From: Alphaproteobacteria bacterium
GTDB taxonomy: Bacteria > Pseudomonadota > Alphaproteobacteria > Sphingomonadales > Sphingomonadaceae
Assembly: GCA_005883305.1 (NCBI GenBank)
Contig: VBAC01000001.1
Location: forward strand, 434,001-498,000
Length of the DNA stretch: 64,000 bases
Direction of reading: 5' to 3'
The translations under genes and the position numbers were made by a program. Below the pieces are notes generated by a model. That model saw nothing but the letters and a program-made list of their open reading frames with translations, ran no database searches and was not told the origin of the DNA. This document shows, piece after piece, positions 1 through 64,000 of the stretch (position 1 is its first letter; each line of letters begins with the position of its first letter).

Positions 1-51
1 TCGGACCGGCTCGACGAGCTGGCCGCGGGCATCGGGAGCTACCGGCCGTGA
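1..51 (+). CDS. pntAA: 3' end of a gene, probably transhydrogenase subunit alpha part 1 (partial)
   Basis: Only the last 16 codons and the TGA stop are inside the window. The visible C-terminus reads SDRLDELAAGIGSYRP. The identity is inferred from context: in bacteria with the three-subunit proton-translocating NAD(P) transhydrogenase, the NAD(H)-binding alpha-1 subunit gene lies directly upstream of the small membrane alpha-2 gene, which follows here after about 25 bp. Nothing in the 16 residues proves this by itself. Confidence 0.5.
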   Translation, partial: SDRLDELAAGIGSYRP

Positions 52-76
52 GCGTGCAATGTGAGGAATGGGCCTG

Positions 77-358
77 ATGGACTTCATTTCGATCCTGTCG
101 ATCTTCGTCCTTGCCTGCTTCGTCGGCTATTTCGTCGTCTGGTCGGTGACCCCGGCGCTGCACACGCCGCTGATGAGCGTGACCAACGCCATCTCCTCGG
201 TAATCATCGTCGGGGCGCTGATCGCCAGCGCGGCTGCGGGGGTGCCGGGCGCGAAATGGCTCGGCCTCGCGGCGGTGGCGATGGCCAGCGTCAACATCTT
301 CGGCGGCTTCGCCGTCACCGCGCGGATGCTCGCCATGTACAAGAAGCGGGAGCGCTAA
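77..358 (+). CDS. pntAB: NAD(P) transhydrogenase subunit alpha part 2 (small membrane subunit)
   Basis: This 93-residue protein is the small membrane subunit of the proton-pumping NADH:NADP+ transhydrogenase. It contributes the membrane helices that correspond to the C-terminus of the single-chain alpha subunit. It has three hydrophobic segments and the family signature HTPLMSVTNAISSVI at about residues 28-42. I chose the ATG at 77 over the one at 68 because family members usually start MDFIS and the GAGGA ribosome site then has normal spacing. Its stop is followed one base later by the ATG of pntB, so the genes are translationally coupled. Confidence 0.93.
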   Translation: MDFISILSIFVLACFVGYFVVWSVTPALHTPLMSVTNAISSVIIVGALIASAAAGVPGAKWLGLAAVAMASVNIFGGFAVTARMLAMYKKRER

Positions 359-359
359 G

Positions 360-1820
360 ATGGAGCATGGCGCCGCGACGCCCGCTTGGGTGCTGATCGC
401 CTATCTCGTCGCCGGGGTCTGCTTCATCCTTGCGTTGCGCGGCCTCTCCAGTCCCGTCAGCAGCCGGCGGGGCAACCGCTTCGGCATGTTCGGCATGGCG
501 CTCGCGGTGGGGACGACCCTGATTCACTACCGGCCGCTCGCCGGCGCGCAGATCGACAGCCTGCTGCTCGCGGAAATCCTCGGGGCGATCGGCATCGGCG
601 CAGTAATCGGCATCGTCACCGCGCGCAGGATCGCGATGACCGCGATGCCGCAACTGGTCGCGGCGTTCCATAGCCTGGTCGGCCTGGCGGCGGTGCTGGT
701 CGGGGCGGCGGCCTATCTCAATCCCGAGGCGTTCGGAATCGCCTGGCGGATCACGCCGATCCTCGGCCCCTCGATCGTCAACATATTGCCGGTCAGCCGC
801 GTGGAGATGGGGCTCGGCGTGGCGATCGGGGCGATCACCTTCTCGGGCAGCGTGATCGCCTTCCTCAAGCTCAACGGAAACATGTCGGGCAAGCCGATCA
901 TCCTTCCGCTCAGGCACTTCATCAATCTCGGCACGCTGGCCGCGATCCTCGGGCTGATCGGCTATTTCACGGTCGACCAGAGCCCGTGGGTGTTCTGGAC
1001 GATCGCGGCGCTCAGCTTCGCGATCGGGTTCCTGCTGATCGTCCCGATCGGCGGCGCGGACATGCCGGTCGTCGTCTCGATGCTGAATAGCTATTCGGGC
1101 TGGGCGGCGGCGGCGATGGGCTTCACGCTGCACAACAGCGCGATGATCATCACCGGCGCTTTGGTCGGAAGCTCGGGCGCGATCCTTTCCTACATCATGT
1201 GCCGAGCGATGAATCGTTCGTTCATCAGCGTGATCGCCGGCGGCTTCGGCGGCGAGGACGCGGTCGCGGGCGGCGGCGGCGCGATCGACAAGCCGTGGAA
1301 GCGCGGCTCGGCCGAGGATGCGGCGTTCCTAATGAAGCAGGCCGAGCTGGTGATCGTCGTGCCGGGCTACGGCATGGCGGTGGCGCAGGCCCAGCATGCG
1401 GTGCGCGAGATGGCCGAGGTGCTGGAGAAAGAGGGCGTCGCTGTAAAGTTCGCGATCCATCCGGTGGCGGGGCGGATGCCGGGGCACATGAACGTGCTGC
1501 TGGCCGAGGCGAACGTTCCCTATGACGACATTTTCGAGCTCGAGGACATCAATGCCGAGTTCGCCCGCGCCGACGTCGCCTTCGTGATCGGCGCGAACGA
1601 CGTCACCAACCCGGCGGCGAAGACCGACAAGTCGTCGCCGATCTACGGCATGCCGGTGCTCGACGTGGAGAAGGCCAAGACGGTGCTGTTCGTGAAGCGA
1701 TCGATGGGCGGCGTCGGCTATGCGGGAGTCGACAACGAGCTGTTCTACCGCGACAACACCATGATGCTGCTCGCCGACGCCAAGAAGATGGTCGAAGAGA
1801 TTGTGAAGGCGCTCGGCTGA
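360..1820 (+). CDS. pntB: NAD(P) transhydrogenase subunit beta
   Basis: This 486-residue protein is the beta subunit of the inner-membrane transhydrogenase, which uses the proton gradient to make NADPH from NADH. The N-terminal two-thirds is a series of transmembrane helices. The last roughly 180 residues form the NADP(H)-binding domain III, with the dinucleotide-fold loop VPGYGMAVAQAQHAVREM, the segment HPVAGRMPGHMNVLLAEA and the near-C-terminal VKRSMGGVGYAGVDNELF. The length matches the family. It closes the pnt operon; the next gene starts 18 bp later and could be co-transcribed. Confidence 0.96.
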   Translation: MEHGAATPAWVLIAYLVAGVCFILALRGLSSPVSSRRGNRFGMFGMALAVGTTLIHYRPLAGAQIDSLLLAEILGAIGIGAVIGIVTARRIAMTAMPQLVAAFHSLVGLAAVLVGAAAYLNPEAFGIAWRITPILGPSIVNILPVSRVEMGLGVAIGAITFSGSVIAFLKLNGNMSGKPIILPLRHFINLGTLAAILGLIGYFTVDQSPWVFWTIAALSFAIGFLLIVPIGGADMPVVVSMLNSYSGWAAAAMGFTLHNSAMIITGALVGSSGAILSYIMCRAMNRSFISVIAGGFGGEDAVAGGGGAIDKPWKRGSAEDAAFLMKQAELVIVVPGYGMAVAQAQHAVREMAEVLEKEGVAVKFAIHPVAGRMPGHMNVLLAEANVPYDDIFELEDINAEFARADVAFVIGANDVTNPAAKTDKSSPIYGMPVLDVEKAKTVLFVKRSMGGVGYAGVDNELFYRDNTMMLLADAKKMVEEIVKALG

Positions 1821-1838
1821 GCGGACAGGAGGGGGAAG

Positions 1839-2735
1839 ATGCTGACCGTTGGAACAATCGTCGGAGGCGGCTTCCGCCTGGTGAGGGACAAGCCGGTCGC
1901 GGTGCTTGTCTGGTGCCTGTGCTACATGGCCGCGATGGCGGTGATGAGCCTCGCCATGGGCCGCACGTTCGGGGCGATGGCTTCGGCCGGCAAGGATCCC
2001 GCCGCGGCGATGGCTCAGATGAGCTCCACGATGGGGACGTTCCTGCTCGTCGAGTTCGGCATGATGATCCTGTTCGTCGTGCTGTTCACCGCGACCCAGC
2101 GAGCCGTGCTGCGGCCCGAGCAGAGCGGCTTCGCCTACATACGGGTCGGCATGGACGAATTGAAGATGTTCGCGCTGGCGTTCGTCCTGCTTATCCTCCT
2201 CTATGTCGGGATGCTGATCGTCGGGATCGTCGGCGCGATCATAATCGGCGTGGTCGCGGTCGCGGCCGGGCCGGCGGCGATGGGAGTCTCGATGATCGTC
2301 CTCTTTTGCGCGCTGATCGCGCTGGCGATCTGGTTCGAGGTGCGGGTGTCGCTGATGTTCCCCCTGACGCTGATGACCGGCAATATCGCGATCGGCGAGG
2401 GCTGGCGGCTTTCGAAAGGCCGCTTCTGGGCCCTGTTCGGCGGCTATCTCGTCGTCGGCCTCATCCTGTTGGTGCTGTGGATCGGCGTGATGGCGGCGAC
2501 GATGGGCCCCTATCTCGCCGCCCTCAGCCGGATCGGCAGCGATCCGCTCGCCATGCAGCAGGCGATGCAGGCGCAGATGGCCGAATATGCATCGATCACG
2601 CCGCAATCGATCCTGCGCCTCGCGCTGTCGGGCCTCGTCGGCGGCCTCGGCATGGCGCTGATCGGCGGCGCGGTCGCCACCGCCGCGAAGGAACTGACGA
2701 CCGACCGCGAGGGAATGGCCGAAACATTCGCCTGA
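1839..2735 (+). CDS. Multi-pass membrane protein of unknown function
   Basis: This 298-residue protein has at least six hydrophobic segments, with a membrane core rich in Gly, Ala, Ile and Val (residues about 25-45, 65-90, 115-155, 160-180, 200-230 and 265-285). It begins MLTVGTIVGGGFRLVRDKP, a start seen in putative integral membrane proteins related to the membrane domain of glycerophosphodiester phosphodiesterases. No catalytic motif is visible. A purine-rich ribosome site (AGGAGGGGGA) lies just upstream. I can place it only as an inner-membrane protein possibly co-transcribed with pnt. Confidence 0.8.
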   Translation: MLTVGTIVGGGFRLVRDKPVAVLVWCLCYMAAMAVMSLAMGRTFGAMASAGKDPAAAMAQMSSTMGTFLLVEFGMMILFVVLFTATQRAVLRPEQSGFAYIRVGMDELKMFALAFVLLILLYVGMLIVGIVGAIIIGVVAVAAGPAAMGVSMIVLFCALIALAIWFEVRVSLMFPLTLMTGNIAIGEGWRLSKGRFWALFGGYLVVGLILLVLWIGVMAATMGPYLAALSRIGSDPLAMQQAMQAQMAEYASITPQSILRLALSGLVGGLGMALIGGAVATAAKELTTDREGMAETFA

Positions 2736-3010
2736 GCGGAACATATTCGTCCGAAGCGGAGCGGATCGCGCGACAGGAATCGCCGGATTCCGAGACTAAA
2801 TGTCTTCAAGGCCCGGTGCGCGAGCCGGCGTTCGCTCCATCGCCCTCTTATGGCGGGCGGTTCCAATCGCCAATATTCTCAAATTTTCAGCAGCAAACCG
2901 CGGCCGGCCTGTAAAGTCGATCCGAATCGGACTCGAAAACGGTTCAACGGTCGCCCGCACAGGGCATTGTCCGTTTCGGATAGAAAAGGCGCGCGGCGCC
3001 GGAGGTGGGG

Positions 3011-3925
3011 ATGGGCCAGAAAGCGCTGGGGGACGTCGTCTACGGCGCCTCGCTGCCCGTCTGCATTCTCGCCGACAGCGAGAAAGCGCTCAGTCGGATG
3101 CGCCAGTCCGCCAGCGCCGCCGGTTGCCGCCTCGCCTGCAGCGCGACGATCGACTCCTCCGGTCTTTTCGAGAGCGTGCCGGCCGCGGCGGCCTTGATCG
3201 AACTCGAGGGCGTCCTGGGCGACGAAGCGGCGCTGCCGCTTCTCGACTGGGCGCAGCACGAGGCGGCGAGCGGGGCGCGCCGGGTGGTGATTTCCGCGCC
3301 CGCGGCCCTGCTCGACCTGGTCGCGGCGCGGACGCCGCATTTGCATGTGACCCAGCTGTGCGAGGCCGGCGAGGCGGAGCGGGTCGCGGCGATCGCCCTC
3401 GCCAGCCAGTTGTCCCGCCAGCGCTTCCACGATGTCAGGCGCGAGGAGGCGCCCGCGATTCTGCAGCAGCTCACCGAGGACGTCGGCCGTATCGCCGCGC
3501 TCCTTTCTTCGCTGTCGGAGGATGAGGCCGTCGCGCTTGCCGGCGCGAGGACGGGCGCGAGGACGGAGGAGGGCGCGCCGATCGAGGCGCCCGTCGTGCG
3601 CGCCATCATCCGCGCGCGGCGGATGCGCGACCAATTCTTCCGCGGCGAGATATTCGCGGACCCGGCCTGGGACATGCTGCTCGACCTGATGGCCGCGCGC
3701 ATCGAGGGGAAGCGAGTCGCCGTTTCGAGCCTGTGCATCGCCGCCGCGGTGCCGGCGACGACCGCTCTGCGCTGGATCAAGATGCTCACCGACCGCGGCC
3801 TGTTCATCCGCTCGGCCGACCCGCAGGACGGCAGGCGCGTGTATATCGAGCTCTCGGACGAAGCGGCGCGCGCGCTGACCGCCTATCTGCGGGCTGTCGA
3901 AAGGCTGGGCGTCTCGGTCATCTGA
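3011..3925 (+). CDS. Winged-helix (MarR-like) DNA-binding protein
   Basis: A 304-residue protein whose C-terminal roughly 100 residues form a MarR-type winged helix: recognition segment AVPATTALRWIKMLTDRGL followed by the wing RSADPQDGRRVYIELSDEA. The N-terminal part (residues about 15-130) looks like a small alpha/beta domain, and a helical stretch rich in Glu and Arg joins the two. I took the ATG at 3011 rather than the GTG at 3005 because GGAGG at 3001-3005 then sits five bases upstream. It stands alone, about 275 bp after the previous gene. Its target is unknown. The N-terminal domain could sense a signal, but no ligand motif is evident. Confidence 0.75.
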   Translation: MGQKALGDVVYGASLPVCILADSEKALSRMRQSASAAGCRLACSATIDSSGLFESVPAAAALIELEGVLGDEAALPLLDWAQHEAASGARRVVISAPAALLDLVAARTPHLHVTQLCEAGEAERVAAIALASQLSRQRFHDVRREEAPAILQQLTEDVGRIAALLSSLSEDEAVALAGARTGARTEEGAPIEAPVVRAIIRARRMRDQFFRGEIFADPAWDMLLDLMAARIEGKRVAVSSLCIAAAVPATTALRWIKMLTDRGLFIRSADPQDGRRVYIELSDEAARALTAYLRAVERLGVSVI

Positions 3926-3966
3926 GGCCTTGCGAGCGGGCGGAGCCGATGCCACTTAGCCGCCGA

Positions 3967-4042
3967 GGGCGCTTAGCTCAGTTGGTAGAGCGCTTCCTTT
4001 ACACGGAAGATGTCGGCGGTTCGAGCCCGTCAGCGCCCACCA
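3967..4042 (+). tRNA. tRNA-Val (anticodon TAC)
   Basis: A complete 76-nt cloverleaf. The acceptor stem GGGCGCT pairs with AGCGCCC, the D arm contains AGCTCAGTTGGTAGAGC, the anticodon stem CTTCC/GGAAG encloses a loop with anticodon TAC, and the T arm contains GGTTCGAGCC. The terminal CCA is encoded. No integrase gene or duplicated 3' end is visible nearby, so it does not appear to be used as an insertion site here. Confidence 0.97.
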
Positions 4043-4190
4043 TGACGCGGTGCGCAGTACGCCGCACTGCGCAGCCTTGTCGGGGCGGCAAGGCGACCGC
4101 GTCCTCCGCCGGGCTGGTTCACGTCGGCTCTGCCCGACTCCGCACGCAGCTTGCGATCGCTTCGCGCTCGCTGCTCTGCGTGCGGGCGGC

Positions 4191-4754
4191 CTAGAGCCCC
4201 CTGATGAGCCTTACCGCCACCGCGCCCCAGGGGGGATCGGTGACCACCGTCTGTCGCTGTCCCGCACCCAGCGGGAGAATGTGCAGCTTGTCCCCCTCGC
4301 GGCCGATCAGGCGGCCGAAGATGAAGCGGCCCGCGGGGCGAGGGAGGAGGACGTCGCGATTGAGGGCACCGGCAAAGGCTTCGGGCGCGAGGCGCACCAG
4401 CCAGATCTCGTCGCCGGCCCGGTAGTCGCCGACGCTGGCGTTGACGGTGATCGCGACGAGGCCCGGCTGAGGCTGAGGCGGGATCACCACGCCTTCGCGG
4501 CGCGGGGCATGGGCGCCGTCGTGATCGAGCGTCGCCGCCAGCGGGATATCGTCGCGCTCCGGCAAGGTGACGAGATCGGACGCTTCCACGCCGAGCGCCT
4601 TGGCGATTCGGTTGAGCCAGCCGACCGAGACCGTGCGCGTGCCCGTTTCGAGCCGGCCGATCGTCTGCGGCGTGGTTGGGGGGTCGCAGCGGTTGGCGAC
4701 GTCCTGGAGGGTCATCTTGCGCGCCCGGCGTACCTCGCGAATGCGGGTGATCAT
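4191..4754 (-). CDS. XRE-family transcriptional regulator
   Basis: A 187-residue protein. The N-terminal Cro/C1-type helix-turn-helix (residues about 3-62) includes MTLQDVANRCDPPTTPQTIGRL and the typical last helix WLNRIAKALGV. The C-terminal half (about 90-187) is beta-rich, with AGDEIWLVRL and a segment containing GRFIFGRLIGREGDKLHIL; this layout recalls S24/LexA-like repressor C-termini, but I see no clear Ser-Lys catalytic pair. It is divergent from the DUF6456 gene, so the roughly 100-bp gap probably holds both promoters and an autoregulatory operator. Confidence 0.85.
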   Translation of the reverse strand: MITRIREVRRARKMTLQDVANRCDPPTTPQTIGRLETGTRTVSVGWLNRIAKALGVEASDLVTLPERDDIPLAATLDHDGAHAPRREGVVIPPQPQPGLVAITVNASVGDYRAGDEIWLVRLAPEAFAGALNRDVLLPRPAGRFIFGRLIGREGDKLHILPLGAGQRQTVVTDPPWGAVAVRLIRGL

Positions 4755-4854
4755 CGAAAACTCCCTAACCGTCCTGGTTCACCCTCTTTCCTACAACCAT
4801 CCGTTCATGGCAAGATAAAACCTCAACCGATTCGCAAAAAAGATGGAGACCGAC
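4755..4854. promoter_or_regulatory. Divergent promoter region between XRE regulator and DUF6456 gene
   Basis: A 100-bp AT-richer stretch between two divergent genes. It must carry both promoters, but no clear -35/-10 pair or palindromic operator stands out by eye. Autoregulation by the XRE protein is an inference from gene order. Confidence 0.4.
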
Positions 4855-5331
4855 ATGAACAGGATGCTGGCGGAGAGAGTGTTGCCGCAGGGGGAGGCGC
4901 GAAAAGCCACGAGACGGCCGGGTCGCAACGTGACCGTCAACCTCGCCGAGTCGCCGCTCGGCTGGCTTCGGGCGCGCTCGCTGATCAGCGCGCGGCAGCT
5001 CGATGCGGGAGAGAAGCTGCGGGCGGACTGGGAGCAGGCGGGCTACGGACCCAAGGTGACGATGGAATGGGGCCAGCCGGCGCGCGACAAGGCTTCGCGG
5101 CGAGCGCCTCCGCCGCTGCATCCGACGGTTCGCCAGACCGCGGCGCGGCGGCGGGTCGATTCGGCGATGAAGGCGGTCGGGACCGGGCTCACCGACCTGC
5201 TCTGGCGGCTGGTCTGCGCGGGCGAGGGGATGAGCGAGGTCGAGGCCGCGCTGGACTGGCCACGAAGCAGCGCCCGAATCGTGCTGTGCATCGCGCTCGA
5301 CCGGCTTGCGGATCATTACCGGATCAGGTGA
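4855..5331 (+). CDS. DUF6456 domain-containing protein
   Basis: A 158-residue basic protein. The conserved C-terminal block (residues about 35-158) contains SPLGWLRARSLISARQLDAG and later GLTDLLWRLVCAGEGMSEVE, ending in a helical ARIVLCIALDRLADHY. I recognise this as the DUF6456 family, small alphaproteobacterial proteins thought to be DNA-binding; their function is not established. I chose the ATG at 4855 because GGAG lies six bases upstream; the earlier ATG at 4843 lacks a good site. It is divergent from the XRE regulator, which may control it. Confidence 0.75.
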   Translation: MNRMLAERVLPQGEARKATRRPGRNVTVNLAESPLGWLRARSLISARQLDAGEKLRADWEQAGYGPKVTMEWGQPARDKASRRAPPPLHPTVRQTAARRRVDSAMKAVGTGLTDLLWRLVCAGEGMSEVEAALDWPRSSARIVLCIALDRLADHYRIR

Positions 5332-5476
5332 GGGGCGGGGTGGGGGCCGCCGCGGCACCATTGTGCCGCGACGTCGGACGGGCTCGGCGGACCCGATGTC
5401 CGCCGCCCCGCCGGCCGGCTTAGCTGACTCCGGGCGCAAGGCCGGGCCGCGGCGCGTCCGCGGCCTTGCTCCACGG

Positions 5477-7615
5477 TCAGCCGAAGCTGAAATCGCTGGC
5501 GTGGATCTGGTTGAGCTTCACGCCCTCCAGCAGGATCGAGTCGCCCGTTCCCCAACTGATCAGCACGTCATTGCCGATCTTGGTCAGCGTGAGGTCTCCG
5601 AAATCGTCGACGCCGGCGATGCCGTCGAGAAAGATCGTGTCCTTGTTCTTCTCGAAGTCGGTGATGCGGTCGTCGCCATCGCCGGGGCCGAAGCCGAACA
5701 GGTCGTTGCCTTTGCCGCCCGTCAGCACGTCGTCGCCGCCGCCGCCCCAGAGCGTGTCGTTGCCCTTGCCGCCATTGAGCACGTCGTTCCCGCCGGCTTC
5801 CGGGGTCGGTAGATCGGCGACGTCGCGATAGGCGACGATCGGGCCCGAGCCGCCGGTGCCGTGCGTGTCGACGGCGACCAGCCCGTCGCCGTAGAGCGTG
5901 TCGCCGCCGTCGCCGCCGCTCAAATTGTCCGCCCCGGAATAACCGGCGAGAAGATTATCGTTGCCGTCCCCGATGAGGTAGTCGTCGAAGGCTGAGCCGG
6001 AGAGATTCTCAAAGCCGTTCAGGGTCATCGCCCCCTGCTCGGTCGCCTGTGCTCCGCCCTGGAGCGCAAGCGAGACAGTGACTCCCGCGACGGTGATGTC
6101 GGTGCCGTTGCCGTGCAGCGAGAGCGTGTCGGTGCCCGTGCCGCCATTCACATTGTGGTTGCCGGTGCCGACCTGGACGAGATCGTTGCCGCCGCCGCCA
6201 TTCAGTATGTCGTTTCCGGTGACGCCCGAGCCGTCCGAGCCGCCCCAGACCCAGTTGTCGCCGCCGTCGCCGGTTAGGACGTCGTTGAAGCGGGTGCCGG
6301 ATACGTGCTCGATGCCGATTAGGGTGTCGTTGCCCTGGCCGGTCGCCTGGGCGATTCCGGCGATGTTGAGGTTGACGGTCACTCCGGCGAGGGCGCTCGG
6401 GGCGTAGGTGGCGCGATCCCAGCCGGCGCCGCCGTCGAGAATGTCGTCGCCCTGGCCGCCGTCGAGATAGTCGTCGTCATTGCCGCCCTTCATCGTGTCG
6501 TTGCCGTCCATGCCGCGCATGAAATCGTGGCCGTCGGCGCCGGCGAGGAGGTTTGCGCCGGCATCGCCGCGGGCAAAGTCGTTGAACGCCGAGCCGAAGA
6601 AATTCTCGATGCTCACCAGCGTGTCGGTGCCGCCCATGCCGTCGTCGGCGAAGCCGGAGCTGAGGTTGATGAAGACCGGACCCGTGCCCGAGGCGTAGCT
6701 CGCCGTGTCCGAGCCGCCGCCGCCGTAGAGCGCGTCGTCGCCTTCGCCACCCTCGAGCGTGTCGTTGCCGCCGACGAACAGCGGATCGATCAGCACGACA
6801 TCGGAATAGGTCGCGATCGGCCCGGACAATCCGGTGTCGTGCGTATCGGCGATGATCCGGCCGTCGCCGTAGAGCGTGTCGTTGCCGAGCCCGCCCGACA
6901 GCAGATCGCTGCCGCCGTCGCCGGCGAGGACGTTGTTGGCGCCGTCGCCGGTCAGATTGTCGTCGCCGGCCGATCCGGAAAGATTTTCGAACCCGCTAAT
7001 GGTCATGCTGCCAATGCCGGTTGCCTGGGCGCCGCCCTGGAGCAGCAGGGAGACGGTGACCCCGGCGAAGGCCGCGTTGTTTCCCCAGACGGAGAAGCTG
7101 TCGATGCCGGTGCCGCCGTCGGCGGTCACATTGCCCGGCCCGACCTCGACCAGATCGTTGCCGCCGAAGGCCTCGATCGTGTCGTCGCCATTCTCGCCCC
7201 ACAACCAATTGTCGCCGTCATTGCCCTGGATGAGGTCGGCGAATTCGGTGCCCGAGGCATGTTCGATGCCGACCAGCGTATCCATGCCGACGAGGGTGTT
7301 CTGGGCCACGCCCTGGATGCGCAGGTCGACGGCGATGCCGCTCGTCGCGGTGACGAAGGCGATTCGGTCGAATCCGGCGCCGCCGTCGATGAGGTCGTCG
7401 CCCGGGCCTCCGCGCAGATAATCGTCGCCATTGCCGCCCAGCAGGATGTCGTTGCCGCCCTCGCCGCGCAGATTGTCGTGGCCGTCGCCGCCGTCGACCG
7501 TGTCGTTCCCGTCGCCCGCATTGACCAGATCGTTGCCGTCGAAGGCGGTTATGGTGTCGTCGGCGGGCGTCCCGATCAGGAAATCGTCGCCCGGGGTTCC
7601 GTTGATTATCGCCAT
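5477..7615 (-). CDS. RTX (hemolysin-type calcium-binding repeat) secreted protein
   Basis: A 712-residue protein made almost entirely of glycine/aspartate nonapeptide repeats (GGxGxDxLx) that bind calcium and form beta-rolls. It has no N-terminal signal peptide. The C-terminus (DRITDFEKNKDTIFLDG and ending ASDFSFG) is typical of type I secretion substrates. The ATG at 7615 is preceded by GGGAGGG at good spacing, so the 24 extra upstream codons are not used. The protein contains two related tandem modules of about 330 residues, each with a VTVSLxLQGGAQAT segment and a GFENLSGSA segment. No enzymatic domain is visible, so an adhesin or surface-layer role is likelier than a toxin. No type I secretion genes are in this window. 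Confidence 0.9.
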   Translation of the reverse strand: MAIINGTPGDDFLIGTPADDTITAFDGNDLVNAGDGNDTVDGGDGHDNLRGEGGNDILLGGNGDDYLRGGPGDDLIDGGAGFDRIAFVTATSGIAVDLRIQGVAQNTLVGMDTLVGIEHASGTEFADLIQGNDGDNWLWGENGDDTIEAFGGNDLVEVGPGNVTADGGTGIDSFSVWGNNAAFAGVTVSLLLQGGAQATGIGSMTISGFENLSGSAGDDNLTGDGANNVLAGDGGSDLLSGGLGNDTLYGDGRIIADTHDTGLSGPIATYSDVVLIDPLFVGGNDTLEGGEGDDALYGGGGSDTASYASGTGPVFINLSSGFADDGMGGTDTLVSIENFFGSAFNDFARGDAGANLLAGADGHDFMRGMDGNDTMKGGNDDDYLDGGQGDDILDGGAGWDRATYAPSALAGVTVNLNIAGIAQATGQGNDTLIGIEHVSGTRFNDVLTGDGGDNWVWGGSDGSGVTGNDILNGGGGNDLVQVGTGNHNVNGGTGTDTLSLHGNGTDITVAGVTVSLALQGGAQATEQGAMTLNGFENLSGSAFDDYLIGDGNDNLLAGYSGADNLSGGDGGDTLYGDGLVAVDTHGTGGSGPIVAYRDVADLPTPEAGGNDVLNGGKGNDTLWGGGGDDVLTGGKGNDLFGFGPGDGDDRITDFEKNKDTIFLDGIAGVDDFGDLTLTKIGNDVLISWGTGDSILLEGVKLNQIHASDFSFG

Positions 7616-7882
7616 GTTCAGGCCCTCCCAGTCAGCGGCCGGCGGCGCGGCGGCAGGAAGGGCCGCGGGCGAGGCGCTTGGTTGCAAGCGAATGGAAAAT
7701 CGGGCGGCGCCCGATTCCCGGGACTCGGCTTGTTAAGCGACAATAACGGGTAGAATTGCGCGCTTCAATTCCGGGCCTTAACCATAAATGCTTCAATTCG
7801 AAACAAATGGCTGCTCTTGAGTTCGGCGCCAGCCCGGCCTAGCGTCGTTTCATACCGAAGCGGACAAAAAAGGAATCGCGTC

Positions 7883-8530
7883 ATGATCGTCTATGGGTCG
7901 TCGCTGTCGCCGTTCGTGCGCAAGGTGCTCGCCTTCGCCGCCGAGAAGGGTATCGAGGTCGAGCTCAAGCCCTCGGGCCTCGGCAACAAAGATCCCGAAT
8001 TCCTCGAGGCCAGCCCGTTCGGCAAGATGCCGGGCCTGAGGGACGGCGACTTCGCCATTTCCGATTCTTCGGCCATCGTCGCTTACATGGACTCGGTGAA
8101 GCCCGAACCGAACCTGATCCCGACGGAGCCCAGAGCGAGGGCGCGGGCGATCTGGTTCGACGAATATTCGGACACGATTTTGTTTGCTTGCGGGGGGAAG
8201 ATGTTCTTCAACCGGATCGTCGCTCCGCGGTTTCTCGGCCAGCCGGGGGACGAGGAGATCGCGGCCAAGGCGGAGTGCGACGAGCTTCCGCCCCTGCTCG
8301 ACTATCTGGAGCGGGTCATTCCCGAGAGCGGATTCCTGGTCGAGGACCGGCTGACCCTCGCGGACATTTCGGTGGCCAGCCCGTTCGCCAACCTCCAGCA
8401 TTTGGGCGTCGTGCTCGACCCGGCCCGGCACCCGCGCCTCGAGGCCTATGTCGAGGCGATCCTCAGCCGGCCGAGCTTCGCGCCGTGGATCGCCAAGGAG
8501 GCGGCATTCCTTGAGAAGACCGCGGCCTGA
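7883..8530 (+). CDS. Glutathione S-transferase family protein
   Basis: A 215-residue protein with an N-terminal thioredoxin-fold GST domain. It has SLSPFVRKVLAFAAEKGIE at the glutathione site, the cis-proline segment GKMPGL and the helix start ISDSSAIVAYMD. The C-terminal helical domain is in residues about 90-210 (LTLADISVASPFANL). I took the ATG at 7883, where the family's MIVYGSS start begins, instead of the upstream TTG at 7817. The gene's last roughly 87 bp are copied a second time about 173 bp downstream, evidence of a local tandem duplication. Confidence 0.9.
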   Translation: MIVYGSSLSPFVRKVLAFAAEKGIEVELKPSGLGNKDPEFLEASPFGKMPGLRDGDFAISDSSAIVAYMDSVKPEPNLIPTEPRARARAIWFDEYSDTILFACGGKMFFNRIVAPRFLGQPGDEEIAAKAECDELPPLLDYLERVIPESGFLVEDRLTLADISVASPFANLQHLGVVLDPARHPRLEAYVEAILSRPSFAPWIAKEAAFLEKTAA

Positions 8531-8703
8531 TGCGCGCCATCGCCAGGACCGTCTCGTTCCACGCCTATGCCGGTTCGGTGGGCGAGGCCGGCCCCCCGCG
8601 TCACGTCGGGCGCAAGGCCTATGTCGAGGCGATCCTCGGCCGGCCGAGCTTCGCTCCGTGGATCGCGAAGGAGACGGCGTTTCTCGAGAAGACCGCCGCC
8701 TGA
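8530..8703 (+). pseudogene. Chimeric remnant of a tandem duplication (dioxygenase start joined to GST end)
   Basis: A 57-codon reading frame that begins like the downstream DOPA-dioxygenase gene (MRAIARTVSFHAY compared with MRAVAEIASFHAH) and ends like the upstream GST (AYVEAILGRPSFAPWIAKE and FLEKTAA, then stop). It lies between the two intact genes. The simplest reading is duplication of a segment spanning the GST end and the dioxygenase start, followed by divergence. A working product is unlikely. Confidence 0.7.
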
Positions 8704-8705
8704 CG

Positions 8706-9107
8706 ATGCGCGCCGTCGCCGAGATCGCCTCCTTCCACGCCCACGTCTATTTCGGCGGCGAGGGAGAGGCGGAGGCGGCGCGGCGGCTGCGCGAAGCGGT
8801 GGCGGAGCGATTCGCGGTTCGGCTGGGCGCCTGGCGCGACCGCCCGGTCGGCCCGCACGCCCGCGCCATGTTCCAGATCGCCTTCGCGCCCGGCCTGTTC
8901 GGAACGATCGTCCCCTGGCTGATGCTCAACCGCTCCGGCCTCTCGATCCTCGTCCACCCCAACACCACCAACCAGCGCCGCGACCATGTCGACGACGCCT
9001 TGTGGCTCGGCCCGGCGCTGGCGGTGGACGAGAGTGTGTTGCCGGACGGGGAGGGCGAGGCGGAGGGGGCTGGCGAGGTGAATACGGAGCCGCGCCTCGA
9101 TCCGTAA
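8706..9107 (+). CDS. DOPA 4,5-dioxygenase-like protein
   Basis: A 133-residue protein resembling the small DOPA 4,5-dioxygenase family, non-haem iron extradiol ring-cleaving enzymes. The visible family features are SFHAHVYF near the N-terminus, GPHARAMFQIAF in the middle and LSILVHPNTTN around residue 80, which supply the His residues expected for metal binding. The substrate in bacteria is generally unknown. The acidic tail after residue 115 is extra. It starts three bases after the GST-like remnant's stop and probably belongs to the same transcript as the GST gene. Confidence 0.8.
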   Translation: MRAVAEIASFHAHVYFGGEGEAEAARRLREAVAERFAVRLGAWRDRPVGPHARAMFQIAFAPGLFGTIVPWLMLNRSGLSILVHPNTTNQRRDHVDDALWLGPALAVDESVLPDGEGEAEGAGEVNTEPRLDP

Positions 9108-9155
9108 AGGCTCAACAACTAAACAGAATCTTCGCTCTGATCGCTGTGATCAGGA

Positions 9156-10094
9156 CTAAAGGTTGATCGGGTACACCCATGATCGCCCCACCCCCTTCGA
9201 TGTCTCGCGATCGTACAAACTAGCGTTCGGATAGATCATGCTAGCTGGCCGCTTCGTCAGATGACGTAAATAATAGAGACCGAAGCCGACCGCCTGCGGC
9301 TTCGTGGCAAGCGGCGTCAAATAAATATTGGTGATCTGCCTATGCTTGCTAACAGTATCGACTGCTGTGGCGAGTGAGGATGCTATAACGAATGGGTCAT
9401 TGGCGCTGCTGAAATAGACTTCGTCGCCAATCCGCGACCTCTCGGATCTCACCCGGTGCAACCGCAGGATACTTTCGTGATACATGTCCGCGCTCAGGGA
9501 CGGAAATGAGTGGAGTTGGAGTATCCGGGCGGCCTCCTTCGCCTGAAGCGCATGGGATATCAGCTGATGATCGTAGCCGACCCCGAGTACCAACAAATCG
9601 CCATTTACGTCATTCTCGTGCGCACCGATATAGCCGGCGACTGATCGCACCTCGACGTCTTCACCGATCGAAAACCGGGTTTCGGCACGGCGCTTATAAT
9701 GTTCGGGCTCCGTGTAAAGGAGGTCGAAGCTACGACACCCCTGGTCGTTCAAATAAGCCATGAGAAACAAAATTTGCGGCCGCATCATGCCGGTGATGTC
9801 GACGCACAGCCTTTGGCTGCTATCGAAGCCGATCTCCCGCATTCCCCGCGTGACGACCTCGTCTTCATGCCCTGCCTCGAGATGAACTGCGTTTTCGAGG
9901 TGAGATATCTCACCGGCCCCGTAGGCATATTCGGGTAACACCCACCACGCCCGCTTATTCGCCGGCACCGTTGTAAAGACCCGTTGCACGCGCTCGCTGT
10001 CGTTATAGGCAGAGACGAACAGATCCCAAGGCTCGGTCTCACCAGCATGCAGCCGATATTTCGCGTCGATGAGCGACTCGATTTCGATGTTCAC
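9156..10094 (-). CDS. Two-fold Rossmannoid protein with CARF-like loops, last gene of the conflict-type operon
   Basis: I do not recognise a named family for this 312-residue protein. It has an internal two-fold pattern. Residues about 23-40 (WDLFVSAYNDSERVQRV) match about 166-183 (DLLVLGVGYDHQLISHAL), and residues 97-130 (CVDITGMMRPQ then ILFLMAYL) match 254-285 (TNIYLTPLATKPQ then AVGFGLYYL). Each half looks like a Rossmann-type alpha/beta unit with a strand-loop-helix motif similar to the ligand loops of CARF domains, which bind cyclic oligonucleotides. No nuclease or transmembrane segment is evident. Its ATG overlaps the stop of the upstream ATPase gene by 4 bp. A ligand sensor is a hypothesis. 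Confidence 0.7.
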   Translation of the reverse strand: MNIEIESLIDAKYRLHAGETEPWDLFVSAYNDSERVQRVFTTVPANKRAWWVLPEYAYGAGEISHLENAVHLEAGHEDEVVTRGMREIGFDSSQRLCVDITGMMRPQILFLMAYLNDQGCRSFDLLYTEPEHYKRRAETRFSIGEDVEVRSVAGYIGAHENDVNGDLLVLGVGYDHQLISHALQAKEAARILQLHSFPSLSADMYHESILRLHRVRSERSRIGDEVYFSSANDPFVIASSLATAVDTVSKHRQITNIYLTPLATKPQAVGFGLYYLRHLTKRPASMIYPNASLYDRETSKGVGRSWVYPINL

Positions 10095-12100
10095 GCTTGA
10101 AACAGCTCCTGAGCGCCGTCCCCGGGCGGACTCACTATTCTGTTCACCCGACGCTTGAAGATCGTCGGGAGCGTCGAGCGCAGGTCAGGATCGAGGATCG
10201 CATTGGCAAATTCGCCGGCTAGTTCGATTGATCCTCTGAGATGTTCGGACACCTCCCATCGCGGTGCAAGCATTGGCGCGAGCCGAAATTTCTCGTCGAC
10301 GCGCCGATTGTTCTTGTTCCGGCGGCCTTCAGGCAACCGAATTAGGTACGACCAGTTCTCCGCAATCCTCAGCACTTTGCGGCTGTTGTCAGTCAGTTCG
10401 TCCAAGGCGACGCTGAACATGCACAGGTCGCACTCAGATGGCGCATGACCGAAACGCACTGTTCGGAAAAGGATGGCGATGCCTTCAACCGCTTCTCGAA
10501 CGCGCATGCCGTCGCTGCCTGGTTGTGCGTCTTCCCAAAACCATGATGCTCCATCGCGGACACCGTCCGTCTGCGACCGGATCGAAATGACACCGCCTTC
10601 AAATGGGTGCTCGCCGGCAAATTGGGCGCGTCGATAGATGTGCTTCAAATTGGTTAGTAAATTCCGGGGGCTGCCCTGAGACAGCGTCACTAGCGTCGGG
10701 AATCCCGTGTAGGGTACACGTCGGCGAAAGTCATAATAGAGTTGCGCCAGAATGTCCGATCCCCAGTAGCTAATGAAATCGTGCAGCGCTTTACCCTCGT
10801 TTCGATAGCCGGCTGCCAACGCTCGCGCTTGATCACCAGCGTACTGCGCCAAGTCGATGGCCTGAGCGACGCTCTTCGGCCATTTTTTTCGAAAGTAAAA
10901 AGAGGACGCCTTTTCAAGAAACAGATGGTCCGGGACCGCAAGGGCAATGAGTACAGCCTCGACGTCGTCGTCGGCCATGCCAGGAATTAGCTTGAGATCA
11001 TCCTTGAGTCGGCTGTGGAGGTAGCGGCGGCGATCGCTCTCGCCATGGGGCATCAGGTCGCGCTGCGCGGCCTCCCAGTAATTGGAACTGTCGAGAATCT
11101 CGAAGCACTGATCGAGCGCTCGATTGCCCTTAGTGTCCACGAGCGAACCGAAGGCCTGAAGCCGCTTCTGAACTAAGCTGCGAACCAGATTTTCATATTC
11201 CCGCGGCTGTTCGCGCAAGAGACGGTCGAGCTCGACTCTCTCATATTCGGCATTTCGCTTGATCGGCTCACCCGAACCAAGGGTCTCGTATGTCTTGACC
11301 CCATACAGTCTGGCGCCAAGCTTGATCGTGGCATTTCCTGAGCGATAGCGGATGAGCGAGTTCAGGAAGCGCTGTTGATCCTCGGTGAAGTTTTCCACTT
11401 CGTCGATGAGGTAAACGATCAGCACCTCAGCTAGCTCGGGCACTAGATCGGCAATCAAGCGAGGTATACCGAACACCAGCCGCCCTGGAGAAAAGGTTAT
11501 TGTGATCTCAGCGGCCTTGCCCGAAAGCGAACTGTTGTTGACGGCAAAGTCGATGCTCTTTCGCGTTCGCGTCAGATAAGCGAGCAAGCTGGACACATCC
11601 CTGAACTCACCGCTCATCGAGATATCGAACAGGTCGGACACTCCGGCGGCAAACGCCGCTTCGTCGATTGGCTCGTGACGCTGAGCGCAGAAATCTCGCA
11701 GGATATCCACCAAGCTTGTGGCCAGCCAGAGCTCGAAATACATGCTGAAAATCGGATTCCAGTATTCGGCACTCAGCCCTTTTCCAGAGAACTTGTCCGT
11801 ATTCAGTGCATTGGCAAGAACGTAGATGCCCAGATATCCATCTTGCGCAACCGCACGAGTCAGGCTGCCGTCTCGCCGAGCCGCCTGCACTGGCGCCGAG
11901 CAGTAGCGCATTAAATGCGTCTTGCCGCTTCCTTTGCCGCCAAGCAGGAGCATCGGCAGCCGCAACGTCGGCTTCAAGATACCAAGCAGGCCGCCGGGCG
12001 CGTCCGAAAAGTCGACCCAATGTTCCGCAATCTCGGCGTCCGAGAAGTCGGACGCCCTGTTCAGATCGAACGGATTTTCGTGGAGGCCCGGTTCGCGCAT
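10091..12100 (-). CDS. ORC/CDC6-like AAA ATPase of the conflict-type operon
   Basis: A 669-residue protein with a P-loop NTPase core in its N-terminal half. The Walker A motif is GGKGSGKTHLMR at about residues 54-65. The Walker B region is VLIVYLIDEVENFTEDQQ near residue 230, followed by FLNSLIRYRSG and a sensor-like IKLGARLYG. This layout fits the ORC-CDC6 group of AAA ATPases found in bacterial conflict systems. The C-terminal 350 residues contain no motif I can name and are rich in Arg and aromatic residues. It sits between the PRTase-like gene (7-bp gap) and the Rossmannoid gene (4-bp overlap), so the products are probably made in fixed proportion. The likely role is an ATP-driven switch. 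Confidence 0.82.
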   Translation of the reverse strand: MREPGLHENPFDLNRASDFSDAEIAEHWVDFSDAPGGLLGILKPTLRLPMLLLGGKGSGKTHLMRYCSAPVQAARRDGSLTRAVAQDGYLGIYVLANALNTDKFSGKGLSAEYWNPIFSMYFELWLATSLVDILRDFCAQRHEPIDEAAFAAGVSDLFDISMSGEFRDVSSLLAYLTRTRKSIDFAVNNSSLSGKAAEITITFSPGRLVFGIPRLIADLVPELAEVLIVYLIDEVENFTEDQQRFLNSLIRYRSGNATIKLGARLYGVKTYETLGSGEPIKRNAEYERVELDRLLREQPREYENLVRSLVQKRLQAFGSLVDTKGNRALDQCFEILDSSNYWEAAQRDLMPHGESDRRRYLHSRLKDDLKLIPGMADDDVEAVLIALAVPDHLFLEKASSFYFRKKWPKSVAQAIDLAQYAGDQARALAAGYRNEGKALHDFISYWGSDILAQLYYDFRRRVPYTGFPTLVTLSQGSPRNLLTNLKHIYRRAQFAGEHPFEGGVISIRSQTDGVRDGASWFWEDAQPGSDGMRVREAVEGIAILFRTVRFGHAPSECDLCMFSVALDELTDNSRKVLRIAENWSYLIRLPEGRRNKNNRRVDEKFRLAPMLAPRWEVSEHLRGSIELAGEFANAILDPDLRSTLPTIFKRRVNRIVSPPGDGAQELFQA

Positions 12101-12107
12101 GTTTCTC

Positions 12108-13121
12108 TCAAATCTTTGGATAGCGCCGGAATGCCGGCGTCCACGCCTCCGACTCAGAACCCTCTGCCCAAATTATCGGAAGGGTATTGTCGGGGGTGTT
12201 GTGATGAAAGCCAAGCAACAGCTGACTATTGTCGTACCCTCCTGGATGGAGCGGCCGCAGCAGGTTCCCATACCACAGCGCTATCTCGCGCAACACAGCG
12301 CCATCAATGTGCGCCGGCGCCGCGCGCATGATCCGGGAGCCTTCCGTTAAGCAACGATAGCTGTCGTCTAATTCGAAAACGGCACCGCAATTCTGCCCGA
12401 ACTTCGTCTGATCACGGACATTTTGGAGACCGTCAGTCGACGCAAACATCGAGAGGTAGTGAAGCTTGGCGTTTGAATTGAGCGCTAGAATGTCTGCTAG
12501 GATATTCGTAGAATAGTCGATCGCAGTCTTGCCAGAGCCGCAGATGTCATCGACAAAAACGTAGCGGTTAATATCGGGCTGGGAAAGCGCTCGACGGTGG
12601 GAGCCGTCGGGCAATTGCTCGTTCACGAAGACAGCAGCGCTGTCCATAAACAGACGCTTCCTCAGTTGGTTCTCCTGTCGAAAATAGTACAGTAGATGAA
12701 CGCCGCTTTCCGATGGATTGCCGACGCCAAGAAATCGCGTTCTCGAGAGCGCGAGCTGGACTCCCTCTTCTATCTGCGCCTCGTCCCTCGTGTTGCCGAG
12801 CGATTGGCGCACCTCCTGGATCAATGGGATCATGAAAAGATCCCGATAGATTGCCTGAAGGAGAACGCGGGTCTCGATGTTCCCGATGTATAAAAACTGG
12901 GATAGGAGAAAGAGCGCATGGAGCTTCTCGACCCGCATGTCGATGCCAGAGCGACCATCGAAATTGGCCAGCCAAGCCTGTACTGCGGGCCACTCGTTCC
13001 GGCCTTCCCACGCGCGAAGCGACAGGATTGCCACCCGCTGTCGGAGGAGGTCCCATGTGTCCTCGGGGGTCGTCTCGCCATCGCCGGGAAGGATTGACCG
13101 GATATCGTCGAGGGTAGACAC
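12108..13121 (-). CDS. Phosphoribosyltransferase-like (PRTase-CE type) protein
   Basis: A 337-residue protein. Around residue 190 it has YVFVDDICGSGKTAIDY, the shape of a type I phosphoribosyltransferase PRPP loop (hydrophobic strand, two acidic residues, then a small-residue loop and Thr). Near the C-terminus is LLLGFHHNTPDNTLPIIW, a block I associate with the PRTase-like proteins of bacterial conflict operons. The N-terminal 130 residues are helical with no recognised motif. Such proteins are thought to modify or sense nucleotides, but the activity is not known. It is separated by 2 bp from the methyltransferase gene upstream and 7 bp from the ATPase gene downstream. Confidence 0.75.
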   Translation of the reverse strand: MSTLDDIRSILPGDGETTPEDTWDLLRQRVAILSLRAWEGRNEWPAVQAWLANFDGRSGIDMRVEKLHALFLLSQFLYIGNIETRVLLQAIYRDLFMIPLIQEVRQSLGNTRDEAQIEEGVQLALSRTRFLGVGNPSESGVHLLYYFRQENQLRKRLFMDSAAVFVNEQLPDGSHRRALSQPDINRYVFVDDICGSGKTAIDYSTNILADILALNSNAKLHYLSMFASTDGLQNVRDQTKFGQNCGAVFELDDSYRCLTEGSRIMRAAPAHIDGAVLREIALWYGNLLRPLHPGGYDNSQLLLGFHHNTPDNTLPIIWAEGSESEAWTPAFRRYPKI

Positions 13122-13123
13122 CG

Positions 13124-14530
13124 TCAGTTATCCTTGCGGAGCACGATCACATATTCACTGGCGATCACGCCAGCTGTTGCCGCGCGGCGCGTCATGAGCC
13201 CGCGCGATTTGATATCGTCAACCAGAGCGAGCCTGGTGGTCATTCCTAGATCGTGCAGCATTGTCTCAAGATATTGCGACGTGGCGAAACGGCGGCCGCA
13301 CACCGTATTATCGCCGATGACCAGGATGAAGTGTCCACCTCGACGCAACACGCGCACCGCCTCGCAAAGCGCGTCCTTCATCTCCACGAGATAGGTCGAT
13401 GCGATCAGCGCTCTTGTCGGGTTTTCTTTGCGAATAGCTGTTAGCAGATCGTCCGCGGCGGATATGCCCGTCTCGACAACATCATCGTGCTTGACGCGCG
13501 GAAAATGCTCGCGACCAATTGTCGCGTCTTCGAGCGGGCGTAATTGCCCCACACCGGCGATCCCCAACCACCCTAGGCTCAAGCTGGCCGCACGTACATA
13601 TTTTTGCGCTCCGGCATAGGGTGGTGAGGTGAGCACCATACCGATGGTCTCGTCGGGCATGCTCTCGCCATCGACATCGCACAACCTGCGTGCGTCTTCA
13701 CCGCACAGCCGAGCAAGCGCGCCTTGAGAACTCAATCTGCCGAGATTTGCCATTCGAGACTGGTTGGCCCTGAACTGCTGCTCAAAAAGTCGCCAAACAT
13801 CCGGGGACGAACCCAGCCCGTCTGCATCGCGGCGCCTGACCGGCACGGAAAAGCGGGGATCCGCGAGGCTCGCCTTCCGCAAGGCAGCAGAGAAGGTGAC
13901 CAGCAGGAATTCCCGCACTTCATTATTTGCGAAGTCCTCGATTGCAGCCTTAAGGCGAATCAAACAGGAGATCGTGGTCTCATCAAACCAACGCTCGAGG
14001 TTCACTACATCGGGCCGACGGCGCGCCCGTGTTTTTGCGAAGCGTTCCCCCACGAGTTGAAGCGCCTGACTCAGCGCCTCAGCCTCAATCTGTCGCGTCT
14101 TGCATGTTGCGATCAGTCTAGCGAGGGGGTTCGCGTCAGCATGAAGCGCATCCCGTCCGGAGAGGATGGTTTCCAAGGCGACCGTGCCCGTCCCGCCGAA
14201 CGGGTCGAGCACGGCTTCGTCAGCGGCCACGAGCTTCGTCGTGGCGAGGAAGAAGTGAGCGATCTGCGGCAGAAGTTTGGCGGGATACGTATGGATGTGA
14301 TGAGTGGCTCGCTCTCCCATCTTGATCCACGGAACTAGATCACGGAATGACACAGCGATTGGGCTACGCTCGGACTGGTAACGCCGCATCAGCGTCTCGA
14401 GGACTTGACCCGTATCGACGGGAAAAGCCTTGTCAGGGCCGGAGCGGGGCCCAACAGCTTTCGTTCCCGCTCCCGGCGTGCGAACTAAGCTCTCAACTTT
14501 TCGCGCGGGCGAGAATCCTCCTGCACTCAC
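13124..14530 (-). CDS. DNA methyltransferase (SPPY-type), first gene of the conflict-type operon
   Basis: A 468-residue (or shorter) S-adenosylmethionine-dependent DNA methylase. The SAM-binding motif is DPFGGTGTVALE near residue 108. The catalytic motif is TSPPYAG near residue 300, the SPPY form usual for N4-cytosine or some N6-adenine methylases. The motif order is FGG before SPPY, with about 190 residues between. The GTG start at 14530 is uncertain; the ATG at 14389 (MRRYQSERS) would give 421 residues and keep every motif. No restriction endonuclease is encoded nearby. Base composition is lower in G+C than in the flanking genes. It probably marks host DNA for the downstream system. Confidence 0.85.
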   Translation of the reverse strand: MSAGGFSPARKVESLVRTPGAGTKAVGPRSGPDKAFPVDTGQVLETLMRRYQSERSPIAVSFRDLVPWIKMGERATHHIHTYPAKLLPQIAHFFLATTKLVAADEAVLDPFGGTGTVALETILSGRDALHADANPLARLIATCKTRQIEAEALSQALQLVGERFAKTRARRRPDVVNLERWFDETTISCLIRLKAAIEDFANNEVREFLLVTFSAALRKASLADPRFSVPVRRRDADGLGSSPDVWRLFEQQFRANQSRMANLGRLSSQGALARLCGEDARRLCDVDGESMPDETIGMVLTSPPYAGAQKYVRAASLSLGWLGIAGVGQLRPLEDATIGREHFPRVKHDDVVETGISAADDLLTAIRKENPTRALIASTYLVEMKDALCEAVRVLRRGGHFILVIGDNTVCGRRFATSQYLETMLHDLGMTTRLALVDDIKSRGLMTRRAATAGVIASEYVIVLRKDN

Positions 14531-14964
14531 TTCGATTCAGCCCCTTGGTCCGCGACGACCCAAAGGGCTCGTCCTCCTGACTTCTAGATGACAGGTACGA
14601 TTGGCTTAATCTAGCAGTACTCGTCTAGTTGGGTCCTCAAGCGTCGGAAACACGGTAAAGCGGGAGCGGACAAGGCGCTTAGCCCTCGCCGGGACATAAC
14701 GGGCCGGACGTTTCCGCCCGGCCCGGCGGCCGCAAGGTTGCCCCTCGGTCGCCGGGGGGCTCTACATCGTCAGGCCTTCGGGCGAAATAGCATAATGACT
14801 TCAAGCGGTTGAACGGGCGCTTCGGAGGGTTGAGCCGGGGTCCGCAACCGCCCCTTTCGCGCTCCCTAGGGATTCTCCGCCGGAGCGCGAGGGGATTCTC
14901 CCCGGCGGTTTCTGCGGGTTTGCGCCGGTGTTCGGCGGCGCGGCGGCGCGCGACAACCGACGCC
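14531..14964. other. Intergenic region upstream of the conflict-type operon
   Basis: About 430 bp with no convincing gene. The left third is AT-richer (including GGCTTAATCTAGCAGTACTC) and should hold the minus-strand promoter of the four-gene operon. On the minus strand TTGAGG and TAGATT about 20 bp apart are a weak promoter candidate. The rest is GC-rich, and the composition change near 14650 may mark the edge of the acquired segment. I saw no flanking direct repeat. Confidence 0.4.
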
Positions 14965-15501
14965 ATGAAGCGGGCCCTGCTCATCGCTTGCGTCCTCTTG
15001 GGGGGGATCGCGGCTCCGGCCGAGGGGCGGATCTACCCGCCCGGGGAGATCGATCTCGGCGGCTCCCGCCCGAGCTGCGGGTGGGTGCCGGCCACGGTCG
15101 AGGACATTTCCGACATCGCCATCTCGACTCCGGGCATGATCCACCTCAATCCGGCGATCTTCCGCCTGCCGCGGCCGCTCCAGCTCTTCTGGTATGCGCA
15201 CGAATGCGCCCACCAGCTCTACGGCACGAGCGAGGGCCAGGCCGATTGCTGGGCGGCGCGCAGCGGACGCGACCAGGGCTGGCTGCGCGAGGAGGATTTC
15301 GTGCTGATCGAATGGGCGCTGGCCGACAATCGCGGCGATTCGCGGCACCAGCCGGGGCCGCAGCGCGCGGCGCTCATCCGGCGCTGCTTCGACACCGACT
15401 CAAGCCAATATGCCGGGCCGCGCGCGCAGGGCCCGGGCCTTGCCTCCTATGCCGGCGGCCGGCGGAGGGCCGCCGCTTCCGTCTCCTACGACGAGAAATA
15501 A
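14965..15501 (+). CDS. Secreted protein with an HExxH-like motif
   Basis: A 178-residue protein with a clear signal peptide (MKRALLIACVLLGGIAAP then AEG). The core contains FWYAHECAHQLYG around residue 78. Its HECAH matches the HExxH zinc-protease motif, followed by SEGQADCWAARSGR, where Glu or Asp could be the third ligand. This resembles small secreted metallopeptidase-like proteins, but I do not know a named family, and activity is inferred from the motif alone. Four Cys residues suggest disulfides in the periplasm. I chose the ATG at 14965 because the signal peptide begins there. Confidence 0.75.
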   Translation: MKRALLIACVLLGGIAAPAEGRIYPPGEIDLGGSRPSCGWVPATVEDISDIAISTPGMIHLNPAIFRLPRPLQLFWYAHECAHQLYGTSEGQADCWAARSGRDQGWLREEDFVLIEWALADNRGDSRHQPGPQRAALIRRCFDTDSSQYAGPRAQGPGLASYAGGRRRAAASVSYDEK

Positions 15502-15553
15502 GGACGCTTTCCTCCCCATCGCCTTCCGGCGACAGGGCGGAAAGATTCGAGCG

Positions 15554-15910
15554 CTATTCGCAGCGGACCTCGCCGCGCTCGATCGCATAGCCGATCGCAG
15601 CGCCGCCGGCGGCGCCGATCAGCGTCCCGATCGTGTTCGAGCCGCGCGGGGCGATGAGGTTGCCGAGCAAGGCGCCGACCCCGGCGCCGACGACCAGGCC
15701 GACCGTGCCGTCGCGCCGGTCGCAATAATAGCGCCCGTCGGTGCCGCGGTAGATCCGGCTGTCCTGGGCGAGGGGATAAGCCTCGTAGGTGCCGGGATGG
15801 TAGAGCGCGTGATAGTCGCGATAGCCGGGATCGCCGGCGCCGGCATAGGTCGCGCAACCGGCCAGCGGCGCGAGGGCGATTGCGGCGGCGAGGGGGAGAA
15901 GGGCACGCAT
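15554..15910 (-). CDS. Glycine-zipper 2TM lipoprotein
   Basis: A 118-residue lipoprotein. The signal sequence ends in the lipobox LAGC near residue 18, and the C-terminal third is a glycine-zipper hairpin (GLVVGAGVGALLGNLI and GTLIGAAGGAAIGYAI). This matches the 17-kDa antigen/RcpA-like family of outer-membrane-associated lipoproteins. I took the ATG at 15910, which has AGAGGTGA upstream; the GTG at 15919 is part of that ribosome site. It is convergent with the preceding gene. Confidence 0.85.
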   Translation of the reverse strand: MRALLPLAAAIALAPLAGCATYAGAGDPGYRDYHALYHPGTYEAYPLAQDSRIYRGTDGRYYCDRRDGTVGLVVGAGVGALLGNLIAPRGSNTIGTLIGAAGGAAIGYAIERGEVRCE

Positions 15911-16000
15911 GGGGCTCACCTCTTGGGTTTTTGGTGCAACGGCGGCTCAATGCGCGGGGAGGGGGATGGTTGCGGCCGGGGCCAGACGCAACCTTATCCG

Positions 16001-17068
16001 CTAGAGCGGAAGGATCGCGACCAAACGGCTGCCGGCCGGCGTGGAATCGAAGATCAGGCGGCCGCCGAGCTCGCGCGCCCGCGCCCGCATGCTTGCGATT
16101 CCGACGCCGCCAGAGCCGGTCCCCGGCGCGGCGAGAGGATCGAAGCCGCAGCCATCGTCCTCGACCGAAAGGACGATCGCGCCGCGAATCTCCCGCAACA
16201 CGACCCTCGCCGCAGTTGCTCCGGCGTGACGATGCACGTTCGTCAGCGATTCCTGAAGGATGCGGAGCAGGGGGACCTGAAGCGAAGCAAGCAAAGTGGG
16301 CCTTCGCACGCGCGCCGTGAAGCTCATCTCCAAGCCCGTACGCCGCGAGAAGCCCTTCGCGAAATGCTCCATCGTCGCGACCGTGTCGCTTTCCCCCGAA
16401 TCGTCCGAATGAAGCACGAAGCTGAAGGTGCGGACCATTCGAATCGCCCGGTCGGTGACTTCGTCGGCCTCGGCCAATATGCCGCCCCGATGATCCGGCC
16501 CGGCGCCGCGCAGCTGGGCGCACAGCAACTTGATCGCGCTGAGCTCCTGGCACAGGCTATCGTGCATCTCGCGGGCAATGTGGCGCCTCTCCCGCTCCTG
16601 GCCTTCAAGCAAGCGGATCGCCCCTTCCCGCACCTCCTGCTGCGCCTGGATGAGAAGGGTCACGTCCTCGTGCGACACCAGGATCCGCCGCTCACCCTCG
16701 ACGGGCAGGTTCGTCGCGGTCATCACGAAATGACACGGCGCGCCGCCGACCGGCATCTCATATCTCTGGCGGAACAACTCCGTCGTGCCGTCGATCACCT
16801 GGCCGAGGCCCAGGCGGCACTCTTCCGCTTCCGGGCATTGCGGGGCGGCATTTGTGCAGACCTCGAGATAGTTGAGCCCGACGCCGGCATCGGCCGCGGC
16901 AAGCCCGTTGCGCCTGGCGAAATTGCGCCACGCCCGGTTCACCAGGATGATCGACCCGCCGATATCGAGCACGGCGATGTTGGAGAGCATGGCGTCGATG
17001 AGCGACTGAAGCACAGGCAAGGGGCCGGAGTGAATCTGCCTCGCACCCCAGCTTTCCTGGATTCTCAA
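16001..17068 (-). CDS. NarL-type sensor histidine kinase with PAS domain
   Basis: A 355-residue kinase lacking membrane segments. A PAS-like domain (about residues 22-140) starts with MLSNIAVLDIGGSIILVNRA. The phosphoacceptor is in a HisKA_3 dimerisation domain, HIAREMHDSLCQELSAIKLL near residue 160. The ATPase domain has VEDDGCGFDP and GVGIASMRARARELGG near the C-terminus. It probably begins at the TTG at 17068 behind a GAGGGGGAAG site. No LuxR-type response regulator is adjacent, so its partner is elsewhere. The PAS Cys residues could bind a cofactor, but no specific signal can be read. Confidence 0.88.
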   Translation of the reverse strand: MRIQESWGARQIHSGPLPVLQSLIDAMLSNIAVLDIGGSIILVNRAWRNFARRNGLAAADAGVGLNYLEVCTNAAPQCPEAEECRLGLGQVIDGTTELFRQRYEMPVGGAPCHFVMTATNLPVEGERRILVSHEDVTLLIQAQQEVREGAIRLLEGQERERRHIAREMHDSLCQELSAIKLLCAQLRGAGPDHRGGILAEADEVTDRAIRMVRTFSFVLHSDDSGESDTVATMEHFAKGFSRRTGLEMSFTARVRRPTLLASLQVPLLRILQESLTNVHRHAGATAARVVLREIRGAIVLSVEDDGCGFDPLAAPGTGSGGVGIASMRARARELGGRLIFDSTPAGSRLVAILPL

Positions 17069-17257
17069 GACTTCCCCCTCGGCAGTACGCGCCAGCCTGT
17101 GCGACGATCATCCTACCGGGGAATAAGAGCGCGCCACTCGGTAATAACCCGGAGGGAGCGCGGCCGGAGAGGGGGATGAGGCGGGCCGGGGCGCGCCCTT
17201 TCCCTCGCTGCCCAAACCGCTCTATGCCCGGCGCGACGTCTTTCGGGTGGGACCTTC

Positions 17258-17836
17258 ATGTTTCGTGCGCTTTACGACTGGACCTTGCGGCTCGCCGGCC
17301 ATCGCCACGCGATCCGCTACATGGCCTTGATCTCGTTCGCCGAGAGCAGCTTCTTTCCGGTTCCGCCGGACGTGATGGTGGTGCCGATGGTGCTCGCGCG
17401 GCGCGAGCAGGCGTGGACGATCGCGGCCGTCTGCACGGTGTCGTCGGTGCTCGGCGGAATGCTCGGCTATGCGATCGGCTTCTTCCTGTGGGAGCAGGTG
17501 GGGGCGCCGCTCGCCCATCTCTACGGGATGACCGAGGGGATCGAGGGCTTCCGCGCCAAGTTCGACCAATATGGCGCGGCGATCATCCTCTTGAAAGGGC
17601 TGACCCCGATCCCGTTCAAGCTGGTGACCATCGCCAGCGGCTTCGCCCATTTCAACTTCGCCTTGTTCCTGGCCTGCGCGACGATCACGCGCGCCGCGCG
17701 CTTCTTCCTGCTCAGCGGCCTGCTCAGACGCTACGGCGAGCCGATGCAGGCGTTCATCGAGAAAAGGCTGACGCTGGTCGGATGGGCCTTCCTTCTTGTC
17801 CTCGTCGGCGGCTTTGCGCTGGTGGCCTTGCTCTAG
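17258..17836 (+). CDS. YqaA/DedA-family inner-membrane protein
   Basis: A 192-residue membrane protein of the SNARE-associated/DedA superfamily, YqaA branch. Features are SFAESSFFPVPPDVMVVPM near residue 28, a Gly-rich helix GGMLGYAIGFFLWE, and the re-entrant KGLTPIPFKLVTIASG with the conserved proline. Members are thought to move lipids or maintain envelope homeostasis. The start at 17258 lies downstream of the divergent kinase. Confidence 0.88.
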   Translation: MFRALYDWTLRLAGHRHAIRYMALISFAESSFFPVPPDVMVVPMVLARREQAWTIAAVCTVSSVLGGMLGYAIGFFLWEQVGAPLAHLYGMTEGIEGFRAKFDQYGAAIILLKGLTPIPFKLVTIASGFAHFNFALFLACATITRAARFFLLSGLLRRYGEPMQAFIEKRLTLVGWAFLLVLVGGFALVALL

Positions 17837-17964
17837 GAGGGGCCATGACCCCGTCGCGGAGGCCCCCTATATTTACCGATGCCACCTGATTTCGACCGAC
17901 GGCTCGCGCTTTACGTGCCGCTGGGCTAATAAAAGCGGGCTGAACGGCGGCGAGGGGAGCGGGC

Positions 17965-20900
17965 GTGGCGATTGTTTCGACCGAGGGCCCGGGCACGCAC
18001 CTGCTGGTGGTCGGCGCCGGGGGCGGGAGCGCGGCCGCGGGGAAGCGCATTCTCGAGCCGGCGCTCCACTCCGCCGCCGCGCTCTACCGATGGTTCACCA
18101 CCGAAAACAATCGCAATCCCGGGACGTCGCTGGCGAGCGTCGACATTCTCATGTCGCGCCCCGGCCCCACGATTCCTCCGGCCTGGTTCGGAGGACCTGG
18201 AGGCATTGCCGACCTTGAGCCGCCCACCTTCGCCGCTCTGGAAAGGGCTTTGGCCGGCTGGATGGAGCGGGCCAATTCCGACATCCGCAACATCGCGGTC
18301 TTCTATTTCGCCGGCTACGGACTCTACGGTGGCCGCAAGACCGCCTTGCTGCTCGACCAGCCCGACTTCCCGAACGCCCCGCCCGGTCATGAAATTGCGA
18401 GCTTCTACAATATCGTCGATGCGATGACCCACTGCACGGCCCGCAGCCAGCTCTATATCGTGGATCGTTGCCTGCCGCCTTCGCTCGAGGGGATGGAGGC
18501 GCGGAGCTTTTCGAAGCGTTCGCCGGATCTCACTTCGGACCCGCTACGTACCATCCTGGATTCCGAGGCGCCGGGGGAGCGCGCCTATTCACCAGGGTCC
18601 GGCGTTCCCAGCTTCTTGATGCAGTCGTTGCTCGGTGCGCTTGGCGCCCCAACGCCCACCGGCGGGCCATGGACCGCGCGAAGCCTGATGAGTGAGGTCG
18701 TCGAGCGGATGGTCGCGACAACAAGGCCTCTGGGCTTGAAGCCGCATCTTGAACGAGACGATATCGGTGACTTTGAGCTTTACTTCCTGCCCAAACCTCC
18801 ACCGCCGCCGCCATCGCAGGTGAAACCCCAGCGCAAGGCGCGTAAGCCGAAGGCGACGCCCGGAAAGGCGGTCGAGGAGATTTCGACTACAGCCGGCCCC
18901 GAAGCGGTCGTTCGGGATGAAAGGTCGGCCGCCGAGGCGCCGGAGTCCGGGCTGGTCATGCTGGACGGGGGCCCGGCTGCGGACGCGGGAGCCGACGCGG
19001 CGGAACCGGAAGAGCGAGCCGACGCCGATCTCCAGCAAGTGGGCGAGTGGGAGCCACGCCCCGGGGTCGAGGCTGAGAACCAACTGCTCGCCCAGGCCGG
19101 TCACGACCCTATGGCCACTCGCGTCGGTTGGTTGACGGCCCGCCAGCGGGAGTGCCTGGGCCTCTTCGGCCTAATGGGCCTCTCCACCCAAGAAATCGCG
19201 GCGCGGCTCGGGATCGCGCAGGTCACTGTAAACCGGCATCTTCAGGCCGCTGTCGCCACTCTCGCCGTCAGAAGCCGCTCGGAAGCGGCGAAACTCCTCG
19301 AACGCTACGGCGGCTGGGTCGAGCCTCCCGCACAGACCCAGGGCGATAAGCCGAAAGCAGCTTCGATCAGTGCGTCCGCCGCCGAACCCAACACCCATTT
19401 CGTCACCGACGATCCCGAGGTCGAGCGCGACGACCTGAGGCGCGGGCCGCTGGCGATCGCGCTCGGGCGGCGATTGCACCGGATCTGGTGCCGGTCGAAC
19501 GGAATCAAGGTGCCGGGCGACGAGGATGCCGTTGCCGGGGGCGACGAGCGTTCGTCATTCGTGCTTCACCTCGACGCGCCATGGGGCGGCGGCAAGACCA
19601 GCTTCGCCAATTTCCTCGATCGGGTGCTCAATCCCTTTCCGCGCGGCGCGAAACGGGCGGCCGACTTCCTCCATGAGCGGGCGGGGCAGGCCGTCGGAAC
19701 GATCTTTATCGACGACCCGCCGGGCGACGGCAAGGAAGGCGGCACCGCCGCCCGATGGCCGGAGGATTCGCGGCGGCCGTGGATCGTGGTGCCGTTCAAC
19801 GCCTGGCAGGCCGAGCATTGCTCGCCGCCCTGGTGGACCTTCTACCAGGCGATCCGCAAGGGCTGCTTCGCCGCCGTCTGGGCCGAGGGCAGGGGGGCTT
19901 CGCGGCCGGCGCAATCCTCGGCGCCGCCGGCCCCGCTGATCGAGGAGAGAATCTGGTCGTGGGCCGCGCTGTGGCGGCGCGAGCTCTGGTGGCGGCTGCG
20001 CAATCCCAAGATACTCGCCCGTCTCGCGACCTTCGCTCTCGCAGCCATCGCGCTGGTCGTCCTTTGGCGGTTCGATCTCGTCTTTCAGGGCGACAAGGGC
20101 CCGAATTTCAACGCCGGCAATGCGCTCGGCTTCGTTCTTGCCGGGATCGGCGGGATCAGCGGGCTGTGGGGTCTCGGCGCGCTGCTCACCGAATCGGTCG
20201 CGCCCGGCACCGACGATGCCGCCGAGCGGCGCAGCCTCGGCGGCGGCGACCCGTTCGAGCGGTTCCGGCGGCATTTCGTGCGGACGATGGCGGCGGTCCG
20301 GCGGCCGGTGATGGTGGTCGTCGACGATCTCGACCGCTGCCGGCCGGACTTCGTCGTCGACCTCGTGCGCGGCATCCAGACCCTGCTCAGGAGCCCGCGT
20401 GTCGTCTTCGTCATCCTCGGCGACCGCGACTGGATCGAGCGAGCGTTCGAGGCTCATCACGCGGCAATGAGCAAGGTCAATGTCGGACAGGAGCAGGAGT
20501 TCGGCGCGCGCTTCGTCGAGAAGGCGATCCAGATGTCGTTCATCCTGCCGGAAATGCCCGACGCGAGCCAGGACGCCTATGTCCGCCGGGTGCTGATCGG
20601 CCCGGGCGCGGTCGCGGCGGACGCCGCCCCACCTCCGCCCCCCGACATCGCCCAGCAGTTACGCGCGGAGTATCGCGAGACCGTCGCCACCGCCGAAAGC
20701 GCCGAGGAGCGCCAGCTGGCGGAGCAAGCCCTGCGACACAAATATGAGTCAACCATCCAGGCGATCGGCCGGGGTCTGGAGCACGCGTCGAACCAGCTGT
20801 TCGACTATAGTGCGAGCGACTATCGGGTGGCGCCGGACGCCGAGGCTGCCAGCGCCCAAGCCGACAAATTGCTCAGCGAGGAGCGCGCGCTGTCGGCCGC

Positions 20901-21414
20901 GGTCGACGAGAAGATGGGCCAGGCGCTGCTCCACCGGCTCGAGCCGCTGGCGCGCTTCTTCCCGCCCAATCCGCGGCAGATCAAGCGGATCGTCAACGCG
21001 ATTACGATGTACACCGCCGTCGCCTATTTGCAGATGGAGATGGACGAGAGCGACGAGCGCGGCATCGAGCTGGCGATCTGGGTGATCGTCATGACCGAAT
21101 GGCCGAAGACGTGGCGGGTGCTGGCGAGCTGCCCTCGGATCGCCGACGTCCTTGCCGAAGCCGACCCCAAGGCGGCGCTCGACAGGATCGACGAGAGCGA
21201 GCTGCCGGGGTCGCGGGAGGCGACCCTCAAGGAGGTGAACCGAATCCGCGCCGACCCCGATCTGCTGGCGCTGATCACCGCGGTGGACGAGGGCCGTCCG
21301 CGCCTGCGCACCAGCTCGGTCGAGGCATTCGTCCGGCTGACACCGCTCTACAGCCGCAAGCAACGGCTGGAGGAAGCAGGAGATGCGAAAGGGACAGGCC
21401 GCGCAGAATTGTGA
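17965..21414 (+). CDS. Caspase-like/LuxR-HTH/KAP P-loop NTPase fusion protein
   Basis: A 1149-residue multidomain protein starting at a GTG behind GAGGGGAGC. Residues 1-270 look like a caspase-fold domain: strand VFYFAGYG (112-119), where Tyr118 replaces the usual His, and LYIVDRC (163-169), with Cys169 where a catalytic Cys would lie. Residues about 275-385 are a low-complexity Pro/Ala/Glu linker. Residues 390-445 form a LuxR/GerE helix-turn-helix (LTARQRECLGLF, STQEIAARLGIAQVTVNRHL). From 480 on there is a KAP NTPase: Walker A APWGGGKTS near 540, two hydrophobic segments near 686-705 and 719-741, Walker B VMVVVDDLDRC (783-792), and PNPRQIKRIVNAI near 1010. KAP proteins are membrane-anchored NTPases, many linked to phage defence. 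A single-gene sensor-effector is plausible but unproven. Confidence 0.8.
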   Translation: MAIVSTEGPGTHLLVVGAGGGSAAAGKRILEPALHSAAALYRWFTTENNRNPGTSLASVDILMSRPGPTIPPAWFGGPGGIADLEPPTFAALERALAGWMERANSDIRNIAVFYFAGYGLYGGRKTALLLDQPDFPNAPPGHEIASFYNIVDAMTHCTARSQLYIVDRCLPPSLEGMEARSFSKRSPDLTSDPLRTILDSEAPGERAYSPGSGVPSFLMQSLLGALGAPTPTGGPWTARSLMSEVVERMVATTRPLGLKPHLERDDIGDFELYFLPKPPPPPPSQVKPQRKARKPKATPGKAVEEISTTAGPEAVVRDERSAAEAPESGLVMLDGGPAADAGADAAEPEERADADLQQVGEWEPRPGVEAENQLLAQAGHDPMATRVGWLTARQRECLGLFGLMGLSTQEIAARLGIAQVTVNRHLQAAVATLAVRSRSEAAKLLERYGGWVEPPAQTQGDKPKAASISASAAEPNTHFVTDDPEVERDDLRRGPLAIALGRRLHRIWCRSNGIKVPGDEDAVAGGDERSSFVLHLDAPWGGGKTSFANFLDRVLNPFPRGAKRAADFLHERAGQAVGTIFIDDPPGDGKEGGTAARWPEDSRRPWIVVPFNAWQAEHCSPPWWTFYQAIRKGCFAAVWAEGRGASRPAQSSAPPAPLIEERIWSWAALWRRELWWRLRNPKILARLATFALAAIALVVLWRFDLVFQGDKGPNFNAGNALGFVLAGIGGISGLWGLGALLTESVAPGTDDAAERRSLGGGDPFERFRRHFVRTMAAVRRPVMVVVDDLDRCRPDFVVDLVRGIQTLLRSPRVVFVILGDRDWIERAFEAHHAAMSKVNVGQEQEFGARFVEKAIQMSFILPEMPDASQDAYVRRVLIGPGAVAADAAPPPPPDIAQQLRAEYRETVATAESAEERQLAEQALRHKYESTIQAIGRGLEHASNQLFDYSASDYRVAPDAEAASAQADKLLSEERALSAAVDEKMGQALLHRLEPLARFFPPNPRQIKRIVNAITMYTAVAYLQMEMDESDERGIELAIWVIVMTEWPKTWRVLASCPRIADVLAEADPKAALDRIDESELPGSREATLKEVNRIRADPDLLALITAVDEGRPRLRTSSVEAFVRLTPLYSRKQRLEEAGDAKGTGRAEL

Positions 21415-21572
21415 CCAATGGGTGGTCTGAGCCTGGACAGTTCCCGGCGGACCGCATCCGCGAAAATCGGGCAAGCGGGCCGATAGCCGTCTGACAAAAC
21501 TCTCGGATTCTCCCGGCCCTCCGGGTAGGTCCCGATGGACCCGGCGCGGCGAAGGTGGGCGTCTGCGCGGCC

Positions 21573-22262
21573 ATGAGCCTCGTGCCCGAAGCAATCACCA
21601 AATTGCCGGTCGATGCGGACCTGCTGCCGATCCTGTTCGACTATTCGGCGAGCTTCGTCTGGGCGCTTTCGGGGGCGCTGATCGCGGCGCGGCGGGGGTT
21701 CGTGGGGATCGGAATCCTGACCGTCGCCATCGCCTCGTCGATCGGCGGCGGGCTGCTTCGCGACGTGCTCCTGCTCCAGCCGCCGGTCGCGGTGCGAAAC
21801 CCGGTCTATCTCGAGCTGGCGCTGGTCGCGTCCCTGCTGGTGGCGCTCGCCGGGCGGATCGTCGACCGCTCGCGGGTGGTCGGGCCGGCGACCTACCTCA
21901 CCGACGCGCTCGGCGCGGGCGCCTATGCGGTGGTCGGGGCGAACCTCGCCATCGCCGCCGGCCTGCCGCAGGCCGGGGTGATCTTCGTCAGCGTTCTCAA
22001 CGCGGTCGGCGGCGGGCTTCTTCGCGACGTGCTGATGCGGCGCGTGCCGGACCTGTTCAAGCCGGGAATCCCCTTGGGCGGCGCGGCCTTCGTCGGCGCG
22101 ATCTTCTTCTCGCTTCTCGCCATCCAGCTCCGCCTGCCGCAGACGCTCGCCGCGTTCATCACCGTCGGCAGCGTCTTCGTGATGGCCGGGGCGATGCTGC
22201 AGATGGGCGTCCGCTCGCGGCCGCTGGAATCCTTCCGGGAATATTGGGAGGGGCGGGAATAG
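21573..22262 (+). CDS. TRIC-type (UPF0126) cation channel protein
   Basis: A 229-residue protein with seven hydrophobic helices in two related halves. Each half carries GGGLLRDVL (residues about 58 and 144), the mark of the UPF0126/TRIC family of trimeric intracellular cation channels. Residues FVWALSGALIAARRGFVGIG open the first half. An alternative ATG at 21555 would add six residues. The palindromic repeats begin about 30 bp after its stop. Confidence 0.88.
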   Translation: MSLVPEAITKLPVDADLLPILFDYSASFVWALSGALIAARRGFVGIGILTVAIASSIGGGLLRDVLLLQPPVAVRNPVYLELALVASLLVALAGRIVDRSRVVGPATYLTDALGAGAYAVVGANLAIAAGLPQAGVIFVSVLNAVGGGLLRDVLMRRVPDLFKPGIPLGGAAFVGAIFFSLLAIQLRLPQTLAAFITVGSVFVMAGAMLQMGVRSRPLESFREYWEGRE

Positions 22263-22289
22263 GGGGGCGCTCTGGCGAAGCATCGCGCC

Positions 22290-22372
22290 GTCATTGCGAG
22301 CGAAGCGAAGCAATCCAGTTCGGCCTCGGAGGCTCGCTGGATTGCTTCGTCGCTGCGCTCCTCGCAATGACG
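22290..22372. repeat. Palindromic repeat, TCATTGCGAG family, copy 1
   Basis: An inverted repeat of about 83 bp. The left arm is TCATTGCGAGCGAAGCGAAG and the right arm is its near-perfect reverse complement ending CTCGCAATGA, around a central CAATCCAG/CTGGATTG pair. Transcribed, it would fold into one long hairpin. Three more copies or half-copies follow within 700 bp. Confidence 0.85.
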
Positions 22373-22383
22373 GAGGAGGGTTC

Positions 22384-22467
22384 GTCATTGCGAGCGGAAG
22401 CGAAGTAATCCAGTGCTGCGGCGGAGGCCCGCTGGATTGCTTCGTCGCTACGCTCCTCGCAATGACG
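22384..22467. repeat. Palindromic repeat, TCATTGCGAG family, copy 2
   Basis: The same element as copy 1, separated from it by only about 11 bp and in the same orientation. The loop differs (GTGCTGCGGCGGAGGCCC). Confidence 0.85.
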
Positions 22468-22528
22468 GAAAGGGGATTGCCTCCTTGTCGTCGTTGCGGG
22501 GGAAAGCGGAGCGCGCCAGATCGAATCG

Positions 22529-22816
22529 ATGAAGCAGCCTGCGGTCTACATCATTGTCAGCCGGCGCAATGGCACGCTCTACACGGGAGTCACCTCCGAT
22601 CTCGTCCGGCGCATCTGGCAGCACAGGGAAGGCAAGATCGGGTTCGCCGGAAAATATGACTGCAAGCTTCTCGCCTGGTACGAGATCCACGAGGACATGA
22701 CGGCGGCGATCCTGCGCGAGAAGCAGATCAAGGCCGGGTCGCGCAAAAAGAAGCTCGCTCTGATCGAGGCCATGAATCCGGCTTGGGCGGACCTCTATGA
22801 GTCGATCATCCATTAG
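22529..22816 (+). CDS. GIY-YIG family nuclease-like protein
   Basis: A 95-residue single-domain protein of the UPF0213/YhbQ type. Motifs are VYIIV...YTGV (the GIY-YIG pair, residues 6-19), Arg in LVRRIWQHREG, and the C-terminal IKAGSRKKKLALIEAMN. It is small and lacks any second domain. Palindromic repeats of one family lie on both sides, about 60 bp upstream and downstream. Such small GIY-YIG proteins may act on branched DNA or be mobile in origin; activity is inferred only. Confidence 0.88.
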   Translation: MKQPAVYIIVSRRNGTLYTGVTSDLVRRIWQHREGKIGFAGKYDCKLLAWYEIHEDMTAAILREKQIKAGSRKKKLALIEAMNPAWADLYESIIH

Positions 22817-22872
22817 TCCGTCAGGCGCGCCATTGCGGGCCTGGTGAACCATCCGCGAGGTCTCGGAGGCCC

Positions 22873-22910
22873 CTGGATTGCTTCGTCGCGACGCTCCTCG
22901 CAATGACGGG
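22873..22910. repeat. Half copy of the TCATTGCGAG palindromic repeat
   Basis: Only the right arm (CTGGATTGCTTCGTCGC then CTCCTCGCAATGACG) is present, just downstream of the GIY-YIG gene. The next full copy starts 5 bp later. Confidence 0.75.
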
Positions 22911-22915
22911 TTTTT

Positions 22916-22999
22916 CGTCATTGCGAGCGTAGCGAAGCAATCCAGTGCTGCGGCCGAGGCCTGCTGGATTGCCGCGTCGCTTCGCTCCTCGCAATGACG
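22916..22999. repeat. Palindromic repeat, TCATTGCGAG family, copy 3
   Basis: A full element of about 84 bp with both arms and a GTGCTGCGGCCGAGGCCTG loop. The stretch from the GIY-YIG stop to the next gene at 23152 contains this, the half copy and no reading frame I can support. Confidence 0.85.
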
Positions 23000-23151
23000 G
23001 CTTTGGCTTAGTCACGCCTCGTCCTTGCGACCTCCTGTTCGTGATTGCCGGGGGCTCGCAATGACGGGCCTGCACGTGCCTCCGTTCCCCCGTGCATCGC
23101 CCGGCCCGGGCGCCTATATCCCCTTCTCTTCCTCCCCTTTCGGATGCCGCC

Positions 23152-23847
23152 ATGACCAGGCCCATGAAGATCGACTTCGTCTCCGACGTTTCCTGCCCGT
23201 GGTGCATCATCGGCCTCAGGGGGCTCGAGGAGGCGCTGGCGCGGCTCGGGGATCTGGTCGCGGCGGAGATTCGTTTCCAGCCGTTCGAGCTCAATCCGCA
23301 GATGCCGGCCGAAGGGCAGGACCTCGCCGAGCATGTCGCGCAGAAATACGGATCGACGCGCGAGCAATATTTCGAGCGGCGCGAGACGATCCGCGAGCGC
23401 GCCGCCGCGCTCGGCTTCACGATCGCCGCGGGCTCGGCCGCGGGGCGGGTGTGGAACACGTTCGACGCCCACCGGCTGCTCCACTGGGCGGGAATCGAGG
23501 GGCGCCAGCGCGGCCTCAAGCTCGCCCTGTTCGAGGCCTATTTCACGCAGGGGCGCAATCCGGGCGACCATGAGGTGCTGCGGCAAGCGGCGGCGAAGGC
23601 CGGGCTCGATTCCGACGCGGCCGGCGAAGTGCTGTCGTCCGGCCTTTATGCCGAGGAGGTCCGCGCCGCCGAGCGCCACTGGCAGGCGCAGGGCATTTCG
23701 GGCGTGCCGGCAATCATCATCGACGACCGCTATCTGATATCGGGCGGGCAGCCGGCGGAGGCCTTCGAAAGCGCGCTGCGCCGGATCGCCGCCGAGGCGC
23801 CAGCTGGAGCCGGAGCGCGGACGCGCGAGGAGACGCCGCAGCATTGA
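23152..23847 (+). CDS. DsbA-family (FrnE-like) oxidoreductase
   Basis: A 231-residue cytoplasmic thioredoxin-fold protein. The active site SDVSCPWCIIG is near residue 14, the alpha-helical insertion spans about 60-150 (FDAHRLLHWA), and the cis-Pro segment GISGVPAIIIDDRYLISGGQ is near 185. This matches the 2-hydroxychromene-2-carboxylate isomerase/FrnE branch. I chose the ATG at 23152, where the family start begins. It lies between two repeat clusters. Confidence 0.9.
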   Translation: MTRPMKIDFVSDVSCPWCIIGLRGLEEALARLGDLVAAEIRFQPFELNPQMPAEGQDLAEHVAQKYGSTREQYFERRETIRERAAALGFTIAAGSAAGRVWNTFDAHRLLHWAGIEGRQRGLKLALFEAYFTQGRNPGDHEVLRQAAAKAGLDSDAAGEVLSSGLYAEEVRAAERHWQAQGISGVPAIIIDDRYLISGGQPAEAFESALRRIAAEAPAGAGARTREETPQH

Positions 23848-23858
23848 GCAGGGTCATC

Positions 23859-23988
23859 CCTCTCCCATGGGGAGAGGGTAGGGTGAGGGGTTACTGAGCT
23901 CGAGGATCGCTTCGGACGCCGTAGCCCCTCACCCAACTTCGCCTAGGCTCCTTCGTCGCCAAGGCTACGTATCCCTCTCCCATGGGAG
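23859..23988. repeat. CTCTCCC/GAGAGGG inverted repeat, copy 1
   Basis: Two outward hairpins, each CCTCTCCCATGGG(G)AGAGG, flank a variable centre containing GGTGAGGGG and CCCCTCACCC. This is the first of several copies in the window; others lie near 39.6, 46.4, 49.3, 54.0 and 61.7 kb. Confidence 0.75.
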
Positions 23989-24061
23989 AGGGGTGCAGAA
24001 TTCATTTCGAGGGTCGTCGAAATGAGGCTTGACGCCGGCGCATTCTCGAGTCATTTCGAGA

Positions 24062-24421
24062 ATGATGGAAACGACCGCTGCATCCACCGTCCAAGCGCTC
24101 GCCGCCCTGGCCCAGGAGCATCGGCTCGCTTTGTTCCGATTGCTCGTCCAGGCCGGGCCCGAGGGGATGGCGGCGGGGGCGATCGCCGCGGCGCTCGGGG
24201 TGCCGAACTCGTCGCTCTCCTTCCATCTCGCCCAGCTGAGCCGGGCCGGGCTGGTCAGGCAGGAGCGGCGGCACCGGTCGATCCTCTATTCGGCCGATTA
24301 TGGAGCGATGAACGCGCTGGTCGGCTACCTCATGGAAAATTGCTGCGGCGGGCAGGAATGCGCCCCCGCCGCCGTCTGCGGCGAGGCCGCGCCCGTTCAA
24401 GCGAAAAGGAAATCCGCATGA
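24062..24421 (+). CDS. arsR: ArsR-family transcriptional regulator
   Basis: A 119-residue winged-helix repressor. The helix-turn-helix is GVPNSSLSFHLAQLSRAGLV (residues about 48-67) and the wing follows in RQERRHRSILYSADY. The C-terminus has NCCGGQECAPAAVC, a Cys cluster suited to binding As(III) or Sb(III) as in C-terminal-type ArsR proteins. Two adjacent ATGs (24062, 24065) are possible starts. The stop overlaps the arsI start by 4 bp. It should repress its own operon and release on arsenic binding. Confidence 0.88.
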   Translation: MMETTAASTVQALAALAQEHRLALFRLLVQAGPEGMAAGAIAAALGVPNSSLSFHLAQLSRAGLVRQERRHRSILYSADYGAMNALVGYLMENCCGGQECAPAAVCGEAAPVQAKRKSA

Positions 24422-24894
24422 AGCGCCTGCACGTCCATGTCGGAGTGAGCGACCTCGATCGGTCGATCGCCTTCTACTCCACGCTGTTCGGCGCCGCGCC
24501 GAGCGTGGCCAAGGCCGACTACGCCAAGTGGATGCTCGACGATCCGCGGGTCAATTTCGCCATTTCGAGCGGCGCCCACGCCAGGAACGGGATCGAGCAT
24601 CTCGGCATCCAGGCCGAGGATCCGGTCGAGCTGGCCGAGGTCTATGGGCGGCTGGGCGAAGCCGGGCGGCCGGTGATCGAGGAGGGGGCGACGACCTGCT
24701 GCTACGCCAAATCGGAGAAGAGCTGGGTCAGCGATCCCGACGGCGTGGTCTGGGAGGCGTTCCACACGACCGGCGAGGCGACGATCTACGGCGACGCGCC
24801 TGAGCTTGGGGCGCTTTCCGAGAACGCGGCGGACGGCGCGTGCTGCGCTCCGCAGATCCCCGCGGCCGAGGCGAAGCCGGGCTGCCGCGGCTGA
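24418..24894 (+). CDS. arsI: ArsI/CadI-type vicinal oxygen chelate protein (organoarsenical C-As lyase-like)
   Basis: A 158-residue VOC-fold protein. It starts MKRLHVHVGVSDLDRSIAFY and carries the As(III)-binding pair TTCCYAK near residue 92. Metal ligands are expected from His at the N-terminus, His in GIEHLGIQ and Glu in VVWEAFHTTGE. The extra Cys residues in the tail (GACCAPQIPA) also fit metal binding. ArsI cleaves the carbon-arsenic bond of trivalent methylated or aromatic arsenicals. It is translationally coupled to arsR before it and to the aquaporin gene after it. Confidence 0.85.
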   Translation: MKRLHVHVGVSDLDRSIAFYSTLFGAAPSVAKADYAKWMLDDPRVNFAISSGAHARNGIEHLGIQAEDPVELAEVYGRLGEAGRPVIEEGATTCCYAKSEKSWVSDPDGVVWEAFHTTGEATIYGDAPELGALSENAADGACCAPQIPAAEAKPGCRG

Positions 24895-25598
24895 TGGGCG
24901 AGCGGCCGGGCCTGAGGCGGCGGCTCGCGGCCGAGGGGATCGGGGCCTTCTTCCTGTTCGCCACGGTGATCGGATCGGGGATCATGGCCGAGCATCTTTC
25001 GGGCGGGAACGACGCCGTCGCCCTGCTCGGCAACACGATCGCCACCGGGGCGATATTGTTCGTGCTGATCGCCATGCTCGCCCCGATTTCCGGAGCGCAC
25101 ATGAACCCGGCGGTGAGCCTGGTCGCCGCGTGGCGGGGCGAGCTCGGCTGGGGCGAGGCGGGGGCCTATGCGCTCGCCCAGCTCGGCTGCGGCATATTGG
25201 GTGCGTGGGCGGCGCATTTGATGTTCGATTTGCCGGCGCTCCAGCTTTCGGTGAAGGCGCGGACCGGGCTGGGGCAGTGGGCGGGCGAGGCGATCGCCAC
25301 CTTCGGCCTGATCCTGACGATCCTCGGCACGGGCCGCCACAGGCCCGATTGGGTGGCGCCGAGCGTCGCTCTCTACATCACCGCCGCTTACTGGTTCACC
25401 TCCTCGACCAGCTTCGCCAATCCGGCGATCACCGTGGCGCGGAGCCTTTCCGACAGCTTCGCCGGGATCGCGCCGGCCAATGTGCCGGCCTTCGTCGCCG
25501 CGCAGCTGATCGGGGCGGCGGCCGGGGCGGTGGTGGGGCGGGGGTTGTTCGATGAGCCGGGAAGGGTGGCGAGCGGGGCCGGGGGCGGGAGGCGTTAG
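24894..25598 (+). CDS. aqpS: MIP/aquaporin-family channel (AqpS-like)
   Basis: A 234-residue major intrinsic protein with six membrane helices and two pore loops, GAHMNPAVSL near residue 65 and SFANPAITVARSL near residue 180. Its ATG overlaps the arsI stop (TGATG). Aquaglyceroporins in ars operons let arsenite leave down its gradient, replacing an ArsB or Acr3 pump; that role is inferred from position. Neither arsC nor arsB is in the window. Confidence 0.87.
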   Translation: MGERPGLRRRLAAEGIGAFFLFATVIGSGIMAEHLSGGNDAVALLGNTIATGAILFVLIAMLAPISGAHMNPAVSLVAAWRGELGWGEAGAYALAQLGCGILGAWAAHLMFDLPALQLSVKARTGLGQWAGEAIATFGLILTILGTGRHRPDWVAPSVALYITAAYWFTSSTSFANPAITVARSLSDSFAGIAPANVPAFVAAQLIGAAAGAVVGRGLFDEPGRVASGAGGGRR

Positions 25599-25623
25599 GG
25601 TACAGCGACGTTCAATTTTCATC

Positions 25624-25710
25624 GTCATTCCCGCGAAAGCGGGAATCCAGCTTTCTTCAACCGCTTACGAGAAGAAAGAAGCTGGACCCCCGCTTTCGCG
25701 GGGGTGACGG
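25624..25710. repeat. CCCGCGAAAGCGGG palindromic repeat, copy 1
   Basis: An inverted element with ATTCCCGCGAAAGCGGGAAT at the left and CCCCCGCTTTCGCGGGGGTG at the right, with AGCT-type inner arms and a TTCAACCGCTTACG loop. It immediately follows the aquaporin gene and could act as a transcription end. Related elements lie near 34.3, 50.2 and 51.6 kb. Confidence 0.82.
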
Positions 25711-25771
25711 GTGAGAGAATGTCCTGAGCTGAACAAGACTTGCGCCGAATGGCGACGCGCTCAAGATCCCG

Positions 25772-26035
25772 TCAGATCAGGATGGTCGGGCCGTGCGGGG
25801 CCAATGCGGGGGAATCCACGCCGTGGAAGTGGAGCGAGAAGAGGAGCAGGCCGGCCTCGTCGGTCACCTCCATCTTCCATTCCTCGCCGTTCCAGAAGGC
25901 GCAGGGATCGCCGCGCAGAAGATCGCCGAAATAGCGCACGGCATAAGCGCGGGCCGCGGCGATGTCGGGCAGCTCGGTGCCCTCGGCATCGGGATGCTCG
26001 CTCCCGTCATGGACGTTGAAGAAGAATCGCGGCAT
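25772..26035 (-). CDS. DUF6894 family protein, paralogue 1
   Basis: An 87-residue protein with the family start MPRFFFNVHDG, an acidic segment (DAEGTELPDIAAARAYAVRY) and a beta-rich C-terminus (EWKMEVTDEAGLLLFSLHF). I recognise the DUF6894 family, whose function is unknown. It is one of three in this window; unlike the other two it has no long poly-C tract upstream, only a run of six. Confidence 0.8.
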   Translation of the reverse strand: MPRFFFNVHDGSEHPDAEGTELPDIAAARAYAVRYFGDLLRGDPCAFWNGEEWKMEVTDEAGLLLFSLHFHGVDSPALAPHGPTILI

Positions 26036-26101
26036 CGCTGCGGCCTCCGATTCCCCCCTTTACACGGATCGGACGGGACCGGACTATAACATGGATGGAG
26101 C

Positions 26102-26386
26102 CTAGTGGGGCACGTTGCCGCGAGCCGGAGGCGCCACGTAGCGCCCGGCGGCGGCTCCGCGGTCGCCGGGAGTCAGGCCCTGCGGATTGGTCTGGCCGAT
26201 CTGGGCGTCCTCGGTGCTCCGGCGCTCGTTGCGGCGATTTTCCTCCCACTCGGCGCGGGTCGCGCAGCGGCGCTGGCGGGCGAGGCGCGAGCCGATCGTG
26301 CCGACGCTGCGGCAGATCATCTCATTGGGATCCGGCGACGCCGCCGTGGCGGGCTCCGCGGCGATCAGGGCGAGAACCAGAAACAT
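26102..26386 (-). CDS. Small secreted hypothetical protein
   Basis: A 94-residue protein with a likely signal peptide (MFLVLALIAAEPATAA) and a mature part containing MICRSVGTIGSRLARQRRC, which holds two Cys residues, then a Gln/Asn/Gly-rich tail. The CR-GSRL-RC pattern occurs in small alphaproteobacterial periplasmic proteins, but I know no function. The ATG at 26386 is chosen because the signal peptide starts there. Confidence 0.6.
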   Translation of the reverse strand: MFLVLALIAAEPATAASPDPNEMICRSVGTIGSRLARQRRCATRAEWEENRRNERRSTEDAQIGQTNPQGLTPGDRGAAAGRYVAPPARGNVPH

Positions 26387-26510
26387 GAAACTTCTCCTGC
26401 GCGGACGAGGCGGCGATTGTGCGCCGCGGGCCATTCGGCGTCAAGTATCGGGGGTGGCAAGGCGGGCCGGCCCTGATAGGGTGGCGGCGCCACTTTTCGG
26501 GAGCCTTTTC

Positions 26511-26678
26511 ATGAAATCGAAGATCGCCATCGCCCTCGCCGCCATCGCCTTCGCCTCGGGCACCGCTTATGCCGCCGTCCAGGCGATGGGCTGCTGCGAC
26601 AATTGCTGCGACGAGATGCGCCAGCATCATGGGGATCACGCACGGACGCCGGCCCCGGCGCCCGCGCCGCAGCATTAA
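26511..26678 (+). CDS. Small Cys/His-rich exported protein
   Basis: A 55-residue protein with a signal peptide (MKSKIAIALAAIAFASGTAYA) and a mature part rich in Cys and His (GCCDNCCDEMRQHHGDH). This composition suits metal binding in the periplasm. It is too short to assign to a family. Confidence 0.6.
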   Translation: MKSKIAIALAAIAFASGTAYAAVQAMGCCDNCCDEMRQHHGDHARTPAPAPAPQH

Positions 26679-26730
26679 GGCGGCGGCAGCCGGTCCGCCC
26701 GTCGGGCCGGCGCGAGGCCCGATCCGCGCC

Positions 26731-26919
26731 TCAGCCGAGCCGGTCGCCGCAGGCGCGGCAGACGATTCCGCCTCGATCGTGCAGGGCGAAGGCCCCTTCG
26801 GCGGCGACGAGGATCGGATCGGGATCGGGAAGGCCGGGCGGCGGCGGCGCGGACGGCTCGAGCACGATCAGTCCGCGGGCTCCGCAGTCGCAGATTTGGG
26901 GCAGGGCGAATCTTTTCAT
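26731..26919 (-). CDS. Small protein with two Cys knuckles (zinc-ribbon-like)
   Basis: A 62-residue reading frame starting MKRFALPQICDCGARG and ending GIVCRACGDRLG. The CxC and CxxC pairs at the two ends suggest a small zinc ribbon. It sits just before the minus-strand HWE kinase gene's 3' end on the same strand. An earlier start is possible. I am not sure it is expressed. Confidence 0.45.
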   Translation of the reverse strand: MKRFALPQICDCGARGLIVLEPSAPPPPGLPDPDPILVAAEGAFALHDRGGIVCRACGDRLG

Positions 26920-26975
26920 GCTTTTTCGATCGGGCGCAGCATTCACGGGCTGCGCCATAAAAACCTTAAACCAGG

Positions 26976-28043
26976 TTAAGTGGCTGAAATAGAAGCACAG
27001 TTTGCCGCGCCCGGAGGCGATCCCGTCGAGTAGAGGGTCGCCGGGACGGCCGGCGCCCCGGCGTTGCCGCCTTCGGCGAGGATCCTGGCGTTGGGCACGT
27101 GGAGGCGGCAGCGGACGCCGTCGGCGGGAAAGGTGAGTTCGACTCCGGCGATTCCCGGTTGCGGCCGAAGCAGCCGCGAGCCGAGGCCGCGCCGGGTCGG
27201 CGCAAGCACGACCGGCCCGTCCCGCTCGCTCCATTCGAGGACGAGGAGGCGGCCCTTCTGCCCGGAGCCGGCGGCCAGGCTCCAGACGAGGTCGACGCTT
27301 CCTTGCGGATTCGAAAGCGCGCCATATTTTACGGCGTTGGTGGCGAGCTCGTGGAGGGCGAGGACCAGCGGTACGCAGCTTTCCTCCCTCAGCGTGCAGG
27401 CCGGCCCGTAAAGGTTGATCGCCCCCGTCCGGTTGAACGGGCCAAGCGCGCGCGCGGCGAGGTCCGGCAGCCGGCAGGTCTCCCACCGGCCGCTGGTCAG
27501 GATGTCGTTGGCGTCCGCCAGCGCCCGCAGCCGGCTCTGGAACAGACGAAGCTCGGCCGCCGAGCAAGGCTCGCGAAAGCTTTGCGTGGCGAGGCCCTGG
27601 ATGACGGCCAGCGTGTTGGTCACCCGGTGCTGAAGCTCGCGGTTGAGACGGGCCTCGAGGCTTCGGCTCGCCTCGACCTCCGCGACGTTGCGGCGCAGGG
27701 TCTCGGTGAGCAGGACGATGAGCAGGGACGAGAAGACGAAGGAGACGGCGCCGGCGGTGTCGCCCGAGCCGGCGAAGAAGGTGAAGCGCGGCGACATGAA
27801 GAGGAAGTTCGCGACCGCGGCGCTAAGGAGCGTAACGACGAGCGCCCGGCGCCAGCCCAGAACGATCGCCGACAAGAGGACGAAGGGATAATAAGCGACG
27901 AAGGTGGTGCCCGCGACCCAGGAGTCGATCCCGGCCCGCGCCAGGGTCGGCAGGGCGACGGCCAGGGCCATGCAGAAAAGCGCGGCGAGGCCGCGCGGCG
28001 GCGCGGCGAGGATCCGGCCTCGGAGGAAGTGCAGTCGGGTCAT
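26976..28043 (-). CDS. HWE-type sensor histidine kinase with DUF4118-like membrane domain
   Basis: A 355-residue kinase. Residues about 15-110 hold four hydrophobic segments (FCMALAVALPTLARAG, TTFVAYYPFVLLSAIVLG, ALVVTLLSAAVANFLF, AVSFVFSSLLIVLL) resembling the DUF4118/MASE-type sensor. The HWE phosphoacceptor is LNRELQHRVTNTLAVIQGLA near residue 135. The ATPase part has LALHELATNAVKYGALS near 235 and the WxE motif LVLEWSERDGP. The ATG at 28043 (MTRLHFLRG) begins the membrane domain. HWE kinases of alphaproteobacteria commonly serve the general stress response, but no PhyR or sigma factor is next to it. Confidence 0.87.
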   Translation of the reverse strand: MTRLHFLRGRILAAPPRGLAALFCMALAVALPTLARAGIDSWVAGTTFVAYYPFVLLSAIVLGWRRALVVTLLSAAVANFLFMSPRFTFFAGSGDTAGAVSFVFSSLLIVLLTETLRRNVAEVEASRSLEARLNRELQHRVTNTLAVIQGLATQSFREPCSAAELRLFQSRLRALADANDILTSGRWETCRLPDLAARALGPFNRTGAINLYGPACTLREESCVPLVLALHELATNAVKYGALSNPQGSVDLVWSLAAGSGQKGRLLVLEWSERDGPVVLAPTRRGLGSRLLRPQPGIAGVELTFPADGVRCRLHVPNARILAEGGNAGAPAVPATLYSTGSPPGAANCASISAT

Positions 28044-28474
28044 CGTTGTTCCGCAGGAAGCGAGGGACGGAAATTGCGCCGGGCTCCTTCGGAAAATCGA
28101 GGTCCTCGCCGGCGTTCGCCTAGACCGGACGGCATGGCGCGGCTTCACAAGCGGCGTCAGATCTTTCGCATCTCGCGACAGGCCGCCGCCGGCGAAGGGC
28201 GTCGTGTTTGCGGCGAGCCGGCGGTCCGCCCTTTCGCTTCTCCCGGTGCGACAAGTCCGAGAAATTCAGAGCATTGCCGAAGTAAAGCGGGCCGCAGAGA
28301 ATGTTCCGTGTTCGAACAGGAATAGCCGGTGAGAACCGCCGACCGCGACCCGGAATAAGATCGCTATCCTCATGATGCCGTGCTAGGCCTCGCCCATCAC
28401 CTGCGTTTTACGCAAGCGCCCCGTGACTGAGAGACACTTCGCGCTCCCGCTTGCACAGACAAGGTGATCTTTCG
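28044..28474. other. Intergenic region, no gene seen
   Basis: About 430 bp between the HWE kinase (minus strand) and the following plus-strand gene. It must contain both promoters. I saw no repeat of the families listed here, no hairpin with a T-run and no supportable reading frame. Confidence 0.4.
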
Positions 28475-28759
28475 ATGGACAAGAAATATTGGATCGGCCG
28501 CAAGCACGCTTCGATGCGGATGGCGCGCGCGGCGACGAGCGCCGAGGCGCGGCTCATCCATTACGATCTCGCCGGCCGCTACAGCGTGAACGCCGCGAAC
28601 GCCGTGCCTTTCATGCTGCCCCGCAAGGCGCCCAGCGAGGGCGAGCAGGCGGCGCTTCAGATCCACCTTCCTCCGCCTCCCGGCCGAAAGATCGCCGAGC
28701 GGCCGCGCCTTCGACCCCGCTTTCGCCAGGGAGCCCTGCGCAAGGCCAAGACCGACTGA
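28475..28759 (+). CDS. Hypothetical basic protein
   Basis: A 94-residue Arg/Ala-rich protein beginning MDKKYWIGRKHASMRMARAA, with AAGGTGA upstream at good spacing. The middle contains ARLIHYDLAGRYSVNAANA and the C-terminus is strongly basic and proline-rich. I do not recognise it. Confidence 0.55.
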   Translation: MDKKYWIGRKHASMRMARAATSAEARLIHYDLAGRYSVNAANAVPFMLPRKAPSEGEQAALQIHLPPPPGRKIAERPRLRPRFRQGALRKAKTD

Positions 28760-28823
28760 GGGGGCGCCGAGCGTCCCGGCGCCGGGGGGCGTCGGGGCGC
28801 TCCGGCTGTCCCGGCTCATCTCG

Positions 28824-29153
28824 TTACGCCGCGCGGGCGGCGGCCCTGTTCCCGGCTTTCTGCTCGATCCGCTCCAGGAGATCGGCGCGCGCGCTCCACA
28901 CGGCGGCGCTGTGCTCGAGGCGCACGCGCATGTAATCGCCGCCCGGGGCGCCGGCCCCGACCAGATTGGCGGCGGCGTTGGCCCGGCAGCCCACGGCCGT
29001 ATCCTCGGCGCGCTTGCCGGAGCGGGCGATATGGCGGGGCGCGGCCGGGCTCGCCTGCGCGGCAGCCTCGAGGACCTCGTCCCCGACCATGACCTGGAGC
29101 GTGGTCTCGTCCAATATGCGGCGCGGCCCCAGATCGACTCTTCGTCTTCTCAT
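28824..29153 (-). CDS. Hypothetical protein
   Basis: A 109-residue protein starting MRRRRVDLGPRRILDETTLQ, with GGAG seven bases upstream of the ATG. It is helical and Ala/Arg-rich, with a Met-Val-Gly-Asp turn near residue 22. It converges on the preceding plus-strand gene. Its function is unknown. Confidence 0.5.
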   Translation of the reverse strand: MRRRRVDLGPRRILDETTLQVMVGDEVLEAAAQASPAAPRHIARSGKRAEDTAVGCRANAAANLVGAGAPGGDYMRVRLEHSAAVWSARADLLERIEQKAGNRAAARAA

Positions 29154-29353
29154 CGGCTCGCTCCTGAACGGGCGCCGAGGCCGGGGCGGCCTCGTGCGAA
29201 ATAGGTGGGCGGCGGCGTCGGCCTCATGCGAAGCGGCGACCGCTGCCTGCCCGATATGGGGAGTCGGCCGTTCAGTTACAACGCGAGAAAGCTGAACAAA
29301 AGCGATTCGTCGAGGGCGTGGGCTGCCCAACTTGATCTAAGGCAGGGACCTTG

Positions 29354-29367
29354 CCCCCCCCCCCCCC
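29354..29367 (+). repeat. Poly-C tract (14 nt) just upstream of a DUF6894 gene
   Basis: Fourteen consecutive C residues end 14 bases before the GTG start of the next gene. A matching 14-nt poly-C tract on the coding strand precedes the DUF6894 gene at 36.8-37.1 kb. Homopolymers this long are unstable by strand slippage. Confidence 0.8.
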
Positions 29368-29381
29368 GCTAATCAGGCCAG

Positions 29382-29624
29382 GTGCGTTTCTACATGCATA
29401 TCTGCAACGGCACCGGCTTCGTCGAGGACGAGGAGGGCAGGGATCTGCCGGACGAGGCGACCGCAAGGAGCGAGGCGATCCTCGCCGCCCGCGACGTGAT
29501 GGCGAGCGATCTGCGCGAAGGCCAGCTGGACCTGAACTCGTTCATCGAGGTGGAGGACGAAGCCCACAAGCTGTTGTTCACGATCACCTTCGGCGACGCC
29601 GTGAACGTGATCGAGCGCCGCTGA
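29382..29624 (+). CDS. DUF6894 family protein, paralogue 2
   Basis: An 80-residue protein with the family start MRFYMHICNG and the block EDEEGRDLPDEATARSEAIL. The C-terminus is LLFTITFGDAVNVIERR. The GTG start at 29382 gives the family's usual N-terminus. A 14-nt poly-C run lies directly upstream, where the ribosome site or promoter would be, so expression may vary with tract length. That is an inference. Confidence 0.8.
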   Translation: MRFYMHICNGTGFVEDEEGRDLPDEATARSEAILAARDVMASDLREGQLDLNSFIEVEDEAHKLLFTITFGDAVNVIERR

Positions 29625-29705
29625 GCGCGCTCTTCCGGCGATTTGCGCCCGGCCTCTTGCGGACGGCGCGCGCCGGTGAAAGGGTGGGCGAAGGGGGAAA
29701 AGACG

Positions 29706-30101
29706 ATGCGGGCGGCGTGGACGGCGGGGCGGATGGTTTACGGCGCTTTCTTTCTCGCCACCGGGATCTGGATCCTGGTCTCCGTCGCCACCGGCCTCGT
29801 CCCCGCGCCGACGCAGCCGACTCCGGAGGCGGGCGCGTTTATGGCGGCGCTCAGCCGGGCGCGGTTCGTCGATCCGATGCTCGCTTTTTCGTTCGTCGCG
29901 GGGGGCGGGTGCCTGCTGCTCGACCGGACCGCGCCTTTGGGGCTCGCGCTGCTCGCCCCGTCGGTCGCGGTGATCCTCGGCTTCCACATGTTCCTCAGCG
30001 GGCAATATCTTTGGGGGCCGTTCGTGGCCGCTTGGTTCGCGCTCCTCGCCTGGCGCTACCGCCGCCGCTTCGCCCCGCTGTGGACCCGCCCGGGGGATTA
30101 G
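29706..30101 (+). CDS. Small inner-membrane protein
   Basis: A 131-residue protein with about four hydrophobic helices (MVYGAFFLATGIWILVSVAT, PMLAFSFVAGGGCLLL, LGLALLAPSVAVILGFHMFL, GPFVAAWFALLAWRY). It resembles DoxX-like small membrane proteins, but no diagnostic motif is visible. The ATG at 29706 follows GAAGGGGGAAAAGACG. Confidence 0.65.
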   Translation: MRAAWTAGRMVYGAFFLATGIWILVSVATGLVPAPTQPTPEAGAFMAALSRARFVDPMLAFSFVAGGGCLLLDRTAPLGLALLAPSVAVILGFHMFLSGQYLWGPFVAAWFALLAWRYRRRFAPLWTRPGD

Positions 30102-30163
30102 CCGCGGCCAAAGCGGGTTTGTCGCCGGAGCCTGCCGGTCTGCTATCGACCCCATCGCGGACG

Positions 30164-30592
30164 CTAGTCCCATTCGCCATCGCCTTCCCCGCACAAGCGG
30201 CTCGACCGGCAGCGCAGCAGTTCCTCCATATCCTGGCGAATGGCGCGGACGATTTGGCAGTCCGCGCCGGCATCCACGCGCAGGACCACTGCCATTGGAG
30301 GGTTCGGATCGGGTATGTGGCCAAGATCTCCGCGTAGGGCAGAACGGGATAGCGGGTTGCCGCTCCAGCGGAGGCTATTGTCCGCCTCGATCCGGACGGA
30401 GCTGATAATCAGGTGATGCCAAAGGGGATAATTGCCCGGGTTGTCGCCGGGCCTCCTCCAGCCCGGCCGTGGTTCGCTGCATGATTGCGAGTAGATCGCT
30501 CCGGGCTTTAGAAGAATGTCCGATCCCCGCTGTTCACCGCAGCCGCCGACAAGAACAAGGCCCGCCGTTGCAACGAATGACCACCGCTTCAT
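30164..30592 (-). CDS. Lipoprotein of unknown function
   Basis: A 142-residue protein with signal MKRWSFVATAGLVLVGGC (lipobox VGGC) and a mature part with SGNPLSRSALRGDLGHIPDP, PPMAVVLRVDAGADC and Cys residues near the C-terminus. The pattern of a biopolymer-transport-like periplasmic beta domain (VRIEADNSLRWSGNP) recalls ExbD C-terminal domains, but there is no ExbD membrane helix. I chose the ATG at 30592; upstream codons come from a repeat element. Confidence 0.6.
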   Translation of the reverse strand: MKRWSFVATAGLVLVGGCGEQRGSDILLKPGAIYSQSCSEPRPGWRRPGDNPGNYPLWHHLIISSVRIEADNSLRWSGNPLSRSALRGDLGHIPDPNPPMAVVLRVDAGADCQIVRAIRQDMEELLRCRSSRLCGEGDGEWD

Positions 30593-30629
30593 GTCGTGCC
30601 GTTTGGCAGCTTGCAGCGTTCGCGGCAAC

Positions 30630-30653
30630 GTCCGCTTTCCACCCATTGCGGAC
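30630..30653 (+). repeat. GTCCGC-N12-GCGGAC repeat, copy 1
   Basis: A 24-nt element with arms GTCCGC and GCGGAC around TTTCCACCCATT. Five copies in one orientation lie between 30.6 and 33.4 kb. Read on the minus strand they encode an MGGKRT-like stretch, which lengthens several minus-strand reading frames artificially. Confidence 0.8.
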
Positions 30654-30713
30654 TTTCACCCGATGATGGATGGCTGGATAACCGGGGGCATAGCTTCTAC
30701 CACGAAGGCCGAT

Positions 30714-30737
30714 GTCCGTCCTTCGCCCATTGCGGAC
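30714..30737 (+). repeat. GTCCGC-N12-GCGGAC repeat, copy 2
   Basis: The same element with core GTCCTTCGCCCATT; the left arm is GTCCGT, so the palindrome is imperfect. Confidence 0.75.
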
Positions 30738-30779
30738 GTGCGCAATCTGGTGGATGGCGCTTTGGGGGGCGCACAGCCG

Positions 30780-31100
30780 ATGAGTGGATTCCAGCTTTTT
30801 GCAGGCATTTTCGCGATCGTATCGATCGCTGCCAGCGCGTTGGCGGTTTGGCGCGTCGCCACGGCACCCGGCGCCAAATACAAGCCGCTCTGGATCGTCG
30901 GTTCCCTGTTCGGATTTGTCGGCTTTGCCACCACCTTGAACGCGCCCGGCGATCTGTATCTGCAGTTCGGAATACAGATACCCGTCCTCCTCATATGGAG
31001 GATCGGCGGCGGCGGCATTCTGCTCAAGACGCTGTTTCCGCTCGTCGCGATCGTGGCACTCGTGAGGTTCCACCCGCCCACCGGTCGTTCAGGCGAATAG
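30780..31100 (+). CDS. Small membrane protein
   Basis: A 106-residue protein with an N-terminal helix (FQLFAGIFAIVSIAASALAV), a second at WIVGSLFGFVGFATTL and a third, LLKTLFPLVAIVALV. No family is recognised. The ATG at 30780 is preferred because the upstream in-frame codons overlap repeat copies. Confidence 0.6.
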   Translation: MSGFQLFAGIFAIVSIAASALAVWRVATAPGAKYKPLWIVGSLFGFVGFATTLNAPGDLYLQFGIQIPVLLIWRIGGGGILLKTLFPLVAIVALVRFHPPTGRSGE

Positions 31101-31133
31101 AGCCAGGCCTGCTCTGGCCGGACCCTGCCGAAC

Positions 31134-31157
31134 GGCCGCCTTCAACCCATTGCGGAC
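31134..31157 (+). repeat. GTCCGC-N12-GCGGAC repeat, copy 3
   Basis: The 24-nt element between the small membrane protein gene and the 3' end of the amidohydrolase-like gene; the left arm is decayed (GGCCGC) and the right arm GCGGAC intact. Confidence 0.7.
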
Positions 31158-31205
31158 ATTTTGGCGGCGAGGGCGCAGGCCTCGCCTTTGCGGCCGGCCG
31201 GGGGC

Positions 31206-32633
31206 CTAGTCCCGCCGTGCGGCGAGCGTCGCCGCCCGATCGAGCAGGGCCTGGCGCTCGGCGGGGCCGAACCAGCGGCCGTTGGCGACGACGGCGTGAA
31301 TGCGCCGCGCGTTGGAGACGTCGTCGAGCGGGTTGGAGTCGAGCAGGACCAGGTCGGCCGGCTCTCCGGCCGCCACCGCGCCGGCGGCGCGGACCCGGGG
31401 AAAGAGCCGCCTTATGATCCGCGCCGGGGTGATTGTCGCGGCGGCAAGCGCTTCGCGAGGGGTGAGGCCGGCGCGGACCAGCCATTCGAGCTCGTCGAGC
31501 AGGGTCGCGCCGGGCAGGGCGCCGGGTGAATTCTCGGCGATCGTCCCCGCCATCAGCGGCACTCCGGCGTCGCGCATGTCGCGGATGTCGGACCACAGGC
31601 CGTCGCGGGACTGGCCGTCGACGGCGGTGGGCGGCGGGGGAGGCAAAGGCGGCTCGGGAAAGGCGTAGATCCGCCGCCGGTCGATGATTGCGGCATTTTC
31701 CTGCCGCGCCCACATCATCGTCGCCATGTTCGTCGTCACCGGCGTGCCCGCTCGCGCCATGGCGGCGAGCGCGGCGCGATAGTAATTTTGGTCGCGGAGC
31801 GAGCGAAGCGGCGCGAAGAAGGCGTACATGCCGTCGCGCGAGGTGGCGGTGGCGTTCCTGAACGCGCTGTCGCGGTAGAGGCGAAGGAACTGGGCCCGTT
31901 CGGGCAGTCGGGCGGTGCTTCGGTAGAGGTCGACGAAGTGATCGAACCCGGCAAGGCCGAGCCGGGCGGCGTCGGCCCAGCTGCTGACGATCGCCCCGGT
32001 GACCGGAAGCCGCAATTTGCGCGCTTCGGCGATGATCGCGGGCAGGCGCTGCTCGGGCAGGTTCTGGACCACGCGGATGTAGTGCGCGCCGCCGCGGGCC
32101 GCCTCGGCGACCGCAGCCCGCGCGGAGTCGTCGTCGGCGATTTCCAAGCGTTGGGGCGATGCGCCCGAGAAGGTGCTGTCCAGGCTGCTGCTCAGGCTCC
32201 TGGTCGTCCAGATCAGGCGGGGGCCGACGATCGCACCGCTCGCGATCTCGCGTTCCAGCCTCGCCACCTCCGCCGCGGGCAGCGCCGTTCCGAGGTCGCG
32301 CGTGCCGACGACCCCGTGGGCGATCATCAGCTCGAAGGCGCCGGGCACGCCCGTCCTTCGCCCGTCGAGGACGAAGCTGCCCATGTCCCACAGGCCGGGC
32401 ATGGCGAAGCGCCCGCGCCCGTCGATCCTCCGCGCATCGGCCGGGACCGCGGTGCGCCGGACGTCGCCGACCGCGCGGATCGTGCCGTCCCGGATCACGA
32501 TCGTCTGGCCGGGGCGAGTCCTGCCATGGGCGATGTCGAGCACCGTGACATCGGCGATCGCCAGGGTCTCGGCGCGGGCGAGGCCGCTCGCCGCCGAGAG
32601 CAACGCCGCCAGCAACAACAGAAACGGTTTCAA
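31206..32633 (-). CDS. Amidohydrolase-like protein lacking its metal ligands (probable pseudoenzyme)
   Basis: A 475-residue exported protein. It has a signal peptide after a TTG start (KPFLLLLAALLSAASGLARA), then the amidohydrolase beta-sandwich and TIM barrel (IVIRDGTIRAVGDV, MPGLWDM, IVGPRLIWTTRSL, GLTPREALAAATITPARII). The catalytic groups are missing. The usual HxH after PGLWDM is GSF (residues about 85-87), the segment expected to read GHV is GAIV, and the expected GTD is AGTIAENSP (about residue 360). GGGAG lies six bases before the TTG. The fold is clear; enzyme activity of the normal kind is unlikely. A binding or scaffold role is inferred. Confidence 0.82.
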   Translation of the reverse strand: MKPFLLLLAALLSAASGLARAETLAIADVTVLDIAHGRTRPGQTIVIRDGTIRAVGDVRRTAVPADARRIDGRGRFAMPGLWDMGSFVLDGRRTGVPGAFELMIAHGVVGTRDLGTALPAAEVARLEREIASGAIVGPRLIWTTRSLSSSLDSTFSGASPQRLEIADDDSARAAVAEAARGGAHYIRVVQNLPEQRLPAIIAEARKLRLPVTGAIVSSWADAARLGLAGFDHFVDLYRSTARLPERAQFLRLYRDSAFRNATATSRDGMYAFFAPLRSLRDQNYYRAALAAMARAGTPVTTNMATMMWARQENAAIIDRRRIYAFPEPPLPPPPPTAVDGQSRDGLWSDIRDMRDAGVPLMAGTIAENSPGALPGATLLDELEWLVRAGLTPREALAAATITPARIIRRLFPRVRAAGAVAAGEPADLVLLDSNPLDDVSNARRIHAVVANGRWFGPAERQALLDRAATLAARRD

Positions 32634-32711
32634 TGGCCACTCCCGGCGCAACCGCGGAATAATGATGCAGCTTAGGGGCAGGGACGTGCGCTTTCCAGCC
32701 ATGGCGGACAG

Positions 32712-32735
32712 GCGGCTATCGACCCATTGCGGAAT
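32712..32735 (+). repeat. GTCCGC-N12-GCGGAC repeat, copy 4
   Basis: A degenerate 24-nt copy (GCGGCT, CGACCCATT, GCGGAA) between two minus-strand genes. Confidence 0.6.
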
Positions 32736-32743
32736 CGCCGCGA

Positions 32744-33328
32744 CTAGCGGGGCAGAGCCGGCGTGCGGCAGAGGCTGGCGGGAGGCTCGAACCCTGTGAG
32801 CGGGGCCGCGCAGTGAGGATTACCCCAACCGACGTTCACCAGATCGCGGTATTTCAATGTCTCGGTGCTGAAGAACCTTTCGAGCGCCTCGAGCTCTGAA
32901 GAAACACCGTCGAGCCTGGCTCGCGCCGCATCCACATCCTGCCCAGCCCCACCTTGAACGAGACCGAGCAGGAAATCCTTCTGCCTGCGGAGCGCCCCGC
33001 GAAGGTGCCGACAGACAGCCAGGGCATTATTCATCGCGAGCGCGGCTCTTTGCCACTCGGCGGAATGGCGAGCCGTTCCCAGTGCCTCTACGTAGCGCCC
33101 GTTGCTATTGGTGGTTGCCTCACCGCAGCGCGCGAACTCGCGAGACACCTGAGCGCCGATAGAGCGCGCTGCCGGAGCGGCGTTCCGTGAGAAGGGGGGA
33201 GGCGGTGGGGGCGCCGGCGGAAGCAGAGTCGTAAGGGCCGATTGGTCCGCCCCTGTGGGCGAGTGCCCGGGCTCGGGGGCCGCCGCAGCACCCGGCGCCA
33301 ACAAAACAGTGAGCAATGCCAGTATCAT
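32744..33328 (-). CDS. Secreted hypothetical protein
   Basis: A 194-residue protein with a signal peptide (MILALLTVLLAPGAAAA) and a proline-rich segment (LPPAPPPPPPFS), then a helical domain with Cys at CGEATTNSNG and AVCRHLRGALRRQ. Upstream codons giving MSAMGGKRTS derive from the 24-nt repeat and are not counted. The function is unknown. Confidence 0.6.
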   Translation of the reverse strand: MILALLTVLLAPGAAAAPEPGHSPTGADQSALTTLLPPAPPPPPPFSRNAAPAARSIGAQVSREFARCGEATTNSNGRYVEALGTARHSAEWQRAALAMNNALAVCRHLRGALRRQKDFLLGLVQGGAGQDVDAARARLDGVSSELEALERFFSTETLKYRDLVNVGWGNPHCAAPLTGFEPPASLCRTPALPR

Positions 33329-33353
33329 CGCCGTGAATCCTAATGCACCGGAT

Positions 33354-33377
33354 GTCCGCTTGCCACCCATTGCGGAC
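33354..33377 (+). repeat. GTCCGC-N12-GCGGAC repeat, copy 5
   Basis: A near-perfect copy of the 24-nt element between two divergent genes, in the same orientation as the other four. Confidence 0.8.
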
Positions 33378-33482
33378 ATTCCTTCGCCGCTCGGCCCCGC
33401 TTGCCACGGGGGCGGCGCCAAACTATCGCCGCTCGCTGTAGCCCCGGGTTCCGATCCCGCGGACACCGCCCCCGAACGCGCA

Positions 33483-34247
33483 TTGTTTCAGCCGAAAACC
33501 GTTCCAGCGTCTCGCTTCGTCGAGCGGCTCCGTTCCGGGGCCGGGCGGCGCGCGCTCGGCCTCGGCCTCACGCTGGCGATCGAGGCGCTGCTGCTGTTCC
33601 TGCTGCTCCGGCTGGTGACGGACCGGCGGCCGGGGGCGGAGGAGCGGCGGCTGACCGTGGTCAGCCTCCCCGCCGAGATTTCCGAGGACACGCCCGAGGC
33701 GCCGAGGCCCGAGCCCGAGCAAAGGGCGCGGCGCCAGGCCGAGCGGCCGCAGCCGCCGGAACCGGCGCCCCCGCAGCCCCAGCCGGCAGCAGCGCCCCCG
33801 CCGCCGCCGGTTCCGGTCCCCTCGCCGCCGGCGCCGCCCGCAGCGCCGCAGAGCGTCAACCGGCCCCCGGCGACGGCGCGGCCGGTCTACGGGCCGCCGG
33901 ACACGCGCCCCGCCTATTTGCGCGACACCGAGCGGGTGGGGACGGCGCCCAATGGCGAGCCGCTCTACGCCGCCGAATGGTATCGCGAGCCCGAGGAGGC
34001 GATGATGCGCGCCTATCTCTCCACCTCGCGCGGGCCGGGCTGGGGGCTGATCGCCTGCCGGACGGCGCCGGATTATCGGGTGGAGGATTGTGTCGCGCTC
34101 GCCGAATATCCGGAAGGATCGCAGATCAACCGCTCGGTGCTCGCCGCCGCCTGGGAATTCCGGGTGAGGCCGCCGCGGCGGGGAGGGCGGCTGATGGTCG
34201 GATCGTGGGTCAGGATCCGGATCGATTACGGGCTCGGGCGGCATTAG
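33483..34247 (+). CDS. TonB-like proline-rich energy-transducer-type protein
   Basis: A 254-residue protein if the TTG at 33483 is the start; the start is uncertain. It has one N-terminal membrane helix (GLTLAIEALLLFLLLRLVTD), a long Pro/Glu/Ala-rich periplasmic spacer (residues about 70-150), and a globular C-terminal domain with GWGLIACRTAPDYRVEDC, then SVLAAAWEFRVRPPRRGG. This is the TonB architecture, with a C-terminal domain that resembles but does not clearly match TonB_C. It is divergent from the preceding secreted protein gene. No ExbB or ExbD is nearby. Confidence 0.65.
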   Translation: MFQPKTVPASRFVERLRSGAGRRALGLGLTLAIEALLLFLLLRLVTDRRPGAEERRLTVVSLPAEISEDTPEAPRPEPEQRARRQAERPQPPEPAPPQPQPAAAPPPPPVPVPSPPAPPAAPQSVNRPPATARPVYGPPDTRPAYLRDTERVGTAPNGEPLYAAEWYREPEEAMMRAYLSTSRGPGWGLIACRTAPDYRVEDCVALAEYPEGSQINRSVLAAAWEFRVRPPRRGGRLMVGSWVRIRIDYGLGRH

Positions 34248-34274
34248 CGGGTGGTCAATATTCAATTTTCCTTC

Positions 34275-34359
34275 GTCATTCCCGCGAAAGCGGGAATCCA
34301 GCTTCTTCAACCGCCCTCAAGAAAAGTAAGCTGGACCCCCGCTTTCGCGGGGGTGACGG
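34275..34359. repeat. CCCGCGAAAGCGGG palindromic repeat, copy 2
   Basis: A full element of the same layout as copy 1 (ATTCCCGCGAAAGCGGGAAT at the left, CCCCCGCTTTCGCGGGGGTG at the right, TTCAACCGCC loop) lying between convergent genes. Confidence 0.82.
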
Positions 34360-34439
34360 GAAAAACTAAGCTGAACAGGCTCGCTTCGTGAGCGTCCGCC
34401 TCCCCCTCAGTCTTGGCATGGCGGGCCCCTTCGCCTGCT

Positions 34440-34886
34440 TCAGCCGGAACCCGGAACCTCGAAGGCGAACCGGATCGCCTCTTCGAGGACTGCGGCGTCG
34501 ATGTCGGCCAGCGACCTGAACCTGATGCAATAGCCGGTGACGGAGGCCTTGCCGAGCCTCGGCCCATAGGCCTGGGCGAGGTGTTTCTTGTCTTCGATGC
34601 CGATGATGTAGACCGAGATCCCGGCCGTGTTGGCGCTGAGGCCGATGCGGTAGAAATCCCTGCTCTTTCCGCCGGCATAGGCGATCGCCCGGTGGCCGTA
34701 GCCGATATTGGGATTGGAAACGATCTTCCCCTCCTCGTTCCGGCCGTCGAGGAACCAGAGCCGGCATCCGGGCGACGAATCCAGGATGAGCCGGTGAAGC
34801 GCGCGCATCTCGTCCCGCTTCCGCGCGCCCTGGCCGGCGAGATAGGCTTCGATCTGTGCTTCCACGTTCATCCGGGAACTGCTCAT
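34440..34886 (-). CDS. DUF1801/YdhG-like protein
   Basis: A 148-residue protein starting MSSSRMNVEAQIEAYLAGQG. It has ALHRLILDSSPGCRLWFLDG and FYRIGLSANTAGISVYIIG, the layout of the DUF1801 (YdhG/YdeI) superfamily, small alpha/beta proteins of unknown role. The ATG at 34886 is the start; upstream codons look unrelated. It converges with the TonB-like gene. Confidence 0.7.
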   Translation of the reverse strand: MSSSRMNVEAQIEAYLAGQGARKRDEMRALHRLILDSSPGCRLWFLDGRNEEGKIVSNPNIGYGHRAIAYAGGKSRDFYRIGLSANTAGISVYIIGIEDKKHLAQAYGPRLGKASVTGYCIRFRSLADIDAAVLEEAIRFAFEVPGSG

Positions 34887-35020
34887 GGCGGGCCCTCCGC
34901 TTTGCCGTCGCGGGGCCCGGCATAAGGCGGGAAGCGCCTCGGGGACAGCGTTCGAGCGGTTTCGCGTCGAGTGGGCATTCAGTTGCGGCAGCCGAGAGCC
35001 TCGCAAACCCGACCCTTAGG

Positions 35021-35566
35021 TCAGTCCACCGAAGGCGCGGGAGGCGGGGGCCTCGCGCCGATCAGCCTCCAGGCCTCGGCTTCGACAGCCTCGATGTCGT
35101 CACGGAAGACGCTGCGCGCGCAATCGAACTCGTCCTGATCGTAAACCGAGCTCATCCTCCAGAAGCTCGAACCCGCCGGCGTCGAGAGAAAAGCCCTGAG
35201 AGTCCGCAAATCCCCGATGCTCATGTAGGCGTAGCGCCTCGCCAGGCATTCGACGAACGGTCGCTCATTCTCCTGGAGATGGGGGGAGATTCGGCTCGAG
35301 AGGAAATCTTGAAGAACTCGGTATTTCGCGAACCATTGCCGGCCGCCTCGCCTGACCCCGGCGGCCGTCAGCATGTAAACGACCCTCTCGCGGATGCTGA
35401 ACTCCGCCGACAGCTCCAGGGTGCGCGGGTGGGGCGGATGGTCGCGCCAGATGAGGACCGCTTCGGCCAGCGCGGCGGGATCGGGCGGCGGCACGGGCGG
35501 AGGCGGAGGTGGGGGCGGCGGTGCGGCTCCCATCGCCAAGGCGATCGCCGCGAACGCGAAACTCAT
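35021..35566 (-). CDS. Secreted hypothetical protein with proline-rich N-terminus
   Basis: A 181-residue protein with a short signal (MSFAFAAIALAMGAA), then a run of nine prolines and a helical domain containing CLARRYAYMSIGDLRTLRAF and LSTPAGSSFWRMSSVYDQ. The second part resembles the DUF2059 C-terminal helices seen in periplasmic proteins. The function is unknown. Confidence 0.65.
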   Translation of the reverse strand: MSFAFAAIALAMGAAPPPPPPPPPVPPPDPAALAEAVLIWRDHPPHPRTLELSAEFSIRERVVYMLTAAGVRRGGRQWFAKYRVLQDFLSSRISPHLQENERPFVECLARRYAYMSIGDLRTLRAFLSTPAGSSFWRMSSVYDQDEFDCARSVFRDDIEAVEAEAWRLIGARPPPPAPSVD

Positions 35567-35795
35567 GGCTTGCTACCTTCCCGAGCTCCCGAAAATGGTC
35601 CGATCGACGTTGGCTCCCTCGTCGTCGATCCGGCGGCATCTTGTGCACCGCAAGGCTTAATGCCGCCTTTTCGCCACCGGAGCGCAAGCAAGCTTTTGGA
35701 AGCCGCAGGATGAACTGCTCCGCAATCGGATCGCAACTATTTTTCGGGCACTTTGGATGTCACCGGCTCCGGAGGGCCGTGGTGGAGGATTGCCC

Positions 35796-36140
35796 GTGAA
35801 CGAAGAATTGCGGAACGCTCCAAGGGGCGCGGCTCCCCCCGAAGATCCGGAAGCGTTCGCCGAGAGCCTGAGGCGCCGGCGCCAGGCAGCGGAGGGGCTC
35901 GAGCGGGATCTGCTCACCGAGGTGCCGCTGCTCTACGGATCGCCTGACGATTGGCCGGGGCGCGGAGACCCGGGCATCGCCCTTGCGCGGGTTCATCGGG
36001 AAGAGATGGTGCGGAGAAACGGGGTCGAGGTCCTCAACCCGTCGGGCAGGCGATCCGAGGTCGTCCTTTCGTTCGAGCGCGCGACGGGCGCGCTGGCCGT
36101 CCTGCTCTTCCTGTTCCTGCTCTTCGAAAGGCTGGGCTAG
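35796..36140 (+). CDS. Hypothetical protein with C-terminal membrane anchor
   Basis: A 114-residue protein from a GTG start behind GGAGG with seven-base spacing. It is hydrophilic and charged for residues 1-85 (ESLRRRRQAAEGLERDLL), then ends in one hydrophobic helix (GALAVLLFLFLLFERLG), so it is a tail-anchored type. No family is recognised. Confidence 0.55.
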   Translation: MNEELRNAPRGAAPPEDPEAFAESLRRRRQAAEGLERDLLTEVPLLYGSPDDWPGRGDPGIALARVHREEMVRRNGVEVLNPSGRRSEVVLSFERATGALAVLLFLFLLFERLG

Positions 36141-36530
36141 GGTCGGTATTCGGTGGGACTATCGGAATCGGCCCGGCAGCGTCGCGAATCGCCGAATCGG
36201 TGTCGGACCGGAAAGGCCGCGAATCGGGCCGAAAAGGCGGTTTGAAAATAAAGTTTGCGCGCACTTTTTTCGCAAAGTGTTGGATTTGCGATCCTATTCT
36301 TGAGCGCCGAAAGCCGCGGAAAAGTGCGGCGAACGCGGAAATTTTGTAGGATCGAACCTGATCGGTTCTAAATGCTTGACAGAGTGACTCTGCCATGGCA
36401 CAATTCAATCATCGTCGAAAAATGCGTCCGGCGGATGCGGGCTCCGGTCTTTCCGGGGCCTTTTTGTTGGGATCGGGCCGGCGGTCTCGAATGAGAAGGA
36501 TTGTTCGGGCGGAGACGCAAGAGAAGCCGT

Positions 36531-36658
36531 GCGGGAATGATCTCCGCGCCCCCTTTCGCTTCTTCGCGTCCTCCGCGAGACAAAAGAGACGGCTCGCGCG
36601 GAGGCGCGGAGAAGAAGAGGTGGAGACGCGGAGAAGGGAATTGCCCGCTTTGCGGGAA
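36531..36658. repeat. Long CGCGGAG inverted/direct repeat, copy A
   Basis: About 128 bp starting GCGGGAATGATCTCCGCGCC and containing CTTCTTCGCGTCCTCCGCGA and GAGGCGCGGAGAAGAAGAGG. A nearly identical copy lies exactly 200 bp downstream, and shorter relatives lie between GTA genes. Confidence 0.8.
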
Positions 36659-36692
36659 GGATTCAACCCGACCTCATCTGTCGGTCGGGGCC

Positions 36693-36740
36693 TTCTCGGG
36701 CGAGGTGCCCAGCGTGCCGATGATCGAGGTGCGGGAATGA
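36693..36740 (+). pseudogene. Fragment of the GTA distal-tail (g12-like) gene 3' end
   Basis: Sixteen codons read FSGEVPSVPMIEVRE then stop. The intact gene at 51.7-53.95 kb ends FLAGEVPSVPMIEVREL. The match is about 50 bp, 17 kb from its relative, and abuts repeat copy B. Confidence 0.7.
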
Positions 36741-36858
36741 TCTCCGCGCCTCATTTCGCTTCTCCGCGTCCTCCGCGAGAAAAAAGAGACGGCTCACGCG
36801 GAGGCGCGGAGAAGAAGAGGTGGAGGCGCGGAGAAGGGAATTGCCCGCTCACTGCGGG
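36731..36858. repeat. Long CGCGGAG inverted/direct repeat, copy B
   Basis: A copy of the 128-bp element at 36531, differing at only a handful of positions. It overlaps the last codons of the DUF6894 gene on the minus strand, so that gene's stop lies in repeat-derived DNA. Confidence 0.8.
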
Positions 36859-37094
36859 ATGATCGTCACGGCGCTTTTGAACGGGAGGGTGCAGGCGATG
36901 TTGCCGGATTCGTCCTCGGCGTCGATGCGGTGGCGCAGGTCGACCACGCCGGCGCTCCTGAGCTCGGAGGCGATGAGGTCGCGGGCGCCCTCGAGCACGG
37001 CTTTTTCGAGCGCTTCCAGGTCGCCGAACTCGCGGCCTTCGTCGTCGAGCAGCTCCTCGGTGCCGTCGCGCAGGTGGAAATAATAGCGGGCCAT
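36849..37094 (-). CDS. DUF6894 family protein, paralogue 3
   Basis: An 81-residue protein starting MARYYFHLRDGTEELLDDEG, with a helix GDLEALEKAVLEGARDLIAS and a C-terminal strand region (NIACTLPFKSAVTIIPQ). GGGAG precedes the ATG at six bases. On the coding strand a 14-nt poly-C tract lies about 91 bases upstream, a promoter-type distance. Its 3' end overlaps the copy-B repeat. Confidence 0.8.
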   Translation of the reverse strand: MARYYFHLRDGTEELLDDEGREFGDLEALEKAVLEGARDLIASELRSAGVVDLRHRIDAEDESGNIACTLPFKSAVTIIPQ

Positions 37095-37185
37095 GAGGGG
37101 CTCCCGGTTTTGCAGGCAGGAGCAAGAGCGCTCCCGGCCGCCGAAGCCTGAAAAAACCTTTCTGGCGGTGCCCACGCCATAGCGC

Positions 37186-37199
37186 GGGGGGGGGGGGGG
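37186..37199 (-). repeat. Poly-C tract (14 nt, minus strand) upstream of a DUF6894 gene
   Basis: Fourteen consecutive G on the plus strand, that is C on the coding strand of the DUF6894 gene that starts at 37094. It has the same length and the same strand sense as the tract before the paralogue at 29382. Confidence 0.8.
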
Positions 37200-37233
37200 A
37201 GCCCCAAAACCAGGTTGGGCCGGGGGAGGAAAA

Positions 37234-37416
37234 CTATGTTGGATTGAGGGGAGAAGGCTGCGGCGCGACCGCGGGCGGCTCCGGGGGCTCCGGCGGCTTG
37301 TCGGCGATCGCCTGCCTGGCGTCGTCGACCAGCTTCCGCGCCCGCTTCATGCCCTCGCGCAAGGCGGCCTGGGCGGCCTCGACATCCGCTGACGCCTCGT
37401 TCCGTATCGTGGTCAC
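37234..37416 (-). CDS. Small hypothetical protein
   Basis: A 60-residue reading frame from a GTG, with a helix (SADVEAAQAALREGMKRARK) and a proline-rich tail (KPPEPPEPPAVAPQP). It is divergent from the GTA cluster. The evidence for a real gene is weak. Confidence 0.35.
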   Translation of the reverse strand: MTTIRNEASADVEAAQAALREGMKRARKLVDDARQAIADKPPEPPEPPAVAPQPSPLNPT

Positions 37417-37562
37417 TTTACAAACCCCACCTGCTCGTGGGCGGACAACCTTGATCGAGATCAAAGGTTCCGAGCGGATGCGACGAGCGGAGCGGGCATC
37501 GTGGATTCAGGCAGCCGGCGCGGCGGAGGGGCCGCGGCCGGCTTTTTCTTTGGAGGCGGAGA

Positions 37563-38132
37563 ATGGCGAGGAGCGGCGGATCGAGGGGCAGGGATTCGAC
37601 AGGCGCAGCGCGCGCGGAGGGATCCGGCGGCGGGGACCGGCGAGTCTCGCGCGGGAAGCGCGGAGCCCAGTTGCGCAAGGTGCGCGAGGATGGGTGGACG
37701 CAGGCGAAGCGTGAAATCTTCTTCGCCCATTATGCGGCGACCGCCAACGTCACGGAATCGGCGCGGGCGGCCGGGATGAGCGAGGGCAGCGCCTTCAAGC
37801 TGCGCAACCGCGATCCCGAGTTCGCCGCGACCATGGACGCGCTGCTGCGCGACGCGGAGACGCGGCTCACCGGCAAGCTGTTCGTCTATGCCGAGACCGG
37901 GGGCAAGCCGGTGCCGCCGCGCGAGGATGGCGAGCCGGCGATGCCGCCGATCAAGGATCTCGACCCGGAACTGGCGCTGCGAATCCTCGCCCACAATCGG
38001 CGCCGGCTATCGGGCGGGCGGCGCGGCGGCGGACCGAGGCCGAAGCGGGCGAGCAAGGCGCAGACGACCGCGTCCATCCTGCGCCTGCTCGAGGCCGCCG
38101 GACGCCGGCTGCGGCGGAGGAATGGGAAATGA
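37563..38132 (+). CDS. GTA small terminase-like protein (g1 position)
   Basis: A 189-residue basic protein at the g1 position of a Rhodobacter-type GTA cluster. Residues about 45-100 contain a homeodomain-like helix-turn-helix (FFAHYAATANVTESARAAGM then SEGSAFKLRNRDPEF) typical of small terminase subunits, which recognise DNA and regulate the packaging motor. The C-terminus is very Arg-rich. GGAGG lies seven bases before the ATG, and the stop overlaps the large-terminase start by 4 bp. In a GTA this subunit would lack strict sequence specificity; that is a general property, not seen here. Confidence 0.75.
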   Translation: MARSGGSRGRDSTGAARAEGSGGGDRRVSRGKRGAQLRKVREDGWTQAKREIFFAHYAATANVTESARAAGMSEGSAFKLRNRDPEFAATMDALLRDAETRLTGKLFVYAETGGKPVPPREDGEPAMPPIKDLDPELALRILAHNRRRLSGGRRGGGPRPKRASKAQTTASILRLLEAAGRRLRRRNGK

Positions 38133-39448
38133 AGGAGGACCGCGCGCTCAACGCCGCCCTGCGCAAGCTGGCGCTGAACAAGGCGGCCCGGGCCTATGTC
38201 GTCTCGCGCCTGACCGAGCCGGAGCAGAGGACGGTACGGGAGCAGTGGCCGTTCTGGGCCCATGAGGGCCAGCTCCCGCCCCCGGGCGACTGGCGGACCT
38301 GGCTGATCTCCGCCGGGCGCGGCTTCGGCAAGACCAGGGCCGGCGCGGAGTGGGTCAGCGCGCTGGCGCGGGCCGACGGATCGTTGCGGATCGCCCTGGT
38401 CGGGGCGAGCGCAAGCGAGGTGGAGCGGGTCATGATCCGCGGCGAGAGCGGGCTGATCGCGGTGGCGCACGGCGATGAAGATTTGCTCTGGTACCCGACG
38501 CGCGGGCTGGTCGAATTTTCGAGCGGCGCTCGCGGCTTCGTCTATTCGGGCGCCAACCCGGAGGCCCTGCGCGGGCCGGAGCACCACCACGCCTGGTGCG
38601 ACGAACTTGCCAAATGGGCCTATCCCGAAGCGACGTGGAGCAACCTGATGCTCGGCCTGAGGCTCGGCGAGCGGGCGCGCACGCTGGTGACGACGACGCC
38701 CCGCCCGCTGGCCCTGCTGCGGCGCCTGGCGGCGGCGCCGGACAGCGTGCTGACCGGCGGACGGACCGGAGACAATCTCTATCTGCCCGAGGATTTCGTG
38801 GCGGCGATGTCCACCCTCTACGCCGGGACGAGGCTCGGGCGGCAGGAGCTGGACGGGGAGCTGATCGAGGATCTGGACGGGGCCTTGTGGACGAGGGCGA
38901 TGGTGGAGGAGGGACGGGTGGCGCTGGGGACAGTTGCCGGCAACTGTCCCCGGGTGGTGATCGGCGTCGATCCGCCGGCCTCATCCGGCGGGGACGCCTG
39001 CGGGATCGTGGTTTGCGGGCTCGACTCCGACGGCGTCGGCTATGTGCTCGACGACCGGTCGGTGCGCGGAATGGCGCCGGAAGGCTGGGCGCGGGCGGTG
39101 GTCGCCGCGGCCGAGGATTGGGGCGCGGACAGGGTGGTGGCCGAGACCAACCAAGGCGGCGAGATGGTCGAGAGCGTGCTGAGGAGCGTCGACAGCGCGC
39201 TTCCGGTCAGGCCGGCGCGAGCGCGCTACGGCAAGGGGCGGCGGGCCGAGCCGGTCTCGGCCCTGTTCGCCCGGGGCAAGGCGAAATTCGCCGGCGTCTT
39301 TCCCGAGCTCGAGGACGAGCTGTGCGGGATGACCGCGGCCGGCTACGAAGGGCCGGGCCGCTCGCCCGACCGCGCCGACGCGATGGTCTGGGCGATGAGC
39401 GAGCTGATGCTGGGGGTGCGGCGGGAACCGCGGATCAGGGTGTTGTGA
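38129..39448 (+). CDS. GTA terminase large subunit (g2-like)
   Basis: A 439-residue DNA-packaging ATPase/nuclease. The Walker A-like motif is SAGRGFGKTRAGAEW near residue 66, the Walker B region RGPEHHHAWCDELAKW near residue 155, and the C-terminal RNase H-like nuclease has VIGVDPPASSGGDACG near 275 with later acidic residues (SPDRADAMVWAMSEL). It matches the RcGTA g2 type in length. It fills the capsid with host DNA. About 1.1 kb, including a minus-strand gene and repeats, separates it from the portal gene, whereas these are adjacent in compact GTA clusters. Confidence 0.93.
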   Translation: MKEDRALNAALRKLALNKAARAYVVSRLTEPEQRTVREQWPFWAHEGQLPPPGDWRTWLISAGRGFGKTRAGAEWVSALARADGSLRIALVGASASEVERVMIRGESGLIAVAHGDEDLLWYPTRGLVEFSSGARGFVYSGANPEALRGPEHHHAWCDELAKWAYPEATWSNLMLGLRLGERARTLVTTTPRPLALLRRLAAAPDSVLTGGRTGDNLYLPEDFVAAMSTLYAGTRLGRQELDGELIEDLDGALWTRAMVEEGRVALGTVAGNCPRVVIGVDPPASSGGDACGIVVCGLDSDGVGYVLDDRSVRGMAPEGWARAVVAAAEDWGADRVVAETNQGGEMVESVLRSVDSALPVRPARARYGKGRRAEPVSALFARGKAKFAGVFPELEDELCGMTAAGYEGPGRSPDRADAMVWAMSELMLGVRREPRIRVL

Positions 39449-39454
39449 GGGAAG

Positions 39455-39545
39455 GGATTTCGCGCGGAGGGCGCGGAGGACGAAGGCCGGAGCGGCTCGA
39501 CGATCGCTCAAGTCGGGCGAAGCCGGCGGGGTTCATGCGGCGGCG
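39455..39545. repeat. Partial long CGCGGAG repeat, copy C
   Basis: It shares TTCGCGCGGAGGGCGCGGAG and the later GGTTCATGCGGCGGCGCGGGAGG with the copies at 40.3, 42.0 and 48.8 kb, but lacks the closing arm. Confidence 0.65.
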
Positions 39546-39617
39546 CGGGAGGCGCGGATCCGGTTTTTGTGATTTGCGGGCACGCGGTTCGGATTCTGCG
39601 ATTTTGCGGCGACGCCG

Positions 39618-39713
39618 TACCCCCTCACCCCAACCCTCTCCCCATGGGAGAGGGGGTCATGCCCTGCCGGTCCCTTAAGCCCTCTCCCTGGGGAGAGGGT
39701 TGGGTGAGGGGTT
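39618..39713. repeat. CTCTCCC/GAGAGGG inverted repeat, copy 2
   Basis: CCCCTCACCCCAACCCTCTC with a CCATGGGAGAGGG hairpin, then CCTCTCCCTGGGGAGAGG and TTGGGTGAGGGG. Its arms are the same as the copy at 23.86 kb. Confidence 0.75.
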
Positions 39714-39792
39714 CGTGAGTCTGAAGGAAGACACCAGCGCGCGCGCCGGCGGGGCAGCCGGGATCGCCGCCCCGCCGCCGCACGGCCGGGGC

Positions 39793-40197
39793 CTAATAGG
39801 GCACGCCGTAATAGGAATGGACCCGCTCGCCCCACGAGCGGTCCCAGACCGGCTCGGCGTCCTTCTCGTAGGTCGGGGCCGCGTCGAGCTTGGCCTTGTC
39901 GAAATCGATGACGTAGCCGCCCTGGCCCGTGTCGTAATCGAGCACGTCCCAGGGGAGCGGGTGGTAGCGGCTGCCGAGGCCGAACAGGCCGCCGAAGCTC
40001 ATCACCGCATATTCGACGCGGCCGTTGCGCTTGCCGACCATGAAGTGGCTGACCGTGCCGAGCCGCTCGCCCTCGCGGTTGTAGACCGCGGTGCCTTCGA
40101 CCCGGTTGGAGGCGATGAGATGATGCTGCTCGTCGCGCTCGTAATCGTCGTCGCGGGTTGCGGTGCTCGGGCGGATGTCGAGATCGTCGATGGACAT
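39793..40197 (-). CDS. PRC-barrel domain protein inside the GTA cluster
   Basis: A 134-residue protein with a PRC-barrel domain (residues about 28-100): HLIASNRVEGTAVYNREGE, RLGTVSHFMVGKRNGRVEYA and the closing YHPLPWDVLDYD. Many such proteins are small cytoplasmic stress or RNA-associated factors. It runs against the GTA genes, between terminase and portal, so it is an insertion relative to the usual cluster. Confidence 0.85.
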   Translation of the reverse strand: MSIDDLDIRPSTATRDDDYERDEQHHLIASNRVEGTAVYNREGERLGTVSHFMVGKRNGRVEYAVMSFGGLFGLGSRYHPLPWDVLDYDTGQGGYVIDFDKAKLDAAPTYEKDAEPVWDRSWGERVHSYYGVPY

Positions 40198-40330
40198 TGG
40201 GAATTCCTCCTTGCCGCGGGAAGCTGGCGGCGGGGAATCAACGGGGCGGGAAGCGGGGCGTTCCGGCGGGCGCGGCGGTGTGGGGGATGGGCGCGACGGG
40301 CGGGCGCAGGACCGGGGCTGTGAGGAAGGA

Positions 40331-40503
40331 AGTTTCGCGCGGAGGGCGCGGAGGACGACGGCAAGGCGGCTCGAACATCGGCTGGTTGCCGGTGAAGCGG
40401 GCGTGGCTCATGCATCGGTGCCGGAGGCGCGGAGAAGGATTGGACTTTCAGGCCCGCACGCTCTCTCCGCGCCTCAGTTTCTTCTCCGCGCCCTCCGCGT
40501 GGA
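40331..40503. repeat. Long CGCGGAG inverted repeat, copy D
   Basis: A roughly 170-bp element. The left arm is TTTCGCGCGGAGGGCGCGGA, a middle part contains GCATCGGTGCCGGAGGCGCG, and the right arm is TTCTCCGCGCCCTCCGCGTG. The arms pair into a long stem. It ends about 25 bp before the portal start, so it may affect portal transcription or translation. Confidence 0.8.
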
Positions 40504-40528
40504 CCTAGTTCTTTTTCAGGAGAGCGAC

Positions 40529-41677
40529 ATGAAATGGTTCGGACGGAAGGCCGGCCCGCGGGCGCGGCCTTTTTTAGTGGCGGGATTGGGATCGCTGTTC
40601 GCTGGGGAGCCTTGGCCGCGGTCTTACGAGGCGCAGGTTCGGGAGGCCTATCTCGGCAATCCGGTGGCGCAGCGGGCGGTTCGGCTGGTGGCGGAGAGCG
40701 TGGCTTCCGTGCCTGTCTATTCTTTGACCGGGGAAGAAGCGAGGCCTGGGCCCCGGCCTTCGCCGGGGAACGAAGGTGGACGAGCGGTTTCCCTTATTCC
40801 TCCGGCCTTGCTCGAGACGGTGGCCACGCAGCTGTTGCTGCACGGCAATGCGTTCGTCCAGCTGCTCCAGGACGGCGAGGGGATGCCGGCGGAATTGTTC
40901 GCGCTGAGGCCCGAGCGGGTGACGGTGGAGGCGGGGCCGGACGGGTGGCCGGCGGCCTATCGCTACAAGGTGGGCGAGGCGGCGAGCCGGATCGCGGCGG
41001 TCGACGCCCTCGGGCGGCCGGGGCTCGCTCACCTCAAGGCGGCGCACCCGCTCGACGACCATTACGGCCTCGGCTGCCTCGGCGCGGCGGCGGGCGCGGT
41101 GGCGGTGCACAATGCGGCGGCCAAATGGAACAAGGCCCTGCTCGACAACGGCGCCCGGCCGAGCGGCGCTTTGGTCTACGAGGACGGGCGCGGGGACATG
41201 CTCTCGGCCGAGCAGTTCGAGCGGCTTCGCGCCGAGCTCGAGGCGGAGCATGAAGGCGCGCGCAACGCCGGGCGGCCGATGCTGCTCGACGGGGGGCTCA
41301 AGTGGCAGGCGATGAGCCTGACTCCGGCGGACATGGACTTCGCCGGATTGAAGGCCGCGGCCGCGCGGGAGATCGCTTTGGCGTTCGGAGTGCCGCCGAT
41401 GCTGATCGGCCTTCCGGGCGATTCGACCTACGCCAATTACAAGGAGGCGAACCGGGCGCTGTGGCGGCTGACCGTGCTTCCGATGGCCGAGCGAATCCTT
41501 CGCGGGCTCGCCGACGCGCTCGCCTGCTGGTGGCCGGGCCTGAGGCTCGCGGTCGACCTCGACCGGATCAGCGCGCTCGCCGAAGAGCGCGAGGCCTTGT
41601 GGCGGCAGGTTATCGCGGCGGACTTTTTGAGCCGCGAGGAGAAGCGCGAGATGCTGGGCTTCGAGAGCCAGGCCTGA
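40529..41677 (+). CDS. GTA/phage portal protein (HK97 type, g3-like)
   Basis: A 382-residue portal protein that forms the ring through which DNA enters the capsid and to which the tail attaches. Typical features are EAYLGNPVAQRAVRLVAESV near residue 40, LLLHGNAFVQLLQDGEG near residue 105 and VPPMLIGLPGDSTYANYKEA near residue 293. CAGGAGAG lies in front of the ATG. A short low-complexity loop (GPRPSPGNEGG) at about residue 75 looks added. The next gene starts 17 bp later. Confidence 0.93.
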   Translation: MKWFGRKAGPRARPFLVAGLGSLFAGEPWPRSYEAQVREAYLGNPVAQRAVRLVAESVASVPVYSLTGEEARPGPRPSPGNEGGRAVSLIPPALLETVATQLLLHGNAFVQLLQDGEGMPAELFALRPERVTVEAGPDGWPAAYRYKVGEAASRIAAVDALGRPGLAHLKAAHPLDDHYGLGCLGAAAGAVAVHNAAAKWNKALLDNGARPSGALVYEDGRGDMLSAEQFERLRAELEAEHEGARNAGRPMLLDGGLKWQAMSLTPADMDFAGLKAAAAREIALAFGVPPMLIGLPGDSTYANYKEANRALWRLTVLPMAERILRGLADALACWWPGLRLAVDLDRISALAEEREALWRQVIAADFLSREEKREMLGFESQA

Positions 41678-41694
41678 CGAGGAGGAGGGACCGG

Positions 41695-42012
41695 ATGACC
41701 AACCAGAATCAATCGATGCTGGCGCTGCTCGTGGCGCAGGCGGAAGGGCAGGGCGCGGACATGGTGACCATGCGCGCGCTGATCGAGGAGGCGAGCGGCG
41801 CCGGGGCCGAGCGGGCGCTGGCCGCGCTCGGCCTGACCGACGCCGGGGCGCGGCGCGACATGGACGAGCTGCGCGAGCTTCTGCGCGCCTGGCGCGACGC
41901 CAAGAAGAGCGCCCGGGAAGCGGTGGTGAACTGGGCGATAAGGATCGTGCTGGCGCTGCTGGTGGCGGGGATCGCGGTCAAGGCCGGGCTCCTGGAAATG
42001 CTGCGCGGCTAA
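41695..42012 (+). CDS. Small GTA-cluster protein with C-terminal helix (DUF6127-like)
   Basis: A 105-residue protein: a charged helical N-terminus (RALIEEASGAGAERALAALG, RRDMDELRELLRAWRDAKKS) followed by one membrane helix (IRIVLALLVAGIAVKAGLLE). I recall DUF6127-family proteins at this place in sphingomonad GTA clusters, equivalent in position to g3.5. GGAGGAGGGA precedes the ATG. The function is unknown; a membrane-linked assembly role is a guess. Confidence 0.7.
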   Translation: MTNQNQSMLALLVAQAEGQGADMVTMRALIEEASGAGAERALAALGLTDAGARRDMDELRELLRAWRDAKKSAREAVVNWAIRIVLALLVAGIAVKAGLLEMLRG

Positions 42013-42014
42013 GA

Positions 42015-42178
42015 AAGAAGAGAGTTCACGCGGAGAGCGCGGAGGCGAAGGCCGGAGCAGTTCGGGCCATCGCGCGGTCCGGCGAAGCCGGTTTCGTTCA
42101 CGCGACGGTGCGGGAGGCGCGGGGAAGAAGGGCTTGGGCCTTCGGCCCGGACCGGATTCTCCGCGCCTCCGCGTGAAC
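42015..42178. repeat. Long CGCGGAG inverted repeat, copy E
   Basis: A roughly 165-bp element with arms GTTCACGCGGAGAGCGCGGA and TCCGCGCCTCCGCGTGAAC. The middle contains GGTGCGGGAGGCGCGGGGAA. It ends 20 bp before the protease gene. Confidence 0.8.
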
Positions 42179-42198
42179 CTACGAAGCTGGAGACCGAC

Positions 42199-42582
42199 AT
42201 GAGATTTGCGGGATATGCGGCGGTGTTCGACCGGCTGGACCGGGGCGGGGACCTGGTTCGGCCGGGCGCGTTCGCGGGCTCGCTCAAGCGCGGCTGCGGC
42301 GCGGTGCCCCTGCTCTGGCAGCACCGACCGGAGCGGCCGATCGGGCGGATCGACTATTTGCAGGAGGACAGGCGCGGGTTGCGCGTGATCGCCCGGCTGG
42401 CGGATGCGGAGGCCGCGGCCTTGCTCAAGGCGGGCAGGGTGAGGGGGCTGAGCTTCGGCTACCGGGTGCGCGCGGCCCAGGGGGAGGGGCCGCGCGAGCT
42501 GACCGAGCTCGAGCTGGTCGAGATCAGCCTGGTGTCGCTGCCGATGCAGCCCAAGGCGCGGGTTCACGCGGTGGAGGGGTAG
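42199..42582 (+). CDS. GTA prohead protease (HK97 family, g4-like)
   Basis: A 127-residue serine protease that matures the capsid. The His is in VPLLWQHRPERPIG near residue 45, the Ser in VRGLSFGYRVR near residue 91, and the acidic ELVEISLVSLPMQPKA follows near residue 107. It is short, lacking the C-terminal scaffold part of phage HK97 protease. In the usual order the capsid gene follows directly; here a minus-strand gene and a large tailspike-like gene intervene. Confidence 0.92.
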   Translation: MRFAGYAAVFDRLDRGGDLVRPGAFAGSLKRGCGAVPLLWQHRPERPIGRIDYLQEDRRGLRVIARLADAEAAALLKAGRVRGLSFGYRVRAAQGEGPRELTELELVEISLVSLPMQPKARVHAVEG

Positions 42583-42605
42583 ACCCTCTCCCCGTGCGAG
42601 AGGGA
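42583..42605. repeat. Half copy of the CTCTCCC repeat
   Basis: ACCCTCTCCCCGTGCGAGAG directly after the protease stop, a single hairpin of the family found at 39.6 and 49.3 kb. Confidence 0.6.
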
Positions 42606-42609
42606 GTTT

Positions 42610-43005
42610 TCATTCCGCCGGCGGGCAGCGGGCGACTCGGGTTTCGAAGCGGTGGCCTTCGGGATCGGTGTAGACGTGGCGGTAGGAGCCGCCGCGGCGG
42701 ACGAAGGCGCCGCCCTGCCCCTGGCAGAGGCCGGCCTGGTTACGCTCCTGGATCAGGCGCTGGCGCGCCTCGAGCTGGTCGGGCGGGATGACCTCGCTGA
42801 GCTGCATGTCGTAGACGAATTCGGCGCCGTCGGCGCGGATCGCGACCGCGGTGGTGACGTCGTCGGCGCGCATCGGCAGCTTCTCGCGCAAGGCGGCGGC
42901 GGCCTGCTCGGCCTCGGTCTCGAGATCGCCGGGCGGCTGCGCCCGAAGCGGCGACAGCGAAAGCGCGAGGGCGAGCGCGGCGAGCGTCCTTCGAGCCTGT
43001 TTCAT
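42610..43005 (-). CDS. Secreted hypothetical protein inside the GTA cluster
   Basis: A 131-residue protein with a signal peptide (MKQARRTLAALALALSLSPLRA). The mature part holds VYDMQLSEVIPPDQLEARQR and two Cys residues (GLCQGQG, ARCPPAE), consistent with a disulfide. I cannot name a family. It is antisense to the GTA genes, between protease and the lyase-like gene. Confidence 0.7.
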   Translation of the reverse strand: MKQARRTLAALALALSLSPLRAQPPGDLETEAEQAAAALREKLPMRADDVTTAVAIRADGAEFVYDMQLSEVIPPDQLEARQRLIQERNQAGLCQGQGGAFVRRGGSYRHVYTDPEGHRFETRVARCPPAE

Positions 43006-43123
43006 CGCCGCAAAATGCACGGTCGAGCGGCCCGCTGTCAACGGCGGGCCGCTCGAGCGAAACCAGAATCAACCAGTCCAGCAAGCCGTCCATTCCGGGC
43101 GGCTTTTTTCATGGAGAGACGAA

Positions 43124-45190
43124 ATGACATCCATTCCCTGCATCAACGTCCAGGATTACGGCGCCGTCGGTGACGGAACGACCGACGACACCGTCCACAT
43201 CCAGGCCGCGCTCGACGACGCGATCGACCAGGGCCAGATCCTGTACATTCCGGCCGGCAGCTACCGGATCGAGGCGCCGCTCAAGATTCGCGTCGCCGAC
43301 TATGACGGGGCGTTCGGACCGGGGCCGCGCATCCTCGGCGCAGGATCGGGCCACACCACGATCCTCACCGGCGCCGACAACGGCGCCGCCTTCGACCTCG
43401 ACGGCGGCCTGTTCTTCACCGCCGACACGCACGCGGCCGACCCCACCCTGGACCACATCAGCGTCGATGCGAACCAGCTCACGACGGGCGGGCACGTCTT
43501 CGGCCCCGGAATCCCCGCCGGCGCGACGGTTCAGACAATTGTCTCCGGCACCGAGGTCGACCTTTCGGCGAACGCCACGGCGACCGCGAACACCCAGGAG
43601 ATGGTCTATCGCTTCCGGGCGATGCTCGGAGCGACGATCCAGGGGCTGACCATCCGCCCCTACGGATCGCCGACCGATGCGACGGCGATCAGGCTGCGCG
43701 CCGGCTATCAGATCAAGATCAGCGACGTGCACATCATCGACATGAGCGGCGACGGAATCGAGATCGTCGGGCTCTACGGCGATGCGTTCGGCTCCGACAC
43801 CTGCAACATGATCGAGCTGGAGCAGGTGCGGATCGAGAATTGCGCCGGCTGGGGCATCAGGGCCGTCTGCGCCGAGGACGTCAACGAGCTGTCCTTCCTT
43901 CGGCTGCAGCAGGTGTTCATCCACGAATGCGGGACGGCGAACGACCGGTCCATTTCCGCGATGACGGCCGCCAACCCCGTCGCCGTGACCTCCACCGCCC
44001 ACGGCCTGACGACCGGCGATACGATCATGATCTTCGAGGCCGCCGGCGGCAGCTTCATCTACCTCAACGGGCGCCGGTTCACCGTCACCGTCACAGGCGC
44101 AAACAGCTTCACGCTGGACGGCGTGGATGGGACGAGCTTCGGTTCGTACACCGCTTCGAGCGGAACCGTGCTGGACTATTCCGGCGGCATGATCTGGAAA
44201 GGGCAGATCCTGACGCTCGATCAGTGCGCGTTCACCCAGAACGAGAATATCGCCTTGTTCATCCCCGGACAGGACGGCCTGGCGCAATCGGCCACGCTGG
44301 AAAGCACGACCTTCGAGAACAACAAGCGCAGGAGTCTCTATTGCTCGGGCATCGACGCCTTCAAGGCCCGCAGCCTCCAGCTCTACAATTCGAGCGCCGG
44401 CGTTGCGAAGGTCGGATTCGAGTTCACCTGCAGCTTCCTCCCGTCCTATTCGCTGCAGAAGATCGACATCGACGGCGTGGTGGTCCGGGCGACCTCCGAC
44501 AACAATCCGTACACGGCGTTCAAGCTGACGCTCGAAGGCGAGGTGACGCTTAACGACCACCGGATCCGCAACGTCGTGTGGGAAAATTTCGGCTGGACCG
44601 GCCAAATCGGCTTCGACGGATGGACGTTCGACCCGATCCCCAACGAATGCCGGCTGATCGAGGACAGCGGAGCGATCCTTCTGATCCCCGATTTCGCCAA
44701 GGGCGGGAACAAGGTGCCCTATCGCCAGGCCTATGGCGGCGCGAGCCTGGCGCTCTTCAAGACCGGGCCCTGGGTCGCCATCAAGATGCGCGGCACCGGG
44801 CTGCCGCGCACGCTCACCGGCACGAACGACGAGGGCGGCGCGCTGACCAGCAACACGACCTACAACGTCTATCTTTACGACAGCGGGAATCTGCCGGCGC
44901 TCGGGCTTTCGACCACGGCGCCGGTGCTCGACACCGCCAGCGGCTATCCGGTGAAGAGCGGGGACGAGAGCCGCTATTTCGTCGGCCGCTGGCGAATCCA
45001 GGACCAGGTGTCTCCGCTGCCTCCCGCCTTCCTTTCCGGCGCCGCCGCGAACTGGCTCAACCCCACGCAGATCGGGGGCGGCTGGTATTGGACCAATGCC
45101 AGCGGGAAGGCGATGGTGAAGGCGGGAACGACCCATGCCTCGCTGCCGTCGAGCGACACCGACGGCACCGTGGTCGGCACGCAATCCTGA
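43124..45190 (+). CDS. Tailspike-like protein with pectate-lyase beta-helix fold
   Basis: A 688-residue protein. The N-terminus has the pectate lyase/tailspike opening PCINVQDYGAVGDGTTDDTV, and a right-handed beta-helix follows (IQGLTIRPYGSPTDATAIRL, IKISDVHIIDMSGDGIEIVG). Around residues 280-355 an inserted domain reads NPVAVTSTAHGLTTGDTIM and RFTVTVTGANSFTLDGVDG, a module seen in phage tail fibres. The C-terminal 150 residues are beta-rich (AYGGASLALFKTGPWVAIKM). No signal peptide is present. Its place between protease and capsid, on the same strand, suggests it is a particle component, for example a receptor-binding or capsule-degrading spike. The catalytic residues cannot be assigned. Confidence 0.82.
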   Translation: MTSIPCINVQDYGAVGDGTTDDTVHIQAALDDAIDQGQILYIPAGSYRIEAPLKIRVADYDGAFGPGPRILGAGSGHTTILTGADNGAAFDLDGGLFFTADTHAADPTLDHISVDANQLTTGGHVFGPGIPAGATVQTIVSGTEVDLSANATATANTQEMVYRFRAMLGATIQGLTIRPYGSPTDATAIRLRAGYQIKISDVHIIDMSGDGIEIVGLYGDAFGSDTCNMIELEQVRIENCAGWGIRAVCAEDVNELSFLRLQQVFIHECGTANDRSISAMTAANPVAVTSTAHGLTTGDTIMIFEAAGGSFIYLNGRRFTVTVTGANSFTLDGVDGTSFGSYTASSGTVLDYSGGMIWKGQILTLDQCAFTQNENIALFIPGQDGLAQSATLESTTFENNKRRSLYCSGIDAFKARSLQLYNSSAGVAKVGFEFTCSFLPSYSLQKIDIDGVVVRATSDNNPYTAFKLTLEGEVTLNDHRIRNVVWENFGWTGQIGFDGWTFDPIPNECRLIEDSGAILLIPDFAKGGNKVPYRQAYGGASLALFKTGPWVAIKMRGTGLPRTLTGTNDEGGALTSNTTYNVYLYDSGNLPALGLSTTAPVLDTASGYPVKSGDESRYFVGRWRIQDQVSPLPPAFLSGAAANWLNPTQIGGGWYWTNASGKAMVKAGTTHASLPSSDTDGTVVGTQS

Positions 45191-45259
45191 TTTCAGAAGC
45201 AATGATCCGGGCCTCCCCGCCGCCGGCGGGGAGGCTCTTTTCCATGGAGGAGAACAAGC

Positions 45260-46378
45260 ATGATCGAAGTGAAGGCGGATGCTCTGGAGGCCTCGTTCGA
45301 GGCGCTCGAGCGCGAGGATGAGGACGTCGCGGCGTTGCGCGGCGAGGTGGCGGCGCTGCGGGCTCGGATCGAGGGGCAGGCGATCGCGAGGCCCGCGCTG
45401 TCCGGCGTCAAGTCGGAGCCGTCGCCGTTCGTCGAGCGCTATCTGCGCAAGGGGCTCGAGGCGGGCGTGGAGCTGAAGGCGCTGTCGGGCGCGACCGATG
45501 CGGCGGGCGGCTATGCGGTGCCCGAGGAGATCGACCAGAGGATCGAAAAGACGCTGACCGCGATCTCGCCGATCCGGTCCATCGCCAGCGTCGTTCGGGT
45601 CGGATCGGCCGGCTACCGCAAGCTGGTGACGACCGGCGGGACGCCGTCGGGCTGGGTCGCCGAGACGGCCGGGCGGCCGGAGACCGACACGCCCGACTTC
45701 GCCGAGATCGCGCCGCCCTTCGGCGAACTCTACGCCAATCCGGCGGCGAGCCAGGCGATGCTCGACGATTCGGCGTTCGACGTCGAGGCCTGGCTGGCCG
45801 GCGAGATCGCGACCGAGTTCGCGCGGGCGGAAGGGGCGGCGTTCGTCTCCGGGAGCGGGGTCAACCGGCCGAAGGGCTTTTTGAGCCAGCCGACCAGCGG
45901 CGCGATCGACAGCGTTCGGGCGTTCGGGACGCTTCAGTTCGTCTCGACGGGCGTGGCCGGCGGCTTTCCGAACGTGGCGCCGCAGGACAAATTGATCGAC
46001 CTCGTCCAGGCGCTTCGCCCGCCCTACCGGCAGGGCGCGGTGTTCGTGATGAACTCGTCGACCGCGGCGCGGATCCGCAAGTTCAAGACCGACGACGGCG
46101 CGTTCGTCTGGCAGCCGGGGCTGGTGGCGGGGCAGCCCGACACGCTGCTCGGCTATCCGGTGGTGGAGGCCGAGGACATGCCCGACGTCGCGGCGGATTC
46201 GCTGTCGGTCGCATTCGGCAATTTCAAGGCCGGATATCTGATCGCCGAGCGGCAGGAGACGCAGATCCTTCGCGATCCCTTCACCAACAAGCCGTTCGTC
46301 CACTTCTACGCGACGCGGCGGGTCGGCGGGCAGGTGATGAACTCGGAGGCGATCAAGCTGCTGAAGTTCGCGGCCTGA
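45260..46378 (+). CDS. GTA major capsid protein (HK97 fold, g5-like)
   Basis: A 372-residue protein. The N-terminal scaffold-like coiled coil (residues 1-50, DALEASFEALEREDEDVAAL) is normally removed by the prohead protease. The HK97 fold shows in GGYAVPEEIDQRIEKTLTAI, SGWVAETAGRPETDTPDFAE, LYANPAASQAMLDDSAFDVE and the C-terminal FVHFYATRRVGGQVMNSEAI. A sequence resembling the start of the tailspike-like gene (GGCTCTTTTCCATGGAGG) lies just before it. Confidence 0.94.
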   Translation: MIEVKADALEASFEALEREDEDVAALRGEVAALRARIEGQAIARPALSGVKSEPSPFVERYLRKGLEAGVELKALSGATDAAGGYAVPEEIDQRIEKTLTAISPIRSIASVVRVGSAGYRKLVTTGGTPSGWVAETAGRPETDTPDFAEIAPPFGELYANPAASQAMLDDSAFDVEAWLAGEIATEFARAEGAAFVSGSGVNRPKGFLSQPTSGAIDSVRAFGTLQFVSTGVAGGFPNVAPQDKLIDLVQALRPPYRQGAVFVMNSSTAARIRKFKTDDGAFVWQPGLVAGQPDTLLGYPVVEAEDMPDVAADSLSVAFGNFKAGYLIAERQETQILRDPFTNKPFVHFYATRRVGGQVMNSEAIKLLKFAA

Positions 46379-46387
46379 TACGGGAGC

Positions 46388-46535
46388 TTCCCCTCCCCCT
46401 TGTGGGGAGGGGATTGAGGGGTGGGGGTGCGAAGCGTGAGCTTCGCGCACTCCTTCGGAGCGCTTACCCCCCATCCAACCTTCGCTAAGCCGCTCCGCGG
46501 CTAAGCTGCGGTATCCTTCCCCCACAAGGGGGGAA
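46388..46535. repeat. CTCTCCC-type inverted repeat, copy 3 (long variant)
   Basis: The outer arms CTTCCCCTCCCCCTTGTGGG and CCCACAAGGGGGGAAGGGG enclose an inner palindrome (CTTCGCTAAGCCGCTCCGCG). It occupies most of the gap between the capsid and connector genes. Confidence 0.75.
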
Positions 46536-46619
46536 GGGGCTGGCTTGGCGACAGCGTCGGCCGGGTTCTCCCCCTGACCCGGCCGGCGCACCTTCTTTTC
46601 ACAATCGAAAGGCACGGCG

Positions 46620-47144
46620 ATGATCGTGATCGAGGAGCCGCCGGCGCCGGCGGCGGCGCTGGCCGAGGTGAAGGCGTATCTTCGCATCGGCCATGACGGC
46701 GAGGACGCGCTGCTTGCGGGCCTGATCGGGGCCGCGGGTGAGGCCTGCGAGGCCTTCACCAGGCGGGCGCTGATGGTTCGCGAGCTGATCGAGACTCTGC
46801 CGGGGACGGGCGCCTGGACCCGGCTCGGGGCGGCGCCGGTGATGGCCATCACCGCAGTCGCGGCCGGCGACGTGCCGCTGGCGCCGGGCGACTATGCGGT
46901 CGACATTGACTCCGCCGGCGAGGGCTGGGTGCGGCTGTTGCGGCCGATCGAGGCGGGGCGGGTCAGCGTCGCCTACCGGGCGGGAATGGCGGCCGATCCG
47001 GGCCGGCTGCCGGAGGCGCTTCGCCACGGCATCGTCCGGCTCGCGGCGCATCTCTACACGATACGCGACGGCGGCGGGCCCCGGGAGCCGCCGGCGGCGG
47101 TGACCGCCTTGTGGCGGCCCTGGCGCCGGCTGAGGCTCGGATGA
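46620..47144 (+). CDS. GTA head-tail connector/adaptor (g6-like)
   Basis: A 174-residue adaptor protein that joins portal and tail. It shows the gp6-like pattern: AEVKAYLRIGHDGEDALLAG near residue 16, an EACEAFTRRALM helix, and a central strand block (PLAPGDYAVDIDSAGEGWVR) with VSVAYRAGMAADPGRLPEAL near residue 113. Its stop overlaps the next gene's start (ATGACG). Confidence 0.85.
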   Translation: MIVIEEPPAPAAALAEVKAYLRIGHDGEDALLAGLIGAAGEACEAFTRRALMVRELIETLPGTGAWTRLGAAPVMAITAVAAGDVPLAPGDYAVDIDSAGEGWVRLLRPIEAGRVSVAYRAGMAADPGRLPEALRHGIVRLAAHLYTIRDGGGPREPPAAVTALWRPWRRLRLG

Positions 47145-47359
47145 CGTTCGACCGGCTGGCCGAGCGGGCGCGGCGGCGGGCCGAGGCGCGGGCGGCGGCG
47201 CGGCGCGAGGCGCTCGCGGCGGACCTCGCCGGGGCGCTTCCGCCGGGAGTGAAGGCCGAGGCGGACGACGACGGCGTGGTGATTTCGGGCCGGGGCCTCG
47301 GGCGCAGGTTCGCGCTCGACGCGGCCCTGCGCCGGCTGATCGAGGAGAAGACGAGATGA
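47141..47359 (+). CDS. Small GTA structural protein (g7-like position)
   Basis: A 72-residue protein with an Arg/Ala-rich helix (RARRRAEARAAARREALAAD) and a short beta-rich C-terminus (VVISGRGLGRRFALDAALRR). By position it corresponds to the stopper (g7), but it is shorter and its sequence alone does not prove this. It overlaps both neighbours by 4 bp. Confidence 0.65.
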   Translation: MTFDRLAERARRRAEARAAARREALAADLAGALPPGVKAEADDDGVVISGRGLGRRFALDAALRRLIEEKTR

Positions 47360-47739
47360 ACGCGAGCGGAGCCCTGATCGCGGCGGCGGATGCCGCGCTG
47401 AAGACGGTCCCCGGCCTGGCGGGGGTGCACGAGGCGGCGCCGATCCAGGCGGCGATCCCCCACGTCACCATCGGCGCGGGGATGGAGAGCGACTGGGGGC
47501 ACAAAAGCGGCGCCGGGCGCGAGCTCAGGCTTTCGATCGTGCTTCGCGACGAGGGCGAATCGCCGGCGCGGCTGCGGGCGCTGGCGGACTCGGCGCAGGC
47601 GGCGATGGAGGGGATCGAGACCGGCGGCGGCTGGCGGCTGGTGACGCTGGTTTTCGTGCGCAGCATTTTCGCCGCGCAGGCGCCGGGGAAATGGAGCGCG
47701 GCGATCGACTATCGGGCGCGGATGATGCGGGAGGATTAA
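47356..47739 (+). CDS. GTA tail terminator, DUF3168 family (g8-like)
   Basis: A 127-residue protein of the DUF3168 tail-completion family. Features are GALIAAADAALKTVPGLAGV, the conserved PHVTIGAGMESDWGHKSGAG near residue 34 and the C-terminal WSAAIDYRARMMRED. It caps the tail tube at the head side. It overlaps the previous gene by 4 bp; a repeat and a minus-strand gene follow. Confidence 0.87.
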   Translation: MNASGALIAAADAALKTVPGLAGVHEAAPIQAAIPHVTIGAGMESDWGHKSGAGRELRLSIVLRDEGESPARLRALADSAQAAMEGIETGGGWRLVTLVFVRSIFAAQAPGKWSAAIDYRARMMRED

Positions 47740-47757
47740 GGCTCCCGCTCGAACGAG

Positions 47758-47865
47758 AGGGGATCTCGCTTCTCGTTCCTTCTTCCTTCGCGTTCTTCGC
47801 GTCTTCGCGTGACAGAAAGGGGATTCGGTTCACGCGAAGCCGCGAAGGGCGCGAAGAAAGGAAAG
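47758..47865. repeat. CGCGAAG-type inverted repeat, variant copy F
   Basis: A variant of the CGCGGAG family: the left arm contains TTCGCGTTCTTCGCGTCTTC, the right arm GTTCACGCGAAGCCGCGAAG and GGGCGCGAAGAAAGG. It lies in the gap between g8 and the minus-strand secreted protein gene. Confidence 0.65.
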
Positions 47866-47917
47866 TGATTCTAGCTCGCGCTGGAATCACGGTGATTCAG
47901 GCCGGGCCGACGCGCGT

Positions 47918-48331
47918 TTAATGCGGCTGCGAGGCTTGCTGGGCGGCCGGAGCCGGGGTCGTTTGCGCCGCGGTCTGCGCCGCCGGCTGGCCGGCGGGCG
48001 TGGAGGCCGCGGCGACCTGCGGCGGCTGAGCGCCTTGGAAGCGGTCGTTGAAGTTGAACCGGGCGTCCTCGATCTCGGCATTCGCCGATTCCTCGGCGCT
48101 TGCGCGGGTCGATCGCGAAGCGGTGTCGCGGGCGATGATCGCGTTCCGGAAGGCGCTTTGCTCGGTGGCGCAGGCCTGCGGGAATTCGGCGCTGAACTGG
48201 GCGGCGGTCTTGCCCGCCTCCATGCTCGAATCGACGAACCGGCCGAGGCAGCGCGTGAAGGCTTCTCGCGAAGCCCTGGTCGTATCGGACGCCTGCATGG
48301 ACAGCAGCATGGCGATCGCAGTGGCTATCAT
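47918..48331 (-). CDS. Secreted hypothetical protein inside the GTA cluster
   Basis: A 137-residue protein with a signal peptide (MIATAIAMLLSMQA), two Cys residues (AFTRCLGRF, QACATEQ), a helical centre and an Ala/Gln/Pro-rich tail (AAQTAAQTTPAPAAQQASQ). It runs against the GTA genes and separates the tail terminator from the major tail gene. I do not recognise a family. Confidence 0.65.
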   Translation of the reverse strand: MIATAIAMLLSMQASDTTRASREAFTRCLGRFVDSSMEAGKTAAQFSAEFPQACATEQSAFRNAIIARDTASRSTRASAEESANAEIEDARFNFNDRFQGAQPPQVAAASTPAGQPAAQTAAQTTPAPAAQQASQPH

Positions 48332-48372
48332 GTTCCCAACCCCCAACTGATTGAGATCAAGGAGAATGCGCC

Positions 48373-48780
48373 ATGAGTGCGGAAAAGGGAAGCGCCTTTT
48401 TGCTGAAGGTCGGAGACGGCGGAGCGCCGCCGGTCTACGCGACGATCGCGGGAATGCGGACGACCCAGATGTCGGTCAACGGCGAAGCGGTGAACGTGAC
48501 CAGCAAGGACTCGGGCGGATGGCGCGAATTGCTGTCCGGCGCGGGCGTCCGGTCGGTGTCGGTGGCGGCGAGCGGGATCTTCACCGGATCGGCGGCCGAG
48601 GCGCGGGTCAAGGCCAACGCGCTATCGGGCGCGATCGACGATTACGAGCTGTCGTTCGAAAGCGGCGAGCGGATGCGCGGGCGCTTCCTTCTGACCCGGC
48701 TCGATTATGCCGGCGATTATAATGGCGAGCGGACCTACGCGCTGGCGCTCGAAAGCTCGGGCGCGGTGGTACCGGTTTAG
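48373..48780 (+). CDS. GTA major tail tube protein (g9-like)
   Basis: A 135-residue tail tube protein. Typical features are GSAFLLKVGDGGAPPVYATI, the segment VNVTSKDSGGWRELLSGAGV near residue 41, the tube strand SVSVAASGIFTGSAAEARVK and the C-terminal YALALESSGAVVPV. It forms the tube through which DNA leaves. An AAGGAG site lies about ten bases before the ATG. Confidence 0.9.
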   Translation: MSAEKGSAFLLKVGDGGAPPVYATIAGMRTTQMSVNGEAVNVTSKDSGGWRELLSGAGVRSVSVAASGIFTGSAAEARVKANALSGAIDDYELSFESGERMRGRFLLTRLDYAGDYNGERTYALALESSGAVVPV

Positions 48781-48957
48781 GGTTCACGCGGAGGCGCGGA
48801 GAGCCGAGGCCGGAATGGGTTCGCCGGATCGCGAAATTCCGGCGGAGCCGGCGTCGTTCATGCATCGGTGCGGGAGGCGCGGAGAAGGAAGGGTTGGGCC
48901 TTCGGCCCCGAGCTACTTCTCCGCGCCTCTCCTTTCTTCTCCGCGTCTCCGCGTGAA
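48781..48957. repeat. Long CGCGGAG inverted repeat, copy G
   Basis: The clearest copy: GTTCACGCGGAGGCGCGGAG at the left and CTTCTCCGCGTCTCCGCGTG at the right, with GCATCGGTGCGGGAGGCGCG and TTGGGCCTTCGGCCC inside. It fills the space between the major tail gene and g10. Confidence 0.85.
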
Positions 48958-48980
48958 AACTTTCGAACTGGAGAAATGCG

Positions 48981-49289
48981 ATGAGCAAAAGGGCGAATGC
49001 GGCGCGAGGGGAGGCGCAGATTCAGGTCGGCGATGCCGCGGTTTTGCTGCGGCCGAGCTTCGCAGCATTGTGCGCGGCGGAGGCGGAGCTCGGGCCGCTC
49101 TTCGCTCTGGTCGAGCGGGCGGCGGAGGGGCGGCTGACGCTGAGCGAGATGGCGGGGCTGTTCGCGCATTGCGCGGACGGAGCGGCGACGCGCGAGGAGA
49201 TCGGGGAGGCGGTCGCGGAGATGGGGCTGGCGCGGGTTGCGCCGGTGCTTCGGGTGCTGCTCGGGCAGATCTTGCAGGGTGCGGCTTAG
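48981..49289 (+). CDS. GTA family protein (g10-like, tail assembly)
   Basis: A 102-residue protein of the GTA-specific g10 type: AQIQVGDAAVLLRPSFAALC, then FALVERAAEGRLTLSEMAGL and a GAATREEIGEAVAEMGLARV helix. It acts with g10.1 as tail assembly chaperones. A CTCTCCC repeat follows its stop within two bases. Confidence 0.87.
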   Translation: MSKRANAARGEAQIQVGDAAVLLRPSFAALCAAEAELGPLFALVERAAEGRLTLSEMAGLFAHCADGAATREEIGEAVAEMGLARVAPVLRVLLGQILQGAA

Positions 49290-49290
49290 C

Positions 49291-49395
49291 TCCCTCTCCC
49301 CATGGGGAGAGGGTTGGGGTGAGGGGTTAGGATGTCCGAGGATAACCTCCGAAACCGTACCCCCTCACCCTACCTTCTCCCCACGGGAGAGGGTT
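49291..49395. repeat. CTCTCCC/GAGAGGG inverted repeat, copy 4
   Basis: CTCCCTCTCCCCATGGGGAG then TTGGGGTGAGGGG, and on the far side CCCCTCACCC and CTTCTCCCCACGGGAGAGG. It overlaps the first 21 codons of the next gene. Confidence 0.8.
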
Positions 49396-49580
49396 TTGTC
49401 AGTGCTGCTGCAAAGCTTGCCGGACTGGCGGGCGCGTTGCTCGGCTGGCGGCCCGACGAATTCTGGAATGCGACGCCGGCCGAACTCGCGACGGTGATCG
49501 CGGCGCTGGCCGGCGACGAGCCCAAGCCGCTCGACGCGAACGACCTCGCCCGGCTCAAGGAGATGTTTCCCGATGGATGA
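49332..49580 (+). CDS. GTA tail assembly chaperone (g10.1-like) with repeat-derived N-terminus
   Basis: An 82-residue protein. Its body is the g10.1 family: AAKLAGLAGALLGWRPDEFW and TPAELATVIAALAG. The first 21 residues (MSEDNLRNRTPSPYLLPTGE and G) are encoded by an inserted palindromic repeat. In the reading frame no start codon lies between the repeat and the family core, so the ATG inside the repeat seems to be the start. The C-terminus overlaps the tape-measure start by 8 bp. Confidence 0.78.
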   Translation: MSEDNLRNRTPSPYLLPTGEGFVSAAAKLAGLAGALLGWRPDEFWNATPAELATVIAALAGDEPKPLDANDLARLKEMFPDG

Positions 49581-50136
49581 AGAGATCGAAAGGCTGCTGG
49601 TCAGCGTCCGCGCCGATACGGCGGGGTTCGCCCGGGACGTGGCGGCGATGCGGGGCGAGCTGGACGGGCCGTTCGCGGCCGGGGCGGAGCGGGCCGGGGC
49701 GGCGCTGGAGAATGCGCTGCTTCGCGCGGTCAGGACCGGGCGGCTCGGCTTCGAGGATCTGAAGCGGGCGGCGCTCGCGGCCCTGAGCGAGATCGCCGCC
49801 GCCTCGATCCGCGGCGGGATCGGAGCGATCCTCGGCGGCGGCAAGGCGGGCGGGCTCGGCGAGACGATCGCAAGCCTGCTCGCGGCCTTCGCCGGAGCGC
49901 CGGGCAAGGCGATCGGCGGCCCGGTCTCGCCCGCGCGGCCCTATCTGGTCGGCGAGCGCGGGCCGGAGCTGTTCGTTCCGACGGCGAGCGGGCGGATCGA
50001 GGCGCTGCCCGGCGGGCGCGACATCAGGCTGAGCATCACGATCAACGCCCCCGCGGGGAGCGAGGCGCGCGCGCTGCAGGCGTCGAGCCGGCAGGTGGCG
50101 CGGGCGGTGAGGCGGGCGCTGAGCGAGGCGGGTTAG
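49573..50136 (+). CDS. GTA tape-measure protein (g11-like)
   Basis: A 187-residue short tape-measure protein, the size class of RcGTA-type agents with short tails. It has VSVRADTAGFARDVAAMRGE near the start, a Gly/Ala-rich helical middle (GGIGAILGGGKAGGLGETIA), and the C-terminal motif ARPYLVGERGPELFVPTASG found in tail tape-measure proteins. Confidence 0.9.
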   Translation: MDEEIERLLVSVRADTAGFARDVAAMRGELDGPFAAGAERAGAALENALLRAVRTGRLGFEDLKRAALAALSEIAAASIRGGIGAILGGGKAGGLGETIASLLAAFAGAPGKAIGGPVSPARPYLVGERGPELFVPTASGRIEALPGGRDIRLSITINAPAGSEARALQASSRQVARAVRRALSEAG

Positions 50137-50145
50137 GTTGCGGTT

Positions 50146-50180
50146 GAAGAAGCTGGATTCCCGCTTTCGCGGGAATGACG
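50146..50180. repeat. CCCGCTTTCGCGGGAATG half repeat, copy 3
   Basis: One arm of the CCCGCGAAAGCGGG family (AGCTGGATTCCCGCTTTCGC then GGGAATGACGG), just after the tape-measure gene. Confidence 0.7.
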
Positions 50181-50204
50181 GTGGGAATTGAATGCCGATC
50201 CAGC

Positions 50205-51200
50205 CTAATCCGGCGGCCCCCGGAAGCGCTCGCGGGGGCGCTGGGGGGCGGGGGTGGCGCCGGGGCAAATGAGGGTCAGGCGGCGCTCGGCGCGCTGGTA
50301 GCGCAGCGAGGAGCAGGCGGCGAACTGGTCGGCGCCGAGGACGAGGTTGAGGCGCGCGACCTGGGCGGCGCGGGCGGCGGTGACGACGATCTCGTCGGGA
50401 TCGGCCTCGGTCTCGGCGGGCAGAGCGAGGCCGCCGCCATAATCGCCGGTGCGGACGAGGAACAGGCCGACCCGGGCGAAGCCGAGATCGAGCGGGCGCC
50501 GGAGCTGCATCGGGCGGACCGGGCGGAGGATTCCGAAGCTGACGGCGCGGCGGCCGGGATCGCCGGCCCAGGCGCCGCCGCGCGCCTGCGCGAGCAAGGC
50601 GCCGGCGGCCGCGGTGGCGATGCTCGACGGCTTCCACAGCGAGAATTGGACCGGAAGCGCCCGGCCTTCGAGCGGATAGGGGAAATAGAGGCCGAGCCCG
50701 GTGACGAAATCGAGCGCGAGCGAGGCGGCGCTTTCGCCCGCGCGGGCCGCGCCGAGGCGGAAGGTGATGCTGTCATAGGGTAGCAAAGCGGGGCTGATCA
50801 GGCCGTCGGCGCCGTCGATAACGGCCCGATCGAACCAGATCGCCTGGATTCGCAGCGCCTGGCCGGCCAGGCGGGCGGTGACGGCGCGGGTGCGGCCGGC
50901 GAGGGCGACCGGGCCGATCCGGGCGTAGGACGGGCGGATATACTGGCCTGGGATCCCCGGGCGGCCGCGCATCATCTCGGGCGTGAGCCGCGCGCGCGCG
51001 ACCGCGTCGGGATTGAGGATGACGAGGCCGGAGGCGGCGGGATCGACGCGAAGGCGAAGCGTGGCGCCGCCAAGCTCGACAGGGATGGTGAAGCCGGATT
51101 CGGGGCCGAGCAGGAGATCGGCGGCCGATGCGGCGCCCGGCAGGAGAAGCGCCGCCAGGGCCAGGGCAAAACCGAATGTAAGCCGCGCCGCGCCCGCCAT
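50205..51200 (-). CDS. Secreted protein with retropepsin-like layout, inside the GTA cluster
   Basis: A 331-residue protein with a signal peptide (LTFGFALALAALLLPGAASA). After it, FTIPVELGGATLRLRVDPAA followed by SGLVILNPDAVARARL resembles the first lobe of retropepsin-like aspartic proteases, but the usual D-T-G reads D-P-A. A second lobe (LNLVLGADQFAACSSLRYQ, ERRLTLICP) follows the pattern of strands ending such domains. I infer an inactive or divergent aspartic protease fold. It lies antisense between g11 and g12. Confidence 0.65.
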   Translation of the reverse strand: MAGAARLTFGFALALAALLLPGAASAADLLLGPESGFTIPVELGGATLRLRVDPAASGLVILNPDAVARARLTPEMMRGRPGIPGQYIRPSYARIGPVALAGRTRAVTARLAGQALRIQAIWFDRAVIDGADGLISPALLPYDSITFRLGAARAGESAASLALDFVTGLGLYFPYPLEGRALPVQFSLWKPSSIATAAAGALLAQARGGAWAGDPGRRAVSFGILRPVRPMQLRRPLDLGFARVGLFLVRTGDYGGGLALPAETEADPDEIVVTAARAAQVARLNLVLGADQFAACSSLRYQRAERRLTLICPGATPAPQRPRERFRGPPD

Positions 51201-51287
51201 GGCGGCGATGTGTGCGACTCATGCGAGGGGCGGTCAAGTCGCCGGGGCTCAAGGACAAAACGATGATTTATGCGGGTGACGGATCGA

Positions 51288-51584
51288 TCACATGCCCCAG
51301 CCGAAGAGCCAGGCGTTTGCCATCACGGCCGCGGCGGAAACCCCGACGAGCGCAACGCCCATGGCAAGGCGCGCAAAGCCTTTGTTGGCAACAAGGCCAA
51401 TCAAGAGCGGCACACCAATGAAAAGCACGGGGTTAAGCGGGGTGTGGCCTCGCTCGAGGTGAGCCCACGCGCTCGACAGAGCGAATACGGCGAGAAACTG
51501 GACCAGCGGGCGCCGCGCCGATCCGCGCAGCCGCAGAGACGGAGCCGGGGGGGTCGGCAGCGATGTCGATGGCGGGAACAGCAT
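51288..51584 (-). CDS. Small membrane protein inside the GTA cluster
   Basis: A 98-residue protein with three hydrophobic segments (PLVQFLAVFALSSAWAHLE, NPVLFIGVPLLIGLVANKG, LAMGVALVGVSAAAVMANAW). It is antisense to the GTA genes. No family is recognised. Confidence 0.6.
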   Translation of the reverse strand: MLFPPSTSLPTPPAPSLRLRGSARRPLVQFLAVFALSSAWAHLERGHTPLNPVLFIGVPLLIGLVANKGFARLAMGVALVGVSAAAVMANAWLFGWGM

Positions 51585-51611
51585 TCGAGCGTCCTACGCC
51601 TTCGCTCCGAC

Positions 51612-51650
51612 AAGTTGAAGAAGCTGGATTCCCGCGTTCGCGGGAATGAC
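51612..51650. repeat. CCCGCGTTCGCGGGAATG half repeat, copy 4
   Basis: A single-arm copy (AAGCTGGATTCCCGCGTTCG then CGGGAATGACGA) 18 bp before the g12-like gene's start. Confidence 0.7.
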
Positions 51651-51667
51651 GATCTTAGGAAGTTTCG

Positions 51668-53950
51668 ATGGGACATTGGCTCACCAGGCACGATGCGGCG
51701 GCGCGGCTGGGATTCGTCAAGCGCTTCGATCCGCTGTTCTGGACGGTGAACTTCCCGCGGCCGATGATGGCCGCGGCAACCACAATCGCGCCGGACGCGC
51801 TTCGGGTCGACGCGGTGTTCTACCGCAGGAGCGACCTCGCCGGGCTGATCTGGGAGGCCGAGGACCGGCACGACCACCCTTTGCTCGCCTATGAGACGGC
51901 GCGCGATTTCCGCCGCTGCCGGCTGAGCTTTCGCTGGCGTTCGGAAGGGCTGATGCCGCTCGATGCCGCCAACGGGCCGACCCTGACGATCGAAGGCCGC
52001 GACGAGGCGGGGGCGGCGCGCGCCTGGTACGTCCGGCTGTGGAATAATGCGGTCGGATCGGGCGAGGACGCGGTGGTGACTCTCGACTTCGCCGCGCTGG
52101 CGGGAGGCTGGGAGGGCGACGATCCGGTCTGGGCGGGCGACGTCGACAGGATATTCGTTTCGCTGGCCGCGCCCGGCTATGACGGGACGGACTCGCCGCT
52201 CGACGCTCCGGCGGAGGGCTGGGCCGAGCTCAGCGGCATGAGCTGCGATGGATCCGGGTCGGTGCTGGGACAAGGCGACGTGCTCGTGCCCGAGCACGCC
52301 TTGCGCATCGCGACCGGCTATGATGATCTCTACCACCTGACGCCGGCGCGCGTGCTTCGGATGGCGCTTGGCCTAGGCTATCGCGGTGCGCTCAGCCATT
52401 ATGTCGGGATGAGCCATTATTTCCGGCTCGAGGCGGTGGGCGGCGCCTTTTACGTCAGCCTCGCGGGCGGAGTGCTCAACGGCCCCTGCGCCGCCTGGCA
52501 CCGCGACTTCGCGGCGCGGGCCGCGGCGCTCGGGTTTAGCCCGATCTTCTCGCTCTCCTACGAGCTGCTCGACCAGCATTGCTGGAACGACTGGAAGCAG
52601 CGCGACCTGGAGGGCGCGCCGGCGCTCACGGCATGGGAGCCGCCGTCGGCTTTGCTGTCGCCGGCGAACGCCGGGGCGATGGGCTATTTGCGGCTCGTCG
52701 CTCGGGCCTTCGCGGGCATCCTGCGCGACGCGGGACTGCCGGTGCGCTTCCAGGTCGGCGAGCCCTGGTGGTGGGTGACGGCGGACGGCGGCATCTGCCT
52801 CTACGACGCGGCGGCCGTGGCGGCCTTCGCGCCGGTGGCGATCGCGGTCGTCAACGGGCCGCTGAATGAAGCGCAGGAGGCGACGCTCGACGCCGCGGGC
52901 GCGTGCCTCGCGGCCTCGACCGCCGCCTTGTGCGCGGCGGTGCGCGAGGAGGCGGCGGGGGCCGAGTGCCTGCTGCTCGTCTACCTGCCGGGCGTGCTGG
53001 CGTCGCCGGACATCGCCCGGGCCAATGTGCCGACCGGCTGGGCCGCGCCGCTTTTCGACGTGCTCCAGCTTGAGGACTACGATTGGGTGGTTGAGGGGCG
53101 CGGGAGGAGCGGGGCGGCGGCGACGGCGATGGCCGAGCGGCTCGGCTATCCGGTTTCGGAGCAGCATTATTTCGCCGGCTTCGTGCTCGACGGCGCCGAT
53201 ACGCATCTGTGGCCGCGGATCGAGGCGGCGGCCGAGGCGGCGTTCGAGCGCGGAACGGCCGAGGTGTTCGCCTGGGCGCTGCCGCAGGTGGCCCGCGACG
53301 GCTTCGTCCATTTCGATTTGGGAGAGACTGACATGGATGCCTTCGCGGACGTCCGCTTTCCGATCGCGCTCGGGCGCGAGGCGAGCGTGGCGCCGGCCTT
53401 TTCGACGGCGGTGGTGACGACCGCCGGCGGGGCCGAGCAGCGCAATTCGGAGTGGGCCGACGCCCGGCTCTCCTTCGACGCCGGGCCGGGATTGCGCAGC
53501 GAGGAGGATTTGCAGGCGCTGCTCGCCTTCTTCCGCGCGCGGCGCGGGGCGGCGCAGGGATTCCGGATCGAGGACCCGTTCGACAACAGCTCGAACGGGA
53601 TGAGCCTCGAGCCCGGGGCGGCGGACCAGCTGCTTGGCATGGGCGACGGCGTGAGGACGGAGTTCCCGCTGATCAAGGCCTATGGGCAGCAGGTCCGCCG
53701 CATCACCCGCCCGGTGGCGGCGAGCGTTCGGGTGTCGGTGACTGGCGTGGAGATGGCCGGCGGCTGGGCGCTGGGCGGGAAGGGCGTCGTCGCCTTCGAC
53801 GATCCGCCGCCCGAGGGTGCGGAGGTGAAGGCGGGCTTCCGCTTCGACGTGCCGGTTCGCTTCGCCGAGGACCGGCTGGAGCTGAGCCGGGCCACGTTTC
53901 TCGCGGGGGAGGTGCCGAGCGTGCCGATGATCGAGGTGCGGGAATTGTAG
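51668..53950 (+). CDS. GTA distal-tail protein (DUF2460/TIGR02217) fused to a large N-terminal domain
   Basis: A 760-residue protein. The C-terminal 210 residues are the GTA distal-tail (Dit, g12) domain: FADVRFPIALGREASVAPAF, GPGLRSEEDLQALLAFFRAR, GFRIEDPFDNSSNGMSL and the terminal EVPSVPMIEVREL. RcGTA g12 is only about 210 residues, so about 550 residues are added at the front. These include a beta-rich domain (1-200) and a segment that looks like a TIM barrel or glycosidase-type fold (230-540, with YRGALSHYVGMSHYF, FSPIFSLSYELLDQHCW, DVLQLEDYDWVVEG). Such non-contractile tail sheath-like fusions are known in sphingomonads; catalysis is not shown. Confidence 0.85.
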   Translation: MGHWLTRHDAAARLGFVKRFDPLFWTVNFPRPMMAAATTIAPDALRVDAVFYRRSDLAGLIWEAEDRHDHPLLAYETARDFRRCRLSFRWRSEGLMPLDAANGPTLTIEGRDEAGAARAWYVRLWNNAVGSGEDAVVTLDFAALAGGWEGDDPVWAGDVDRIFVSLAAPGYDGTDSPLDAPAEGWAELSGMSCDGSGSVLGQGDVLVPEHALRIATGYDDLYHLTPARVLRMALGLGYRGALSHYVGMSHYFRLEAVGGAFYVSLAGGVLNGPCAAWHRDFAARAAALGFSPIFSLSYELLDQHCWNDWKQRDLEGAPALTAWEPPSALLSPANAGAMGYLRLVARAFAGILRDAGLPVRFQVGEPWWWVTADGGICLYDAAAVAAFAPVAIAVVNGPLNEAQEATLDAAGACLAASTAALCAAVREEAAGAECLLLVYLPGVLASPDIARANVPTGWAAPLFDVLQLEDYDWVVEGRGRSGAAATAMAERLGYPVSEQHYFAGFVLDGADTHLWPRIEAAAEAAFERGTAEVFAWALPQVARDGFVHFDLGETDMDAFADVRFPIALGREASVAPAFSTAVVTTAGGAEQRNSEWADARLSFDAGPGLRSEEDLQALLAFFRARRGAAQGFRIEDPFDNSSNGMSLEPGAADQLLGMGDGVRTEFPLIKAYGQQVRRITRPVAASVRVSVTGVEMAGGWALGGKGVVAFDDPPPEGAEVKAGFRFDVPVRFAEDRLELSRATFLAGEVPSVPMIEVREL

Positions 53951-54102
53951 CCCCTCTCCCCTTGTGGGAGAGGGGTTGGGGTGAGGGGTGCGCTCGCCTT
54001 GCGAGCGCGCGACGCTCCGCGTCGCTACCCCTCATCCAACTCCGCCTAAGCTCACTTCGTTCGCCAAGGCTACGTATCCTTCTCCCACAAGGGGAGAAGG
54101 GG
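53943..54102. repeat. CTCTCCC/GAGAGGG inverted repeat, copy 5 (long variant)
   Basis: CCCCTCTCCCCTTGTGGGAG at the left and CTTCTCCCACAAGGGGAGAA at the right, with CTACCCCTCATCCAACTCCG and GCTACGTATCC inside. It sits right after g12 and ends 12 bp before g13. Confidence 0.8.
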
Positions 54103-54113
54103 AGAGGTTCGTG

Positions 54114-54929
54114 ATGACCGACTTCCTTCAACCCGACCTCACCACCGTCGCCCTGTGCTGGCGGCTGGAGCGCCACGACGGCGTGGCGCTGGGGTTCACC
54201 GGGCACGACCGCGACCTGGCGATCGGCGGCCTCACCTACCGCGCGGCGCCGGGGATGCTGCCGTCGGCGATCGGCCTGTCGGACGGGTTCGATCCCGCGA
54301 GCCTGGACATCAAGGGCGCGCTGACCAGCGATGCGATCCGGGCCGAGGATTTGCGCGCCGGGCGCTGGGACGGGGCGGCGCTGAGCCTGTTCATGACCGA
54401 CTGGGAGGCGCCGGGGGCGGAGGTGTTGCCGATCGCTCGCGGCGTGCTGGGCGAGGTTTCGCTGCGCGGCGACGCGTTCGAGGCGGAGCTGCTGGGGCCG
54501 GCGGCCATGCTGGAGGGCCCGGCCGTCGAGCAGACCTCGCCCGAATGCCGCGCCGAGCTCGGCGACAAGAGGTGCCGGGTCGACATGGCCGGGCGCAGGC
54601 GGATCACCCGGATCGCATCGGTCGAAGGCGAGAATGAAGTGACGGTCGCGGACGCGCCCGCCGGCGACGCGCTCGGCTACGGCCGGCTGCGCTGGATCGG
54701 CGGGGCCAATAGCGGAACCGAGAGCGCGATCCTTCGCGCCGAGGGCGCGGCGCTCGTGCTTCGCGAGCCGCCGGCCGTCGCGCCCGCGATCGGCGACCTC
54801 ATCGAAGTCAGCGAGGGCTGCGACAAGAGCCTGGCCACCTGCGCCGGCCGCTTCGCCAACGCCCTCAACTTTCGCGGCGAGCCGCATTTGCCGGGGACCG
54901 ACCTGCTGACTCGCTACCCCGGCGCCTAG
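54114..54929 (+). CDS. GTA hub protein, DUF2163 family (g13-like)
   Basis: A 271-residue protein with the DUF2163 layout: WRLERHDGVALGFTGHDRDL near residue 18, FDPASLDIKGALTSDAIRAE near residue 64, and the C-terminal phage BR0599-like part (ECRAELGDKRCRVDM, EGCDKSLATCAGRFANALNF). In RcGTA crystal and EM work this protein is part of the tail-tip hub and holds an iron-sulfur or metal site; the four Cys here fit that. The start is taken as the ATG at 54114. Confidence 0.9.
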   Translation: MTDFLQPDLTTVALCWRLERHDGVALGFTGHDRDLAIGGLTYRAAPGMLPSAIGLSDGFDPASLDIKGALTSDAIRAEDLRAGRWDGAALSLFMTDWEAPGAEVLPIARGVLGEVSLRGDAFEAELLGPAAMLEGPAVEQTSPECRAELGDKRCRVDMAGRRRITRIASVEGENEVTVADAPAGDALGYGRLRWIGGANSGTESAILRAEGAALVLREPPAVAPAIGDLIEVSEGCDKSLATCAGRFANALNFRGEPHLPGTDLLTRYPGA

Positions 54930-54973
54930 GGTTCGTACGGACCCTTGTTCCAACCACAAGAAGGAGAAAGACG

Positions 54974-55165
54974 ATGCAGCTTCGTGCCTGCCTGGGATTG
55001 CTTTTGCTCGCGCCCGGCGCCTGCGCCTCGATCCCCAAGGGGATCCACATCGTGGTCGACGGGAGCACGCTCGACTTCAAGAAGGCGGAGGAGCCGGCGC
55101 CGCCGCCTCCCGAGCCGACGCCCGCGCCTTCGGGACCGGTCCCCGCCGATGACCCGGAGCGCTGA
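54974..55165 (+). CDS. Small lipoprotein inside the GTA cluster
   Basis: A 63-residue protein with a signal sequence and probable lipobox (LLLLAPGAC near residue 17) and a proline-rich tail (PAPPPPEPTPAPSGPVPAD). AAGGAGAAAG lies upstream. Its last 17 bp overlap the start of the peptidase gene. This small gene is not part of the usual GTA cluster. Confidence 0.6.
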   Translation: MQLRACLGLLLLAPGACASIPKGIHIVVDGSTLDFKKAEEPAPPPPEPTPAPSGPVPADDPER

Positions 55166-55544
55166 GGCGATCGTCGCGGCCGGGCGCGCCCTGATCGGCG
55201 CGCCCTTCCGGCCGCAGGGCCGCTCGGCCGAGACCGGGCTCGATTGCCTCGGCCTCGTCGCCGCGGCGGCAGGGGCCGACCTCGCGAAAACGAGGCGGGA
55301 CTATCGCCTTCGCGACTTCGAGCCGGAGGCGATCGGGCAAGCGCTCGAGACGCTGGGTTTCCGGCGCGCCGAGGGCCCGGCGCGGCCCGGCGACATCCTG
55401 ATCCTCGCGCCCGCGCCGGGCCGGCTTCACGCGGCGATCGTCACCCCCGGCGGCCATCTTCACGCCGATGCCGGCCTTCGCCGGGTCGTCGAGGCGCCGG
55501 GTGCGCCGCCCTGGCCGGTGCTCTCGGCCTGGCGCCTTTCCTGA
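55149..55544 (+). CDS. GTA cell-wall peptidase, NlpC/P60 family (g14-like)
   Basis: A 131-residue NlpC/P60 peptidase. The catalytic Cys is in SAETGLDCLGLVAAAAG near residue 33 and the His in RLHAAIVTPGGHLHAD near residue 96. In GTA particles it helps to cut peptidoglycan during DNA entry. Thirteen bases separate it from g15. Confidence 0.9.
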   Translation: MTRSAEAIVAAGRALIGAPFRPQGRSAETGLDCLGLVAAAAGADLAKTRRDYRLRDFEPEAIGQALETLGFRRAEGPARPGDILILAPAPGRLHAAIVTPGGHLHADAGLRRVVEAPGAPPWPVLSAWRLS

Positions 55545-55557
55545 ACGGAGAAGAAAG

Positions 55558-57708
55558 ATGGCCACTCTTGTTTTGACCGCCGTCGGCACTGCGATCGGCG
55601 GGCCGATCGGCGGCGCGATCGGATCGATCGCCGGCCAGATCCTGGACCGCGAGGTGCTGTTCGCACCGAAGCCGATCCATGGCGCGCGGCTCGGCGACCT
55701 CGCGGTGCAGATTTCTAGCTACGGTGCGGCGATCCCGAAGATATTCGGAACGATGCGGGTGGCCGGGACGGTGATCTGGTCGACCGACCTGATCGAGCGG
55801 CGCACGTCGAGCGGCGGCGGCAAGGGGCGGCCGAAGACGATCGGCTATTCCTATTCGGCGAGCTTCGCGGTCGCATTGTCGGCGCGGCCGATCCTCGGGA
55901 TCGGCCGGATCTGGGCCGACGGCAAGCTGCTTCGCGGCGCGGCCGGGGACTTCAAGAGCGCGACCGGCTTCAGGATCCATTCGGGCGGCGAGGACCAGCC
56001 GGCCGACCCGCTGATCGCGGCGGCCGAGGGGATCGCGCAGACGCCCGGTTTTCGCGGAATCGCCTATGCGCTGTTCGAGGATTTCCAGCTCGAGGATTAC
56101 GGCAACCGAATCCCCTCGCTGACCTTCGAGGTGATCGCCGATGCCGGGGCGGTTAGCGTGGGGGCGATGGCCGAGGCGCTCGGCGGCGGGATGGTCGTGG
56201 CCGGAGAAACTCCGGTCGTGGGCGGCTATGCGGTGTCGGAGGACAGCGTGCGGGGGGCGATCGCGGCGCTGGCGGAGGTGGCCCCGCTGTCGCTCGTGGA
56301 CGACGGCGAGCGGCTCACGCTGACCGCCGGCGCGGGCGAGGCGGACGCGCTCGGCGCGAGTGACGAGCAGGGCCGGCGCGAGATCGTCCGCCGCGGCGCC
56401 TCCACCCTGCCGCGCGAGGCGAGCGTCGCCTATTACGAGATCGAGCGCGACTATCAGGCGGGGCTTCAGCGGGCGACGCGGGGCGGAGCGTCGGGGCCCG
56501 CCGACCGAAGCGCGCTGCCGGCGGCGCTCGGCGCGGCGGAGGCCAAGCGGCTGGCCGAGGAGCGGCTCGCGGCGGCCTGGGCCGGACGGCTCACCGCCCG
56601 GGTCACGCGGTCGTGGCGCGCCTGCGCCCTCAGCCCCGGCGGCCATGTCCTGCTCGAGGGAGAGGCCGGGCGCTGGCGGATCGAGCGGATGTCGATCGGG
56701 CCGATGACCGTGACTCTCGATCTCGTCCGGATCGCGCCTGCGGGCTTCGGCGCTCCGCCTGCGAGCCCGGGAGTTCCGGTGCGGCAGCCGGACATGGTTC
56801 ACGGTCCGACCGTCCTCCGCCTGCTCGACCTTCCTTTGGGCGACGGCACCGCCGGCGCGCCCTTGCTCTTCGCCGCGGCGGCCGGGAGCGAGGCGGGCTG
56901 GCGGCGGGCGGCGATCGAGGCGAGCTTCGACGGCGGCGGCACCTGGCTCGCGGCCGGGAGCACGGCCGCCCCGGCGGTAATCGGCACCGTGCTCGGCGCG
57001 CTTGCACCCGCGGGCCCGGCGCTGGCCGACAGGGAATCCGCGATCGAGGTCGAGCTTCTCAACGCTTCGATGTGGCTCGAATCGCGCAGCGACGACGCCC
57101 TGGCGAACGGCGAGAATTTGGCGCTGGTGGGCGAGGAATTGATCCAGTTCGGCGCGGCTGATCCCGTCGGCACGAACCGATTTCGCCTGTCCCGCCTGTG
57201 GCGCGGCCGGCGCGGGACGGAATGGGCCGCGGCGCTCCATTCCGCCGGCGAGGGCTTCGTTCTGATCGAAGCCGAGAGCCTGGTTCCTCTGCAGGCGCCC
57301 GCCGGATCGGCCGGCGGCGAAGCGCGCCTGATCGCTTACGGCATAGGTGACCCGCCCGAAGGAGCGGCGGCCGAGCGCCCGATCGCGGGCGAAGCGATTC
57401 GTCCGCCGAGCCCGGTGCACCTCACTGCCGAGCCGCTCGACGGCGGCGTGACGCTGCGCTGGGTGAGGCGCAGCCGGCAAGGATGGGTCTGGCCCAGCGG
57501 CGGCGACACGCCGCTGGGCGAGGAGGCCGAGCGCTACCGTGTGAAGCTGGCGGGGGAGGGCTTCTCCCGAAGCGCGATCGTGACCGAGCCTTCCTTCCAT
57601 TACGGCGCCGCCGAGCGCGCGGCCGATGGAGGCGGGCCGGCGCTCGTCTCGATCGTCCAGCTCGGAACCTTCGCGGTGTCGCGCCCGGCGACGCTGCTCG
57701 TCAGCTAG
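55558..57708 (+). CDS. GTA tail-tip protein (g15/megatron-like, short form)
   Basis: A 716-residue phage tail-tip protein. The N-terminus is VGTAIGGPIGGAIGSIAGQI and LDREVLFAPKPIHGARLGDL, followed by YGAAIPKIFGTMRVAGTVIW, and the middle has TPGFRGIAYALFEDFQLEDY. The C-terminal part has NLALVGEELIQFGAADPVGT and LSRLWRGRRGTEWAAALH. RcGTA g15 is about 1300 residues and includes a TIM barrel; here I do not see one, and the length is about half. The missing barrel may correspond to the extra domain fused to g12. That is inference. Confidence 0.88.
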   Translation: MATLVLTAVGTAIGGPIGGAIGSIAGQILDREVLFAPKPIHGARLGDLAVQISSYGAAIPKIFGTMRVAGTVIWSTDLIERRTSSGGGKGRPKTIGYSYSASFAVALSARPILGIGRIWADGKLLRGAAGDFKSATGFRIHSGGEDQPADPLIAAAEGIAQTPGFRGIAYALFEDFQLEDYGNRIPSLTFEVIADAGAVSVGAMAEALGGGMVVAGETPVVGGYAVSEDSVRGAIAALAEVAPLSLVDDGERLTLTAGAGEADALGASDEQGRREIVRRGASTLPREASVAYYEIERDYQAGLQRATRGGASGPADRSALPAALGAAEAKRLAEERLAAAWAGRLTARVTRSWRACALSPGGHVLLEGEAGRWRIERMSIGPMTVTLDLVRIAPAGFGAPPASPGVPVRQPDMVHGPTVLRLLDLPLGDGTAGAPLLFAAAAGSEAGWRRAAIEASFDGGGTWLAAGSTAAPAVIGTVLGALAPAGPALADRESAIEVELLNASMWLESRSDDALANGENLALVGEELIQFGAADPVGTNRFRLSRLWRGRRGTEWAAALHSAGEGFVLIEAESLVPLQAPAGSAGGEARLIAYGIGDPPEGAAAERPIAGEAIRPPSPVHLTAEPLDGGVTLRWVRRSRQGWVWPSGGDTPLGEEAERYRVKLAGEGFSRSAIVTEPSFHYGAAERAADGGGPALVSIVQLGTFAVSRPATLLVS

Positions 57709-57720
57709 AGGAGATCCGTC

Positions 57721-58221
57721 ATGCCGGAATCGAGCCCCCGCTTCGCCCTTCCGTTCATCCTTCCGGGGCAGGCCCAGAAGGAGATGTTCCACAACGAGGC
57801 GCTGGCGAGGATCGACGCCGCGCTCCAGGCGGCGGTCGAGGAGGGGCCGCGGACCGATCCGCCGGACGCCCCCGAGCCGGGGCAGTGCTGGATCGCAGCC
57901 GCCGGAGCGACCGGCGCCTGGGCCGGCGAGGACGGCGCATTGGCCTGCCGCACGGACGGCGGCTGGCGGTTCGTGGCGCCGGTTCCCGGGATGCTGGTCT
58001 GGAACAAGGCGGCAGGGTTGTGGATCCACTGGGACGGAACGGGGTGGAGCGACGGACGCCTGCCCGCCGCGGCGCTTTTCGTCGGCGGCCAGCAAGTCGT
58101 CGGGCCGCGCCTCGAAACGATCGCAAGTCCTTCTGGCGGAACGACAATCGACGCGAAAGCACGGCTTGCGCTCGACGCCGTCATTGCGACATTAAAGTCA
58201 CACGGCCTGATCGAATCATGA
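57721..58221 (+). CDS. DUF2793 protein at the end of the GTA cluster
   Basis: A 166-residue protein with the DUF2793 pattern: SPRFALPFILPGQAQKEMFH, NEALARIDAALQAAVEEG and CWIAAAGATGAWAGEDGALA. It follows g15 by 12 bp with GAGGAGATC upstream. In sphingomonad and rhodobacter GTA clusters this protein is a tail-fibre-type or head-spike-like component. The C-terminus forms a short helix (ARLALDAVIATLKSHGL), perhaps for trimer formation. Confidence 0.88.
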   Translation: MPESSPRFALPFILPGQAQKEMFHNEALARIDAALQAAVEEGPRTDPPDAPEPGQCWIAAAGATGAWAGEDGALACRTDGGWRFVAPVPGMLVWNKAAGLWIHWDGTGWSDGRLPAAALFVGGQQVVGPRLETIASPSGGTTIDAKARLALDAVIATLKSHGLIES

Positions 58222-58413
58222 TGTCCTCATTTCGTCTGCAACCCAAGCGGGGGCGGGTCGTTTCTGAGCCGCCGATCAACTGCCGTTCATCTTCTGGGTG
58301 GGCTGCGGCTTTTCAGCAACAGGTGTGGGGCTATGCGTGCTTGCGCGGAAACTCCGCTTACCGTAAGGAGTTCACGTCGTTCCCGATTGGGACGCAGAAG
58401 AAAGGGGAAGATT

Positions 58414-59568
58414 ATGCGGAAGCTCGCCATTGTTGTGGCGCTGTCCTCAACCGTACTCGCCACGCCGGCCCTCGCGCGCAATAACGCTTGGTACGTCGGT
58501 GGCGATTTCGGTGGGATGATCGTCGAGGACATCGACTTCGACTTCGGTCTTACGCCGACCATTCCGAGCAGCGGGACCTCGCAGCTCGCTCTCAATCACG
58601 ATTACGGCTACGACGCAGCCTTGTTCGTCGGCTACGATCTCGGTGCGTTCCGCATCGAGGCCGAGGTCGCCTACAAGAGCGCCGACGTGGACGACATCGA
58701 GTCGGTGACCTGCCTTCCGGGCAATCCGGCCGCCTGCCGGCCTGTCGGCAGCACGATCACGCCGGACCTTTATCCGGCTGGCGGTGGTCGCTCGAGCGCC
58801 CTCAGCTTCATGATCAACGGCATGCTCGACTTCGGTGACGACGATGGCGTCAGCGGCTTCGTTGGCGGCGGTGTGGGTGTTGCCCGCATCGACTACAACA
58901 ACGTCCGCGCCTTCTCGAACCAGGGCGCCGCGATCGACGATTCCGACACGCGCTTCGCGTGGCAGATCGTCGCCGGTCTCCGTCAGGCGATCAGCGACAA
59001 TCTCGACGTGACCGTCCGCTACCGCTTCTTCAACGCGGACAACATCAACACCGTCGATTATCGTGGCTTCGAGTCCGAATCGCGGTTCCGCTCGCACAGC
59101 TTGCTGGGCGGCATCACCTACAACTTCGGGGCTCCGCCGCCGCCGCCGCCTCCGCCGCCGCCGCCGCCTCCGCCCCCGCCGCCTCCTCCGCCTCCGCCGC
59201 CGCCGCCGCCTCCGCCGTGCGCGCCGGGTCCCTACATCGTGTTCTTCGATTGGGATAAGGACGAGATCACGCCGCAAGCGGCCGCGATCCTCGACAATGC
59301 GGCGGCTGCCTACCAGCAGTGCGGCCGGGCCCAGGTCGTCCTTGCCGGTCACGCCGACCGGTCGGGTCCTGCGGACTACAACGTTGGCCTGTCGCAGCGG
59401 CGCGCCAACAACACCCGGTCCTACCTTGCCGGTCACGGCATTCCGGACGGTGTCATCACGACCGAGGCCTTCGGCGAAAGCCGGCCGCTGGTCGAGACCG
59501 CCGACGGCGTGCGCGAGCCGCAGAACCGGCGCGTGGAAGTCACCTTCGGCCCCGGCTCCGGCTGGTAA
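58414..59568 (+). CDS. OmpA-family outer-membrane protein
   Basis: A 384-residue protein. It has a signal peptide (MRKLAIVVALSSTVLATPAL then A), an N-terminal eight-stranded-type beta-barrel (WYVGGDFGGMIVEDIDFDFG, FVGGGVGVARIDYNNVRAF), then 28 consecutive prolines (59134-59217), and an OmpA C-terminal peptidoglycan-binding domain (IVFFDWDKDEITPQAAAIL, VVLAGHADRSGPADYNVGLS, RRVEVTFGP). The linker should span the periplasm. The codons are a mix of CCG, CCT and CCC, so slippage is limited. The base composition is slightly less GC-biased than its neighbours, as in highly expressed genes. Confidence 0.94.
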   Translation: MRKLAIVVALSSTVLATPALARNNAWYVGGDFGGMIVEDIDFDFGLTPTIPSSGTSQLALNHDYGYDAALFVGYDLGAFRIEAEVAYKSADVDDIESVTCLPGNPAACRPVGSTITPDLYPAGGGRSSALSFMINGMLDFGDDDGVSGFVGGGVGVARIDYNNVRAFSNQGAAIDDSDTRFAWQIVAGLRQAISDNLDVTVRYRFFNADNINTVDYRGFESESRFRSHSLLGGITYNFGAPPPPPPPPPPPPPPPPPPPPPPPPPPPPCAPGPYIVFFDWDKDEITPQAAAILDNAAAAYQQCGRAQVVLAGHADRSGPADYNVGLSQRRANNTRSYLAGHGIPDGVITTEAFGESRPLVETADGVREPQNRRVEVTFGPGSGW

Positions 59569-59609
59569 GAAGGGGCTCTGCCGCTCCGGCGGCGGAACGC
59601 CAAAAGATT

Positions 59610-59642
59610 GGGAGCCGGCCTTCGGGTCGGCTCCCTTTTTTT
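59610..59642 (+). terminator. Rho-independent terminator after OmpA gene
   Basis: Stem GGGAGCCGGCC pairs with GGTCGGCTCCC (one G-T wobble) around a TTCG tetraloop, followed by seven T. It is 42 bp after the OmpA stop and ends that transcript. Confidence 0.9.
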
Positions 59643-59737
59643 CGAAGTGCGCGCCACCAGCCTCGACGCCAAGCCCCCTATTCTGCGCCGCGCCGCTTTG
59701 ATAACGCGGGCGCGAGCCATTCCATCAAGGACCTTCA

Positions 59738-61075
59738 ATGCGCATCGCGATCATCGGGACGGGCTATGTCGGCCTCGTTTCCGGAGCCTGCCTTTCGGAT
59801 TTCGGCCATGACGTGGTCTGCGTCGACAAGGACGAACGCAAGATCGCCGATCTTCGCGAGGGGATCATGCCGATTTTCGAGCCCGGCCTGGACCAACTGG
59901 TGGCACGAAACGTCGCCGTGGGCCGGCTGTCCTTCACTACCGATATGACCGCCGCTCTCAAGGGCGCCGGGGCGGTCTTCATCGCCGTCGGCACCCCGTC
60001 GCGGCGGGGCGACGGCCATGCCGATCTCTCCTATGTCTATGGCGCAGCAGGGGAAATCGCAGCGTTGCTCGATGGCCCAACGGTAGTAGTCACCAAATCG
60101 ACGGTCCCCGTCGGCACAGGCGACGAAGTCGAGCGCATCGTCCGTGAGGCCGCGTCGAACGCAACGGTCTCGATCGTCTCCAATCCCGAGTTCCTGCGCG
60201 AAGGCGCGGCGATCGAGGATTTCAAGCATCCGGACAGGATCGTCGTCGGCGCCGATGACGAGCGCGGAAGGGAGATCATGAAGGAAATCTACCGTCCCCT
60301 CTATCTGAACAAGGCCCCGCTCCTGTTCACGTCGCGGCGCACGGCCGAGCTGATCAAATATGCCGCCAACGCCTTCCTCGCGACCAAGATCACCTTCATC
60401 AACGAGATCGCCGACCTGTGCGAGAAGGTCGGGGCCGAGGTCCAGGACGTGGCCCGCGGGATCGGGCTGGACGGGCGGATCGGACCCAAGTTCCTGCACG
60501 CGGGCCCGGGCTATGGCGGCTCGTGCTTCCCCAAGGACACACTGGCGCTGCTGAAGACGGCGGAGGATTATCACGCGCCGCTGCGCATCGTCGAGGCGGT
60601 CGTCAAGGTGAACGACGCACGCAAGCGGGCGATGGGGCGCAAGGTCGTCCAGGCGCTCGGGGCCGAGGCGCGCGGCAAGACCGTCGCCCTTCTCGGCCTG
60701 GCGTTCAAGCCGAACACCGACGACATGCGCGACGCGCCGTCGATCGCGATCGCCCAGGCGCTCGAGGATGCAGGCGTCAAGGTGCGCGGCTACGATCCCG
60801 AGAGCATGGAGCAGGCGCGGCCGCTCATGCCCGGCGTCGAGCTTTGCTCCAGCCCCTACGAGGCGGCGACAGAAGCGGACGCGGTCGTGCTGGTCACCGA
60901 ATGGGACGCGCTTCGGGCGCTCGACCTCGATCGGATGGCCGGAGCGATGCGAGGCCGTGCCTTCGTCGATCTGCGCAACATCTATCCGCCGGAGGAGGTC
61001 GAAGAAGCCGGCCTCTCATGGTATGGAATCGGCCGCGCGCCGCGAGATGGCGGGGCGCCCCAACCGGGAGGGTGA
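59738..61075 (+). CDS. ugd: UDP-glucose 6-dehydrogenase
   Basis: A 445-residue enzyme that oxidises UDP-glucose to UDP-glucuronate for polysaccharide synthesis. It has the NAD-binding start MRIAIIGTGYVGLVSGACLS, the family segment TKSTVPVGTGDEVERI, NPEFLREGAAIEDFKHPDRI, the catalytic Cys in GPGYGGSCFPKDTLALLK near residue 262 and the C-terminal GLAFKPNTDDMRDAPSIAI. The length is normal. The next gene starts 2 bp after its stop. Confidence 0.96.
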   Translation: MRIAIIGTGYVGLVSGACLSDFGHDVVCVDKDERKIADLREGIMPIFEPGLDQLVARNVAVGRLSFTTDMTAALKGAGAVFIAVGTPSRRGDGHADLSYVYGAAGEIAALLDGPTVVVTKSTVPVGTGDEVERIVREAASNATVSIVSNPEFLREGAAIEDFKHPDRIVVGADDERGREIMKEIYRPLYLNKAPLLFTSRRTAELIKYAANAFLATKITFINEIADLCEKVGAEVQDVARGIGLDGRIGPKFLHAGPGYGGSCFPKDTLALLKTAEDYHAPLRIVEAVVKVNDARKRAMGRKVVQALGAEARGKTVALLGLAFKPNTDDMRDAPSIAIAQALEDAGVKVRGYDPESMEQARPLMPGVELCSSPYEAATEADAVVLVTEWDALRALDLDRMAGAMRGRAFVDLRNIYPPEEVEEAGLSWYGIGRAPRDGGAPQPGG

Positions 61076-61077
61076 CG

Positions 61078-61602
61078 ATGATTCTTGCTGCGCTGGCCCT
61101 GCTTCAAGCGGCCGAGCCGGCCCAGGCGGCCCTTGCTCCGTCGCCGCCGCCGGAAGTGCTGATCACGGACGTTCGGCGGGCGGACGGGAGCCTGGCGGCG
61201 CGGGCGATGGTCTGGCAGGGGCGGACGGGGCTCGAAGTGCGCGTCCAGGCGCAGGGGCTCGCCGCCGGCCATTACGGAGTCCATTTTCATGCCGCGGGGC
61301 GTTGCGAAGGACCCGGCTTCGAGAGCGCCGGGCCGCACTGGAACCCGACCGGACGGCAGCACGGCTCGCTCAATCCGCAAGGCCATCATCTCGGCGATCT
61401 CGACAATCTCGACGTCGACGAGAGCGGCGGCGGGCGGCTCGAATTCACGATCCCCGGCGGCTCGGCCACCGGCGCCGCCGGCCTGCTCGACGCCGACGGA
61501 GCGGCGGTGGTGATCCATGCCGCGGCGGACGATTACCGCACCGATCCCAGCGGCAATAGCGGCGCCCGGATCGCCTGCGGGGTGCTTGCGGCGCGGCCCT
61601 AG
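61078..61602 (+). CDS. sodC: Cu/Zn superoxide dismutase family protein
   Basis: A 174-residue protein with a short N-terminal signal (MILAALALLQAAEPAQA) and a SodC domain. The Cu/Zn ligands are visible in GHYGVHFHAAGRC, GPHWNPTGRQHG and NPQGHHLGDLDNL; the catalytic Arg lies in GARIACGVL near the C-terminus. The two Cys residues form the usual disulfide. It is likely periplasmic and co-transcribed with ugd. Confidence 0.92.
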   Translation: MILAALALLQAAEPAQAALAPSPPPEVLITDVRRADGSLAARAMVWQGRTGLEVRVQAQGLAAGHYGVHFHAAGRCEGPGFESAGPHWNPTGRQHGSLNPQGHHLGDLDNLDVDESGGGRLEFTIPGGSATGAAGLLDADGAAVVIHAAADDYRTDPSGNSGARIACGVLAARP

Positions 61603-61639
61603 AGTCGCTCTAGGCTGTGTCGACATTCAGTCTTCTAAT

Positions 61640-61742
61640 CCCTCCCCCTGAGGGGGAGGGTAGGGTGGGGGTTTACGGCGTTTGCGGTTTTCCGCCGACA
61701 CCGGAACCCCTCACCCCAACTCTCTCCCCATGGGAGAGGGAG
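61640..61742. repeat. CTCTCCC/GAGAGGG inverted repeat, copy 6
   Basis: AATCCCTCCCCCTGAGGGGG at the left and CCCCTCACCCCAACTCTCTC with CCATGGGAGAGGG at the right, in the gap between convergent sodC and MFS genes. Confidence 0.75.
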
Positions 61743-61769
61743 CAGTAGCTCAGCGACTGTCTATACGAC

Positions 61770-63371
61770 CTAGCCCCGCTCCCCCGCCTCTCTCGCCCGT
61801 TCGAAGCGGCTCGCCTCGAGCGCGCCGACATGGCCGGCGCCGATCCACAGGGCGGCGAGGGTGAAGGGCGGAACGACGTAGAGCCAGAAGATGCCGGCGC
61901 TGAGGCTTCCGGTCACGTCGGCCATCTTGCCGGCGAAATAGGGGCCGAGGGCCAGGCCGACCATGGTGGTGCCGAGGACATAGGTGGCGCCGGCGGTCGC
62001 GCGCATTCGCGGGAGGACCAGATCCTGAAGCGTGGCGACCGCGGCGCCGACCCACATCGAGCCGAAGAACTGGGCGATCGGGCTGCCGATGTAGAAGGCG
62101 GCGAGGTTCTGGGTGGTGAACATGACGTAGACCGCCGGGACCGGCAGGACGACGGCGGCCATGTTGACGAAGATCCGGCCGCGCGGATCGAAGCGGCGCC
62201 AGTAATCGGCGACGATCCCGCCCAGGATCACCCCGCTCGCGGCCGCGACCGCAGCGCTCCAGCCGAGGATCGCGGCGACCTCGTCCCTGGCGCTAAGGCC
62301 CGCGATGATCCGCGCCGGAGCCTCCGGGGAATCGTAGAAGGTCCGGATCGCGTAAGGCGGCGCCCAGAAGCTGATCGCGTAGGTCATGAACGAGATGCTG
62401 CCGAAGGCGATCGCGAGCATGATCACCACGCGCGTGCCCCAGATCAGGCGATAGGCGGCCGGATCGCGCGAGCGCAGCGACTGGACCCAGGAAAAGATCG
62501 CATAGACTCCGATCCCGTAGGCGATCCATTGCGGCCAGCTGCCGGTCAGCCAGATCAGTGCCGAAGCGCCGGCGATCGTCGCGGCGAGGGCGACCAGATT
62601 GGTGCCGAGCGCGCCGGGAGTCCTGGCGGCGGTGACGAGGGTCAGCGGCGGCAGGATGGCGGCGAGCTCGCGGCCGAACTCGCGCCAGGCGCTGGGGCGG
62701 ACGACCGGTTCGGCGAGGCCCTCCGACGCGCCGCGCAATGGCTCGCGCAAGGTCAACACCCAGAGCGCGAGCAGGAGGCCGGGAAGGCCGACGGCGAGGA
62801 AGGCGGCCTGCCAGCCGACCAGGCCGAACGGGGCGTCGGCAGCGCTCGGCCAGGCGGCGTTCCAGCGGCTGCTGACGGCGCCGCCGATCGGCAGGCTGAT
62901 CGCGCCGCCGAGATAGAGGCCGCTCGAATAGATGGAGAGGGCGGTGGCGCGCTTCTCCTTCGGAAAGCGATCCGAGATCATCGAGTAGGCGGCGGGCGAA
63001 GCGCTCGCCTCGCCGATGCCGACCCCGATGCGCGCCGCCGCGAGCATCGCGAAGCTGGTGGCGAAGCCGGACAATATGGTCATCGACGACCACAGGCCGA
63101 GGCCGATGGCGATCAGCCGGCCGCGATACCAGCTGTCGGCGAGCCGCCCGAGGGGGATTCCGAACAGGGCGTAGAAGACGGCGAAGGCGGTGCCGTAGAG
63201 GAAGCCGATCTGGGCGTCCTCGAGGTGGAGGTCGCGCTTGATGTCCTGGGCGAGGATCGAGATGATCTGCCGGTCGATGAAGTTGATGACGTAGACCAGC
63301 ACCAGCACGAGCAAGGCGTACCAGGCGTAGGCGCCGATCCGCGGCTTCGCCGACCCTCGCTCGCTCGCCAT
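61770..63371 (-). CDS. MFS transporter (spinster-like)
   Basis: A 533-residue major facilitator with twelve hydrophobic helices. The N-terminal half has YVINFIDRQIISILAQDIKR, the loop motif FGIPLGRLADSWYRGRLIAI between helices 2 and 3, and RIGVGIGEASASPAAYSMIS at helix 5. This resembles the spinster/aromatic-acid group of sphingomonads. The substrate cannot be read. The start is 63371, and it is divergent from the phosphatase gene. Confidence 0.9.
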   Translation of the reverse strand: MASERGSAKPRIGAYAWYALLVLVLVYVINFIDRQIISILAQDIKRDLHLEDAQIGFLYGTAFAVFYALFGIPLGRLADSWYRGRLIAIGLGLWSSMTILSGFATSFAMLAAARIGVGIGEASASPAAYSMISDRFPKEKRATALSIYSSGLYLGGAISLPIGGAVSSRWNAAWPSAADAPFGLVGWQAAFLAVGLPGLLLALWVLTLREPLRGASEGLAEPVVRPSAWREFGRELAAILPPLTLVTAARTPGALGTNLVALAATIAGASALIWLTGSWPQWIAYGIGVYAIFSWVQSLRSRDPAAYRLIWGTRVVIMLAIAFGSISFMTYAISFWAPPYAIRTFYDSPEAPARIIAGLSARDEVAAILGWSAAVAAASGVILGGIVADYWRRFDPRGRIFVNMAAVVLPVPAVYVMFTTQNLAAFYIGSPIAQFFGSMWVGAAVATLQDLVLPRMRATAGATYVLGTTMVGLALGPYFAGKMADVTGSLSAGIFWLYVVPPFTLAALWIGAGHVGALEASRFERAREAGERG

Positions 63372-63441
63372 GCGGCCTCCCCCGTCGATTGTGCTTCTTA
63401 TGCCAACTGGCTAGCAGAGCAGGGCGCTTTGGCAACACGGC

Positions 63442-63924
63442 ATGGATGCGATGACGACCCGGATATTGTTCGTCTGCCTCGGCAACATCTGCCGTTCCCC
63501 GCTCGCAGAGGCTGCGTTTCGCGCGGAGGCGCAGCGGCGCGAGCTCGATGTCGAGGCCGATTCCGCGGGCACCGGCGGCTGGCATGAAGGCGAGCCGCCG
63601 GACAGGCGGGCGATCGCGGCGGCGCGCAGGAACGGCGTCGACATCGCCGGCCTTCGGGCGCGCAAGGTGAAGCGCGAGGATTTCGACCGGTTCGATCATA
63701 TCTTCGCGCTCGACGACGAGAATCTGGCCGACCTCGAGGCGATACGCCCGGCCGCGAGCCGGGCGCGGCTTGCCCTGCTGCTCGACCATGTTCCCGGGCG
63801 CGAGGGGGAGGCGGTGGCCGATCCCTATTATGGCGGGGACAGCCATTTCGATACGACCTGGAGCGACGTCAGCGAGGCGGCGCGCTGCCTGGCGCAGGCG
63901 CTGGCCGAGGAGAAAGCGGTATGA
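63442..63924 (+). CDS. Low-molecular-weight protein-tyrosine phosphatase
   Basis: A 160-residue phosphatase. The P-loop ILFVCLGNICRSPLAEAAF (residues about 8-26) has Cys, Arg and the Ser-Pro after it, and the general-acid loop is VADPYYGGDSHFD near residue 130. In bacteria such enzymes often control exopolysaccharide export or arsenate reduction. A second ATG nine bases in is a possible start. The stop overlaps the next gene by 4 bp. Confidence 0.94.
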   Translation: MDAMTTRILFVCLGNICRSPLAEAAFRAEAQRRELDVEADSAGTGGWHEGEPPDRRAIAAARRNGVDIAGLRARKVKREDFDRFDHIFALDDENLADLEAIRPAASRARLALLLDHVPGREGEAVADPYYGGDSHFDTTWSDVSEAARCLAQALAEEKAV

Positions 63925-64000
63925 GCCTGAGGCTGCACTACCATCCGCTTTCGTCCTTCTGCTGGAAGGTTCTGATCGCGCTCTACGAGAACGACACGCC
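63921..64000 (+). CDS. Glutathione S-transferase, N-terminal fragment (runs off the window)
   Basis: The first 26 codons are visible: MSLRLHYHPLSSFCWKVLIA then LYEND. The pattern (HPLSSFCWKV) matches the glutathione-binding N-terminus of GST proteins. The rest lies beyond 64000. It is translationally coupled to the phosphatase gene. Confidence 0.8.
   Translation, partial: MSLRLHYHPLSSFCWKVLIALYENDT

What the first reader, a model, noticed from the sequence alone, without database searches (positions are those of the whole stretch)
9156..14530. Four-gene methylase / PRTase-like / ORC-CDC6 ATPase / CARF-like operon on a lower-GC island
Seen: four minus-strand genes spaced +2, +7 and -4 bp, with visibly lower G+C than both flanks. 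Motifs are DPFGGTGT and TSPPY (methylase), FVDDICGSGKT and GFHHNTPDNTLP (PRTase-like), GGKGSGKT and LIDEVENF (ATPase), and duplicated CARF-like loops in the last gene. Established: ORC-CDC6-type ATPases and PRTase-CE proteins occur in bacterial conflict systems. Inference: methylase marks self, ATPase is the switch, and the PRTase-like and Rossmannoid proteins sense or make a nucleotide signal. I know of no characterised system with exactly these four genes.
Basis: partly seen in the sequence, partly recalled or inferred. Interest (0 to 1): 0.87.

Follow-up and report, generated by a model that had tools for sequence, protein, structure and literature searches.

The report
Modular four-gene bacterial defence cassette
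A mobile cassette of four genes, which probably marks the cell's own DNA and harms the nucleotide supply when unmarked foreign DNA arrives, recurs in distant bacteria with a constant core and exchangeable parts; it very likely belongs to a family already predicted on computers, and I saw no report of a test.

Summary
In detail: four packed minus-strand genes (gaps +2, +7, -4) at 57% G+C between flanks of 67-69%. They encode a methylase (TSPPY), PRTase-CE (PF24390), an ORC-CDC6-like ATPase (PF24389) and a CARF6-type Rossmann protein. A scan with the ATPase alone returned 20 loci; 16, from four phyla, carry the same four genes in order, and the other four are cut by contig ends (one lacks an upstream methylase). 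The four proteins co-evolve. ATPase and CARF6 stay together while other slots differ: HD-CE or a calcineurin-like enzyme in the PRTase's place, N6- or C5-type methylases instead of TSPPY. So the PRTase is more likely the effector than a signal maker. A related cassette is nearly identical on 140 plasmid records, mostly Klebsiella. thyX adjoins 8 of 8 loci from hosts named as Hyphomicrobiales (one found through thyX), dUTPase two Moraxellaceae loci; both act at dUMP. PF24389-PF24391 are neighbouring Pfam entries, and I recall two of the names from Nicastro 2023, which is not held; the arrangement is probably predicted there. Defence and every mechanistic step are inferred, not tested.

The parts
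13124..14530 (-). DNA methyltransferase (468 aa), first gene of the operon; motif I DPFGGTGT (14183-14206) lies before motif IV TSPPY (13616-13630)
   Evidence: ORF; PF01555 1.9e-7; PADLOC MTase_II 2.8e-38; weak PDB matches in pieces of swapped order, 2zie 1.5e-5 and PvuII methylase 1boo 0.047; DPFxGxGT and SPPY in 25 of 25 aligned rows
12108..13121 (-). PRTase-CE protein (337 aa), predicted effector; PRPP-loop-like VFVDDICGSGKT at 12525-12560
   Evidence: PF24390 8.4e-58; PADLOC PRTase_III-A 6.3e-29; DD in 30 of 30 rows; a loose loop pattern found in 37 of 38 PRTase rows, not in L141
10091..12100 (-). ORC-CDC6-like AAA+ ATPase (669 aa); Walker A GGKGSGKT 11918-11941, Walker B LIDEVEN 11390-11410
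   Evidence: PF24389 8.9e-130; of 28 rows K60 in 24, T61 in 26, D233 in 28, E234 in 27
9156..10094 (-). CARF6-type Rossmann-fold protein (312 aa), predicted ligand-gated partner of the ATPase; CARF signature DITGMMR at 9780-9800
   Evidence: PADLOC PDLC01914 1.3e-93; signature [DN]X[ST]XXX[RK] as given in PMC4012209 (passage); D99, T101, G102 in 28 of 28 rows, R105 in 24 of 28

Best explanation
The operon is a self-versus-nonself defence cassette with exchangeable parts. The methylase marks host DNA at its target sequence. The ORC-CDC6-like ATPase, acting on DNA, and the CARF6 protein form the constant sensing and switching pair; unmarked invading DNA, or a nucleotide that appears during infection and binds the CARF pocket, trips the switch. 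The switch then releases the PRTase-CE effector, which uses its PRPP-type site to attack the nucleotide pool and so stops phage growth, often with the cell. Shown here: the four genes are a conserved, co-evolving, mobile unit; ATPase and CARF6 stay together; the effector and methylase slots hold different enzymes in related operons; catalytic motifs are conserved. Inferred: the defence role, self-marking, what is sensed, and the chemistry and target of the PRTase.
For: A scan with the ATPase alone gave 20 loci; 16 carry methylase-PRTase-ATPase-CARF in this order; L024 and L035 end inside the ATPase gene, L032 begins inside it, L036 ends inside the CARF gene and has no TSPPY methylase in its 2 kb upstream. 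A PRTase query in viral contigs gave two loci and both carry all four. Pairwise distances of the four proteins correlate at 0.85-0.93 over 21 loci, 0 of 2000 permutations as high. Effector slot: HD-CE in L119, L137, L140 by Pfam and L121, L122 by phmmer; Metallophos in L138. Methylase slot: N6-type in L072-L074, L120, L124-L126, L136, C5-type in L119, L121, L122, L137. The gene after the ATPase matches PADLOC CARF6 in 13 of 13 proteins tested; the fusion L143 matches CARF6--CARF_STK_AAA over residues 12-1228 of 1239. PRTases are effector genes of type III-A1 retrons (PMC12548924, passages) and partner DprA in a system tested against phages (PMC9122126, passages). Spread: 2 of 26 genus genomes have a match over the cut-off and they are not sisters in the ATPase tree; one relative has other genes at this place.
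Against: No phage phenotype was found for any member. Self-marking is not shown: by three methylase models no methylase adjoins L138, L139, L141, L142, and in L140 C5-type ones lie 3.5 kb away. PRTase-CE often occurs without this ATPase: 18 of 398 genomes had PRTase-CE, 4 of those with the ATPase detected beside it. No maker of a CARF ligand was recognised in the operon. Structure prediction never finished. Nearby defence genes were not compared with a control.
Confidence: 0.5

Rival explanations
1. The PRTase makes a nucleotide signal that the CARF protein reads, and the harm is done by another, unrecognised activity.
For: CARF domains are proposed ligand sensors (PMC4012209, passages); PRTase and CARF distances correlate at 0.905; the best CARF6 model differs with the form: PDLC01914 window, 01913 L072 and L074, 01920 L125 and L126, 01917 HD forms, 01919 calcineurin form, 01910 L141 and L142, as a sensor matched to a changing signal maker would.
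Against: HD-CE and a calcineurin-like phosphoesterase, which usually break rather than make nucleotides (recalled), stand in the same slot.
Confidence: 0.12
2. It is a maintenance (addiction) module of plasmids and islands: methylase or ATPase/CARF restrains the PRTase, and loss of the cassette frees the toxin.
For: Many copies are on plasmids, and some are decayed (L069, L070).
Against: Four conserved genes with an AAA+ ATPase exceed usual addiction modules (general knowledge). Not tested here.
Confidence: 0.12
3. It is a restriction-modification relative: the methylase protects, and the ATPase/PRTase/CARF complex damages unmodified DNA directly.
For: Methylases of three kinds accompany the core. 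ORC/Cdc6-type ATPases work in BREX (PMC12839542, passages) and Ssp systems (PMC10853773, passages).
Against: No nuclease family among the listed matches of the four window proteins in Pfam, PADLOC or NCBIfam (for the methylase 25 of 39 PADLOC families were shown).
Confidence: 0.16

Closest known systems
Nucleotide-targeting effector systems with PRTase-CE, HD-CE and calcineurin-type effectors (Pfam PF24390, PF24391; ORC-CDC6-like PF24389; Nicastro et al. 2023 NAR, seen only in the reference lists of PMC12839542 and PMC10853773)
   Same: The window's ATPase and PRTase are strong members of the Pfam families; three unrelated effectors beside one ATPase fit the paper's title and what I recall of its abstract.
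   Different: I could not check whether the paper draws this four-gene arrangement, its methylase kinds, thyX or dUTPase.
CARF6 proteins (PADLOC models among PDLC01910-PDLC01925; defining paper not held)
   Same: The gene after the ATPase matches a CARF6 model in 13 of 13 proteins tested, and the window protein carries the published CARF signature.
   Different: No second-messenger synthase recognised in the operon; the ATPase is a separate protein except in L143.
Type III-A retrons
   Same: PRTase family (PADLOC PRTase_III-A, 6.3e-29; that the name means the retron type is my reading).
   Different: No reverse transcriptase among ten window proteins scanned and no Rfam match at 8500-15200.
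BREX and Ssp systems
   Same: ORC/Cdc6-clade ATPase together with DNA modification (PMC12839542, PMC10853773, passages).
   Different: No PglZ or phosphorothioation gene recognised in the operon.
MADS (methylation-associated defence system)
   Same: Methylase plus ATPase; the ATPase of L072 weakly matches mad8 (2.3e-4).
   Different: No mad model among the matches of the window's ATPase, PRTase and CARF.

Membership tests
ORC-CDC6-like / PRTase-CE effector systems | PF24389 ATPase adjacent to a CE-type effector (my wording of the definition; the paper was not read) | tested here: met
   434.5 and 196.6 bits against cut-offs of 27; genes 7 bp apart
ORC-CDC6-like / PRTase-CE effector systems | anti-phage activity or nucleotide degradation | not testable with these tools
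   needs phage challenge and pool measurements
CARF6 | match to a CARF6 profile and the [DN]X[ST]XXX[RK] signature | tested here: met
   PDLC01914 1.3e-93; DITGMMR in the window; signature text from PMC4012209
CARF6 | Rossmann-like CARF fold by structure | tested here: inconclusive
   structure job interrupted, then unfinished; no PDB sequence relative at E 1
Type II restriction-modification | cognate endonuclease | tested here: not met
   no nuclease family among the listed matches of the four proteins
Retron type III-A | reverse transcriptase and its non-coding RNA | tested here: not met
   no RT family in ten window proteins scanned; no Rfam match at 8500-15200
MADS | mad gene set | tested here: not met
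   no mad model among matches of the window's ATPase, PRTase and CARF; for the methylase 25 of 39 matching families were shown
CBASS / type III CRISPR signalling | second-messenger synthase near the CARF protein | tested here: not met
   none among ten window proteins scanned; the rest of the genome was not searched for one
DS32_1 anti-phage PRTase (NCBIfam NF053875) | score above the curated cut-off | tested here: not met
   12.9 bits against a cut-off of 250

The most novel reading that the evidence does not exclude
The ATPase+CARF6 pair is a general plug-in immune switch whose exchangeable effectors all strike the dUTP-dUMP-dTMP part of nucleotide metabolism; thyX and dUTPase genes beside the cassette are its cognate protection or re-supply enzymes, and the CARF6 pocket reads a nucleotide of that pathway.
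Probability: 0.1. Interest if true: 0.78.

Novelty: new member of a known kind. Interest (0 to 1): 0.52.

Why it matters
If right, one conserved switch (ATPase plus CARF6) is coupled to three unrelated nucleotide-attacking enzymes and to several kinds of DNA methylase, so swap experiments could show directly how methylation status is passed to an effector. A related cassette is nearly identical on 140 plasmid records, mostly Klebsiella; in the ten rows listed its genes are called hypothetical proteins plus a methylase, and it could affect which phages and plasmids these bacteria accept. What CARF proteins without a known signal maker respond to is an open question that this system makes testable.

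Tried and rejected
Internal duplication of the CARF-like protein: rejected. Phage carriage: the window's ATPase has no match among phage records. Type B and Klebsiella-type ATPases match two records of one Acinetobacter phage name; the one looked at (L120) has flanks such as efp, cstA and tRNA-Val that look chromosomal, so I do not count it. Four IMG/VR contigs carry the cassette (L074, L126, L147, L148); I did not check whether they are truly viral. Att-like repeats around the island: none convincing. RNA element: none. Promoter and terminator scans: 1 against 2.5 and 6 against 5.4 in shuffles. PDB sequence relatives: none at E 1 for CARF, PRTase or ATPase. Defence-island context: among 153 neighbour proteins that I chose, most of them from 273 picked by a length rule, PADLOC matches include type I R-M, Dsr1, ThsB and PD-Lambda-4 (first 25 of 186 and of 105 families shown); no control was run and the second set holds three methylases of the system itself, so I claim no enrichment. 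thyX as a true operon member: left open, since its orientation varies and it also sits beside another two-gene cassette (L117, L118).

Full report
What is there. The window holds four consecutive minus-strand genes, from 14530 down to 9156, with gaps of +2, +7 and -4 bp. Their G+C is 0.571, against 0.672 and 0.688 on the two sides; the lowest of 96 same-length windows outside is 0.667. In order: a DNA methylase with motif I (DPFGGTGT) ahead of motif IV (TSPPY); PRTase-CE (PF24390, 8.4e-58); an ORC-CDC6-like ATPase (PF24389, 8.9e-130); and a protein without a Pfam match that fits PADLOC CARF6 at 1.3e-93. PDB sequences match the methylase only weakly, in pieces of swapped order: 2zie at 1.5e-5, and the N4-cytosine methylase of PvuII at 0.047. 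That the product is N4-methylcytosine is a guess from the TSPPY motif.

Is the set real? One genome for each of 84,980 species (figure from the tool's description) was scanned by pattern with an alignment of the ATPase only, and I looked at what lay beside each of the 20 loci. Sixteen have all four genes in the same order. Of the other four, L024 and L035 end inside the ATPase gene, L032 begins inside it, and L036 (PRTase, ATPase, CARF) ends inside the CARF gene and has no TSPPY methylase in its 2 kb upstream. L027 and L028 are near-copies, and L032 and L035 are from one strain. The hosts are Pseudomonadota, Actinomycetota, Bacteroidota and Verrucomicrobiota. Of 12 plasmid records with the ATPase eight were fetched: four intact sets (L066, L067, L068, L071), two with broken genes (L069, L070), and two of another type (L072, L073). 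Two viral-collection contigs found with the PRTase also carry all four. Distance matrices of the four proteins correlate at 0.85 to 0.93 over 21 loci, 0 of 2000 permutations as high; broken, truncated and near-copy loci were dropped. The set is inherited together.

It is mobile. In 26 genomes of the genus, two have a match over the cut-off, and their copies lie in different, well supported parts of the ATPase tree. In one relative, G024 (86% complete), the gene to the left of the operon and the gene at window 17258 lie about 2 kb apart with other genes between them. The difference therefore spans about 9.1 to 17.2 kb of the window, more than the operon itself.

It is modular. Type A is the window form. 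In type B (L072, L073, L074, L120, L136) an N6-type methylase follows the CARF gene; in L073 its N6_Mtase score is just below the Pfam cut-off. In Klebsiella plasmids (L124, L125) and in L126 a relative of that methylase comes first. In type C (L119, L121, L122, L137) a C5-type methylase is followed by an HD protein in the PRTase's place; Pfam calls it HD-CE in L119, L137 and also L140. L123 shows only ATPase and CARF before its record ends. In L138, and its near-copy L139, the slot holds a calcineurin-like phosphoesterase. In the ATPase tree of 40 rows, PRTase (31), HD (5), calcineurin (2) and the diverged PRTase rows L141 and L142 each fall together; the large PRTase group has weak support (61/30), and long branches meet between the calcineurin and the diverged PRTase rows, so the deep order is unsure. 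The gene after the ATPase matched PADLOC CARF6 in 13 of 13 proteins tested: the window, L072, L119, L125, L074, L122, L123, L126, L137, L138, L140, L141, L142. In L143 the ATPase is fused to a protein-kinase-like part (Pfam Pkinase below cut-off) and the protein matches CARF6--CARF_STK_AAA.

A broader sample. In 398 genomes drawn from the phylum, 9 had PF24389 at E 1e-12 or better, the window's genome included (only 3 candidates a genome were scored, so this is a lower bound). Beside the ATPase lay PRTase-CE (window, G513), HD-CE (G519, G806), a calcineurin-like protein (G585, G728), a diverged PRTase that still passes the PF24390 cut-off (G643, G823), or it was fused to the kinase part (G740). 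By three methylase models a methylase directly adjoined three of these nine; in G806 and G740 C5-type methylases lie farther off. In reverse, 18 of 398 had PRTase-CE at E 1e-10 or better, and in 4 of them my ATPase models found the ATPase beside it, for most within only about 1.5 kb. So PRTase-CE serves other partners too.

How it most likely works. The published CARF signature [DN]X[ST]XXX[RK] (PMC4012209, passages) is present as DITGMMR; D99, T101 and G102 are in 28 of 28 rows and R105 in 24 of 28, but type B and Klebsiella-type rows lack the basic residue at that place. The ATPase keeps its Walker residues in 24 to 28 of 28 rows, though a strict Walker A pattern failed in three Actinomycetota rows and in L141 and L142. 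A loose PRPP-loop pattern is in 37 of 38 PRTase rows. ORC/Cdc6-type ATPases serve BREX (PMC12839542, passages) and Ssp (PMC10853773, passages). PRTases are effector genes of type III-A1 retrons (PMC12548924, passages), partner DprA in a system active against T7 and lambda (PMC9122126, passages), and are named in a figure legend on validated anti-phage systems (PMC13092281, passages); I did not test that these are the same PRTase family, beyond the PADLOC PRTase_III-A match. From this I infer: the methylase marks self, ATPase and CARF6 sense and switch, the PRTase attacks nucleotides. Three unrelated enzymes in one slot are the main reason for calling the PRTase the effector. The varied methylases suggest self-marking but do not show it.

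Nucleotide enzymes alongside. Among 48 loci scanned (flank lengths differ, so misses are possible) thyX lies within 553 bp of the cassette in 8. These are the 8 fetched loci whose hosts are named as Hyphomicrobiales: L029 and L066-L070 with PRTase, L119 and L121 with HD. Two further unfetched plasmid records carry both thyX and the ATPase at nearby places. A dUTPase_2 gene lies 2 bp before the PRTase gene in L072 and overlaps it in L120.

Medical plasmids. The Klebsiella-type cassette matches 142 plasmid records, 140 over at least 80% of its length, 141 at 99% identity or more: Klebsiella 130, Serratia 7, Enterobacter 3, Escherichia 2; 131 are typed conjugative. Four of 5426 E. coli genomes carry it, by strain name C600 and J53 derivatives. 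One of these records flags the ATPase gene as frameshifted; I did not pursue this.

What is known. No NCBIfam model is above its cut-off for the proteins scanned. PF24389, PF24390 and PF24391 are consecutive Pfam entries. PRTase-CE and HD-CE are names that I recall from Nicastro et al. 2023, which is not held. The word PRTase-CE occurs in no held paper, and in the listings of searches (some capped at 20 titles) and the passages that I read I saw no description of this four-gene set. I expect that the unread paper predicts this arrangement or a close one, so I file the find as a new member of a known kind.

Noticed in passing
L029, L066-L070, L119, L121 (beside the cassette): thyX lies within 553 bp of the cassette in the 8 fetched loci of hosts named as Hyphomicrobiales, in three arrangements and next to two effector types; cause unexplained, and L119 was found through thyX.
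   Followed up: partly
L072:7239-7904 and L120:6377-7015: A dUTPase_2 gene lies directly before the PRTase gene in two Moraxellaceae loci.
   Followed up: partly
L117:6932-10290, L118:6840-10294: Two-gene cassette directly after thyX on rhizobial plasmids (375 and 743 aa in L117, no Pfam match); possibly another unnamed system.
   Followed up: no
L124, L125: Klebsiella-type four-gene cassette, nearly identical on 140 plasmid records, most of them typed conjugative.
   Followed up: partly
L141:5838-12581, L142:5562-12993: Diverged PRTase-ATPase-CARF6 sets near a HAD-domain protein and a NADAR protein (L141) or a PfkB kinase (L142), a further variant.
   Followed up: no
window 17965-21414 (+): 1149-aa protein with LuxR-type HTH and KAP P-loop NTPase (PF07693 5.4e-24) and a caspase-like match below cut-off, 3.4 kb from the operon.
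   Followed up: no
window 8401-8763: Direct repeat: two adjacent copies, start to start 173-176 bp, 75-79% identical, the first covering the 3' end of the glutathione S-transferase gene (the scan began at 8400).
   Followed up: no
window 5477-7687 (-): 736-aa protein with 14 matched stretches of RTX calcium-binding repeats (PF00353).
   Followed up: no
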